Assembly (NCBI GenBank): GCA_950295325.1
Contig: OX485803.1
Coordinates: forward strand, 43,043,554 to 43,107,553
Direction of reading: 5' to 3'
From: Polytrichum commune
Lineage: Eukaryota > Streptophyta > Polytrichopsida > Polytrichales > Polytrichaceae
DNA: 64,000 nt
The notes under the pieces: generated by a model
What the model was told of the DNA's origin: nothing
Seen by the model: only the letters and a program-made list of their open reading frames with translations
The model's database searches: none
In this document: in pieces, positions 1 to 64,000 of the stretch
How the letters are laid out: every line of letters starts with the position of its first letter
Position numbering within the stretch: position 1 is the stretch's first letter
Program-made: the position numbers and the translations under genes

Positions 1-1916
1 GGGTTGTTTGGACTTGTCACAAACTCGATAAACAATTGGTCAACCTCTGCCTGAAACGTGCGGGCGTCGCCAGCCCAATATAGGAGCCGAGATTGCAGAT
101 AGTCTGCCATGACAGGATATCCCTGCAGTCCGGAGTAATTCAACATCCAAGTAAATTAGCATCACCACCTCCTCACTAAAGCAGTTTCCCGACCAACTTG
201 TCGGTTTTTTTAAAATTTTCCGTTCCAACTCCAAGATTTTGTAGAATATGAAGGCGTCGTAGGCAGCAAGTTTTTGCCATGCAATATTTTTCACAAATTT
301 GTAGGAAGTTGTAAAGAAGAGTCCAGATAATTGAGATTCGAGATTAGTCATATGCATGGAGTGGTGATATTGTAGGAAGAAGCCAGAGTGTAAACAATGT
401 CGTAACTCAAAATTTAGGATCAAATTCTATCATATGGATCAAATTCTAGAAATTCTCGGTATCTCAAAGTGCCTCATGTTGGCAAGTTAATCGTTCATGC
501 TTACGAGGAGTCTCACCTTTCTTGTGTGGTTCCACCACGTCGACCCAAGAGAGTTGCCGCGATCTACTTTTGCAATTGGGTTCTAGCGGCTTTGACATTG
601 ATATATGTTGTTTAGCAATCAAATTAAAGTGTATTCATTGTCTAATAGAATAGAATCATTGAAAACAAACAAACAAACAAAAACTGTCTCACACACACAA
701 ATTGCAAACAATACGGTCCTTGACAGTTTTGTTTTTACTCTGTGGTGTGTGTGTGTGTCTATTTGTCTATTTGTTTCCTTTTGTAGTATTGCCAGAATTT
801 TTTTTCATCGGAATGTTTACAAGCCATGATTAGGTGCCCAATTGTTCCGCATAATCCTAAGTTCAACCTATGATAAAGGAGTTTGTTGGCAATGTATGCG
901 TTTTTTGCATTCAGATCCATAGCAGTGTTCTGTGGGACTGACAATATTCCCCAGAAATATTCCCGAATATGTGAGGAATACTGCGTGGAATACTCTCAGT
1001 CCCACAGAACACTGTTATGGATCTGAATAATGTTATGTTGTCAAAAGAAAGAATAATTTGAACAAAAGGAAGAATGAAAGTGTAGACACTAATGAAGAAT
1101 TACTGACCGAGTAGTAAGGCGATTCAGCGACCACAGCGGCGGGTGTGGCGCCCGGCTCCTTGCTAGCCAAGGCGAAGAGAGCAGCTTGCAGGAGCTGCGT
1201 GCTGCCATTGCCAACCACTATCTTCTTGTCCCAAGTGATGGCATTGCCCACAAAGCCATGAATCTCCCGGATGGCATCATCCAACTCCTCGTGCACATAC
1301 CAAGGCCCAGTCAACTCCCCAAACGGCTTCTCCACGAAGTAGCTCATCAGGGAATCTGCGTGGCTAACAAAGATATGATGGTTCCTCTGTGGCTTCCAGA
1401 AGCTCTCGAACATCGTAGGGTCACCACTGCCACATTCATGAAGCAAGCACCGCACAATTCAAGAGATGATTAGTAGTCACAATACGAGTCCATGGATACC
1501 CTGGTCTACCAGACAAGATATTCCCATAATGGCAACTCTTCTTTCTAGAACTTCTTCATAGTATTCCCTGCCAATGCTTCTAACAGTTTATGATTTGTTG
1601 TTGTTTGTGAACGCTTGCAACATGCGTAGAAAGAGAACTCCAATGACACCATAAGTTTCTAAATCATAAAGGTTTTGAATTTCTTAAGTTTTTTTTGAGA
1701 ATATATATATATATTAATAAGCAACATTTCTCAAACATGGGTCACAAACATGGGTCATAAACTCTGATATTTTAGTGTGGAGAAAACATTAAGATATTTG
1801 CAAGGTCTCCAAATTAAAGAACTGCAATCATTCCAACAATCACTAGGTCAGGCGCATGGTTAATAATTTACTTACTGTTCGCAATGGAGCATGTGAGGAG
1901 TTCCGAGAGACAACAT
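1..1916 (-). CDS. TAR: TAA1/TAR-family aminotransferase-like gene, 3' part outside window
   Basis: This is a member of the plant tryptophan aminotransferase-related family, PLP enzymes that convert tryptophan to indole-3-pyruvate in auxin synthesis (family knowledge). The best-supported exon is 1108-1426 (319 bp). It has an acceptor GCAG at 1430-1427 and a donor GTCAGT after 1108, and it encodes GDPTMFESFW, the cofactor loop VGNGSTQLL and a C-terminal SPYYS. Its length and splice phases equal exon 2 of the gene at 27.5 kb. The next exon (about 125 down to 1) encodes LLYWAGDARTF and FVTSPNNP and runs off the window. Its 5' border is unclear because the reading frame shifts near 110-120. A possible first exon is 1876-1916, ATG to a GAACA/GTAAGT donor, giving HCEH before GDP; this is inferred only from phase and motif. 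Introns are 1427-1875 and about 126-1107. The catalytic-lysine exon portion lies outside the window, so activity cannot be judged. Confidence 0.75.
910..1027. mobile_element. Foldback MITE in intron of the TAR gene at 1-1916
   Basis: About 31 bp inverted arms (TTCAGATCCATAGCAGTGTT at 910 and its complement ending at 1027, one mismatch) flank a 50-60 bp core that is itself partly self-complementary. No clear target duplication is visible. It lies in the intron between exons 2 and 3. Confidence 0.7.
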
Positions 1917-3498
1917 AGTTCGAGTGATTGGTAGCCAGCCACGGCTGCGGTTGCAAGTTGCTCGCTGGGACTAATTGATTCTGAGCTCCTACACCTGTAG
2001 ATTGAAGCATTCAAATAAGATTGGGACACAATTCATTCCTCCCACTAAAATGTCCATTGACCCTAGCATATTCTTTATGGAACCATAAGTTAGAAGATAC
2101 TATATTAGAATAATTGGCCTCTGAATGTTTTCCAAATGCATAAACATGATGATTCAAGGCGGTCACGAATTGCAGAGAGACTTGAGAAAAATAAAGGACT
2201 TTATTTTTTATTTTTTTAATTTGGTTTTGTCTTCATCCCATGGGCACATTTATTTACATCAACCATGTGGTGTGACGACCGATACTAATTCCTATTCACC
2301 CACCACCAAATCCTTTTACTTGGATAATATCAGACAACACATCATTTCAAAGCCAGGCTGCACCACGCTGACTCAAAGTGGAAATCCGAAACAGGCAGAG
2401 AGACTCGAAGTACATAAAGAATAACTGGTGTCGTCTTACAGTTACTATATTTCTCACTGGCATATGCAATAAAGAGATCTGTTTTTTTTTACTATAAAAA
2501 GGACCATTTCGTAGAATCTCCTTAGCCATCTTCAATCCCCTAGCTGAACAGGTAATGTCGGCGAACTAGCAACCTGCGATCCTGTGCAACATTAACATCG
2601 TCTGTTCTCCGCTAGAGTATGGAGGAAGACATTACATTAAATACTTGAGACTCACAGCACTACGACCAGCTTCATCCATGGGAGAATCTACACAACTCTC
2701 ACACCAACACCCTCGACCCGCCACGACAATTACACGAGACTCAATCGTTTTCCGAAATGACGTACAAGCAGCAGCTCTTGAGTCTCGCTGTAGTTATTCT
2801 AGCTTAACTTTTGCACTAATTAACCGCGTTAACATGTATTCTTCCAAAGTTTGCAATCCCACAACAACAAATTCGCCGGAACACGTAGTAGCTCTGGCGA
2901 CTCACAAGACGTTCTCAAGTCCTTGCTACTTGGAGCATGCGATCATGCGGAATAAAAACGTGGCCAACAGAGAATGACTCACAGCTCGACAGTAACAACA
3001 GCATGAAAATTAGCTGGAAATTATAATACGCCCCATGAGCTATATAGCCAACTTGAAGCAGGGGTAGAATGATTCGCTGCCCGCCGACTCGCCTACCTAT
3101 CAGGCTACCACATTAACAAAATAATGTAAGAATTAACACTCACCTCCAAGTGCAATGAAAACGTAACCCCTCCCTCCTCACCTCTCACAGATACCGATCG
3201 GTCGACCGATCAGGTGCAGGCAGCATGAAGTATTGTGCAAGCTGTCGATCGATGGACGTCACAAGCTGGCCCAAAAGCAGGTGCAGCAGCACCAATACCC
3301 ACTACAAGTTAGCAGGGAAAAATTGAAGCCTGCGAATTGTTGTGGTCGGCCGATGTGGTCCAGCTGCTGAGCAAGTGAGATGTCACCGAGGAGATTGATG
3401 CCTCAAGGGTGGATCATCACAACGCAATCCAAGGCAAGGTCAGGATCCCAATCACAACACTTGCTCCCCGGCAGTGGCGCGGAGCAGAGCAGAGTAGC

Positions 3499-3547
3499 GA
3501 GAGAGAGAGAGAGAGAGAGGGAGAGAGGGAGAGAGAGGGAGAGAGAT
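3499..3547. repeat. GA microsatellite
   Basis: An interrupted GA/GGGA simple repeat of about 49 bp. A related GA-rich tract occurs near 36120-36170 and a pure one at 54665-54704. Confidence 0.9.
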
Positions 3548-6500
3548 TCAATGATCTCTTCACACACTATGTTATTATAATATATTAGGAAGTGGAGGCC
3601 AAACTTCTAAGCAAGGATCAATTAAAGTGTGTGTTAGTAAGTTTCTTACTACTAGCATCTTGGTTACGTTACTCTACTCTACTCTATGCGGGAATTGGGA
3701 GAGTCCGAGCTTACTTCTCTAATTTTACCTTGGTAAACACGGACGTCCGATGGAGATAATGCCCAAGGAGTTTTATAAGTTTGTGAGGTCTATTACTATA
3801 GATTCATCGTGGTTTTTGGTCCGGGTACATGATTAGGCTCCTATTGTGGACAAGGGGTAGCACCATCAAAACAACCTAGAGGCTGGCTAGGTTTGCGCAT
3901 TGTAAAAGGATGGAATTGTATGAAAATAAGGCAAGAAGTTTATCAAGTGAAAATAGAATGAGAAAAAAAATTCAGCACATTTTTTTACAGGTTGCAAAGC
4001 TGAATCTTGGAAGTCTATTGAGTCAGAAATAGTCCACAAATTTTGGAAAACGAAAGCTTGCTTAGCAGCTCAATATTTTAAACCCGGGTTAGAGGATGGC
4101 TTTTGTAAAAATTATATAAAAATAAAAGGACCTAAAAGTTGTGAGAAGAATAAATTAAATAAAAGGAGATGTAAAATAAGTTGGGTTGCATATTTATTAA
4201 AAAAAAACTCCACAATGTATATAGAGGAATGGAAGCATCTATTTTTTTTAGCCTTGTAGAGTGTCTAATTTAAAAAGATCCAAATGAGTAGTTGCCTCCA
4301 ATTAAAATTAAAAGTCATTGACAATGCTTTATTTATAATATTATAATATTATTATTAAAATTAAAAAGCCCAAAAAGTTGGGTAGTTTGGCCTATGATAC
4401 CAAAATTTAAAAAACCATATAATTAAGTTTTTAACGCGATTACATGTTTCAAGGAATGTTCATTTCATGTGTATGATTACATTTTTAAATTCCTTGTTGG
4501 AAGGGCTACAAGAATTTCCTACATTAAAACAAATTAAATCACTCAAGATCGGACTAAACTACATTATAAGTGATTATAGTGAGGGCCATATAATATGGGG
4601 GTTGCGTACCCAAGATTTGAAAAACACCTTGTATGTTTATAAAGAGGGATTTAAGAATTCTCCAAAATTTTGGTGGCTTGTCCTAAACTTTCTTAAACTA
4701 ATGCTTCCTTTTCAATTTGATTTAGATACAAATGCCATCCTCTGTTACTATACAGTAGGCTCAAAAATATTTCTAAAGTTGTATTGTTGGAAATTTTCTC
4801 TATCTACGGGGTACTAGAGTTTCTTGAACCAAAATGAAGTAAGACACTTCTCATTGCACCTAAATAATGACTAAAGTGCATAATATGTAAAATGCAATTA
4901 AAAATTGGCTTTATATAAGAAAATGATTTGCATATCTTGGGTTTTTTTGACATTAGGGTTAACATGTTCTTGACATTTGTAGTAGTTTTGGTAGAACAAG
5001 TGTAAGCATAGGGGCTTGGGGGGTGGACTCTTCATTGGAAACCTAAATGACATGCATATTAAGTCATTATGAAATTAAACCACATATATACAAGATGTTT
5101 AGAGAAGGAGCATATTAAGGAGAGAAAGAGGTTAGATAAAGTGAAGAGGAGGTGATAAATTACTCATCTGCGCATAGGTTGAGACAACAGACACCAATTT
5201 GGGTTGCAAGGGAATAGACATTTTCCACCTTCAAATCATACTTGAGGGGCTGAATCGATTAATTTTTTTCATTTTTGGTAATTTTTTTCTAGAAATATTT
5301 GATGAATAAAAAAAAGATTTTGCTAGTCCCAACTATATGGATGTAGTTTAAATTTCGCCTTGTACAATTTTCTTGTGTATGTTCACTCTAAAGCAAGCAT
5401 AAAATAAAATAAAATAAAATAGATAATACGTCATCTTTGAGTTGATTTGGAGCCCCAACGCTTTAAAATGGTCGTTTTACCCTTAAATTCTTTCATTTGG
5501 GTTCATATAGGGTAATATTTCTTAAACAAGATATTTTATAAATTAATTACAAATATCAAACTTTTTTTTAAATGATTCATCAAAGTGAACATGTAGGGGA
5601 CAATTTTCACTACCCCCCTCCCAATGAAACATATCATTATTCAAATAATCTTTGATAAAGAATCTCAATATCCAATCTTAAATCAATTTATATTTGACAA
5701 CACAAACCGTACATTCTACATAGCTATCCCAATATTTTTTATTTTATTTTTTCACTACCTAATCATATATTGTCGTCAATGGTTGAGTGGGGCATCATGG
5801 GGCCTTTTATACATATAAAACATATACAACACTGCATAATACTCTATAACACTGCATAATTTCAACAAGGAATCCACAAGTCTAGGAATTGAAGTATCCA
5901 TGATACTTATGCGTTTCTTTTTCTTTTTCTTTTTTCCCTTCCTTTCCCGGGGCCATTGTAATATAGAGTAGGCCACTTAGTTCTGGGGCCCTCCCCAAGA
6001 TAACAGAAGAATATCCAAATAACTTTGCATGTCTGAATTACGGTGCGATGGTGCCAACTGACTAATCCACTCACTAATCATTTCCAATTACGTAGTTCAA
6101 CTGTAACCACTTAATAAGCTCATTTGAGGAATTATGCATCACTCCCTACTAAGGGCCTCATTACATTAGAACCGAGAAGCCATTAGGAGAGAAATTTCAG
6201 CCAATGGGAGGCTCGGGGAGTTCACTGCGATAATATTAGAAAACAACGTGCGGGAAAATATAGGGTAATTTATATTCACAAAAGGAAAAACTTAGAATTT
6301 TCTTAGAAGTAATATAGGTGAGTATGTATGATAAAATTTGTATTATAAATAATATAGGCTTGATACAAATAACACATATTTTTAAAATATTTGTAAAAAT
6401 ATACTGTAGGATTTAAGGATCCTAGGTTTTTTTTGAAATAAGGTGTCCTTTGTGTTTAGAGGCGGGAAGATTTTGGATGAAAAACTACGTCGATTCTGTT

Positions 6501-7673
6501 GAAAAAATGGGATGAAAGATTGATGAGGGCGGATGACGGATTCCTGGGTTTAGGATTAAAGACATGCATTATTTGTTGATTATATACTAGTCTTCTTAAA
6601 AGCTAGGAATTGTTTTGCAAGATGAACATGACATTGTTCATTTGCTATGAACAGTTTTGCTAGTATTTTTAAATGCTAGAAACAATTTCTCAAGATAAAT
6701 TAGAGGAGTTTTGGTTGGTCTTGTGTCTGTCTGCTTCAAGCAGGATGTTGTAGTATTAACTCTATACCCTTCTACATTATTGCATGGACCCTATTTTTGC
6801 TTGCTTTTGTTGTTGGTGTTTTAATTGTTTTTTTACACTTAGTGCCGTTGTGTTTAATTGTGCGTGTAACTTGATTGAAGAACATGGGCTGATTTTGTTG
6901 TTTGAAACTGTTTATGAACACTCTTAATGTAAAACCTTGTTGTGCCTTGGATTTTGGTGACTTAGTACTTTGAATGCTCTTAAACCCTTTGGAGCAAAAT
7001 CAAATAATTATAATGAACATACCTAGCTTAAAATTAGAGCTTCATCAAATTTAAAAGTAATTATAGGGTCATTTAAAAAACAAGAAACTGAAAAATTATA
7101 TAATAATACGGTACAAGAAATTTAGGATGGATAATTAAATACCCCTTGAATAAATACCCTTGTCACGCACGTGTATACATATATACATGTCTAGTGAACT
7201 CCCTGAGATGGGAGGCCTAGAAACCGAGAAGACCAAAGAATGTCACTTTACACCCAAAATTTTCAACCCAAGGGACAGAAGGAGGAGAAAATGACATGAC
7301 AACACTTTTGTCCTTCGTGACAAGGAAAAGTGCACATATTTCAAGGCCCTCCGGATTTTGCGCCAGGCCCACCTCAAGAGGTGGGCTTGACGCAAATTCC
7401 GGGAGGCCGTTTGGCCAAAATTCTGACAACCAATCAGTTTTTTATTTTTTAAAAAATACTTCAGAATAACCACTTAAAAAAATCAGCACTTTACTTTTGT
7501 GGCCCCTTCTCAATTTACACTATATCCAAAGGCCATCAAATTCAAAAGTTGATTTCTCAAGGATGAGACATGGCCCTTGTGAGGTTTTTTCCTCCACGGC
7601 TTCTCGCCTCTAGTGTAATGAGGGCATAAGTAAACCTTATGTTTGCTTTCAAATTGACGCTCGGGATTCTTGT

Positions 7674-7812
7674 CAGCTGAAGGCTAGTACCCAGTCGCCA
7701 CCCACAACACGGCCACTTGGCACTCATCCATTGGCCTAGATGTGCATGGGAAGAGCGGATTTGAAATGTAATATTGAGTCACGTGGGCCATTGATCCAAT
7801 GGGAAGAAGAAT
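7674..7812. repeat. Dispersed repeat R3, copy 1
   Basis: The block runs from GGCTAGTACCCAGTCGCC through TTGGCCTAGATGTGCATGGG to GAGTCACGTGGGCCATTGAT. It recurs, diverged, at about 8335-8470 and 42200-42345. All three copies abut a copy of the hAT-like MITE family, so they may be flanks duplicated together or part of a larger element. Confidence 0.7.
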
Positions 7813-7872
7813 CATTATTCATGGCTGTGTTTGGCAACATTATTTCCAACTAAGTTAATAAACTGTAATCAC

Positions 7873-8309
7873 CACTGTCCGGGGAAGGTTTTGGGTATGT
7901 ATAATACATAGTCGGTCAAGATCCATGTGATTCTAAATCCACCCGGTTACATGTTGACATCTTCCGGTTTTGCTTTAAATTCATTCATTCGAAGTATATT
8001 CCACTATAGATTCCCCTAATATGACCGGTAATTAATTTCTCCTGAAGTCCCGAACTTTCAACCGGTTATTTCTCAAACTCAACCGGTTCATTTTGGGCAT
8101 AATCGGTTGAGATGATCCTAGTGTTTGCAAATCCAACCGGTTACATGTTGATGACATCCTTCGGTTTTCCTTTATGAAATTGGGGCATATTCTTCCATAG
8201 ATTCCTCTAAAATGATCGGTAATCCTCCTGCCGTCTTGGACTTCAACCGGTGATTCCTCAAACTCAACCGGTTCATCTGTAACTAACCACCGGTTCTCCC
8301 CGGACATAG
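7873..8309 (+). mobile_element. hAT-like MITE family A, dimeric copy
   Basis: Two head-to-tail units of the roughly 235 bp family (hallmarks: TTTTGGGCATAATCGG near the start, ACCGGTTACATGTTGA, CTAAAATGATCGGTAAT, CTCAACCGGTTCATCTGTAA and a CCGGTTCTCCCCG end) are fused at about 8092. The first lacks its 3' end and the second its 5' end. The whole is flanked by GTAATCAC (7865-7872) and GCAATCAC (8310-8317), an 8 bp target duplication with one mismatch, so it probably inserted as one dimer. Confidence 0.85.
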
Positions 8310-8334
8310 GCAATCACTGAAGCTTACTTGAGGA

Positions 8335-8472
8335 GCTGCTGCTAGTACACAGTTGCCACACACGTCCACGTGGCAGTTACTTATTGGCCTAGGTGTGCAT
8401 GGGGACAGTGGATTGGAAATTCAAGATCGAGTCACGTGGGCCGTTGATTATTCACGAAGGAGGGACGTGACA
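8335..8472. repeat. Dispersed repeat R3, copy 2
   Basis: Similar to 7674-7812 and 42200-42345: GCTAGTACACAGTTGCC, a CCACGTGGCAGTTA block, TTGGCCTAGGTGTGCATGGG, then GAGTCACGTGGGCC. Confidence 0.7.
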
Positions 8473-9930
8473 GCTCTCACTAACTGCCTGCCTGTCAGAC
8501 AGTCTGTGCATGCAGACTTGAGGTCGTTCGGTGACCACTCTAAAATTAATTAATGAGCTTCGGCTTGTGATGTTGTAAGGAAACGAAAGAAAAGTCCTAG
8601 TATGTGGTTGACTCACTCTTTCTAATGGTTATCGATCTAGTAACATATTTGAGTGTTTGGAAAAAGGGATCTATTATAGTATTTCTAGGGTTAAATTTGA
8701 AATAGTTAAGGGTAACTTGGGAGGGCGTCGATTAGAATCTTCACTTTGACGTCGACTTAGAATTCTTGCATTTTAATTTCGACTACGAAACTTGAAATGC
8801 CAACCTGTGTGATTCACTACTGTTAAATGGATGAGAGACGATTTTGTGACCTGATCCGACAACGAAAATTGTTGGCAGAGTTGGAAGTGCCTGCAATAAG
8901 GTCACATATCGTAAGTGGGCTTCAAATGGAACTCCTTAAAAGAAAAAGAAAAAAATTCCCGCTGACTGACACACTATTATATCTATGTTGCTATTCGTTT
9001 CTTCATATGTGGAGCTCATATGAATGTCTTAAGAAATGTCAAAGGGGGACTTCCCTTTCTTTTTCAAAATCATAGAGGTCATATCCCCCCACCCCTAAAT
9101 TGTGTTCACTATTCAGCTTAGAAAAGTTTATGAAATTTGAGGAGATTAGAGTTGGCCTAAATTAATTCAATGGGATTTTTCGAAGTTGGGAGCTGGTCCC
9201 TCTTGATTTTTTAATGGTTGTTTTCTTTCCACTTGTGATGTGGGCTCGGAGTTAGTGATTGAATTCGAATGTAGAGCAACTTATTCCCAGGGTGGCAACA
9301 CATGTATAATAATAAAAGGGTCATTGGAAAAATAAGGCAATTTTGGAAATAAGGAAACACATTTTGGTTCGTTGAGGACTAAATGCAATTTAACACCTCT
9401 TGGCATACCAAAACAAAATTCATCCTCAATGACATGATATATAATGTTCTTGGTTCAAAGCTTCTTGCTACCTCCAAGCATGCACCAAAGACTTACCTAA
9501 TATGGAAGGTGTGAAGTATGCAAAACAATGAGCTCCCGACCAAAAGTCATGTTGACGTATGAAGTAAAGAATAACTGCATGTGAACATGTGTTTTTTGTG
9601 ATGTCCATTCTTAGATCCACACCTTACCAGACACCACTCAAATAGATGTACCTGATTGAGATTACTAATTAGGCCCACTTCCCTTCAATTATAAAGAGGA
9701 GCCCAAAGCCTGGATAGTATTGTTGGATATCAATATTGTTTCAATGCATTTTCTCGCAACAAGGTGAAGTCTTGTTAGAATTTGGCTAATTATACTGTCT
9801 GTAAAGTAAATTATGTTGTAGTGGGTGTGAGGCTTGCTTCACCATGTAATTAATGCAGACTTCAATTGAAATGAAGTACTAACTTCCTCTTCACTAGAAC
9901 ATGAAAACGTGGACCTGAGCAATATAAAGG
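8473..9930. other. Gene-free stretch with decayed repeats
   Basis: No recognisable gene. A diverged minus-strand copy of dispersed repeat R1 may lie at about 9005-9125 (GAGCTCATATGAATGTCTTA) and another near 9460-9670. The remainder shows nothing I can assign. Confidence 0.5.
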
Positions 9931-9938
9931 GTTGAGAT

Positions 9939-10178
9939 CAGTGCCCGGGAAGTTTTTGGGCGTATATTGTCGGTCAAGATCCTACTGATTCTAAATCCAA
10001 CCAGTTACATGTATGTTGACATCTTCCGGTTTTGCTTTTGTTCATTTGATGAGGTATATTCCACTATAGATTCCTCTAAAATGATCGGTAATTCTCCTGA
10101 AGTCTCCCACTTCAAACGGTTATTTCTCAAACTCAATCGGTTCATCTGTAACCAACCACCGGTTCTCCCCGAGCAGTG
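9939..10178 (+). mobile_element. hAT-like MITE family A, intact copy with perfect TSD
   Basis: The terminal inverted repeats are CAGTGCCCGGGAAG and, as reverse complement of the right end, CACTGCTCGGGGAG. A perfect 8 bp target duplication GTTGAGAT sits at 9931-9938 and 10179-10186. The 8 bp duplication and CAGTG-type ends point to the hAT superfamily. The element is 240 bp with no coding capacity. This is the best type copy of the family in the window. Confidence 0.92.
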
Positions 10179-10186
10179 GTTGAGAT

Positions 10187-11515
10187 ACTTACTTTGGGTT
10201 CTTTTCAAAATAACATGGACCAGATGATTCCAAAGAGCATTTGTGCATCATTTAATATGGTAACCCTTATATCCTCATATTGAGTCCTTGGACTGCTTTT
10301 GTCCAGAAATTAATGGATCAAATGACAAATATGTACACTAAGTTAGACTTCCTTTTGTGCCAAAATGTACTAGACTGATACAAAATCGTGACAAAATTAG
10401 GAACTAATTGTAACAATGTTTTGGCGTGACTCACTCGTTATACTCTAATTCTGTCAGGTTAAGATTTCCTTTTGGGTATCCAGTGCAGTTCGGTGGATGC
10501 CAGAGTTATTGGACTAAGGTGCATGTATGTAGACAAGGTGGTCTGAGCCTGCCTGACAAAGTTAGTTATGAGTGCTAGGTATAATGTGATGTTAATTGGT
10601 TCGTCGTTCATGTTCTCCAACTTCTACCAACTAGATTTACACAACAAAAACTTGTATTACATTAGCAAAACTATGATGAAGCATTAGCAAAAATCGAAGT
10701 GAAAATTGGACCTCCCATGATATAGTTATGGTTATCGGAAGTGCATGTTTGTTGCTTCTTTAACTAAAACATATAGATACTCCCATTTTTGTTGCCTGAT
10801 GAACATGGAGTATTTAACAAAATTTGAAGATGTAAAAGTCCAACCGCTCTCAAACATATGCCTTTATGGACCTGTTTGATCTTCACCTAGCCACACACCA
10901 CTTACATATAGGTGTCCAATTAATAAAAGTAATTGAGCGGTTTTCATTTCAGATATTAACCAGTGCCGCCTATTCATATCTCAATCTCACCTTTGGATTG
11001 CAATTTGAGTCCTCCATGTGTTTTTAAGGAAAAGAATATGTACTGTACATTATTAGTCACACACTTACTAGATAGATTAAAATTTTCATGTTAAAATTTC
11101 TCATGTTTTAAAACTAATTATAATATGTTTACCCTGGCCCCTAGAGTCGAGGGTTTATGACAAATGCATGGAAATTATCTAGTCTCCCCGGGTGGCAACC
11201 ATCTAGAGCACTAACACGGTGACCACCTACAGAACATGGTTTAGAGATGTTATATCATTTCAAAGAAGCAATATTTGGGAGCTACTTTCACATTATACGC
11301 ATTTTTAAGACTAAGCATTCTACAAATAAAAATTATAAATTTTCTCAAAAGCAAAATTCAACACCTAAGATGATGACCCTTTTTTTTAGAAAGATTGATG
11401 AATCTAATTATAATTCTAAAAACGACATTTGAAAGACTAAATCTTTTTCAATTCAGACACTGATTGCATCAATCATCGATGCCCTTCCTCCAAGCATGTT
11501 TCTCCTCGTTGTGAA
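10187..11515. other. Gene-free stretch, start of segmental-duplication block A
   Basis: No gene seen. Parts resemble the 43.2 kb region (GTGCAGTT...GTATGCCAG motifs). A segment at 10593-10632 (TTCATGTTCTCCAAcTTCTACC) resembles 47593-47632. At about 11210-11395 lies a copy of dispersed repeat R2, also found at 12340-12495 and 44395-44550. Confidence 0.5.
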
Positions 11516-11523
11516 CGAACAAA

Positions 11524-11752
11524 TAGAGTCTGGGGGGAATTTTGGGCATAATCGGTCAAACTCTTTGTATGTCCAAGTCCAACCGGTTACATGTTGACAT
11601 CTTTCAGGTTTTCTTCTTTGATTTGAAGTGTATTCTTCTATAGATTCCTCTAAAATGATCGGTAATTCTCCGGAAGTCACCAACTTCAACCAATTATTTG
11701 TCAAACTCAAGCAGTTCATCTGTACCTGGTGGTCAGTTCTCCCTGCTCATTG
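11524..11752 (+). mobile_element. hAT-like MITE family A copy
   Basis: A 229 bp member. It carries TTTTGGGCATAATCGG, AACCGGTTACATGTTGACAT and CTCTAAAATGATCGGTAATT and ends near CATTG. Flanks CGAACAAA and AGAACAAA form an 8 bp duplication with one mismatch. Confidence 0.85.
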
Positions 11753-11760
11753 AGAACAAA

Positions 11761-14700
11761 TCATCAATAATCTCATTAGAAGTATCAAAAGTGTTTCAAA
11801 ATTTCCAAGTGCATCACTGTGAGAACCAAATTTATGTCACATTTCAATTTTTCACCATGATCGATGTGCTTCAGATCTAATGCACCTTTTTTGTTTGATT
11901 TTGTCAAGACACACAGCCCATTTCACAGTGACACGGAACTTGGAACACACAGAAAATGAGATACTGTTGCGAGGTAGAGGGCTTCATGTTCTGTGCATTT
12001 ATTCCAAGTGCCTTGCTGTAAATTAGATTTTCAAGCAGGACCAAGTTTCTTTGTATCGAATGCACATTAAGGAACAACTGTTACTTCAAGGGCGAGTGGT
12101 TCCTCGGAAAAGCTTACAACAGAAAGCGAGGCTCTCAACCTCACAACACTTTGAAGTCCGGTCATGGTGAGGTTGAGGGCCTCATTTTGCTGTAAATTCC
12201 AAGGGCCTTGTTATGAAACAAGTGTACACATTCAACCTTTTATGACCAAGGTGCTACTTTGAAATGGAATGCACATTGTTTTCCCAAAGGCTAGTAGGTC
12301 AAGAGCTCAAAGTGCAACTATCCGTAGCACTCGCAAGGGTCACCGTTCTTAGAACTTGCTTTGGAGCTACTAAATCATTTCTGAGAAGCATTCATTTGGA
12401 GCTATTTTTGTGTTATGAGCAATTTTTAGATTACAAATTCTGGAAGAAATTATAGATTAATTTTGTTTAGAAGTGAAATTCAACACCTAGGATGTCTGAA
12501 TGGGAGCCCATGGTTTCTAAGTAGTTCTAAGAATGGCATTTCTAAATGCGAATCGTTTCTTACTGGAACACACACCATATGAACAGATTCCTCTCAATGC
12601 CCTCTTTCCAAGCACGTTTCTTCTCTTTCTGAAAGAAAAAATCATTAGAATTATTAGAAGTGATTTAGAAGCAAACGTTCTGAAAGGGTGAGTTGCCACC
12701 CGAGGTGAAGAGGCACCGCTGCTACACAACAAGACTCTTGGAATTCGCAGAAAACTGAAGCCCATGTACAACTTTGCAACACCACGGTCTCGCGATTCCA
12801 GTTTAAATGGCACTTGAAGCTTACACTTACGAAAGATCACCAAGATTGGAGTCAAAGATGAAGAAAGGGGAAAGACTGGGCAGGAAGTTCATGATGCACC
12901 CCACACACAATTAGAAGCTCCTCCTACATTAGCTGCCGGTTCTCAAAGAAATTCACAGAATTAATGATTTCCTCATCCTCGCACCACTAATATCCCACCA
13001 AAATTTTCTAGTACTCTATACTACATACGATTCAGATCATCGACCCATGTCAAATTTGATCTTGCAATTATTACTGGGTGATAACCTTAGAAGGTGGCAT
13101 GGAACACTTGCAGCTGCTATAATAGATCATATTTAATCAACATGGTGGACCACCAATTTAAAACGCCACACTAAATTTTGATGAAAGTTTCTTGGATCAC
13201 TAGAGGAGCTCTGTGGAGATGCATGTGGATGGAGTGGAGTGTTAATCTAATGCATAACATGGGATGCACGTTTGTACCCACCACAACATGAAGAGGATGA
13301 ATCTCCTTCTTTCTTACCTCTTCCAACTTGGATTTTTGCCAGGTAGCTAGCTTGAATGAGTTCCATTGGATTATGGAATGGCCCATAGAAGAAATTATGG
13401 CCCACGACAAGGACTCTTCCTGTTTGAATCTGTCCACTTTGGTGACCCAAGCAGATTAGGCGGATTTTTGAAACTGATTTCAGTCGTCCTCTCTAATGAT
13501 GTGGAAGTTAGAGGGCGATCATGTTAGTAGCTATTTGATTAGGGTTTTGAGTGGTGTGCCACACATCATTATCATATTTGGTGTATTGTAGAGTTGGCAC
13601 CATAGATGTGACATGGCATATTAATGTCATTTATTATGTCACTGGTGACGTGACGAATGATGGATCATAGATATTATTCAGAACAATTTCTATGGTTTAT
13701 TTTTTTGTTGTTCCTTTTTCTTTTCGTCCGGGGAGATTGGAGTGGAATGCTATTATGTTTGTCCTAGTCACTTGTAGATATGTGGACCTTTCATGGTCAC
13801 TTTTCATGATTGGACAAATATATTTCAGTGGTTTGTGGTTAGGTGTGGATTTAAGAACCAACATCTAAAGATATGTGTTTCAGAAAGATTATGCTTGTTC
13901 ATGATATGATATCCAATCTAAACTCAATATTCAACATGACTGGGGAGAGGGGGGGGGGACACATATGACCAATTGATGAACTCAAGAGTCTTCTTTGATA
14001 ATAAAAGATATTTATAAGAACTCCAAAAAAATTATGAGGCAAATAGCTGACAGTTGTGGACATGATTTGGAATGGGCAATCACCTTGCACTAATTGCGCG
14101 TTGTGTATACTTTAAGAAGTTGGTGCAAAGCTCTTAACTTATGTGTTCATCTAAGTAGAGAAATTTTTTGATCTTCTCCAACAAAATTTTCTCAACCTTT
14201 ACTGCTTGCCATTCCTACATTACTCGAGACCCACTTGAATTTCCATGTGGAAATTATGTTCTTGCACGAGCAAATATGAACTAAAGTTCTTCTACGAGAG
14301 AGTCCCAAGGCGGTTTCGATGGAAACAAGATTATGTCGTCAAAAATCAGAATTTAATTTCTGTAAAAAAAAAAGGTGAAATCATTTTAGATAAATAATAT
14401 TCAACAATGAGTTTTTTTGAGAGAATGACGATTTCCAAAAGAAATTGAAAACAATTTGATTTGTTATATCTTAGATTCAAAAGCACGTACGTAAGATGGG
14501 GGTGAATTGGACTTCATTTCGTTGGAAGTCTCTCAAATGCACCGCCCGAAAGTGAAACTTGAGTAGCTTCTAGCTAGAGTCGATAAGGTTAACTCCTCCG
14601 TTTCTTGCAAGATTACACATTCACTCCCAAACTCACAAACTTACAATGCTCTTGTGTGTAAGAAAATGAGGTATCCTCCGCCATCCTTATCCTTCCCCAT

Positions 14701-16509
14701 GCAAATTAGTGAGTGTACAACCAATTTACATAAAGGTGTACTACTCTACCAAGATCATGGGCACATTGCTCCACAAGCATTACCATGCAACTTGCCATGA
14801 TCTTTTGTGATCATGATCATGAACATGTCGACGCATGATCAATGGTGGGAGTTGTGTACACGTGTTGGATATGTGGTCATTGACTGCATCATCAAATCAA
14901 GGTGGCATATACAAGTTGGATCTTTGTAATGCTCGGAGTCCCCGTTGGCCGATAAATTATTGGAGTCACATCGATACACATGTATATCCAATCCACATGA
15001 GCAAAAAGCAGTGGAGTGCTTTAATTTGCGGTGATGGAGTAGCATGGGATACACTTAGCTATGAAGCATGTGATCTGGCCAAAAGCAAGCCAATTCTTGA
15101 GAGGTTCTAGTTGTTTGTGACCATGCTAATTAAGTTACATGTAGATATGATACAACATTTTTGATATTATGATTGGTTGGTTCTAAAAGAGAACAAACTA
15201 CAGACAAACTGTGTGTGTGTCTTTTAAGTCTAACTCCAAGCTCTCGCTCCATGATGATTGCTTGCATTAGTCTTGCGGCAATGGAGGATGAACCGCGTGC
15301 TGCTTTGAACTAATTACATGTAACATGTGGACATTATAATGCGATGAAGCTCAGAATATTCAGGAAGCGTAGAAGTTGTCTTCAATTCCAAGTCCATTGT
15401 AAAGAAACACAGTAACCGCACCGGAATTTAATCCAGATCTGCCCAATTGCAAGCATTCACGGTAATGTTGTACTTAAATTATGATTTAAAGAAAAAACAC
15501 AAAAAACAAACTGAGTGTATTCCGACAACTACTATAGCCTTGCCGAAGTTTTAAATAAGATGCTTTTGATTATGTGATGGCCAACATCTAAAATTTGTGA
15601 TGGATTAGAGGGATGAGATTATCGGTTCCATCATAGTTTTGTGTGTGGATGCGACTCCAAACCCCAGGGCGGCAACTCTCCCTTTTAAAACAACTTGTTT
15701 CTAAGTCACTTCTAATACTTCTAATGAATCGATGATTTGTTCTTTCACAAAGAGGAGGATCGACACATGCTTGCAAAGAAAGCGTTGAGAGAAATCCATT
15801 GATAGGATTAATTTTGTGTTCAATTTAGAAATCATGGTGACCACTTTCAACAGTCATGTTTACAACTAATGAATAAAAAACCATTCTATTCTGATAACAC
15901 GGGTCACCATGCAGAGCCCCTAGATGTCGGATTCCACTCGCAAGAAATGCGTGCTCGCTCATCATTTGAAAGAACATCGCTCCCAAATAATGCTTTCTTA
16001 GATTTAATGGTCTAGCCTAGCGACACCAACTTAAGTTTCAAAGACGATGACCCCTGTGAGTGCCATAGACTGAAGTGGTCACCCTGGACTCCAAACAACC
16101 AGGGCAGGGCCTTTAAGTGCTATATGAAGGTCCACAATGGTAAATATATACCACCAGGATTCGATGATTCATGTCCAAGAATTTATCATTTCCAATAATG
16201 AAGTAATCCCAATTAGAATTGCAGCATTCTTGACATCAGCTGCTCGTTGTTGCAAAAGTGATTCTGTACTCACCATGCATTGCAGAAGTTATGCGCTCAT
16301 CAGTGTGCAGTAGTGAGAAGAAATCGCAAGCCGACTCTGAGGGAGTCCACTCTGAAATGAAGCTGTGAGGGAGGATGATCGATTCAGTTTTCAAGCTCTT
16401 GATTGAGAAGATGCATTGGATTCATTTCTCTGATTTTCGATCACTGACCACACACGCATAACAAAGGGACATCACCAACTTCACAGCACAGCTAGCACTC
16501 GTCGGAAAA
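11761..16509. other. Gene-free stretch of repeats, segmental-duplication block A
   Basis: No gene recognised. Repeat R2 copies occur around 12300-12500 and probably 15600-16070, and an R1 copy at 13835-14095. The stretch 12.9-13.2 kb resembles 45.9-46.1 kb, and 14510-15420 resembles 46590-47550 (for example CTCACAAACTTACAATGCTC, GTGTACTACTCTACCAAGAT and TTGGAGTCACATCGA are shared), in the same order and orientation. It is therefore the left half of an old segmental duplication. Confidence 0.65.
13835..14095 (+). repeat. Dispersed repeat R1
   Basis: Member of a roughly 230-260 bp family. Motifs in order: GGTTAGGTGTGGAT, AAGATATGTGTTT, a run around 'AACATGAtTGGGG', 'TATGACCA', a TTCATATGAGCTC-like block and ATTATGAGGC. 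Other copies: 31490-31720 (-), 42700-42910 (+), 52740-52990 (+), 54030-54245 (-). Confidence 0.65.
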
Positions 16510-16619
16510 TATGGGTCTACATGACACAGCGATATAACACAATTAAAGTGTCTAGAATGACATCGGTTGGTGTCATTCTAGACACTTCGTGTTCGATCGG
16601 CATGTTATGTAGATCCACC
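16510..16619. other. Long imperfect hairpin with 17 bp perfect core
   Basis: AAGTGTCTAGAATGACA (16546-16562) pairs perfectly with 16571-16587 around an 8 nt loop. The pairing continues imperfectly outward for about 30 nt on each side (GGTCTACATGACAC against its counterpart near 16602-16615). A transcript would form a roughly 110 nt stem-loop. It could be a small MITE or a small-RNA precursor; no transcript evidence is available. Confidence 0.75.
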
Positions 16620-16766
16620 TTTCCTTTTCTCGTAGTGCAGGGTAACAATTTTTGTTTTGCAAGGAGTTGACTACATTATCACCTTGGGTGATGTGGGTGG
16701 GGTCCAGCTCAAAGAGGTGGGTGTCTAGCCTTAGCCCTAGTGCATTATTGCTCTATGATATTATCA

Positions 16767-16970
16767 CAATGTGGCCAGGGAGGTTTTTGGGCATAATTGG
16801 TCCAAATCCTAGTGTTTCCAAGTCGAATTGGTTACATGTTGTGATCATCGTTTAGGTTTTCTTTGTTGGTTTGGAGTAGTATATTCCACAGATTCCTGTA
16901 AATGATCGATCATTTTCTTGAAGTCTTGAATTTCGATCGGTTATTTTTCAAACTCAACCAGTTCACTGCA
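16767..16970 (+). mobile_element. hAT-like MITE family A, 3'-truncated copy
   Basis: Contains GGTTTTTGGGCATAATTGG, GGTTACATGTTG and CTCAACCAGTTCA, but the usual right terminus is not recognisable. No target duplication was found. Confidence 0.75.
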
Positions 16971-17851
16971 TCACATTCAGAGACACTTGTTGCCCCGGTT
17001 CAGAGACACTTGTTGGAGATGCTCTTATGAGACGCTCGAAGATTTCATCCTTCAAGAGGCACCGTTCATCTAACAATTTCTTGTTAGACTTACTTCATCT
17101 AGTCAGGATGCTGGCTATGGACACACACGTGAGTTCTTTAAATATTTTTTTCTCTCTGCACTCACTTCTCATAGGATATGAAACACGCAAGATTATTAAT
17201 GCGAGATAATTAGCAAATCCTAATTGTTCATGTAGCCATGGTTTGCTTCATTGTTTCTGGAGCCTAACTCCCACCAAAGATAATGTATACAAAAGGAGTG
17301 GCATTCTAAACAAAAGACATCTCATGTTCCATAGGGACTTTGCCTTGACACTACTACAACTGTAGCCATTGTTTAAAAAAAAAAAATTAGAACATTTGTG
17401 TGTTCTCAGCCTTTGGTTGAAATTCTTCTCCTACCGGGTATCTAACAAGTGGAACTTACTACAAATATTATGTTTGTGTATCACCCCGAATTAGTCTTTC
17501 AAACCTTACTTCAAAGACAAAGTGGAACTGGGGTTTCAATTAGGATTTGATCCCTGGATATATATTATTTTTACAATGAAGCATATTGCCGTCGTAGTGC
17601 ACAATTATCACCATGATTTCATTGCCAACATGCACAATCATCTTTCATTGATACTAGCCAAAATCCATGATATTTCATTTTCCGTTCAATACCCAATGTC
17701 AGGTTTGACTTTTAGTTCTATTTTATTTGTTGTATTTCAAAATCAATTTGGGTGTTGGTCGGCTGTGGCCCCAGTCAACCCACCATTTATCATATGTCTG
17801 ACAAGTTGACATCTTTTCTACAATCTTAGATGTACATATGGTTTGCACTAA

Positions 17852-18344
17852 GGGCCACTTCACACATGAGCCAAGAGCCGTGACCATGAAATTGTGACAG
17901 CCCGAAAGAAAGTGTCCAAAGGCCGTCCCGACACACCTTTAAAATCATGTGGTGTGGTCACGGATCCTCAAGTGTAGTGTGAAGTCATATGTGATCAGGC
18001 CTTCAACCAAATGCTATTTCAATGAGTTTCTATTCATGTGGGTCCTCAAACATGATAAAATAGAATATTAAACTAACATTCGGAGTGCCATGGTCTCTTA
18101 GTTATGTGTTAAGCCTACCTCCAAGGGGTGGTTTTTCAAAAATATTCCGAATGACTATGCAGCACGATCCATTTGGTGCCATGTAGGAATCCATGTAGAC
18201 CTAACATCCATCTTGCATTCATTTACTCCATCAATCCCTCAAGTGTAGTGTGAAGCGAACTTGGACCGGCTCCGCCTTTACCACCAATGAGAGTGCTTGA
18301 AGTACAAAGGTCACGGGCTCTTAGTCTCGTGTGTGAAGTGGCCC
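17852..18344. mobile_element. PIF/Harbinger-like MITE (TAA/TCA flank)
   Basis: Terminal inverted repeats of about 35 bp, beginning GGGCCACTTCACACATGAG on the left and ending GTGTGAAGTGGCCC on the right. The subterminal GAGCC(A)GTGACC / GGTCACGGGCTC parts also pair. Flanking TAA (17849-17851) and TCA (18345-18347) suit a 3 bp TWA-type duplication with one change. An internal CTCAAGTGTAGTGTGAAG occurs twice in direct orientation (about 17968 and 18238). No coding capacity. Confidence 0.75.
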
Positions 18345-18347
18345 TCA

Positions 18348-19201
18348 ATGATGGTCCATCCTTTTCCCAAATATAACAATGCTTTCCTTTGCCAAAAAAG
18401 GTATATTTAGATTTGTAGAAGTGCATAAAGTAGGCAATGCACTCACTCTAGGAATATAGAAATATTGGTTTTCACCTTGCACTAGTACATAGTCTTTTGA
18501 AGCGGGAGCCATTTCAACGCAAAATGAGTCATTTACATAGTTGTCCAAAACCTAGTTCATTGCACCATAACATTGTCTAAAACTTGGTTCATTGTATCAT
18601 AACATTATTCAAATGTATGGTTGAGTTTCATTTTCATATTTAGCATTTGACATGGGCCTCCACTATCTTACTTTCATGGTAAGAAATTTAATAGATAATA
18701 AGAAGCAATTGACATCGGTATGAATAGTATGAATATTATGGATAGTGCCAATATTTTTAGGTAATAATGATGTTATGAATATTATTTCTTGTGAATAGTG
18801 TTGGGATGAACAATACTACTTATGAATGGTGCCGGGGGAATATGATTTCACCCAAATTTTCAAAGCACGAGGTTGAATGAAGGAACATCAACCGAATATG
18901 GATAATTTATTCGGAAGGCCTACATAACATAATATATTTATTCTAGGGTCAACGGAATAGACCCACATGGTTGAATAATGTTATCTACCTTAAACTATAG
19001 CATGGATTTATTTATCTACGGATCCATTAAAGAAATTAGAAAGATGGATTTATGCATACTGCAATCCAAGTATTCCATGTCCAATAACAACTTGAGTGTT
19101 GACAAAGGCTTCCACGTAGAGTGGGTGTTATTGTATGTGAGTGTATCTTCCATTCATTTAACATAAAAGCCTCGATATAGTATGCAATCCTAAGGTTACT
19201 T
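18348..19201. other. Gene-free AT-rich stretch
   Basis: Nothing recognisable apart from low-complexity ATTATGAATA-type sequence near 18720-18850. Confidence 0.5.
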
Positions 19202-19802
19202 TTTAACCCCTAAAGGACCGTAAGGCCCCCAGGGGGCTTTTGATTGTAGAAAAGTGCAAATTGGATGAGATTGTTCCAAAGAAGTCCAAATTTGCGGGGA
19301 GAGGACCCTAGCTATTTTTGCGAGATGGATCCAATGGTCTTTTCCGATCAAAAAATGATGAAGGATTGGATTTTTGGCGAATTCTTTGAGTTTTCAATTT
19401 TTGGGCCCAATCTCATTGCTTGGAGACTTCAGAGTGCCATATCTTTTTTTCCACACCTCAGAATTTGACGAAAAAAATTCCACATGAGGGTCATAATGTT
19501 CTTTACATGTGATAAAAATTTCAAATGTTTTGGAGCACTTCTAAGCAATCTGATTCCAGCATAAGCACGAAGTACCCCCTGCCCGAACAATTTCCATCAA
19601 TCTTCTCAACGGTGGCAATTTCTCAGAAATTGTGCGATCTTGTTGATCTTTTTTTCATAAACAAGCTATGTAAGCCTTCTTTAGTTTCAACGGTGCTGAT
19701 TGTGAAAATTACCCCACACTAATAAGAAATTGAGTTTGCTACAAGAGCTAATCAAGAAAACATGACCTAAGCTAAAACACCCCCGGTCCTTTAGGGGTTA
19801 AA
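19202..19802. mobile_element. Non-autonomous TIR element, about 600 bp
   Basis: Perfect 19 bp terminal inverted repeats TTTAACCCCTAAAGGACCG and CGGTCCTTTAGGGGTTAAA. The target duplication is not clear, so the superfamily is open. The longest internal open frame (19265-19468) has no recognised domain. Confidence 0.75.
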
Positions 19803-20200
19803 GTAGAGTTGACATTAGATTTTGGTTTTAAATCCCTAAATTAGTGTACTTGAGGTCATTTGAGATGAATTGGCAATACACCTATAGAGGGGCAAGTTTT
19901 TACATTGGATGGATGAGAGGTATGCTTGTATTATATGATAATTCCCTTTCTTCAGCTTCGGCTTCTATTGCCAACTTTCAACTGCCAACTTTGACTGGCT
20001 ATTGTGCACTAGGACTTGTATGTAGCCTAGTCACTTCAATAAATGAGTGGATAATGTAGCATGACTGCCATGAATAGGGGATTTTTCACAACGGAATATC
20101 TTCTTAGGTGACAAATAAAAACATAAGTTTCATTGGTTTATGAATGTAACCATCTATCACATGACTTAGAACGCAAGGGATCAACAACGTTAAGTTATAC

Positions 20201-20439
20201 CATGCCCACACTAGGACCCGTTGGTGGGTTCTAGCGAGTATGAGGAATTTCTCTTGATAGGGAAACTATATCTCTTTTCGAAATTTACTGCTACCAATAA
20301 GGAATTTTTGTTCTACTCACAATAACCTCACTAGATGCAGCGTACTACAATTTCATCATTGGATACAAGTCAAGAACTCCTATCAAGATGAAAACCCTCC
20401 CATTGTTGTGAACCAATCGTTGATCCTAATGTGGGCATG
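20201..20439. mobile_element. Small TIR element, possibly Mutator-like
   Basis: Ends CATGCCCACACTAGGACC and GATCCTAATGTGGGCATG are inverted copies with two mismatches. Immediately flanking 9-mers AAGTTATAC and ATATTATAC match at 7 of 9 positions, compatible with an old 9 bp (Mutator-type) duplication. Confidence 0.6.
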
Positions 20440-20448
20440 ATATTATAC

Positions 20449-21607
20449 ACACACATCAAGTCGAGTTTAGGCTTGAAAATCTATGTGGCACATGACATGG
20501 GAACATAAATACAACCTAGCATTTCTAGGCATCATTGTTTGGCATTCATTTAAATTAGTGGCATGGACACAATCCTATAGCTACCTTGTGTAAGTGCTTT
20601 GGTACCTTATGGTCATGTGACAAGGCCCTAAGTTAGATGATGTTTTCTTTATCAAGTAAATAAATCAATAAAATTAATTTTAAAAGCGGTTAAATTCATT
20701 TTGATGTTATTTCTTAGATAGGTAACCCTTATAAATGTACATGCATTTTTCTATTGAGATCATTTAATTGAAGAAATAAGTTGAAATTAGGGTGCAAATA
20801 CGGTCAATCACAATGGAGATACATGTTCTGAGCTAAGCAATATCTAGTGTTTCAAGCCAAGTCAAACCATTCCTACACATGACTTGGGATGAACTCTTTA
20901 TACCGTGTATGAACTAACGTGAGTATTAGAAGGGGTATTATTTGAGGCATTATATACATAGTATACAAAAGAAAGAGGCACTTATGTTTCAATAGTGTGT
21001 ACATTTAAAAGGTCGTTACAAATTTTGATGTTATAGGAAATGCATACAAGAGGGTTGTAAGGTTCAAGGAAAAAATAAACAATAAATGTGTCAGTTTCAT
21101 CCAATTCATGTTTTCATTTATTGTTGTCATATAGTAATAGTCCTTAATGACTACCATGTTCATTCTTGTCAAGGTTTGGATTTGGGTTGCAGGTTTTTAC
21201 AGATTGGAGGCTCGTTGGAGTGCTCATGGGCTCCCTTTAGTATTTCTATCCGGATTGTGGCTATGTTATTGTGCTCTTGACTTTGGTTGTTTGACGTAAT
21301 CATTCAGTTACATGCTTAGATGGATGACAAAAATGTTCAATGACTTTCTCATTGGAAATTGAAATTGGAAGTGGGGTTTAAATGTAATAAAAGCCTATCT
21401 AATTCACGATTTATATTTTGGATATGTAGTGCAGACATTTCTCACATTAAATTGAATAGCTTGGTAATAAATACATGAGTCCATTTCAAGCCTCCCAATA
21501 CTACATATTATACATGTTTCTTTTTCTTTATAAACTTCTCATTTTTTAGGGTTTAATTTCATAACAACCCACACACATCATTTAGGTCACTACTGAAGAG
21601 TCCATAC
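20449..21607. other. Gene-free AT-rich stretch
   Basis: No gene, RNA or repeat structure that I can support. Confidence 0.5.
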
Positions 21608-21615
21608 CTCGGGGC

Positions 21616-22112
21616 CACGGGTAGATCACTCTAAGGCATTTTTGTGCACCACGTGCGGCTAGGGGTTTTTTGTTTTGGGGCTATTTACCTTCAAGGGTTG
21701 AATTAAAGCCTCCCTATAATTACTTAAATTTCAAAAATGGCCCATTTGTTTGCACCCTTCCATTACTTATATTGTCCAAGTCACTGTAATTTTTTGTACT
21801 CTATATTTCTCTTAAATAATTTTGGACAGACGGAAATCCCAATTATCATCCATCCCCGTGAGTCCTAAACCCATTTAAATACCATACTAAACATACCTTC
21901 TAGGATCCTTATCTTCAGCCCCTATATTAATTTTACAAAAAAATAATGGCCCACGTTTTATGTCCATCTAACTTACTTATAATGGGATTGTCTACATTTA
22001 ATGGCCCCTTCATTATTTGGAATTCCTTTATAATTTTTATTTCAAATGATTTTAATCCTCTCTATATTATGCCGCACGTCGTTTTTAAAATGCACTAAGT
22101 GATCTACCCGTG
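21616..22112. mobile_element. hAT-like MITE with perfect 8 bp TSD
   Basis: Terminal inverted repeat CACGGGTAGATCACT, with a second complementary block GTGCGGC/GCCGCAC about 45 bp in. A perfect 8 bp duplication CTCGGGGC lies at 21608-21615 and 22113-22120. 497 bp, AT-rich inside, non-coding. Different family from the CCGGTT-rich MITEs. Confidence 0.9.
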
Positions 22113-22120
22113 CTCGGGGC

Positions 22121-25100
22121 ACATGTCAATTGTATGTTTTTTTCATCTTTTAACATATGCTGCACATGACTTAGTTTGAGCTTTGGAACAAAGTTTCATC
22201 AATTTGAATAGCTTTCTTTTAAACCTTAGTGAGTATTGACAAACCAAATCTTAATATACATCATCTTTTTGGCATGCCAAAAGCTTACATTCAATTTCAA
22301 CTGTATGAACGTAACATTCATTAAGTGATTTGTAACAACTACTTAATATTTCTTTAATTTTTAGTGCAGGGTCCAACATTTTAGCAATTAATGTCTTTCA
22401 CGTTGGTTCACTTGAATCAAAATCCGCCGTTTGACCTTCCTGGCTTGAAGATTAACTTGTCAAACTCGGGTCAAACCCCAAAATGATTTCTACATGATCG
22501 CATCTTAATATAATAGTTTCCTGATGGCTTGTGACTATTCGATCAGGACTCGCCATTGTTTGATTTCAGCCTCCTAGTTGTTGCCAAACAATACAAGTTG
22601 TCAAGTTGCAGAGGGAAACAATTATACAAGAAAAAATTGTTGTTTCACATCTCCTCAACCCTAAAACGTCAATTTTAATCTCGATGGGAAGTTTAAGGTT
22701 GAGCTTGCCATTTACTAGTTCTCAGTACAAATTAGGGCTTGGATCGATGGATGTGAAATGTCGAGCGTGATGAATTAAGAGTCGGCGCCTGCCCCGTATT
22801 GTGTAAGCCTGGAGCCTTACGTACAGCCAAGATATGTAAATCTGTCCGTAGTGATATGATTTTGATTGGCACTGTTCTAAATCTCTTGAAAATCACTAGT
22901 ATGATCATACAAAATTAATGATCCATCCAGAAAACAAAAGTAATCTAGACAATGTCATGATTTTCAACACGGTCAGTTAATCCTTCTTGTGTAAGTAGAT
23001 GCTTCATTTTGTAATACCCCGAGGTTTTCTGCAGTTACACACCTCTTCGATCTCGGTTACTAAAGCCAGATTGCATGAGAAGTCAAATTAGTTCGTTGTT
23101 TCCATCCAAACATTTTACAGTCACACTGAAATTTTGGTGTGGTGAAATATATATATTAATATGTTTAGTTATGATGTTTGTGAGCATGATACACTGATTT
23201 CCCTTTGACTGTTGAATTCTCTTCGGCCAATTCCAAGTCACACTGGATGCATAAAATTACACAATCACCTTTGAAGTCGTATGTCAAGGAGAGTTCAAGC
23301 TCAAGGCGAATCATAGAAGACAGATGGTTCTTGAAACCTGTCTTTAAAATGGTTCATTTTCATGAACTTCACTCTAAATAGAACTCTAATTGTGAACTTT
23401 GCATTTTGGTTGATCGACAAATGTGGATGGAGAAGCTAGGTTCGATCGCAGAGAAATTCAGAACCTGCCTTGAATTATGTGAATTTTTAAAAAGAGGAAC
23501 ATGGAACCATAAATCGGTCACTACTCACATATTAGGCCATTTCCCCCTCCTTCCTCTCAATTATGTTGACTATTGAATCTAGAACAATCAATGAGTTTGA
23601 ACATGTGGACTTCCAATCTTGTCTAAACACACTAAAATGTCTTTTTGGTCTCTACAGGTCCATTTAAGATATTAAGTGTTTGAATTTGGCTTGCTTACCT
23701 TAGCGGATTCTAAAACACGATAAAATTGATGTAGAATAGTGTGACATGCCCGTGACATGTAGAATGTGAAAATTGATTCAAGTAGAAGACAACAATAATT
23801 TGTATATAAAATTATGTTTTGGTAGGTTACACTTACTTTCATTTCACTAACTAGTGGGGAGTTGAAAATTATCATCACTAGCAGTGAATGATCGCATTGG
23901 ATTTAGACCAAGTAGGGAACAGTGAGTTAAGTACATCTTATGCTTGCAATGGCGGAGGCAGTAACATTGGTCTTAGACATATAGGTGAGTCCAATTATAA
24001 GATGTTGTTTATTGTAAGAAGATAAAAAAAATCCAAGATTTTTGAAGTAACATAAGGTCAACCAAATTCATCTTTCAGTATATTCTTGATATATTCTTGT
24101 AATGTTTAAAATTTTCTAATTTTCTAATTTTCAGGTGTTACTTAAAGCCCTTCAAAGGATATCCTTTGGACACACATGGTTGCCAAAAATTACAAAGACT
24201 GAAACTCCCCGAGATATTATGGAAGATCCATAGATGTGATAATTATCGTCTCTTAAGGATCACAAAGACAACATTGACTGAGGAGACTCCTCTTTTCTGT
24301 AAATCCATTATATACATACAGAAGCTCTATACTATAGGCTTGCTTGCTTGAATTAATGTTAAGCACATGCAGAATGTCATCTCCCCCTTCATAACCTTTC
24401 ACATCCATCATTGACAACCTTTCAAATGTACCACTAATTAGAGACCACTAATTAATTAGTGACTTGACACAGATCGATTCAATGATGTTTACGCATTAAA
24501 GTGAAATTTTACCGTTTGACATGTTTTCATCATCACTGTCTGCCATGGTCAAAAGTAGTCTTGAGTGTATAACAATCTCATAAGAGTACACCAAGTAGTA
24601 AGCTTGAATATCAATTTCTACAAATCACATGATCGATTGGTGAGCCCTTAACAGCAATTTAAGCTTGATAATAGGTCACGACGATCAATAAGGATCGTCC
24701 AAGTGTTGAGCAATTTGTTTTTTCAAGAATCTATTCGAGGATTCAAAGTTTGGATTTATTGCAATAGATATCTCATGTAACATAACTTACATTCTTAAGC
24801 AGTCAAGAGGCAGTGTTGCCATGGCCCACAAAATCATGACATTGTCTGATTTTTTTGGGAGTAACTGTAGAATGCATTAGTCTTGGATGTGCATGAAGCC
24901 TTGCAAATAATGCACTTTCCAGAGGCTTTATAAGATGGATAGAGAGTGTTGTTGTGCAATTCATACCTAAGAATGTTAAGTATTGTTGAGGCAATTTAAG
25001 GTTTAGTGTGGGATTTTTATTTAATATTTATTGATTTCATGCATTACCTTGAGATACGCATAATTGATGCACAAGAAAGTGAGCGCTGTTGATCTGAAAA

Positions 25101-26383
25101 CCAACATTCATTCAATAGAGATGTTTTGCGAGTTCAAAATCGTCCATGATGACATTTCAAGTGCATCTATAGAAACCAATGTGCATCACGATCATTCTTT
25201 TCAATGAGATATAATATGTCTCAAAATAGACATTGACTAGGTTTGCATTAACAAGTTTGTCTACGAACTTTGTTGCCATGGTACAAATTCTAGTGAATCA
25301 ATTATATTGTCAAGCACCTTAATCCTAAGGTAGAGGTGCTATAGCCAACACCCCACCTAAGAGCAACACCTATGCACACCTTTTATTGCTGTAGTCAAAA
25401 TACACCTTAAATTGTCTCAAATGTATCCAATGCAAAGCTAGGGCGGATGTGGGTGAAAAGTGGCTTGGACGATTTTGGAAGAATATATACGGAGTTGGTT
25501 TTGGATGAAAGTGAGATTGGATTTAGGCAAGCGCCATGACATAGCTAAGGGTGGGTTACTTATATGTTTCATTAAGTCTTCCAAATGCAAAAGTTACAAA
25601 GGGTTGACAATTGTTTTCTTAAATGGAGTGTAACAATTGACTTTAGTACAAGGCAATTCAAACAAAAGGTGGGGGTAGGTTTGGCAGAAAGTGGGGTTGA
25701 TTTTGGATTGAAATACAAAATCAGTTTTGGACAACCAACTGGATGGTTTTGGAAGTTGCCTGCAAAGGAAAAAATGTGGGTCTAGAGCTTAGGGGTTCAC
25801 GAAGCTATGGATATCTGACTTCGAAATTTGTAGTATATTCATATAATTTTTTTTATTTGTGTTTCAACCATGTCTAAGTTGCCAATCGTACATACCACTA
25901 AATTAATCCAAATGGTCATAAAACTTAAAGAGGCTAAATCTCATAAAGTGTTGGTTCAAGCACCCTCTACTATACATAACGAGAACTTCTACACCTAATT
26001 TTTAACCACTTACATGCACCAGAGAAGAAGAAAAAAACTGCATCATGTATGCAAGAACAAGTGATCTATCATCTACCCCCCAAAAAAAACAACACAACTA
26101 AAAGGAAACCATCAAATATAGTTACTCGAATCTCAATTTAAACACTCACAATCATCCAACATGCCGCCCTACTGGATTGATCTCACAATCTCATTTACAG
26201 GGAGGTTGAATGTGATGGATGTGAGTTGTCTGCCATGAATCTGAAGAAATTTGGCTGCACAGGCCGCCAAGAGACAGACAGACAGACCATGTCGCTTCTC
26301 ATTCAAACACACAGGAAACCTCTTACATGCATGTCAAGCTTAAGGCGGTGGACTCCTGGACCTGACTCCAAGAGCAAGTCAAG
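22121..26383. other. Gene-free stretch upstream of the TAR-like gene
   Basis: No gene recognised. It lies in the roughly 12 kb present in duplication block A but missing from block B. A partial R1 repeat may lie at 23530-23690 (minus). Small open frames here have no recognisable domains. Confidence 0.5.
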
Positions 26384-26390
26384 TATAAAG
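26384..26390 (+). promoter_or_regulatory. Candidate TATA box for the TAR-like gene
   Basis: TATAAAG followed by a C/T-rich stretch (about 26410-26570) that looks like plant 5' untranslated leader. The first coding ATG is 1.1 kb downstream, so a leader intron would be needed; a pyrimidine-rich acceptor TTTTTCCAG at about 27474 could end it. Inferred from motifs alone. Confidence 0.35.
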
Positions 26391-27506
26391 TCTCATAGCC
26401 CAGGCACTTCTTGCTGCTCAATTCCATTCCATTGCATCTCAGCAGCAGCGCTACGCAGTTACATACTCCCTTTCATCTCTCTGCAAAGGTCCAACTCTTG
26501 ATGCAAATCCTCCTCCTCTTCCTTTCAAGCACACTAGCTCCATTCTTTCACCAAGTTTTCAAACTTCCTACTAGATCGACCTAGCTACATGTGTGTTGCA
26601 CTTGCAGCACAATGTTGAGGAGGACTAGTTGACCTCATTAAAACCTTCCAACAAGTTGCTTGTGTCTTGGGCAACCTTTGGGAAGGAAAAAGTTCGATTG
26701 GGAAGGAGAAAGTTGAGCTTGGGTACTCCAGAGATCAGCATTAGTATCTAATTAGGTGTCATGTGCCTAAGTCTATAAGCTATTTTGGTGTCGACCTTCT
26801 CTGGGACTGGACCTTTCTTCTACTTTTGTTATTGGGGATGTTCTTCTCGAACTGTTCTTTCTGATTTATTCCTTTTTTGTGTTTTGTTGGAGTAGTCAGA
26901 TACAGTTTTCAGCTTTCTGTCTATGAGTTAATGACAATAAGTCCAGTGGTTTCATGTAATTCAGTAACAAATTTAGAAATTAAGTTAGTTACTTTTCATG
27001 TATATTTGGTAGTCTGGAAATGCAGCTGGTCTGTAACTCATTCCATTTCTGTAGAGGTCCATTGAGGTAGAGCTTAAGCCTGCTAATTATTTCCAATTTA
27101 TTCTTTGTCAACATCATGCAGTAATTGCTACTTACCTTGTGAAAAGATTTTTCCATTCAATTTATGGTTTTATGAAGTTGCTTACAGTTGCATATATCAT
27201 GTAGTGCACATTGATGGACTTTAGAGGCTATCCTAACTCTTTGAAACCCTTGGGAAACAGTGCAGTAAACCTAACCTGCCCTGCGTTGTGTTGATGATTT
27301 GACATTGGAAAGAGAACTTGACACACTGATGTCTTCCTCATATTCGAGCTCTGCATAATTTTGAGTCTTCCTCATTTTGTGCTGTGTGTTTGAATCTGTG
27401 AGGTTTGTATATCTGGTGTTCAATGAGCACAAATTATGATAACCTCTGGTCTATCTTCTATTCTATTTTTCCAGGTACAGGTATATATAGCTTCCAGGAG
27501 GGAACA

Positions 27507-30500
27507 ATGGCAACCTTCCGTAAGCCTCAAGGTCGGCAAGCAAATGATGCCTCCATGGCTATGAATTTTCTCTACTGCGACCAGTAAGTAAATAATTATA
27601 TTTGGAGTCACATGTACCTACATTGATGCACATCTTGAATGCTGGCTGTTCTGTTGCAAAATGTTGTTGCACCCCATGTGGGCTGTTGGTCCTCAATGTG
27701 GACAAAGCTAGGTTTGTTGTTTGGAATGATTATCGTTGCAGGATGCTGATAACATTCAAAACGTATACTGGCCCAGAGATCATATGGGGCTATAGCTCAA
27801 AACCATTTCATTTTGGTATTAACTAGTGAATGTAATCCGGCCTTAACTTTTGTAGGGACGTCATTCTGAATTAGGTGATGAGTGATAGATCATAATATCC
27901 TCCTGCAGGCAATGTGGACCACAAAACCTCCTCTTTCCTATTTAATCGGTTGAGTCGAAGTTGGTCATACTTGATCAATATTGCAAGACTCAGAGGTTCT
28001 ATATGCACTTCTGATTTGGAAAGAAACGAACTTATTCAAATAATTTCTCCTCCAATTTCATTATAAGAGAGTAGTTGCAAGCTGTTTGCAATTTTCTGAG
28101 GATTAAGTGGTCCAGATGAAACGTGACCTGCCTTGCAGAGGAGGTAAGGACATTCACATGTGATTCACCTCCTGTTGGAATAGAAGTTCTTGTTCTAATT
28201 ATCAGGCAGAGAAACCTATATGCTAGGCCCATATGTCTTGCATATATTAATCAGGACCCAAGGAAGAGTTTTAATCGGATAATATTGTTATGGCTTTTCT
28301 CACCGAAGAGTATGCGAGGTTAAGTGTGGCTAAGTAGTCCACGAAGAGTCTAGAGTTTGTGTGTGCTCAGGGAGGCAAGTATTTAGTCGAAGCTAGCCCA
28401 CATAGTTTGCTTCTTCTGGTGTAACTCCCCGAGCACACATAGTTGTGAGACCATAAGTACCTGCGAGTTGCAGATTCTTCCACAAAACCGGTAGGTTCAA
28501 ATAGAATCTCTCTCTTGTGCCGTGAGCATCCCTGCAAGCGTCGAGTTGTTCAAGCCTCCTGATTTTTGTTTTCACAGAAAAAAGCTCATTTCGCCCCATG
28601 CTATGGTCGAGGTTTAGTATTCTGTTAAGGTTTGATGTCGCCATGGAGGAAGTGCAATTACTTGGTCACAGCTTGCATATTTCAGTTACACATGTTTCAA
28701 TAGCAATGTTTCACGTGCAGCTCACTGAAGGTGTTTCATCTTTTTTGTCGTTGCAGCGGCGATCCAATCATGTACGAGAGGTTCTGGCAAATCCACAAGA
28801 ACCGTTTTGTTTTCGTGAACCATCCATCTGACAGGGTGAGCTACTTGTGCAAAAGCAGCAGTTATGTGCCGGGGCTGCCGTGTTACATGAGTGGTGAGCT
28901 GGAGGGAGCCATCAGGGAGATCCATGACTGCATTGGCAATGCTGTTGTCACCAAAAAAACAATTGTGGTGGGGAATAGCAGCTCCCAGATTCTCACTGCC
29001 GCCCTCTTTGCTCTCGCCAACAGAGACGAGGGTGCGCCCTCCACTGCTGTCGTAGCAGCGGCGCCATATTGCTCTGTGAGTTGAATCTTTCATTTCACTC
29101 TACTCCCACAAACTACAATTCTGTTTCAAACTTCATGTAAATCTGAACCATTAGTTTGTCCAAGCGAGTGACTTGTGAAATCTTCTGTTGCATGTGCACA
29201 AAGTATAAAATATTCATCTCGCAAAATCTTGTTGTTTGGGTCAGCTGATGCATGATTTCCGTCTGTAAATTTATAAAAATGATAATTTGATATAGAAGTC
29301 CAGCTCGGGGTGGTTGGTCTTGCATCACAGACTAACCCTAACAGTTCAGAGCAGCATCTGCAACCACGCCGTTCCTTTGATTTGGTCATGCAATCTTCAC
29401 ATTGCAGAAGCTTCAAACTTCAGTTAAAGATTCTATCTTGGAGTAGATGTGAAATCTGTTGGAGATCTGCACAAGTGTATAATTTCTCAGAAGCTCTTGC
29501 TGCTTGGGTCAGATGATAAGTATTCAATGATCTAATTCTGTTGTCTGTGCGTAACTATGATTTATGCTAAATTTTAATTTGATGTATAACTCCAGCTCGA
29601 GGTGGTTGTTCTTGCATCTGGACAGACTTACCCCAACGTGGCAGACTCGCATCTGGCAACCTCACTCTTCCATTGGGCTGGCGATGCAAACACGTACCAA
29701 CCCAAACAAGGGGAAGCAGTGATCGAGTTTGTAACCACTCCGAACAATCCTTGCGGCTCTCTTCGCAACGAAGTGGTGGTGGGTGCAGCGGCGGGGCAGA
29801 CTCGCCGGAAATCGGTGGTGCACGACATGTCTTACTACTGGCCGAGCTTCACTCCGATCACCGAGGCTTGCAATAACGACGTCATGGTTTTCAATTTGGC
29901 CAATTGCATCGGTCATGCAGGAGTACATCTGGCGTGAGAAATTTCACTCATCGATCTTTCCTACAAATTAATATGTTGACACAATCTTCACATGCATAAG
30001 TCTAACCCATCAGGCTAAGATCTGGTGACTAATTTCTGCAAGTTAGGTGGCCATGGAGAGCAATCACTAATGAGTTTTGACTGCGTTAATGTCAACTTAT
30101 TGACATTAATAATGTCACAAATATGACATTTTCTCTCAGTGGAAGCTTAGAATGTCACAAAGTTGACAAACGAATATGAGATTAAATCCTCTGGATCCCA
30201 GTAGTGAATATAATTTTTTGTGTGTGTGCTCAAAGCTGCTAATTTTATAATTTCTGCAGCCTGTATATTAAGGCAAAGGTAATAATTAGTAGAAAGTAGT
30301 AATGGTCTGCTGTCTTCCTTTGCAGCTGGGCGATTGTAAAAAATTCTGTGGTTGCTGAAAAAATGACACAGTACATTGTCAGAAACACAGTTGGGCTTTC
30401 GCATGATACTCAAAACCGCGCAGCTGTGTTGCTCCGGGCCACCTTCAAGGGGTATGAGGATTGCGAAAAAAATCGAACGTTCTACTCTAAAGACCTCAAT

Positions 30501-31997
30501 GACTTGATTGCCAACTGCAAGTTTTTCCATTACGGAAACTCTTTGATGGAATCTCGCTGGGCGAGGGTGCGGGCCGCGCTTGCTGGGAATGCGGGTTTCA
30601 GTCTGCCACAGCCAAATCCACCTGATGGTTGCACTTTCCTTGGCACATATTTTTCAACTCATCCAGGTAAGAAATATATACTCCAATATAAAATGAAATA
30701 CAGATATATTTGACACATCTGAAACAAATATTTGATTTAAAAAATTAAATTTCCCACTGCCAGAAAAACCATGCAGTTATAATTATATTGTAGGGAGCAA
30801 GTTGAATGCCTAGGTAGCTGGAATAGAAAGTTAGCTGGATTTGTAGCACACAAGAGTCATGCGCAGTGTGTATGTTTGACAAAGTTTTTGCAAGTTTTTG
30901 ACATTTGACACGCAAAAACTTGCACAAAAATAAAATGCACGTCAATTGACACGCACGATTTAGAAGTTGACATGTAGTGTGACTTGTGAAGAAAAAAACC
31001 ACACGTTAATTGACATTTAGAAATTGAAATGACACATACCCCTAGGCATGTGACATTGAGGTGACATTTTAAAAGAAAATGTAGATGTCAATTGACATTC
31101 ATTTTGTGTTTTTGAAAACGTCACGTGACACTTTGGATTTGAAGTTGAATGTCAAATGAAATTTGTCAAACATACACACTGGTCATGCGGCTTGGTCCAT
31201 TTTATTCACATGATCTCTGCCTAGCTCCATGATTTTCAAAATATATCAAGCTTGATTTCAAGTTGTAGAGTAGGTTACATTCAATACCTCATAAGAATGC
31301 GTGAGATTTGAAATGAACTGCATGATATTACATATTACCGAGGCTCGTCTTGTGATTGCACAGATGGACTAAGCTAGATGGGTCTTAAGTGGTCTTAAAC
31401 TTTTTCCGACTTCTCCTAGGATAATATGAAATGCATGCGATAAGTACGAGATGGTTAGCAAGTCCAGCTTTACAAAGTTCCCTCACAGTTTTCGGAGCTC
31501 ACATGAATATCTTATTCATTCTGAAAGTGAAGATTCTCGTGCTCATTAATTAGAGGGTCATATAGGTCCCCCCCAATTATGTTGACTACTAAACAGACTT
31601 AGAACAGGTTATCAAATTTTGAGCACGTAGACCAATCTCTTTCAAACACACAATGCCTGCAATTTGGCAGCTGTTTTTGGAGCCACACCTAACCACATAT
31701 CATTCAAATCTAGATGTCCAATTGAATAAGATAAGTAACTGAATTAAGCACGTCTACCTTAGCTAGACACATATGTTCAATGAGGCTACTAATTGTGTGG
31801 TGACTTGTTCAGCGTTCATGTGGCTGAAGTCCGAGAAGGAGGGCTCCGATTGCCAACTCATTTTAAAGCGAAATGGCATTCTTGGCCTTGGTGGCGAAGC
31901 ATTTGGAGTATCGGCTCAATATGCACGCGTCAGTTTGGTGAATCAAGAGGCTTATGTGGATGAGCTTGTCGATCGCCTTCCATCCCTACGAGCCTAA
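27507..31997 (+). CDS. TAR: TAA1/TAR-like protein lacking the PLP lysine, five exons, 419 codons
   Basis: Exons: 27507-27583, 28757-29075, 29596-29933, 30326-30666 and 31813-31997. All borders are GT-AG and phases fit, total 1260 bp including TAA. The ATG begins MATFRKPQGR; exon 1 ends CGACCA/GTAAGT and joins to give YCDHGDPIMYERFW, the family's DHGDP signature. Recognisable landmarks: VGNSSSQIL (cofactor loop), FHWAGDA, VTTPNNPCG (residues 178-186), HDMSYYWP (208-215), HAG (239-241), AWAIVKNS, FFHYGNSLMESRW and C-terminal FGVSAQYARVSL. Length is close to TAA1 (391 aa). TAA1 has Lys in SKITGHAG; the ungapped equivalent here is Asn235 (AAT, 29902-29904), and the Arg of GSRIGW is His243. Tryptophan transamination would normally require the Lys, so this is probably a catalytically dead or altered protein. 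The clean exon structure suggests a maintained gene, though recent loss of function cannot be excluded. Confidence 0.85.
28393..28644 (-). other. Antisense open frame in intron 1 of the TAR-like gene
   Basis: An 83-codon frame starting MATSNLNRILNLDHS. It is preserved in the paralogous locus (48768 downward), where the first 16 residues are identical, followed by a frameshift. NLDH resembles the NLDHGDP start of TAA1-type proteins, but the sense gene has its own first exon. Differences between the copies in the first 15 codons are two silent changes; further on they are mostly replacements. Treated as doubtful. Confidence 0.2.
29304..29430 (+). pseudogene. Decayed tandem copy of exon 3 inside intron 2
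   Basis: Begins with the same acceptor and exon start as the real exon (CCAG/CTCGGGGTGGTTGGTCTTGC against CTCGAGGTGGTTGTTCTTGC at 29596) and stays alignable to about 29390 before breaking up. The roughly 90-120 bp on its 5' side (GCACAAAGTATA..., CTTGTTGTTTGGGTCAGCTGAT) also repeats upstream of the real exon, so the duplicated unit is about 300 bp and spans intron end plus exon start. Premature stops rule out normal use. Confidence 0.75.
30864..31181. mobile_element. hAT-like MITE in intron 4 of the TAR-like gene
   Basis: Perfect 20 bp terminal inverted repeats beginning CAGTGTGTATGTTTGAC, with a perfect 8 bp target duplication GTCATGCG at 30856-30863 and 31182-31189. The 318 bp interior is rich in TTGACATTT/AATGTCAA-type subterminal repeats. 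Absent from the paralogous intron at 50.8-51.1 kb, so it inserted after the duplication or was lost there. Confidence 0.93.
31490..31720 (-). repeat. Dispersed repeat R1 (minus) in intron 4
   Basis: Reverse-complement copy of the R1 family: CTCACATGAATATCTTATTC, AAGTGAAGATTCTCGTGCTC, GTTGACTACTAAACAGAC, CCAATCTCTTTCAAACACAC, ending in GAGCCACACCTAACCACA. Confidence 0.7.
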
Positions 31998-33253
31998 AAT
32001 GATGGATGATTCAACCAATGGAGGTTGTCAGGACCCGGGAGGTTTTTTTGTTTGGATAGATAGTCCCACACTTTTGGACAAACTGATGACATGTTCTACA
32101 ATGCCTATTTTCTAATGGAAATTTGATGTGGCTTGTGGCAACGATTGCATTTTCTTTCACATTTATTTATTTATCTACTGTGCACAGTCAAAGTGTGTGT
32201 ATGCATATGTATATTTCTGGGATTTTTTGGAAAACTCTTGCTTTCCTTGCCAAGAGAAACTCTGCACAATATTATTTAGACTAGATTGAATAATATGAAA
32301 TGCCCTAAAACAATGCAACCATTGCCAAATCTATGTGATTCCATTCAAGCTATCTCCTACCTTTCAGACTATAGTTAATTTTTAGTAATTCAAAAGAATA
32401 TAGGTATGTGCGTAGCTGTTGGAAGAATATTATGGATATTGTTTGAATTCATGTCCATTTGATTTTTGAATAAGAATGTGGTTTTCCTTTGCATTGATCA
32501 ACACAGATTATGCAACTAAGAAGTGTCCTGATCCCCATGGAAGAGCTGTGCTCAAAAGGTGATGGGCGGTGGGCACGCAGAATACACTTCAAAATAGATT
32601 AAAATACATATTAGGAAGATCAGCCACATTATTTAGGGACGATGTCTTGAATTCAGTTAAATTCATATGTTTATCTCATGTGGTTATATTGATTTTGACA
32701 GGGTGACCCCAAAAATTTTGCATTCATATGCCGTTGGACGTGTTTCCATCTCATTGAATGTCAGGAAAAGTTTGTTGGGCTGCTGATCTCCAAGTCTTTA
32801 GCGCACAGAAGTGGGTTCTTCCTATAATTTCAATTCCCTACAGTTCTTAGAAGTTGTCCAAGGCGTCCAAAACTGGTAGCAATATTTTGAGAAGGTTTTA
32901 TAATACCACTTATGGAGAAACTGGAGATGGCATTTGTACAGGGCAATTGATGGATGGTGACTTTGGATAATATCCATCTACATGAAGCTATGTTTCCAAC
33001 AACAAATTGCAATGCAGTCTACCACAAGAAGGAACGGCATCCTATAATTTGTTGTTATAGCAGATTTACACACAACCTCAAGCTACATGGTGGAGCTTAC
33101 ATTTTAGAAATGAGGTTTTAAGTGTTTGGGAGAGCATTTACACCCTGAAACGCCTATAGTTGGTTGGAAATAGTCTTCAGGTAGTTCGGGTAGCTTTCCC
33201 ACCACGATAACCGCTAATCACAATGTCAAATTCACTTGACAACATGTGTACTA
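31998..33253. other. 3' flank of the TAR-like gene, no gene
   Basis: The first few hundred bases align with 51.3-51.7 kb (GTGGCTTGTGGCAACGATTGC against GTAACTTGCGGCAACTACTG), marking the right edge of the segmental duplication at about 32.3 kb. Nothing else recognised. Confidence 0.5.
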
Positions 33254-33619
33254 CACTAAATATGATATTTAGTGTCACTATGGTATTTTATGTCACTATG
33301 GTAACTTTTTCGATGACACTTCTTATGAATAAGTGAACAAATTTTGTCATGGATGATGGATGAGTTCATCCATTGGCCAAAACCCTACCTTCTCTTGTCA
33401 GCAACTTGTCGTGAAATATTGTCATGAATGACTGAAATTTGGATGAAAAGTTACTTGGTAAGTGACAACAATTGCAACACTGTAAATCTATAATCCCCCC
33501 CGGCCCTCCCAAAAAAAATTACAAGGAGTGACAAATAATGTTGGGTTAATATTTAGTGTTGGTGACACTATACTGCGATTTACAATTAGAATCGGTGGCA
33601 CTAAACATCATATTTAGTG
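33254..33619. mobile_element. TACACTAAATA-type MITE, copy 1
   Basis: Ends CACTAAATATGATATTTAGTG and CATATTTAGTG (inverted), each bordered by TA (33252-33253 and 33620-33621). The terminal 20 bp is itself palindromic. The interior differs from the copies at 40.1 and 59.2 kb. CACTA-like ends and a TA border leave the superfamily open between CACTA and Tc1/mariner. Confidence 0.75.
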
Positions 33620-35063
33620 TAGGTTGACCTTTGAACGAGTATCTTATAGGAAACTATATGGATAGATGTGGACATGAATAGATGCCTGCCATCAAGGCCT
33701 TGGTGCAGACGAAATGGGAGTTTTGCTATATTCTGAACCAAATTGCATACAAAATTGAATTGGTTGAGTCTCATAATATCATCATGTACATATAAGGTAT
33801 GCATCTCTATTTCTTGGTTTAAATATGTTCAACCTTGCAAGATTCTATTAAACCTCAGAAGAGTTAAACCATTCAATACATTATGTTCATAGTGGACCTT
33901 GAGGATGATGTTCTGCTCGCCAGTGGAGAGGAGGAATTTTGGTGGTCCAGGGTTTGAAGTTAGATTATCTGGTTGAGCGGTTTCCTGAGCAGGCTCCTGG
34001 GAGTGGGATCGGAGAAGGCTGCTGATGGTTGCTCCTCGTTGTCTGTTGCTGGCAAGATAATAATTTTAGCTGGAAGCACGTTTTTACGGCATGTCGTGAC
34101 GAAGGGCTCGGCACAGTTCGTTCTACGGAGGGCTTGGGTGCCATTCTTGCACCTGCCGCCAGAAGTGCAGCACTCTTGAGACGGGAGGCAATTAATAGCT
34201 AGTCGAAAATGTAAATTTTACCAATGGTTTGTAGAACTTCGAACCCAGTTAATCTGCTCGAGGCTTTAGTTGCGGCATCTCCAGGAATAGTAGCAAAAAG
34301 AGTATGCAGAAATCCACATCTTAAGCGGCCACGGACAGTGCGGAAATCTGACAGAAAGGGCCATGACGCTACAAGGATCCACTACCAGCATATGAGTCGT
34401 CCGCAATCATCCTGCGTCATTAGGAGAAATATGCAAAATTATAGATTTGGCAGATTTCCTAGTGACGTAGAACAATTTTCCAGTGATGCAGGTCAATTAT
34501 CCAGGACTCCTATGCTTGTAGTGACCACACATCCCCTTTGATGTTTTGCAACGACGTGAAAGTAGCATTAATAGAGAATGTCGCTAAATAATGATATGTT
34601 TCAGTCATTTATGTGAAGTTTCATCAGATCCAAAAGCCACAATATAATATGTAATGCCGCAATCATTCTCGAAGTCACGATCACAGTATTCTCGCACCAA
34701 AACTGGATTGGGTTTTGTAAGCGTCTGACTCAGGAGGTCTGTTACAAAAAACAGGTCCAGACCACTGAAAGAAAGTGCGGGACTGAGATATAAAAGACAC
34801 AAAGTCCAATCACTGGACTTGTGACATTCCACTGAAGTGCATGGTAAGTCAAATGCAATTGCAAGTCAAGGTGTATCAAACTATGGTTATTTTCGAAACT
34901 GGAATTATGCACAAGATTTCACTACACTTTGGGTTGAAATTTTCCTGTCAGCTGTTAATGTAGACTACGCCCATTTGTACTAATTGCATCCGATTTGGCA
35001 CTAATCTGACCTTGATTCCTGTTCGTGGTGTTCTAAGATTTCAAGAACATGAACGCACAGAAA
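33620..35063. other. No recognised gene; slightly more GC-rich
   Basis: Open frames at 33973-34179 and 34224-34541 have no motif I can name. The base composition near 33.9-34.4 and 35.0-35.7 kb is less AT-rich than its surroundings, so decayed coding sequence is possible. Confidence 0.4.
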
Positions 35064-35213
35064 GATGTGCTCAAACTGCGAGGAGCTGCTGCAAACCAAG
35101 AGATTCCTGCGCGAGGTGGTTGACATTTCGGCGTGTCAGCTCAATACAATCGCCTGAACTTGATCGGCCGGCAGGCTATGACAAAGTTCTTGATTCAGAA
35201 GCTCGACGCATGA
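35064..35213 (+). pseudogene. Relic of the C-terminal exon of a TAR-family gene
   Basis: From 35124 the frame reads HFGVSAQYNRLNLIGRQ and ends ...LIQKLDA then TGA (35211-35213). This matches the last exon of the gene at 27.5 kb (FGVSAQYARVSLVNQ) in sequence, spacing and distance to the stop. Immediately upstream GGT GGT is followed by TGA (35121-35123) where the intact gene has GAA, and an earlier frame (NCEELLQTKRFLRE) fits the preceding family region only after a frameshift. No partner exons were found nearby. It differs enough from the 27.5 kb gene to come from another family member. Confidence 0.65.
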
Positions 35214-37204
35214 AATCAAGAGCTTCTGACAATTGGTTTGTCACAGCTTGGAGGCCGATCACGTTGAGACGAGCGCATCAATGAGCTAAAACGCTGAAAT
35301 GCCGAACACCCCACGAAAGAATCTCTTGAGTCCGCAGTAGCTTCTGAGCTCAATTTGAGACCTCTTTCTCTGCCGAACACCACAAAGAGCAATCAATGCC
35401 AGAAATACCAAATGCCTCCCAAACCATTGTTGCCCACTGAACGATTGTCAAGAGACACGTAATCCTCTAAACCCCTTCACACCTACAATACCCCAAATAC
35501 CAAAATACAAAAAATACACCCGATTAAGATTATTAGACATTTGTGGCTGCATCTTGTAGGTTGATGAACCCATCAAAAATTGGAAGCACGCGCACTCCTC
35601 CTCGCTATGGCCTCCAAGCTGCTCTCTGCGACCTCGTTGAAGGACACGATCGCATTCCAAACTTGGAGCTCGGCTGCTACTTGGCCGTGAAGTCAATTAC
35701 GAATGCTGAAATGAAAGACACTACACATCAGTTGTGCATCCAATATCAGCTACTAAATAAAAGAGAGCAACTTCATAATCATTCCACTCACGAAACTGGA
35801 TTTGCCATACTCGTCTTCAGAACATGGTTTGGATCAACTGCTGAAACATCTCTAAGCACAAAACATGTAGTTCAAATCCCTTTCTTTTGGTATCATACGC
35901 ATCAACTTGAAGACACTTGATTCTAAGGAATTTTATGGATTTCTTTAGAACTGCAGAAAAATCCCAAGAATGATATGTGGGTCTTCCCAGATGTTCATCC
36001 GTAGCTCTCCATCGTCGCTTGCAAGGTGAACAAAACAAGCACAATCGCTTCCGGTGGCGCAACGCACCATACTAGCAAAATCGAGAGAACGAGCATGCAA
36101 GAGCGAGTGCTAGAGTTAAAGAGAGCGAGAGAAGGCCCAAGAGAGAAAGAGAGAGAGAAGTGTGAGAGAGTCCTTCTTTGGACACCACATTTATAGGCAC
36201 CAAACCCAACTTCTAAGCAAGGACTCGTGGCCATTGCTAATCAACAATGGGGATTAGTAAGTCTTTGGGATGTCCTAAACTCGGGAAACAATTGTAAATT
36301 ATTCTCACAATTTACATGATGGGTACCTATCCATGTCTATCTTCAAGTACTATATAAAGGACAATAAGTTATCCATGAGTCTTTTTACTCTTCGGTTCAA
36401 ATAAGATATTGTAAACTCAAGATGATGTCTTCTTGGTTTTAAAGCCGTCTTGTTCTCCTCTGTACGTAGCTCCCATATGATATGCTGCAAATTTTGATTG
36501 TTTTTACTACATTCAAGTGCAACATGAAGTGTTATTCTTTGTTGTGGTTTAGAAAATTTTCAATAATATTTCATGGGATTGAAAGAGTCCAAAAACATCT
36601 TTCTATATGAGAAGTGATCACTTTTCAATTTGATGCCATGTTGAATTGTTCTCAAAACTAGAATATGTGGATTTTTTTAATACAAGTTTCCAAGTTAGGG
36701 CAAACCATCCAACTATCATGTTTTTTTTTTTTTTAAATGTTTAATGGAAAAAGAAAAAATTTCATTTTATTTGGTAGCCAACTTTTGGAATGGGGTTGAT
36801 GGACATGCTTTGAGCTCTAGCATCCTAAACATAAGTAGTCAACATTGCAAAGTTAACATGGTTTTTCTTATAATAAAACTGTTACATGTTCAAGACAAAT
36901 GTCTGAAACTTTTATTTCTATGTAAAATTATGTTTTTGAAATGAGCAAGTCCATTGAGTCAAATTTTATATGTTTTAAAAAGTTGATTCTACTAGATGAT
37001 ACATTGTAAACTTCCACTTCACTCAATTTGAGAATACTTTGATTTTCTTAATCCCAAGAATAAATAGTTCATGAACAACTAAAAATGAGAGGAATTATCC
37101 CTATTGTAGCGCACACCATTTTTTTCCCCCAAATTTAAACATTAAAATATTTGTAAAAACAAGAACGCCACATCATAACATTAAGTAACAAGTCCAGAAT
37201 GACC

Positions 37205-37256
37205 TTCTCAAAAGAGCATCAAACCGGTGTGTGTTGATTTGATGCTCTTTTGAGAG
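37205..37256. other. Short hairpin, 19 bp stem
   Basis: TTCTCAAAAGAGCATCAAA and its inverted copy (one mismatch) are separated by 14 nt. Probably a foldback relic. Confidence 0.8.
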
Positions 37257-37799
37257 CAAAGGTGGCGCTACGATTGAGTTTTTCTTTGGCTATTTGTAAT
37301 CTATTTGGTTATTACTTTCACTATTAAGAATCGATTATGTCAGATTCTAGGACAAAACTAATGCCAAGTGGCAGTAAAGGTTCTAATCTAAGCTAAATTA
37401 GTATCTAAACAAATCTAAAAAGCTATAAAGCAACATGATAAGTTGGAGGGGCCAAATCAGTTGTACTTTTGGGAAAACTCTTCCAAAATCCACATTGGAA
37501 ACCTTTTCAACACCTCTTTAAGGCTATTATTATTTATTAATTACCCATTCATCCACCCTTGCTTTGCAAGCTTCTCCCTTCCTGTTGAGGTAATATTGTG
37601 GGTACTCAAAGGGTATCCCGCTAGCATTGGTACTTAACAGTATGATCACTCCCGATCACAACACATAGGAAGTGCATTTTTGTAGGTGAGTTAGTCTCTC
37701 ACAATGACTCTGAGTCATGGTAGATCATCACCGTCCAGCCTATATGATGGCATTGGAGATGATCAAAACCAATGAACAAATCGTACCAAAAGTTAATTA

Positions 37800-37855
37800 T
37801 AGATGAACCAATTGAGTTTGAGAAACAACCAGTAGAAGTTGAAGACTTGCGGATG
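37800..37855 (-). mobile_element. hAT-like MITE family A, fragment
   Basis: Only the 3' third is alignable: GATGAACCAATTGAGTTTGA, then GAAACAACCAGTAGAAGTTG in reverse orientation. Confidence 0.6.
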
Positions 37856-38128
37856 GACATCTGACCAATTATTGGTTCCATGTGGATATGGGTGAGTTGA
37901 CTTGAGTGGGAGGTGGATATTTGAAAACCCCCCAAGGGTATATAAAATGGATTTCAATTGGGTCAATTTGAAACCTCTTGGATACAAGTAGACCCTTGCG
38001 GGTATTGGCCAAATATCATCCGGCCATTAGCTAGCTATCATGTGGGTAGCTCGGCCAAAGGGGTCTCTAGCCCATGACACATTTCATCATTATGAGCTTC
38101 TCCTCTTAAGCAACTGAGCGTTTTCGCC

Positions 38129-38130
<2 letters not shown>

Positions 38131-38160
<30 letters not shown>

Positions 38161-38161
38161 T
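38131..38161. repeat. (TTTC)n microsatellite
   Basis: About seven uninterrupted tetranucleotide units. Confidence 0.9.
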
Positions 38162-38575
38162 AAATTTGGTTTTTTGTGGTCCGTGGCTAGGGTTTACTTC
38201 GGTACTTGCTAGAGTGCAAATTTGTTTGTTCTCTCTTTAACTCTTCTAGAGCTTGTTAGCTCCTATTAGGTTCTTACCTTCATCAGTTTTTACCTTGTAG
38301 CAAGCTCAGGTGCACTTTGCAGTTTGGTTGATTGTTGGTTGGTCAAATATTTGCTTAGTTTTTGGGTCTGCTACCTTCTTGGCTTGGCTACTATAAGGTC
38401 CGCTACTTTGAGGTTGTTTGCTCTGAGCTTAGCTCAACTGTTGTGAGGCTATTTGGACAAGTGTGAGGACCCATGGGCTCGGTTTGAGATTTTGGTGGCA
38501 AATCCTAGTGGTAGGTAGTGTTGGCAACTTGTTGGGCTTTGGAAGTGGTGGCCTGGAGCATGGAGCAATGTTATA

Positions 38576-39131
38576 CTCCCTCCGTTTCATATCAAAAGTT
38601 ACGTTTCACTAAATATGTGGGATTAAGGTCATTTTTCGCATTTTTAGCACGAAATTGTGTGCGTTGTATAGCTCTCACTAAGCACTTTCCGGTGAGCTAG
38701 GGGTGTCCAAAAAAAAATCAAATTTTTTTTAACGCCAATTTCATTGGAAGCCCGTCATTTTGGGCGGATGGCACCGAAGCTCATTTGCTAATGAGTAGTG
38801 AGGTTGAGACTCGTGCTCCTTAAGGTTTGTGTTTAGGGTTAGGGTTTTTGAGAAGAAACGGCATGGCGATGTCCATTTCTGATGAAATCGATGTTGACGG
38901 TGATGCTCACGGAGTGGAGATGGAGCCCATTGTGAACAACAAGAAAAAGCCCAACCTGGGTAATGAGAACCGCCAGTTGATCTACCAGAAGTTGTTCGCC
39001 AAGCAGCAACATTGTTTATAGCAACATTCCAATTCGTTTGACGAAGTTTGAAAGAAATTTCACCAAACGTATCTTTTGTTTCGTAACGCAAATTATGTCC
39101 AAACGTAACTTTTGATATGAAACGGAGGGAG
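38576..39131 (+). mobile_element. Tc1/mariner (MLE/Stowaway) deletion derivative
   Basis: Perfect 31 bp terminal inverted repeats beginning CTCCCTCCGTTTCATATC, the hallmark of plant mariner-like elements and Stowaway MITEs, bordered by TA on both sides (38574-38575 and 39132-39133). The 556 bp element still carries the start of a transposase-like frame, so it links a MITE to its autonomous parent by internal deletion. Confidence 0.92.
38863..39021 (+). pseudogene. N-terminal remnant of mariner-like transposase, 52 codons
   Basis: From ATG the frame reads MAMSISDEIDV, then an acidic stretch, a basic NNKKKP segment and NLGNENRQLIYQKLF, before stopping at TAG. The last part resembles the start of the helix-turn-helix DNA-binding domain of plant mariner-like transposases (pattern '..R..IY..L'). 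The catalytic DDD region is absent, so it cannot transpose by itself. The identification rests on this motif plus the surrounding mariner ends. Confidence 0.6.
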
Positions 39132-39133
39132 TA

Positions 39134-40050
39134 GTAGGTAGTTGTTGTCCTTTGAGATTTGTAATTTGAAGGTTTTATTTTTTTACTTTTATGCTCATAT
39201 TCTCTTGCTAGTTTGAGGTATAGCCTTTAAGGTTAGGATTTAGTTCTTGCTTTTTCATTTGAAATGTTATATTGTTGTTGTTGTTGTTATTTTTTATTAT
39301 TCTTGTTGATGGTCCTTCATGTTCATTTTGGTGTTGTTTTCCTTGTTGTTGATTTAGGGTTGCTAATTTATTTTGTTATACATTTAGGATTTAGGATTTA
39401 ATGTTGTTTGTTCTTGTTAGTGCTGTAGGATTTTATGTCCTTGTTGATGTGTTTTTTTTGTATTGTTGTTCTTTTGTTGTTATTGTTAGTTGTTCTTATT
39501 GATTTTGGTATAAGTTGTTATTGTTGTTGGTGCACCTTCTTGCTAGTCCTTGTTGGTGCACCTTATTGTGGGGCCCACCACAAAAATTGGCGATCCGTCC
39601 AAGATTAGCCTCTCCCGGTCACTCTCTTCCAATTGCTACACATTGAACTTTCCTTATAAGATACATTCCTCATTGTGTCGTGCATCACTAGATTCAACTC
39701 AACTTCAAGTTAGTTTCTTGAATTCTTCATCTTCAAGGGGGTAATTTCTCAAACTCTACCGGTTCATTTGTAACTAGTGGTCGGTTCTTTGCGTTCATTG
39801 ATCATCTATATAGAAGAGTATCTACAATTTCATTGGTTGTTGTGATTTGTTGCCTTCCAAAAGACCAAGTTTGTTGTTGCCCTTCAATTACTTGCCTTCA
39901 TTTACAGTATATGGAGGTTTGTGGATTTTGCACTCTCAAACGCTCTTGAAGTGTGTCTTCACAATGCTACAACATAGTGGATCAATCAATATTGTTCTAC
40001 GTCATGCATCTGAAACTTGAATTAGCAGTAGCTCCTAGACTCGCCATAAG
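39134..40050. other. No gene; T/G-rich low complexity and MITE end
   Basis: Dominated by TTGTTGTTGTT-type sequence (about 39260-39520). At 39741-39800 the 3' end of a family A hAT-like MITE remains (CTCAAACTCTACCGGTTCAT, then GGTCGGTTC...TTCATTG). Confidence 0.55.
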
Positions 40051-40052
40051 TA

Positions 40053-40380
40053 CACTAAATAAGATATTTTAGTGTTTGATTATATCATTATATGTAGTGT
40101 TGTTACCACCCTACCGTGCTCAACACTAATTTTCAATTCCTTGATAATTAGTGTTCGACATAAATGTGTTGCTACCTTCCCTATTGCCAACTCCCTTATT
40201 ATATCTTTTTTTTTCATATCCTTATTAACACTAAATTCAAACATGTAACTTCCACATATTACCATAGTTGATATTTCGTGTTTGATTTTATATTTGATGT
40301 TACTTACTTTCATACGGTTATTGATATTTAGTATATGTGTTCGTGTTTAGTGTATCAAACACTGAATATCCTATTTAGTG
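40053..40380 (-). mobile_element. TACACTAAATA-type MITE, copy 2
   Basis: 328 bp. Ends CACTAAATAAGATATTTTAGTG and CCTATTTAGTG, bordered by TA (40051-40052, 40381-40382). The interior is the diverged reverse complement of the copy at 59220-59558 (shared GTTACCACCCTA, CAACACTAATTTTCAATTC, TTTTTTTTCATATCCTTA). Confidence 0.85.
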
Positions 40381-40574
40381 TAGTGATTGAATCTAAGTGA
40401 CCAGTGTCTAGAGAGACTTTTGGGCATAATCAATCGAGATCAGGCTAGTGTTTCCAAGTCCAATTGGTTACATGTTGTCATCTTCCGGTTTTTATTTATT
40501 AATTTGAGGTATATTCCATATATTCCTCCAAAACGATGGCTAATTTTCCTGAAGTCTTGAACTTCAACCGGTTA

Positions 40575-42023
40575 AGGTAGAAATACCATAACCCGTGAAG
40601 ATAAGGTGATTTGCATTGAAGATCTGGTCTGACAATCATGAGATAATTTTCCAAGATAGACGAGAAGGATTCATGAAGAATGCAAGTTGTTTCATATTTT
40701 TCTACCCTATACAAAAAAAATGCTACAATTTTTCAAAGTGGAACGTTGTTCAAACCCCTACTCATTCACTAGATTCTCCCTACACCGAACACAGTACTCC
40801 GCATTTCCATACAAAACATCGCCTCAATCAGTTACCTCATGAGTACATTAACACTTGACTCCCATTGGCTACACTAAGTGTACACGCATTGAAGTTGCTG
40901 CCTATGTTCGGGGAAAACCGACGGCTAGTTCATTATCAGCCGATGGATTTCCCCTCATGGCCGGTCCAAATTTCCAACCATCGGATGACAATCCGACTGT
41001 AATTTCAATCCTCCGGCAATTAGCCGATGGACCAGAAAATGTCCCGGAAATTTAGCCGATTCTTCTTGTGAGTTACTGGATTTTAGTCGGAAGCATCCAG
41101 AGCGCTCTTTGTCTGGGGCATTTGATGATGCACTTGAGGAAGTACCTTGAACCTTAAACTTTTTGAATTATGCAACCTTTCCATGACCAAATCCAATTGC
41201 TTCTATGAAGAATTGGGGGACCGTTGGCCTTCAAGCGGTGAAGGCATTGCTAGTTTCAATTCCTGCCAAGGATATTAACTCTTCAAATTTAAAGTTTTGA
41301 ACATGCCTTTCTTTTCACTTATTCAAGATTTTGTACTAAGAAATGATATCTAATAACTTTTCATACATTTTTAAAACAATTAGTGCCGATATGAATTCCA
41401 TTTAATCGGATATTGGCCTCGGGGGGGGTAGTCATTGGTTGGAGTAGCAATATACGTGCGAACAAATGATAGGGTATTTTAAAAACATGGGGGCTAAAAA
41501 TTATAAATGGACTTAAGAGTAATATAGGGTATCAAAAATGGCACTGGACATCTATAAAGTACTATAGGGTATGGAATAATAGGTAATTTGGAATTATAAG
41601 TTATGCAAGCCATTTTTCTATTAACCCAAAGTAGAAATTTATATAATGATAGCCTGAGCATGTGAAAAAAGGAAGAGAATTGAAAGTAATACCCCCCTAT
41701 AAAATAATGGTTGTTCGCACCTATATCCTTAACTTTTTAATGCACTGCCCCCCCCCCCCCCCCCGAGATATTGGCCAATGAAAATATGAAAATATAGGCA
41801 ATTGGCCGATTGATTTTACAAAAGACAGGCTCTTGCCGATGTAAATTGGAAAAAATCCGACCCTTCGTAGCAACTACCGGCAATTAGCTACTAAGGCTTC
41901 AAAAACTTCCCGAACTCTGGTTGCTGCTGAACCATGATCGGTTTTAGAAATGGCACTTCATCATTATGACAGCGGTCTAGTGCACAGCTAGAGGGTGGTT
42001 AACAGGTTATGGTAATTCTACCT
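40575..42023 (-). mobile_element. TA-flanked TIR element (family B) nested in MITE family A
   Basis: Ends AGGTAGAAATACCATAACC and its complement (one mismatch in 19), with TA duplicated (40573-40574, 42024-42025). Deleting the element plus one TA restores the MITE reading GGTTATCTCTCAAAC. Its flanking halves are the reverse complement of the 427 bp element at 53393-53819. It is longer because a further roughly 1.0 kb insert sits inside it. Confidence 0.88.
40902..41920. mobile_element. Third-level insertion, about 1.02 kb, hAT-like
   Basis: Absent from the homologous element at 53.4 kb. Bordered by TTGCTGC at 40895-40901 and 41921-41927 (8 bp if one mismatch is allowed). Ends share an inverted GTTCGGG motif. 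The subterminal regions are rich in GCCGAT/ATCGGC. A 17-base run of C lies at 41748-41764. No coding domain recognised. Confidence 0.75.
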
Positions 42024-42199
42024 TATCTCTCAAACTCAACCGCTTCAACTGTAGCTAGAGGTTGGCTCTCCCCGTTCATTGCAACTAATTCACTAAACTG
42101 CTTAAAATTAAAATTCACTTCTAACTAATTCAAAACATTAATGCTTGCTCGAGAAACATGTCCCTAGTAATTAACCCACTTTCAAACTGAGGCTCGGGA

Positions 42200-42345
42200 T
42201 TCTTATACACAGTTAATTAGTACACAGTTGTCGCTGCACCATCCACGTGGCAGTTAATTACTGGCCCAAATGTGCATGACAATAGCCGATTTGAAATGAA
42301 AGTCATCTCACATGCATCGAGGACCATTGAAATTTGGATTCAATG
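42200..42345. repeat. Dispersed repeat R3, copy 3
   Basis: Similar to 7674-7812 and 8335-8472: TTAGTACACAGTTGTCGC, CCACGTGGCAGTTAATTACT, GATTTGAAATGAAAGTCATC. The open frame at 42272-42613 crosses it and has no known domain. Confidence 0.65.
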
Positions 42346-42699
42346 CAAAGAATGTGTTCAAGATCGGACACGAATGACAGTAGGATCATGTACTTGTGAC
42401 TTAACTAACTGTCTGTCAGATTCCAAAGAACTGGGCAAAGTGGTTTTTTGGTTTGAGGCTGCTACATTGATTGGTCAACAACTGACTTACGATTTGGCAT
42501 GGCAGGTTGATGAACGAAGAAGAACAAATACTATAAGGCCATCTGGCATGATGAGATTCTATACCATTCAGCACTTTATTAAGAAGCGAAATCCTAAAAA
42601 GTCAAGGAATTAAATGCTGTTATCCTAGGTCCATTCTCCAATAGTTAGGGTCGATGTGCCTCATTCCAACGTAGCAATAATGTGGACACCTATGCTTGA

Positions 42700-42910
42700 G
42701 TAGTTTATGGTTAGGTGTGGATCTACGAATGGATATCAAAATGACATGCGTTCAAAAGAGATTGCACGCACTACTTGTTCAAAATATGTTAACCTTTTTG
42801 AAGTTCAATAGTGAACATGATTTGGGGGACCTGTATGACCATTTGAAGAGCACAAGATTCACTTTGACGATAGACAAGATATTCATATGAGCTTAAGAAA
42901 GTATGAGGCT
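42700..42910 (+). repeat. Dispersed repeat R1
   Basis: GGTTAGGTGTGGATCTACGA, TGCGTTCAAAAGAGATTG, GTTCAATAGTGAACATGATT, GGGGGACCTGTATGACCA, ATTCATATGAGCTTAAGA. The clearest copy of the family. Confidence 0.75.
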
Positions 42911-43382
42911 CCCCCAGTAATGTGCACTAGCAAACTTGGAGTACAGTTTTGATTTCGAGCCCAAATTGTCCAATCTGTTTTGAACGGGAGCACATTTGTT
43001 TCTTCATTTGTGCCAAAAGTGCGCTTGAGTGAGATCTATAATTGTGGCTTTTAGGAACTTGTGGCTTGTAGAGTATTAGGAACTTTTACATATATATGTC
43101 CATAAGTTTTTCACATAAAATGGCAGCCAATATACACTTCTAACCCCACAAAATTTACAGAATTTCGTTGGGATAATTAAGGTATTAGTTTGGGCAGTCT
43201 GTGCAGTTAGTTGTGTATGCCAGTGTCATCATTTATGTATGATATTATTCTTGGAGTTCTCCTGGAAATGGCTTCATCCTATAAGATGACTTTAGCCTGC
43301 CTCATACTTCGGGCTTTTAAGTAATAAATACTCTAAATTTTGCCACACGGCACTCTTAATTATATTGCATAAGAGACCCACT

Positions 43383-43603
43383 CAATGAACGGGGAGAGCC
43401 AACTGCTAAGTAACAGATGAACTAGTTGAACTTAAGAATTACTGGTTAAAGATCAAAACTTCAGGTAACAAAAACCAAGCATTAGAGAAGAAACACCTCA
43501 ATTTAAAAAAGAAAAACCAAAAGATGAAAACACGTAACCAGTTGGACTTAGAAACACTAGGAGGATTTTGACTGATTCTGCCCAAAAATCTCCCCGGAGA
43601 CTG
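43383..43603 (-). mobile_element. hAT-like MITE family A copy (inverted pair, left)
   Basis: Ends CAATGAACGGGGAGAG and TCTCCCCGGAGACTG. Flanks GACCCACT (43375-43382) and GACTCACT (43604-43611) match at 7 of 8. Head-to-head with the next copy, about 100 bp away. Confidence 0.88.
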
Positions 43604-43701
43604 GACTCACTTAAGTTCCTATGTGGAAGTTGTAACTATTCTACATTACAAAGAAAATTAGATGAACCAGGAGGACATCTCAAACTCACCTTGTTTGCAA
43701 T

Positions 43702-43938
43702 CAGTGTCCGGAGAGATTTTTGGGCCGAATCGGTTGAGATCCCAGTGTTGTGTTTCCAAGTCCAACCATATGCATGTTGACATCTTTGCGGTTTTCCTTC
43801 ATTAATTTGACGAGGTATATTTCTAGATCCCTCTTGAATGATCGATAGTTTCCTTGAGTCTTGAACTTCAAATGGCTAATTCTCAAACTCAACCGGTTCA
43901 TCGTTGTTTATCTGTCAGTTCTTTCTCCTCATTCATTC
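43702..43938 (+). mobile_element. hAT-like MITE family A copy (inverted pair, right)
   Basis: Starts CAGTGTCCGGAGAGATTTTT. Flanks TTTGCAAT and TTTACAAC match at 6 of 8. Older-looking than the other copies. Confidence 0.82.
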
Positions 43939-43946
43939 TTTACAAC

Positions 43947-46900
43947 CTGAGTCCTAAAGGCCCTTCTCATTTATTTATTTGAAGGAAAACCAAGTTTCAA
44001 AACTGTGAGTCACTGGCCATAATTTTAGATGGTTTACCCAAGTTTTCATATACACATCGAGTCTCATGATTCAGAAGTTATGTAGTGCCTGCACCCTAAA
44101 GATAAGATTTCATCAGAAATGCACGGATTATTGAGTGTCCAAGTGGTGATGGCTTGGAGATCTGGATCAATGTGTCCAGGTTAATCTCCAACCAACTTTC
44201 ATGGAAATGGTCTTTGAGTGCCAAATAATGGGCAGGGGAGGGAATTTTATTCAACCGCGGTAACTGCTCAAATGGCTCATAATTCAGACACGTCCAAATC
44301 TAAGCAAGTTTCAGATTTCAACCAGGACGGAGGTGCTTCCAATTTCATGCACAATTTTTGGCTACAACTCCAAGTTGCAGCAGCACTCTTAGAGGTCACC
44401 GTGTTTAGAATTTGGTTTGGAGCCGCTAAATTAGTATTAAGAAGCAAGATTTTGGAGTTGATTTCATTATATAAACATTTTTGGGATTATGAAGTCTAAG
44501 AATTCTCACAAGTTGATTCAGAAGTGAAACTGGAATACCTAGGGGGTCTAGATGGTGACCCCTTTTAAAAATAAACCACTGCTACTTGGTTATAAGAGTA
44601 AATGTGAAACTTGTCTGATTCAAACACAAATCATATCAATGGATACCTCTTAGTGCCCTCTTACCAAGCATGTTGTTCCTCTTTTGTGAAAATAACAAAT
44701 CCTCATCTCATTGGAGTATAATAATCTCCCGCTTAAGTACGCACCCGTTTAAGTACGCATCCCGGTTAAGCGTGCAATTTTTTTGACAAAAATTAGGGTT
44801 CATATTTTATTATTTGAACATGTCATGCAAAGTCATTTTCCGCGAATGCATGAATTTTTTATGCTTGAAATTCAATGTCAGTTTGTTAATGTTTCACTGA
44901 AACGTCTCTAACAATCGTCGCAGTTCATCATACATTTTTCCAACTTCCGTTTGAACATCGGAGCACAGCAATTGGACGTCGATGTCGAGGACAGTGTTGT
45001 GTAGAGCTTCAAAGCCTTTGAAGTTGGTAGCACTTTCACATTCAACAAATGTCTCGATAGACTGGATTTCGACATTGATAGGTGGTTCTTCTTATGGGGT
45101 TGTTGAAGCTTGTCCATCAACATCAAGCCTCAATGGGAAGGGAATCGAACAAAACCAACAGCTTCATGAGCACCCTAACCTGTATTCTTTAGGGATAAGC
45201 TAGATGTGTATTAGACAGTTACTTATTCCGACTAGCCCAATCTGGAACACTAACGATATGAGTAAAGTACACACCTACCAACTAAGTGTGCACCAACGGC
45301 TCCCGTTCAAAGTGCATACTTAAACGGGAGATTACTGTACTAGAGGTGATGTAGGTGTAATCATTTCTTATAGAACTTCAGGTCGAGGCCGCACAACCAT
45401 TACAAAGTTGCCAGTGGGCACTTATTAGAATTCAAAGAATTCATGAGGCACTCAACTTCACAGCACCATCTCCTTTCAGGCACACATCGAGATGGTGTTC
45501 CCGTTTTGAGGGGCCACGTTTTCTGGGAATTCCAAGTGCCTTGGTGCAATCTACTGTAAACCACATGCACACATTTCAACAAGGACTGAGGTGTGAATAC
45601 AAATCGAATGCAAATCGAATGCACACTTTTTTTGGTCAAATATTCAGGACCATATCTAGGGCACACAGCCATTTCACAGCGAGAGGCTCTAGCTAGGAAT
45701 TCACAGACAATTTCGAAGCCCTAAATTAACATTGCAGCACCATCACACCATGATCCACTATTCAAGCTAAATTGACATAAGCTCACTGAGATTAGATTTG
45801 AGGATGATGGCATCATGCGACTTGAACGCTCTTACATTACCTGGTCCTCCAAGAAATTCACACAAAAGTTTACAGATTTCGAAGAAACTGAGGCCCTCCG
45901 CCTCACAATAGCATCTCACCTTTCGCGTCCTCTAATCATCTGAGTTAGCGTGGCACGCATTTGTCATCGACTCATGTGAATGATCGTGTAGTTGTTGTAG
46001 TGGTAGGCAACCAAAAAAGGTGGCATGGCTAGACTAGGGGAAGTCAAGTAGGCCACTCTAATTAACATGGCACACCAATTTTAATGTCACTCTAGATTAG
46101 AGGAATTCAATGTTGTGATCATTGGTGCACATATTAAGTGAATCAGAGCACCTGAATTACTATTCGGTCCATGATTGCGTGGGATATTCCACATGAAGCA
46201 AGCATGACAGAGGAGTAGTTGAAGCAATCAAGAAACGAACTAGTGTCAGAGGGATCACAACAAATTGCTCATAAACACATTATAGTTGCATAGGACATTA
46301 GGAGTTAAGTTGGGGATAATCTTTCTAATTACTATTGGGGCCACAAACATCAGGAGAGCACTGAATTTTACTGCACGTCAGCTTGACACTTACTTCCATG
46401 ATGTCTAAAAACTGAATTTTGGCCCGGCATATTAAGAGGAGAGAACTCCTGTCAAGAGTAGAACGTGAGCTAAAATCCTGAGAGCTGGATTTTGAAAGAC
46501 CAAGCACTCCTGTGTGCAAGTGAAAGTTAGTAAATTTTGTAGAGTCTGAGATGTAATGGCCACTTCGGAGTCTCTGTATACATATATAAGGGATTTACCA
46601 CCTGACAACCAAGAAGCGAATCAGAAGTGAAAGCTGAGGAGCTTTGAGAGTTCATAAGGTTAATTACGAGTTCAATTCCTGCAATCACATATTCACCATT
46701 AAATTCACAAACTTACAATGCTCTTGTGTGTCAAAAAATTAGTACTACCCCGTCCTTATCCTTTTCCCTGCAAATTAGTGAGTGTACAACTAAATCAAAT
46801 AAAGGTGTACTACTCTACCAAGATCATGAGCACATGGCTCCACTGGCATTATTGAGCAACTTGCCATGACAACATGTTCGCGAGGGAGACGTAAGTTAGT

Positions 46901-47633
46901 CATGGATCATGGACTTTAGTGGTGTGATGTGTGTGCACACGTAGAGTCGGGCATACGCTAGGTGGAGATAAGATTGAATCGGGGTGGTAATTACAAGTAC
47001 TGTAATCATAATCTATCTTCATGTATACACCATGCTTGGAGGGCCCAGAGTTGGCCGTAATTTGGAGTCACATCGACACCCATATCCCATCCCATCCCCA
47101 CTTGACCTTATCAACTAGGAGCTTGCAAATAAATGAATCCTGCAAACTTCGATCAATGTGAATTACCATGACTTGCATATGATCGTACACATATAATTTG
47201 CACAAGTTGAGTTGCAATTAAGTTACCATGGGCCTGCTATGAGCCAATTCTGCGGTGGAGTATGTGAATTTGCAGTGGAGTAATATGGCAGCTTAGCTGT
47301 GAAGTCGATCATGAGTAGATGTGATGCAACCTCCATCTGATCGGTTAGTTACAATTTTTTTCTTGAATTGTCCCATGGATTCAACTCTAAGCTGGCTTCT
47401 TGGGTTATGATTGTCACTTGTGAATTAGTACGGCGTTGTATCTCCACTTGTCTGAGATTTCAGAGACAATTAAAAGCTTAATTTATGACTTGCTACTCTT
47501 GTACACTGCACCCCAAGATATGGGTCTATGAAGTTGTAATCTTCGATTCCAAGTCCAGTGCAGAGAGAAATTGAGAAACTTTTAAATGTGCTTGGGTGTT
47601 ATTCGGTTGGTTTTTCATGTTCTCCAAATTCTA
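43947..47633. other. Gene-free stretch of repeats, segmental-duplication block B
   Basis: No gene recognised. Holds R2 around 44380-44560 and relatives at 45370-45720, then sequence collinear with 12.9-15.4 kb (see 11761-16509). At 44725-44765 and 45285-45330 the segments around CCCGCTTAAGTACGC and CTTAAACGGGAG are inverted and may be the worn ends of another element. Confidence 0.6.
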
Positions 47634-48526
47634 CCTCAATGTCCACGAAGTAGAGGTTAGGCATGTCGTTTATAATGATTATTGTTGCAGGATGATGGAA
47701 TCCAAAGCTTATACTGGCCGAAAGATCGTATGGAATCAAAGAAAGCTTGTAGCCGTTTCCTATTTCGTTGATAATTGATAGTCTACTAAACTGCTACTCA
47801 ATAGGAAAATCAGGCATGGCATACCAGAACTGTTGAGCACATTTTATGTGCTGATTAACACCCTTTGAAGTGTTGTAGGGAAATCATCATATTCTAAATT
47901 GAAAATTTTATAGATCCTAACCTCCAGCCAATGTGGGGCACAAAACCTTCTCTTACTTCGTCTGGATTAGAAGCTGGTCATACATCAAAACTATATAGAG
48001 TCTAGAGGAATCCTCTATATGCACATAGGATTTGGAAAGGAGGGAAATTACTGAGAGGTGATTTCTCTAACTTCCAATTTGAAGATAAGATTATAGAAGT
48101 TGCACAGTCTAGCTGTACATGAAATTTTCTGAAAAGAAAACGGTGAGGTTGATACATCACTTGCCTTGCAGAGGAGGAAGGACATTCACATGTGAGTCAC
48201 CTGATCCTCTCAAATCGTGAGGACATGACATCGTCATTAGTACTGTCTGCCTCCTGACGGAATAGAAGTGCTTGTAATTATCAGGCAGAGAACCCAATGT
48301 GCAACTCCCTCATGTCTTGCAAATATTAAGGCCCCAAGGAAGAGCTTTTCTCCAATAATGTTATGGCTTTCTCCACCGAAGAGCATGCGTAGTTGAAGTG
48401 TAACTAGTCCGCGAAAAGTGTAGAGTTATTGTGTGTGCTTGGGGAGCCAAGAATGCTTAGTCGAACCAGCCCACTGCTGCATCGAGCTTCCTCTTGTAGA
48501 CCCCCAAGGACACAGAGTTAAGATTG

Positions 48527-48575
48527 CTGGCCTTCTCTGTTTGGCCGCTGCACCCACCGCCACTTCTCTGTTGGC
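48527..48575 (-). repeat. Inverted 35 bp piece of exon 3 in the pseudogene's intron 1
   Basis: The reverse strand carries a 35 bp exact match to 50180-50214 of exon 3 (begins AAGTGGCGGTGGGTGCAGCG). The equivalent position in the 27.5 kb gene lacks it. It produces the antisense frame read EVAVGAAAKQRR. Confidence 0.8.
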
Positions 48576-49419
48576 TGCCTTGAGTTGAAGAGACTTCCCA
48601 AAATCGGTCCATGCGTTCTCCACGTAGCTTCTGTCTCGTGTGCAGTGAGCATCCCTGCAAGCGTCGAGTTTGTTCAAGCCTCCTGATTTTTGTTTTCACA
48701 GAAAAAAACTCATTTTGTGCCATGCTATGGTCGAGATTTAGTATTCTGTTTAGGTTTGATGTCGCCATGGAGGGAGTGCATTTACTTGGTGACAGTTTGC
48801 ATATTTCAGTGCAGATTTATGTACAGCAATGTTTCCCGTGCAGCTTACTGAAGGTGTTTCATCTTTGTTTTGTTGCAGCGGTGATCCAATCATATGCGAG
48901 AGTTCCTGGCAAATCCACAAGAACCGTTTTGTTTTCGTGAACCATCCATCTGACAAGGTGAGCTACTTGCAAAAGCAGCAGTTATGTGCCGGGGCTACCG
49001 TGTTATATGAGTGAGGAGTCGGAGGGAGCCATCAGGGAGATCCATGATTGCATTGGCAATGCTGTTGTCAACAACAAAACAATTGTGGTGGGGAATGGCA
49101 GCTCCCAGACTCTCACTGCCGCCCTTTTTGTGCTCGCCAACAGAGACGAGGGTGCGCCATCCACTGCTGTCGTAGCAGCGGCGCCATATTGCTCTGTGAG
49201 TTGAATCTTTCATTTCACTCTCCAACAAAGTGCATTAGAGTGTTTCAAGTTTTAGGTTAAGCTAAATCTTCTGTTTGTCTGAGTGAGTCACTTGTGGAAT
49301 CTTCTGTTGCATGTGCACAAAGTACATATATTCATCTCAGAATATCTATGTTGTTTGGGTTAGCTGATCAATGACTTTCGTCTGTCCTTAATATATGCTT
49401 TGATATATAGCTCGGCCAG

Positions 49420-49570
49420 CTCGAGATGGTTGTGTGGTTTTAATAAGGATTGAAATAGTTTGTGATTGAAGTCTTGCATCACAGGCTTACCCTGTAGAGC
49501 AGAGCATCTGCAAAGCATGCTCTTCCACTGGGCTGGTGATGCAATGGTCACGCTCCAGAAGTTCGAAACT
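49420..49570 (+). pseudogene. Decayed exon 3 copy, first of two
   Basis: Starts after CCAG with CTCGAGATGGTTG, is interrupted by about 45 bp, then resumes CTTGCATCACAGGCTTACCC and CTTCCACTGGGCTGGTGATG. Confidence 0.75.
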
Positions 49571-49733
49571 CCAATTAAAGCTTATGTGATGGAGTGTTTG
49601 AATTATCTGTTCCATCTGCACGAGTATCTACATATATCTCACAATATCTTGCTGTTTAGGTGAGCTTATGATCCAGTGACTTTCTATTGATTGTGTGTAT
49701 ATATTGATATGCTAAATTGATTTATAACTCCAG

Positions 49734-49850
49734 CTCGAGGTGGCCGGTCTTGCATCACAAGCTGAGCCTAAATTGTCAGAGCATCTGCAAACCACGCTCT
49801 TTCCACTGGGCTGGTGATGCAATGGTCACGCCCCAGAAGTCTGAAAACCC
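49734..49850 (+). pseudogene. Decayed exon 3 copy, second of two
   Basis: Begins CTCCAG/CTCGAGGTGGCCGGTCTT. Reads LEVAGLASQAEPKLSEHL before a one-base shift at TTTCCACTGGG creates a stop. It keeps the AG acceptor that the full-length exon 3 at 50009 has lost. Confidence 0.78.
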
Positions 49851-51286
49851 ATTAGATTCAGCCTCCTTGTTGGAGTAATTGGGAAATCTGCTATATCTGC
49901 GCAAGTAAATATATATCTCACAAAGCTTGTTGTTCAAGTCAGCTGATGGTTCAATGATTTTTTATCGTTTATGTGCAAATGTCACATCAATTTGAAGTAT
50001 AACTCCAACTCGAGGTGGTTGTTCTTGCATTTGGACAAGCTTACCCTACCGTGGCAGAGCATTCGGCATTCTCGCTCTTCCATTGGGCTGGCGATGCAAA
50101 CAATTACCAACCCAAGGACGAGGCAGCGGTGGTTGAATTCGTGACTTCTCCGAACAATCCTTGTCACTCTCTTCGCAATAAAGTGGCGGTGGGTGCAGCG
50201 GCCAAACAGAGAAGGAAATTGATGGTGCACGACATGCCTTACCACTGGCCGAGCTTCACTGCTGTCACCGAGGCTTGCAAGCACAACCTGATGATTTTCA
50301 CCTTGGCCAATTGCACCAGCCCTGCAGGAATGCATCTGGCGTGAGTCACTCACTTGATCTATTGTGCAAGTCACATGTTACAAGTATGGTTGCTGACACA
50401 AGCTTCACATACTAACCCATCAGACTAAAAGTTGATGAATAATTCCTGCAAGTTGTAGGTGGACAGTAATGTTGTGACATGTGTATTCCTTTGCACCACA
50501 GTTGGGATTTGGCACGATACCCAAGGCCGCGCGGTTGAGCTCCTCTATGCCACCTCCAAGTGGTATGAAGATTGTGCTCAGAACTCTACTATTTACTCAA
50601 GAGACTTGAACGATTTGATTACTACCTGCATGTTTTTCCATTACGAAAATGCTTTGATGGAAGCTTGTTGGGTGAAGGTGCGAGGCGTACTTGCTACGAA
50701 TCTGGGTATTCATTGTGCCAGAGCCATGTGAACCTGATGGTTGCCTTTTCCTTTGCACTTGCTATCAACCTGTCCTGGTACATTGTATGGTTATTTAAAT
50801 TGATCGTTCAAGTCTCTAGAGTGGAAAGTTGGATTTTCAGTGCCTAGAGTTCTGAGGAGTAATGCGGCATGCTCCAATTCTTTCATACGCTCAACTCTGC
50901 TTAGCTCAATGACATTCGAAATGCAACAAGCTAAGTTGATTTCAAGTTAGGGATCATGACATATGTATCTTACAGTATCAGTGCTTGAGATATGAATAAA
51001 ATTGCATGACATACGATAGTCTTTAGGAATTATTGTTGATTGCATAGGTCGAGGCATTATGCTGTGAAGTTACTAACCCTTGCTATGCATGTGTTGTGAT
51101 GACTCAGCATTCGTGTGTTCGAAGAGGAGGACTCCGACTAATAGCTCATTCTGAAGCAGAAATGGCACCTTTGCTCTTGGTGATGCAACATTTGGAGTGT
51201 CGCCTATGTATGTGCGCATCAGTCTCGTGATGCAGGAGAATTCTGTATGTGCCCTTGTTGGACGTCTCCCATCCTTGTGCACTTGA

Positions 51287-52735
51287 ATGGGTTAACGATC
51301 TTCATCTTTTCATGCTTCATCATTCACGAGCTACATTTTCATGCTTCTTTTTTCAGGCATGCAAAGATGGAAGACGTCCGACAAGGGCATCTACAAGATT
51401 CTCTTGATTCAGTAGACTGATATGTGCAAAAATGTTATTTAGGCTCATGAACATGTGTAGGCCAGAAAAGTGGTATCAAGGAACAATTAATGGATAGACA
51501 GTCTCTCAAATTTTGTCACACTTATGCACTCTTTGATGCCTTTTTTCGAATGACATTTTGATGTAACTTGCGGCAACTACTGTATTATATTTCAATGCAT
51601 TGAAGTGAATACTAAGTCAATTGCCACTCTCAAAAAATTCGGTAATCATGGAGGCAAGAATTCTGCACATGAGTTTAAAGCTTCAGTTGAAACTCTTGTG
51701 TTGGTCCTTTTTTAGACAACACCGACTTGAAGACAAACCAGCATAATGGCAAACGTCTTAGTCTTGCGGTGCTAGATTATCATCCTCAAAAATTAGTCTA
51801 TGTTGAGATTTAGATGTGCTAAGTACTGGTGTTTTGGATACAAAGAGCTTCAATAAGCTCAAGTGAAAAGGATGGATGGTCACTAATCTCGAATTAAAAA
51901 TGAATCGCTGAATTGCACTGTCAATCAAATTCAAAGGCTCAACAAATTTGGTAAGTTGGAAGCTGAAATTAACCGCACATGATTTCATTCATGAGTCACA
52001 TTTCTCATGTTGACCCCTAGTAGACTAAACTGATTTCTTGACAAGCAATTTGGCACACGGTTCATTCATTGCGGTGCAGGCTTATAAATATCCTCAAGAA
52101 ATGAACCTAATGTTGAGCTTCAGATCTGGTGTTCTTGGGTGCAGAGGGATTTGATCTTCTCAAGACAAAAGAAACGAGTTGGATCCCTAATTTCAAACCA
52201 TGAAATCAGGGTTTTTAAGGTTTGCAAGCATAACACTACTCAGCGACATGGGCCCTAAGAATAATACAGTGGAATGTTGGGAGATCAATCCGAATTGGAG
52301 TCTCCAGGTGCAACTTTTCGAGCATCCCACTGTTATATTTCAAGGCCCCACGAAACAAGAGTTGTTTGCTAATGCTAAATACTGTTATGAGCTTCCTCAA
52401 ACTACTGAAGGAAACTTGACAAATATCGACACAACACATGGATTCTTGACCAATATGGCCTGACATCTCCCTGGACGATGGTTGAGCATCAAATTGCATC
52501 ACAAGGAAACTTTGGATCCTTGAATAAGAGCCTCTTACTGAATCTTACAGAGAACAACATCATTGTCGAAATTAAACTGACAATGTGTGCCAACAAGCCT
52601 TTACATTACATGTGCTGATGGGATGTGGCCACACCATGTCATCGGTCAGCTTAAATTATTCCAGTTTGTCAGTTGAACAAACTGAAGCCCCTGATAAGAA
52701 GATGTGCCTGAATCGAACATAGCAATACTCTGGAC
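51287..52735. other. No gene recognised; a diverged tandem repeat
   Basis: 51.3-51.7 kb matches the 3' flank of the 27.5 kb gene. About 51778-52000 and 52088-52290 appear to be tandem copies of one roughly 300 bp unit (CTGGTGTTTTGGATACAAAG against CTGGTGTTCTTGGGTGCAGA). The 87-codon frame at 52200-52463 has no recognised domain. Confidence 0.5.
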
Positions 52736-52739
52736 ACCT

Positions 52740-52990
52740 ATATTTGAGTGGTATGTGGGTAGGTGTGGATCGAAGAATGGAAGCTAAAAAGATATGTGTT
52801 TAAAAGAGATTGGATTACGTGCTCAATTATGTTATTAACCATTCTAGGTTCAATAGTCTACATGAATGGAGGATGTATGTGATCACTTAATGAGCAAAAA
52901 TAATCTTCTTTTTTTTTGATAAATAAGATGTTCATGTGAGCTCTAAATATTATGAGGCAAAATTTTCAGATTTGCTAAGCATCTCGCACG
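52740..52990 (+). repeat. Dispersed repeat R1
   Basis: GGGTAGGTGTGGATCGAAGA, ATATGTGTTTAAAAGAGATT, TTCATGTGAGCTC, ATTATGAGGC; same order as the other copies. Confidence 0.7.
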
Positions 52991-53023
52991 AATTGCGTGT
53001 TTCGTAACCTACGAGAAGAGGGT

Positions 53024-53210
53024 CCGAGACGACCCTAAACTACCGGATGATGGTGGAGAGATACCCAAATCTCAAGGAAGATGTTGGCGGTTCGATTCTC
53101 GGGCTGTGAAATCTCCTCTCTGCTTGACGGAAAACTTGCCAGGTTGTTAACTGTCTCCTGTGCTTTGTTGTTGGCCTGTCAACCTTCTGTCTTAAAAACA
53201 TAAAAATAAA
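53024..53210 (+). mobile_element. tRNA-derived SINE candidate
   Basis: Pol III A box-like TGGTGGAGAGA (53051-53061) and a near-perfect B box GGTTCGATTCT (53089-53099), spaced as in tRNA genes, at the 5' side of a block starting GACCCTAAACTACCGG. A second copy lies at about 57066-57231 on the other strand. Not a functional tRNA: no cloverleaf acceptor stem is apparent. Confidence 0.6.
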
Positions 53211-53392
53211 ATACGAGAAGAGGGTGAAGAGAGAAAAGTATCCAAATAACACACATCCACCTTGGTAGAGGTTAGTCTGGCAAGTGGAGCTTGAAAGACC
53301 ATGATATTTTACCAATATTTTAGAGTAAAAAATGAGTCACATGGAGAAGATTCAATCTGTGACAGGAATTAGCAACTTGAAGTGCAAATATA

Positions 53393-53819
53393 AGGTAGAA
53401 ATACCATAACCCGTTAACCACCCTCTAGCCATGCACTAGACCGCCGTCATAATGGTGAAGTGCCATTTCTAAAACCGATCATGGCTCGACGGCAACTTCA
53501 ATGTGTGTACACTTAGTATAGCCAATGGGAGTCAAGTGTTAATGTACTCATGAGGTAACCGATTTAGGCGAGGTTCTGTATGGAAATGCGGATTACCGTG
53601 TTCAACTTGGTGTTGGGAGAATCTAGTGAACGAGTAGGGGGTTGGACAACTTTCCACTTTGAAAAATTGTGGAATATTTTTGTACAAGGCAAAAATATAT
53701 GAAACAACTTGCATTCTTCATGAATCCTTCTCATCTATCTTGGAAAATTATCTCATGATTGTCAGACCAGATCTTCAAGGCGAATCACCTTATTTTCATG
53801 GGTTATGGTATTTCTACCT
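53393..53819 (+). mobile_element. TA-flanked TIR element (family B), simple copy
   Basis: Ends AGGTAGAAATACCATAACCC and its exact complement, 20 bp, bordered by TA (53391-53392, 53820-53821). 427 bp. It provides the empty-site reference for the longer copy at 40575-42023. TA duplication suggests Tc1/mariner. Confidence 0.9.
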
Positions 53820-53821
53820 TA

Positions 53822-54661
53822 TGGCAGACTGCCATGATGTAAAAATCATCCTACCGAAGTCGCACTCCATCTAAACAAATCAGTCATATGCCTACACTTG
53901 GGAGTCATACTTTCTTAGAACTTGACAACTAAAGTAGACGTGCCTTGAATGGAAAGTTTTTTCTGCGCATGCAGGACATGAAACACACAATTATCATGAG
54001 ATCCTTAGCAAACTGAGATCATGCATGTAGCCATTTGTCTCATGATTATTAGAGTTCATATGATGAATATATTGCTCATTACAAAAAGTGAAGATTTTCG
54101 TGCTCATCGAGTGGTCATATATATAGGTCTCCACAATCATGTTGACTAGTGAGCCCAGAATGGTTAGCATATGTTGAGCACGTACTCCAATCTCTTTTAA
54201 ACATGTGCTTTTTTGGTGCCAATTTTTAGATCTACAAATGTAGGTCTAATAATATGCGTTAATTTTCTCTTTCAATTATCAACAAGATCGAGGTAAAATA
54301 TTAAGGTTCATAAATGATAGAAAATATTCTCAAATGATTAAGAGGACAACATCTGATAAGGTGTAGGTACTGTAGTGCATCTTTCCAATGTTATCAATTT
54401 CAAGGTTCTTGTTTTCAAAGTTAAGTTTGTGATCATAGAAGGACCCCCAAAAATTGAAAAATTAATTAGCCGTTCAAGTATCTCTAGTTGGGAGATTTTC
54501 AAATTTATGTGATGAGGTGTGACAAAAGATTTTTTTCACTTTGATTTCTTATCAAGAATCGTACTTGTTTGGGGTGTAGTTTTAAGATCAGTGAAACAAC
54601 ATTAGAAAGCTTGTAGTAAATATACCATCAACATGCAACTTACAGTTGTACTTGGACTCCT

Positions 54662-54707
<46 letters not shown>

Positions 54708-57065
54708 CCAAAGTCCAAACCCAAAGGTGCATCCCACTTTATTCCTTGCTCAAAATAACCCCTCCAATCTAACGGCCAAGATCTTGTCAATGATTGATTT
54801 TTTAATGAAAAAAAACCGACGGCCTCTCGACCATAGTTTGGGTTTCCATTCCCGTCCGACCCAAACTTCCTTCAAGAGTCCATCGCCTTCTTCAAAAAGT
54901 AATCATTTTAAATTACGACTGCCTTTGGACTTTGGCCATAGTGTGAAGGGTCGAGAGGCTGAACTCTTGGTTTCTTGCAATTTGATTGGTGGAGATCGAC
55001 GGCCTCTCGACCTTCGGCCATAGTATGGATGGGAAGAGAGATGCACTCATTCATATGCTACAATTTCCTCTAGGATATCAAGGCTATGTTGTGCCAAAAT
55101 GTCACATGGAATCAATGGCTTTATGAAAGATTCGGTTGGACCACAACTTGGGCTTCGTACCTTGAAACTCATACGCTCCACTTTGTCAATCCACTTTCTC
55201 ACTCAATTGAAAACTCCAATCCACAATTGCTCATAATTCCTTGACTTGAAAATGCAATCCTTTGAATTTCGACACCCATTTGATTCTCCTATGTCATCAA
55301 ACAATTTATATAAAAAAAACACGGAAGGCAAGGCTAAGCTGCATTAGGAGTGGACTCGAGCGGTGGAAGGATAAGAGACTGAGTCAAGTCCAAAGGAGAC
55401 TTAAAGCTACCTTGTGGCAATTTTTTCCATCTTGAGTGTCCTTGGGACCACTTCGGTGGCATTCACCTATTACGATATACATCTTTATTCACACTCCGCT
55501 TCAATGTGCTAGTATGAGGCAACTTTCTACTCTTTCTTTTATTTTGTACTTAATAGTCAATGTACGACTTACCCAGGGAGTGCACTGTTCAAGTACTCTA
55601 TTTATACACGTGGGTGAACAAAAGGGGTATTATTTAAAACAAGCATGTACAAAATGTACGTAGAAGAGACATATTGCTATTAAGCAAGAAGTAGATATAC
55701 ATGAGGCTATAGAAAAATATATGTAAAGTACGCATTTACTCGTTTACGCATTCAAGTCAGACCTGGACCAAGAATCATGTGTTTTTTCATCCACTAAGTA
55801 ACGACTTTATAACTAAAAATCCATGATTTGATATTATACATATAATAGGGCCATATTTTTGCATTTCCAAACATTTGTACACATGTTATATACAATTTCT
55901 GTATTTGTTTTTGGACCCTTGTGTACGTATGGAAATGTATTTTGAAGCAATGAGATTTGTAAGTATATTGCTTGATTTTAGCAAAAATAAAATGTATACA
56001 GGGGTATTTTAATAAGGGGCATGCACGCACGTGATGCTTGGTTTTAATGAATAGTGCACTCCCTGAGACGACTTATATACACAATTTGTACATAGGGATC
56101 AATGTACAACTTATCTACACAATTGTACATAGGAGTCAATATACGACCTATATACACAATTTGTACGAGTTTCATAAGTCTTTGAATCATTCTTTTATAC
56201 TCGTGGGTTCATAGTTTGATTTCGTACATTATCTTATGTCAACTTGATGAAGTTAAGCTAGACTTGTATTATGTGATTTTGATGATAAAGCATTAAGTAC
56301 GTATTTACATCCAAGGATACTCATGCTAAGTATTTGAACCCAAAACTTCAGTGATGTTAAAGTATCTAAATAATTTAAATAGTACATGATTTGATAAATG
56401 GGTTCATTCTTGACACAAGTATAGCCCACCCGCACTTACTGGTGCGGGTCACCAATGAACCGTTCTTACCAACAAAGACCACTTTTAGAGTTGGTTTAGC
56501 CAATGAGAGGCATTTGGATGTAACCAATGCTGGTAGGAAGCGCTTGCTGGTGGCCTACACTAGTACGTGTGGGTGAGCTATTAGCTTAAAATAGAAGCAT
56601 AGGGATTTTAGATGCTCATGGTTTAATCTTTGATTTATGACACATTTTTAGTTCAATTTTTATGGATGTCCTACACTCACTTTTCGTACAAAGTGATCTA
56701 CCCGACTCCGCCCCTATACCTCCACACCCATTCTTATTATTCCCACGCCCCAAAAGTCTACTTGAAGACAAAATATGGAATTATGAAGTTATTGAATCTC
56801 TCTCTCATATATCCCCCCATTTCCCAACTATTGGAAGATTCTATTAGAGGATAATGGTAGAACCCTCTGATAGAATAATTATTATTATATGATGATTATG
56901 ATAATATTGTAGAATTTGTTTTAAACTATATGCTCAATATTTATCATTTAGTTATAAAGAATTACAAAAAAATGTAAGCGTGATTTCTCCCATCATAATT
57001 TAATATCATAGCATTCAAGTAACTGATGCGGATTCACACATCTCCCATAAAATTGAGGTATGTTA
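53822..57065. other. Gene-free stretch
   Basis: Contains an R1 copy at 54030-54245 (minus), the (GA)n tract at 54665-54704, and two copies of GACGGCCTCTCGACC (about 54819 and 55000) in a small local repeat. The frame at 54646-55023 is driven by the GA tract and is not considered a gene. Confidence 0.5.
54665..54704. repeat. (GA)n microsatellite
   Basis: About twenty uninterrupted GA units. Confidence 0.92.
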
Positions 57066-57231
57066 AAAGTGTCTCTTCTCATTTTTGGAACACATGAGAC
57101 ATGTGACCACCTGGCTAGTTTCTCTGTCAAGTAGAGAGAAGATTTCACAGTCGCGAATCGAACCACCAACCATTCCATTTGGTTTTGGTTGCCTCTCCAG
57201 TATCCTCCGGTAGTTTAGGGTCATCTCAAAT
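57066..57231 (-). mobile_element. tRNA-derived SINE candidate, second copy
   Basis: On the minus strand GACCCTAAACTACCGG is followed by A box-like TACTGGAGAGG (57202-57192) and B box GGTTCGATTCG (57164-57154), then a GTGAAATCTTCTCTC block shared with 53.1 kb. Confidence 0.6.
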
Positions 57232-58463
57232 AATGTATTATGAATGTATCAATGTATCCACCCATAAGAATCGATGTAACCAAAAAGTCCATGTTCCAAG
57301 AATATGTCCAGAACAAACTATTTATGTATGAGTTTTGGATCTTCTCAAATTTTGGTTTGAATGAAAAGATTACTCTTTCCATGTCCTCATTGTGTAATCA
57401 ACTTCCCCATACAAATGGTCAATTATAAACATGTTGATAATAATGAGCTCATATGCCCTCGGCACCAAGGGTGGTATGATGTTCCAAGTTCAATAAGGGT
57501 AAATAAGGGTTAAATGACCATTTAAGTTCATAGGGTATGCAGTGTATCTTTGTTCTTGAGATTTTGACGATGGCAATACATTGTTCGAGAGGGCCCTAGT
57601 GGAGGGTCAAAATCCTGAAGAGAAGTTTCAAACACACATGACTTAGAATTAAGTACACCATTTATGGTATTTAGTGCCACGTGCACTATTTGTGAAGGGC
57701 CTAAACTAGATGTCTAGAGGTCTCAAATTATCATATCCATTATATATCAATATGATATGATTTGTCATCATTATAAGTATTTTTCTAAGTGAAAATATTT
57801 ATAGTGTGACATTTAGCATAGCACATTGGGATACCTGAGATGATAGTTTTGCATTTTCGTGTGCAAGGGGAAGGTATTTTTGAACAAATTAAGTGTCATG
57901 TATGTACACTTTAGTCGACTTCTAGACCATTGTGTAACGTAGGCATACATCTCATAACACTATTGGCTATACTCATGCCAAGATATTAGTAAGCGCACTC
58001 ATTGCTTAATAATGCTATGCGCATTTGACGAACGATTTGCAATTAATGAACTTGATTTGATTGGTATTACTGCCTCAAACATGAATCCTTATTAAAAAAA
58101 CATAAAGGCTCCTTTCTGTTTAGTCCTTATCTAGTGGTACACCTTATCATGATTGGACTCTCTTAACACGGGGTTGTTGGACCACGAATCCTCAAAATTG
58201 TTTACTAAATATACTTAGCATAATGTTTTCTCCCTTTTATGGATGATATCATCCGAGTGTCATAACCAACCTTAGCAACGCCACTTTACATGTAACCGAA
58301 GCAGCCCACGTGGGTGTACAAAAAGGGCTTAGTGAACAATGGCCACAACTAGTATACATATATAGTAGGGTGTGGGTATTGTATCAAACCTTAAATAAGA
58401 AAGGCTTCCAGTTCATATTGGACTTGAAATTTACAAGGCAGCTCAGCAACTATAGTAGTAATC
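57232..58463. other. Gene-free AT-rich stretch
   Basis: Nothing that I can support. Parts of 57.6-57.9 kb resemble the reverse complement of about 62.5-62.9 kb (AGTGTCACATG, ATCTCTAGAGGT motifs), suggesting another worn repeat. Confidence 0.4.
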
Positions 58464-58466
58464 TAA

Positions 58467-58861
58467 GGGCATCTGTAGTGGATCTAGGTAAAGCTCACTG
58501 CAAACCAAAACCTATCTTTTGACTGACCTAAAATTATAAACTGAAATTACCATCATTAGAAGCACACCTAAATAAACGTGAGATATTTCTCAAGAAAAAA
58601 GAATTGTAAAAATTTGACGTAGGTGAAATCCCTCATTGAAAACACCACATTTTCAAAATTTAGAGGGAGTGCACCAAATCTTGCTTTAAAATGGAAAGAT
58701 CCTCCCACACTCCCTCCAAATTTTTGACATTTAGAGGGAGTGTGGGAGGATCTGTCCATTTTTAAGCAAGATTTGGTGCACTCCCTCTAAATTTTGAGCA
58801 ATTTTAAGCAAGATAGGTCTTGGTTTGCAGTGAGCTTTACCTAGTTGCATTGTTGATGCTC
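58467..58861. mobile_element. PIF/Harbinger-like MITE, mostly palindromic
   Basis: Terminal repeats begin GGGCATCTGTAGTGGATCTA and end ...TGCATTGTTGATGCTC, with perfect TAA target duplications (58464-58466, 58862-58864). About 40 bp of inner terminal repeat (CTAGGTAAAGCTCACTGC...) is near-perfect. The centre (about 58653-58800) is a second near-perfect inverted repeat around TTTTGAC. A transcript would fold almost end to end. Confidence 0.88.
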
Positions 58862-59219
58862 TAAGGTAAGAATCCAATGACTCCTCAGAGCAATTATTTA
58901 AGCAACCCAAGGACGTTACGTTCCTCACTTAAGGAAGCTAGAGAAACAGAAAATGGTGAAAATGAGCTAATTCGGCCAGAAATAGTGGCCTGCAATTTAC
59001 ACAATGTTTTGAGAGAATGAATCGAGGAAGTGATGAGAAATACAAGTTTTTGTATGATTTCATTCCCTGTAAATAACGGCTTATAGATGAATGCACGCAA
59101 AATAGTTACCTCAATGGTATTCAAAAGTGATCTCACGCAGCATGAAGTAGAACTTATCCGGCCTATCACTGAATTTGGCCTATTGTTGTATCTTTTTCAG
59201 GCCATCACTTTCACAACTA

Positions 59220-59558
59220 CACTGAATATGATATTTAGTGTTTGATACACTAAAAAAAAGGAATACATTTAGTGTATAAGGTGTACACATACACTAAATA
59301 TCACTAACCCTATGAAAGTAAGTAACATTAAATGTAAACTCAAATGCTAAATATCGATTATGGTAATACGTGGAAGTTACATGCATGAATTTAGTGTTAG
59401 TAAGGATATGAAAAAAAATTAACAATGATAAAAGGAGAAGGGAGGTGGCGGTGCATTTATGTCTAACACTAATTATCAAAGAATTGAAAATTAGTGTTGA
59501 GCAGGATAGGGTGGTAACAACACTAAATATAATCAAACACTAAATATCATATTTAGTG
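59220..59558 (+). mobile_element. TACACTAAATA-type MITE, copy 3
   Basis: 339 bp. Ends CACTGAATATGATATTTAGTG and CATATTTAGTG, bordered by TA (59218-59219, 59559-59560). Opposite orientation to the copy at 40053-40380. Confidence 0.85.
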
Positions 59559-59810
59559 TAGTCATTTTGGATCCACACAAGAATCATTCTACCTAGTCGA
59601 GTGCAACAATACACCGTTTATGGTATTTGGTGTCACATGCGTAGTAGTGTCTCGTACCCTATGTTGAGGCTTACGCTAGGTTACATTGATGATTAACAAC
59701 TTCACCATAATTGTCACCTCATGACACTTGACATTCAAGCACGCTTACTTACTAACACTAAGAGGGATGGGGCCCCTTTCGACACAAGGATATGACACAA
59801 AGAAGCCTTT

Positions 59811-59928
59811 GTGTGGGAGTTTTAAGCTTTCGTTCGATTTTTGAGCTCCGCAACACAATTCTTGCATGCATGTAAGAATTGTGTTGCGGAGCTCAAAAAT
59901 CAAGCGAAAGCTTAAAACTCTTACACAC
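59811..59928. other. Near-perfect hairpin, about 56 bp arms
   Basis: Left arm GTGTGGGAGTTTTAAGCTTT... (59811-59866) and right arm ...AAAGCTTAAAACTCTTACAC (59871-59928) pair with only a few mismatches around a TGCA-centred turn. Either a foldback element or a small-RNA-type precursor. Confidence 0.85.
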
Positions 59929-59990
59929 ATGTGTAAGCGTTGTGTCACTTTAATGTCATGCAAGAAGTCCGTGAAAGAATGTTCTATCTT

Positions 59991-61320
59991 TAATTAGGTA
60001 CAGTCTAACCTTGATAATGTCACCCTTGTTAATAGAACACCTTGATATTATCACCTAAAAGTTTGAAACCGATTTTCATAGTGTAAAACTCCCTCGTTAT
60101 TATCCCTATCACCCTTGGTAATGTCACCATTTTTTTTCCAAAATCCGTAGTGTTATGTGATAATACCAAGTATGGATGGATTGTATGTGATGGTTGGATG
60201 GACAGATTGTAGTAGCCGAAAGGGTCATGCGCCGCCCCTGTGATAAATGCAATGCTATTCTTGGAACTTGATCGTGCACCAACCCTGAACGGTGATGTCT
60301 ATACATGGCACTCAAAGGTGTTGTCTTTTCACGGCGTTGTCAAGACTTCTCGACCTCTATGTACCCCACCTTCCATCACATGTGTTCAACTGTGTGTCTT
60401 TTCACAGTGTTCACGCATGTGGGCACAAGAAGAAGAAGAAACCAAGAAATTTTGCTTCACGGAGCTAGAATTGGGGTTTCTGGAAGGTACTCACAATTGG
60501 GAAGTAGAGGGAGATCCCCAATTTTGTTTAGCAGAATCTGTAAACTAAGTTAAAGGGTTGTTTATCACTGGTTAATTAGTTTGGGCGCCCATCTGATTCG
60601 TTTCCTAGTTTTGGAGACAACCTTCTCAGCTATGTTTTTGGCTTTCTCTCATAGATGGGAACACGGAAATTGGGAGTGAGCAGATAGGTCTTGCGTGTGG
60701 AAGACGCCAATGCCATCACCTGCATGTTGTGTATTCCAGAATTGATCATGAGGGTTTCGGCTTGTGTGAAGATGTTTTGAATTTTATGGCTAGCCAAGGT
60801 TCTTAGATTTTCAACACTCTGGAGTTGTTAGGAATGGAGAAAATCCATGACAAACTCATTAGAATTGGTGTTGCACATTTAACATCAACAAAACAATGTG
60901 ACATTAGAAGCTTCTTTGTCTCTAGTGAGAGGTCTTTACCTGATCTCAATGACACATTATGATGTGCTCTTCTTGTTATTCACAATTTTGAATTAGATTT
61001 TACATTCAAAAACATTGAAGTCTCATATTTGTTATTTTCTTTTATACATTGTAATTTTATTTTGATTTTCTACCTTTTTTTTTTGATAATATCACATTAT
61101 GCACAAATCTTCAAAATGTGACATTATCAAATATGTCACACCTTGTTTATATCACTCTTTTTGGTGAAACGGATGGTGTGACATTATCAAGGTTAGACTG
61201 TAGGTGACTTCCATCTAGGTCTAGATCTAGCTAGAAGATCTACAAAAGCAAACAAATTTGTTTACTTTTGTAGATCTTCTAGCTAGATCTAGACCTAGAA
61301 GGAAGTCACCTACCTAATTA
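59991..61320. repeat. 64+64 bp palindrome split by the pogo-like element
   Basis: Left arm is TAATTAGGTA (59991-60000) continued at 61203-61256; right arm is 61257-61320. Without the insert the arms match at 62 of 64 positions with no loop (centre AAACAAA/TTTGTTT). Confidence 0.9.
60001..61200. mobile_element. pogo/Lemi-like element, exactly 1200 bp, non-autonomous
   Basis: Perfect 23 bp terminal repeats beginning CAGTCTAACCTTGATAATG, TA duplicated at 59999-60000 and 61201-61202. Several internal copies of (C)TTGATAATGTCAC/GTGACATTATCAA lie near both ends. CAGT ends plus TA are typical of pogo-like (Tigger/Lemi/Emigrant) elements. The longest internal frame (60240-60548) shows no CENP-B or DDE motif that I can recognise. 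Confidence 0.88.
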
Positions 61321-61419
61321 CCTACTAAGGTAGAAGAGAGACATTAGATTCATCCAACATAAATGCACTAAAATAGAAAATAATCAATGGAAAATGGTAA
61401 ATATTTCACAATAGATAAT

Positions 61420-61930
61420 GGACAATAAATAGTAAATATTAAATAGACAGTAAATAGTAAATAGTAGACAATTATATAAATAGTAATTAAACAATAAAAA
61501 ATAAATGGTAAACATAAGTAGTAAAGAGTAATAATAGACTGTAAAGAGTAAATAAAAATAAAAAAAGTAGGTAAAAAGTAGTATATAAAAGTAGTATATA
61601 AAAGTAGTAAGTAAAAACAGTAAATAAAAATAGTAAGTAAACACAGTAAATAAAAATAGTAAATAAGAACATTAAGTAAACACAGTAAATAAAAATAGTA
61701 AATAAAAACAGTAAATAAAAACAGTAAATAAAAACAGTAAGTAAAAACAGTAAGTAAAAACAGTAAATAAAAATAGTGAATAAAAATAGTAAGTAAAAAC
61801 AGTAAGTAAAAACAGTAAGTAAAAACAGTAAGTAAAAACAGTAAATAGTATGTCGTAGATAGAAGACAATAAACGGTACATAGTAAATATTATACCATAT
61901 ATAGTAGATATTATATTTTATATAGTAAAT
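61420..61930. repeat. AT-rich minisatellite, 13 bp unit
   Basis: Variants of CAGTAAGTAAAAA, most regular at about 61735-61845, grading into AGTAAATA-type repeats on both sides. The apparent long minus-strand frames here (YFYLLF repeats) are artefacts of the repeat. Confidence 0.88.
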
Positions 61931-61994
61931 AGAAATGAAGAGTAACTTGCGGCCTCTCTATACAAATCTTTTAAGTACTCATCATGCAACATGT

Positions 61995-62185
61995 GAGAAG
62001 CTGTGGCTTAGTGGCTAAAGCCTCTACGTGGGAGCGAAGAGGTCCAAGGATCAAAACTCTGCCCCCCCCCCCTTGGCCCCCCTCTCTTGGCTTAGCCTAT
62101 CTTGATAAGCTAGGTAGCTAGGCACTTGGAGGTAGGTGCCATTAGATGACTAGGCTCGGAGGCGGAAAGTGGACTTGCTAACGGA
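61995..62185 (+). mobile_element. tRNA-like SINE candidate
   Basis: A box TGGCTTAGTGG (62004-62014) fits the consensus, followed 34 bp later by a weaker B box GGATCAAAACT (62048-62058). C-rich run at about 62065-62075. Single copy in the window, so the assignment is tentative. Confidence 0.5.
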
Positions 62186-62199
62186 CATTTCTTTTAAAG

Positions 62200-62895
62200 A
62201 GACATATTATATGAGATTAAATTAATGTACCTCTGGAATTCCCCATTAGTTATAAATTATCGCGGCAATCGAGATCATTAATCACCACGGCCGTCACAAG
62301 CATTAATTACTGTCGCAGTCAAAGGCCTTTAACCAGATTACATTTCTGACACTTATTTGTCTAAAAATAGCACGCGTCCAGGATGACACAACTTCCATAG
62401 GGGCTGCAAACTTTCATGACACATGTGGAGTTTCCAAAACACTGTCATTTATGGGTCTTTTTTGTGTTAAAAAGGACCCCCATCCCTCTTAGTGTAATAT
62501 CGCAGCATGAGCATGTTCAATAGTGCTATGAGGTGCATGCCTATGATACATAATGGCCTACAAGTTGACTAAAGTGCACACAAATGACATTGGCCACTAG
62601 TATGCTTAAGAAATGTCTTCCCCTTGCAAATTCAAATGCAAACACATGACACTTGCCATTCGTACGCTCAAAATATCTTCTCCCTTGCATACGAAAATGC
62701 AAGACTATCATCTAACATGTCCTAGTGTGCTACTCTAAATGTCATAACGTAGATGTCTTTTCACTTACAGAAGTTACTTATGTTGACGAATGGAATCATA
62801 TTGACAATTAGCAAACGTGGCACTTTGAAACCTCTAGATATCTAGTTCAATCCTTTCGCAAACAGTGTATGTGACACCAAACACCATAAACGGTG
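62200..62895. other. Gene-free stretch
   Basis: No gene or structure beyond weak similarity to 57.6-57.9 kb in reverse orientation. Confidence 0.4.
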
Positions 62896-62903
62896 TCGTG
62901 ATC

Positions 62904-63138
62904 TAGTGATCGGGGAGATTTTTGGGCATACTAATCGGTTGAGATGATCCTAGTATTTGCAAGTCCAACCAGTGACATGTTGACATCCTCCGGTTTTCCT
63001 AGATTAAATTGGGGTATATTCTTCCATAGATTCCTATAACATGATCGGTAATATTCCTGCAGTCTCCAACTTCAACTGGTTATTCCTCAAACTCAACCGG
63101 TTTATCTGTAACTAACTGCCGGTTCTCCCTGATCAGAG
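62904..63138 (+). mobile_element. hAT-like MITE family A copy
   Basis: 235 bp. Starts TAGTGATCGGGGAGATTTTT and contains CTCAACCGGTTTATCTGTAA. Flanks TCGTGATC (62896-62903) and TAGTGATC (63139-63146) match at 7 of 8. Confidence 0.88.
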
Positions 63139-63399
63139 TAGTGATCGTTCACTAGTTTCTGTTTTTTCTATGTTAAGAAGTATCTCAAGAGCTGCTACTA
63201 TACTAGCTACAAGCTTGCATAATTATAAGCTCAGAGAGAAAAGAGACAAGAGTCCACTCATACAATGACTTCATGCTGACCTCAATGCTTGACAATTTGA
63301 TGCGGCCACCTCCTTCTTGGGCTCTGTGCATGCGCCATTTACTTTTGCTTCTCTTCAACGGAACGAATCTCTTCAATGCATGTTTGGGCCACTTCCGCC

Positions 63400-63639
63400 C
63401 AGTGACCGAGGAGATTTTTGGGCATAGCCAGTTGACATCATCCTAGTGTTTGCAAGTCCAACCGGTTACATGTTGATGACATCCTCCGGTTTTTCTACAT
63501 CAATTTTGAGGTACATTCTTCTATGGATTCCTCTAAAATGATCAGTAATTCTCCTGCAGTCTTGAACTTCAACCGGTTATTTCCCAAACTCAACCGGTTC
63601 AATCATCTGCAACTAACCGCCGGTTCTCCCGGATCATAG
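63400..63639 (+). mobile_element. hAT-like MITE family A copy (inverted pair, left)
   Basis: 240 bp. Starts CAGTGACCGAGGAGATTTTT and ends CTCCCGGATCATAG. Perfect 8 bp duplication CTTCCGCC (63392-63399, 63640-63647). Shares the inserted TCAATCATCTGC variant with the next copy. Confidence 0.92.
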
Positions 63640-63697
63640 CTTCCGCCGCAGTAATTAAGGCTGGTTGGTGAGCCCTGGGGAAGCTTGAGATGTAGTT

Positions 63698-63933
63698 CTA
63701 TGATCCGGGAGAACCGGCGGTTAGTTGCAGATGATTGAACCAGTTGAGTTTGAGAAATAACCGGTTGAAGTTCAAGACTGCAGGAAAATTACCGATCATT
63801 TTAGAGGAATCTATAGAAGAATATACCTCAAATTAATGTAGAAAAACCGAAGGATGTCATCAACATGTAACTGGTTGGACTTGCAAACACTAGGATCTCA
63901 ACCGGCTATGCCCGAAAATCTCCCCGGTCACTG
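63698..63933 (-). mobile_element. hAT-like MITE family A copy (inverted pair, right)
   Basis: 236 bp, nearly the exact reverse complement of 63400-63639. Has its own duplication ATGTAGTT/ATGTGGTT (63690-63697, 63934-63941), so it inserted independently 58 bp from its neighbour. Confidence 0.9.
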
Positions 63934-64000
63934 ATGTGGTTACTCTCTGTAATGGGACACCTACACTTTTGTTTGAGTGGTACCTATATGCTAAGGCTTG

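Follow-up and report, generated by a model that had tools for sequence, protein, structure and literature searches.

Enzymes of the TAA1/TAR type catalyse the conversion of tryptophan to indole-3-pyruvate, a step toward auxin. The family has been split into TAA and alliinase clades according to an EMBO J review (PMC10015382), and TAR activity in moss is reported to be the major rate-limiting step (PMC7821132). For Arabidopsis TAA1, loss of activity is reported for the K217A mutant and for the phospho-mimic T101D, which also acts as a dominant-negative, and co-immunoprecipitation shows heterodimers of TAA1 with TAR1 (PMC6997161). Non-catalytic homologs of other pyridoxal phosphate (PLP) enzymes are also on record. 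Serine palmitoyltransferase contains in LCB1 a homologous subunit without the PLP lysine, and hLCB1 is a working partner of hLCB2a (PMC3794620). TSB-like of core eudicots is a dead PLP-enzyme paralog in tryptophan/indole metabolism, recruited in plant indole synthesis as an activator of the alpha subunit of tryptophan synthase (PMC12727527). Pseudoenzymes are already known as a kind, and the gene described here would add a new variant. No paper naming a TAR pseudoenzyme was found in the open-licence literature that we searched, and the word lysine is absent from the accessible part of the EMBO J review (PMC10015382).

The gene in question, called W here, lies at 27507-31997 on the forward strand of a 64,000-nucleotide stretch of the Polytrichum commune genome (the window; C1:43043554-43107553 of a 408 Mb assembly), and is a five-exon gene of the TAA1/TAR type (Table 1). 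Its exons join into 409 codons and a stop, with all four introns GT-AG and with no stop or frameshift inside the frame. An initial annotation had recognised the five exons and the open frame but made it 419 codons long. It had begun exon 3 at 29596, right after an AG further upstream; the acceptor lies at 29626 (TCTGGACAG/ACTTACCCC), which by alignment is the exon 3 start of four lysine-bearing paralogs in the same genome, and the residue numbers first given are consequently 10 too high. The boundaries and phases of W exons 2-5 are identical to those of the same four paralogs, and the intron positions of TAA1/TAR genes are reported as conserved between Arabidopsis and P. patens (PMC7821132). 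Among described proteins, Arabidopsis TAA1, TAR1 and TAR2 are matched over the full length: residues 4-407 of 409 align to TAA1 (PDB 3bwn) with an E value of 1.1e-68 and 35% identity, the RKP segment of exon 1 was aligned by phmmer to the TAA1 N-terminus from residue 7, and no EGF domain was found. The alliinase or TAR3-TAR4 type with an EGF domain (PDB 1lk9, 2hor) has the Alliinase_C domain in common with W (PF04864, E 5e-95, profile positions 4-361 of 363), but identity is 30% and no EGF_alliinase match lies near W.

Table 1. Coordinates of W, its sister copy P and their paralogs, in window positions except where another location is given
Feature	Position	Strand	Details
W exon 1	27507..27583	+	ATG 27507; MATFRKPQ...FLYCDH; GT donor at 27584
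W exon 2	28757..29075	+	GDPIMYERFW...APYCS; TAA1 Gly99>Ser, Thr101>Ser, Tyr129>Cys
W exon 3	29626..29933	+	PLP-lysine site; acceptor matches four Lys-bearing paralogs
W codon AAT	29902..29904	+	Asn225, at TAA1 Lys217 position
W exon 4	30326..30666	+	WAIVKNSVV...STHP
W exon 5	31813..31997	+	TAA at 31995-31997; retains Arg = TAA1 Arg363
Degenerate partial copy of intron 2 end and 5' exon 3	29277..29393	+	in W intron 2; 75% to 29569-29689
P, decayed sister copy of W	47658..51594	+	shares Asn; broken
Low W-P divergence tract	28541..29250 vs about 48662-49367	+	intron parts K2P 0.13, 0.24
L004, 5' part	1..1876	-	window left edge; Lys-bearing; open exons 2-5; exon 1 inferred to end 1876, exon 2 1426-1108, exon 3 from about 122
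L001	C3		Lys-bearing; open exons 2-5
L002	C1, 5.29 Mb		Lys-bearing; open exons 2-5
L003	C2, 63.4 Mb		Lys-bearing; open exons 2-5
L005	C2, 62.99 Mb; 2369-3118 of locus		exon 2 region fragment, 95-99% identical to P

The PLP site sets W apart from both described types. The block from YYWP to HAG aligns to TAA1 without gaps, just as first described, and within it Asn225 stands at Lys217 of TAA1 and Lys251 of alliinase. The initial annotation had the asparagine and its codon right but numbered the residue 235; the histidine two residues past HAG, in the place of TAA1 Arg225, was likewise read correctly but is His233 rather than His243, while HDxxYYWP does keep its Asp and Tyr. Further replacements in W are TAA1 Tyr129 to Cys131, Ser216 to Ala224 and Gly99 to Ser100. 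Against six lysine-bearing references (TAA1, alliinase and the four own paralogs L001-L004), the changes Lys217>Asn, Tyr129>Cys, Ser216>Ala and Arg225>His distinguish W from six of six. W retains 52 of the 64 columns that are invariant across these references, the 12 changes being, in TAA1 numbering, V84I, G99S, L103I, Y129C, S165T, D207N, S216A, K217N, T219I, R225H, G227A and D233N. The losses gather around the lysine: in TAA1 205-229, 6 of 11 columns have changed, compared with 6 of 53 in the rest of the alignment (Fisher p = 0.0035). The same clustering is seen when invariance is required just of the four paralogs (7 of 14 versus 15 of 89, p = 0.010).

Ser216, Arg225 and Tyr129 of TAA1 are PLP-pocket residues, with phosphate and stacking roles going by alliinase structures; Asn168, Asp191, Tyr194 and Arg363, which W retains, have roles in binding the ring and the carboxylate. 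Asparagine cannot form a Schiff base, and a known working lysine-less PLP enzyme uses histidine instead. As an enzyme homolog without an essential catalytic residue, W is, judged from its sequence, a predicted pseudoenzyme. Its ancestry places it in the Alliinase_C/TAA group, but we do not file it as a tryptophan aminotransferase because it lacks the PLP lysine that defines one. We infer that the protein would fold like TAA1, hold no PLP covalently as an internal aldimine, and not transaminate tryptophan.

The remaining half of the pocket could in principle still bind a small molecule, so that W would be a binder or sensor of PLP, tryptophan or indole-3-pyruvate, or would have a different chemistry. 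The four unchanged residues are what speaks for this; however, the broken sister copy P has the same four, so their retention may be inertia. The loss of Ser216, Arg225 and Tyr129 also counts against it, as does an asparagine that forms no Schiff base, and the nearest lysine in W, Lys240, corresponds to TAA1 Lys232, a separate conserved residue. We consider such binding distinctly unlikely.

It is scarcely credible that a gene-model or assembly error conceals a lysine-bearing exon 3 and that W is an ordinary active TAR. Intron 2 does contain a second, degenerate partial exon 3, and the acceptor first proposed was 30 bases off, but the partial copy (29277-29393) stops short of the lysine site, and the pocket Arg, Ser and Tyr are gone too, not the lysine alone. 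The initial annotation had raised the prospect of an alternative exon restoring the lysine. No such exon emerged when the L004 and L001 proteins were searched by tblastn over the window, where the lysine site was covered at W and P only, bar a chance-level match (E 7.1, 41531-41587), or from the genome-wide family search. Assembly error at the asparagine codon itself is unlikely, since the two separate loci W and P both carry it.

In P the asparagine codon is AAT at 50309-50311, which bears out the initial annotation's view that the lysine was lost before W and P split. P is otherwise broken: exon 2 has lost 2 bases, exon 4 lacks its start, and exon 5 has frameshifting gaps along with a pair of adjacent stops. 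Divergence between the copies is uneven: outside the low-divergence tract K2P is 0.36, 0.41 and 0.37 in introns and 0.34 in the 3' flank, well above the values for the intron parts within it (Table 1). Exon 2 is 93% identical (296/317) and intron 1 is 88% identical over the flanking 216 bases. As the identity extends into intron 1, that of exon 2 is better put down to gene conversion than to selection, and 28541-29250 is probably a gene conversion tract between W and P. Exon 2 was accordingly dropped as evidence of constraint, and the tract was excluded from the tests on exons 3-5.

For those exons P was used as an internal control in relative-rate tests, with changes polarised by an outgroup. 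With L004 as the outgroup W shows 7 amino-acid changes versus 32 in P (p = 7e-5), third positions being similar at 24 versus 19; when codons within five of a P lesion are omitted, the counts become 6 versus 29. A consensus outgroup (at least three of four) gives 4 versus 18 (p = 0.004), or 4 versus 16 away from lesions (p = 0.012). Taken singly, L001, L002 and L003 give 7 versus 23, 6 versus 25 and 7 versus 23, with third positions of 19 versus 17, 10 versus 24 and 18 versus 17; part of the difference could therefore be one of rate, since third positions are uneven with L002, though even with L004, L001 and L003. By exon the counts are 5 versus 12 in exon 3 (p = 0.14), 1 versus 13 in exon 4 (p = 0.002) and 1 versus 7 in exon 5 (p = 0.07), while exon 2, at 3 versus 4, is uninformative and lies inside the tract. 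The counts hint that constraint is most evident towards the C-terminus and least so in exon 3, which carries the dead lysine site. Of the columns invariant in the four paralogs, 91 can be compared; W retains 71 of them and P 62, with 13 retained in W alone and 4 in P alone. Far fewer amino-acid changes than in P at similar third positions argue for purifying selection on W after the lysine was lost, an argument that assumes P to have evolved at least as freely as W, as its lesions support.

Codon models give a mixed picture of the dN/dS ratio, which the initial annotation had proposed to estimate along this branch. Pairwise omega between W and P is 0.55 over 352 codons and rejects 1 (2dlnL 11.1), and for exons 3-5 it is 0.56 (2dlnL 8.6). 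The tree-based, branch-specific model, applied to the W branch alone, does not reject omega = 1, giving 0.29 for exons 2-5 (2dlnL 0.6) and 0.79 for exons 3-5 (2dlnL 0.0). With P set to neutral, a setting that is not rejected (lnL differences 0.2 and 0.8), omega for W is about 0.20. With the omegas of W, P and the stem all free, this model is not identifiable with such distant outgroups, its likelihood being nearly flat and its stems 6-16 neutral substitutions per codon. We therefore rely on the pairwise and relative-rate tests, and the stem and background omegas of the branch model were not used.

The intact frame can be set against neutral expectation. In simulations of exons 3-5 at 0.2 neutral substitutions per site the mean was 4.2 stops and about 1% of 4,000 runs stayed stop-free, while at 0.05 per site 28% did. 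Aligned W-P intron and flank sequence contains 25 indels in 1,052 bases, 13 of them not multiples of three; at this rate the W side would be expected to have gained 5.2 frameshifts, with a probability of none of about 0.006. These figures for the survival of a neutral frame make W look somewhat better than it should, as W was chosen for being intact. The broken frame, broken splice sites and lack of constraint by which pseudogenes are recognised are not seen in W, and it is most likely a pseudoenzyme and not a young pseudogene. The initial annotation's suggestion of a retained, lysine-less TAR that could be a pseudoenzyme thus gains support from the 7 versus 32 changes and from a W-P omega that rejects 1.

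A dying gene might nevertheless look similar, if W had been constrained long after the loss of the lysine and silenced so recently that the frame is intact by recency only; a gene that had just stopped being expressed would have this sequence too. Several observations lean this way. At the positions of TAA1 Gly99, Ser165, His208 and Thr219, all residues conserved among the paralogs, W alone has changed while P keeps the ancestral residue. Both related copies, the sister P and the scattered fragment L005, are broken, and the tree model does not bound omega on the W branch below 1. Yet the small number of amino-acid changes relative to P at comparable third positions, the 409 codons without stop, frameshift or non-GT-AG intron, and a W branch in the protein tree just 1.4-fold longer than that of L004 (0.65 versus 0.47) all weigh against it, and we judge a dying gene unlikely.

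With moderate confidence, then, we propose from sequence comparison that W is a retained pseudoenzyme of the TAA1/TAR group, one that would most likely pair with the L004 enzyme and so lower or adjust indole-3-pyruvate. W would enter a dimeric enzyme as the inactive subunit beside the lysine-bearing, predicted active L004 protein, and the pairing would lower or adjust production of this auxin precursor. The proposal of a built-in inactive subunit draws on the inactive, dominant-negative form of TAA1 and on the reported TAA1-TAR1 heterodimers (PMC6997161). The likeness to T101D extends to a proposed inactive subunit, but in T101D an active enzyme is in a regulated or engineered state, whereas W would be a gene of its own with inactivity built in. 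LCB1 is part of a different enzyme, and its partnership with LCB2 is established while that of W is proposed; TSB-like belongs to another enzyme family and another plant group. A more specific version, possible rather than probable and argued by analogy, is that auxin synthesis would have a natural brake encoded by a gene: W, an old lysine-less TAR, would be selected for forming dead heterodimers with L004 and thus be a genetic counterpart of TAA1 T101 phosphorylation in Arabidopsis. If true, control of the step from tryptophan to indole-3-pyruvate would gain a new layer in a catalytically dead TAR kept by selection, and W would make it testable whether TAR heterodimers regulate plant auxin.

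L004 is the closest paralog of W (50.7% identity, support 100), and the two stand head to head about 26 kb apart, the rest of L004, including its lysine codon, lying to the left of the window. An unrooted tree of eight sequences (seven plant proteins) joins W and L004 (100) to L002 (81), and groups alliinase with L003 (87) and TAA1 with those two (65). The genome-wide family search returned 23 Alliinase_C exon matches at seven loci; exon 3 is present at six, with lysine in L001, L002, L003 and L004 and asparagine in W and P. EGF_alliinase exceeds the cut-off at L003 and L001 and is weak at L002 (E 2.4, below the cut-off), with no match listed at L004 or W. The L005 fragment, which sits on a different contig of chromosome size, is a recent copy, given its identity to P.

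Several smaller features of the region may be recorded here. Degenerate partial copies of 5' exon 3 occur in intron 2 of both genes, a single copy in W and two or more in P (49472-49544 and about 49735-49860), and represent repeated internal exon duplication. A dispersed repeat is common to W intron 4 (31410-31720) and the region past P (52731-53018 and 54063-54203), at 68-74% identity. At 35055-35373 lies an imperfect inverted repeat (72%); within it, tblastn of L004 picks up a piece resembling exon 5 (35103-35204, E 6e-5). A search for PsaD found one locus, L007 (747-1788; C4, 24.69 Mb), with two matches split by an intron. Among the 60 of 77 PDB hits listed for its protein, the top single-domain chains are 8htu, 7ksq and 6l35, which are photosystem I structures from moss (Physcomitrium). 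Long, low-complexity open frames rich in YLLF/FTYCFYLL repeats lie on the reverse strand at 61368-61957.
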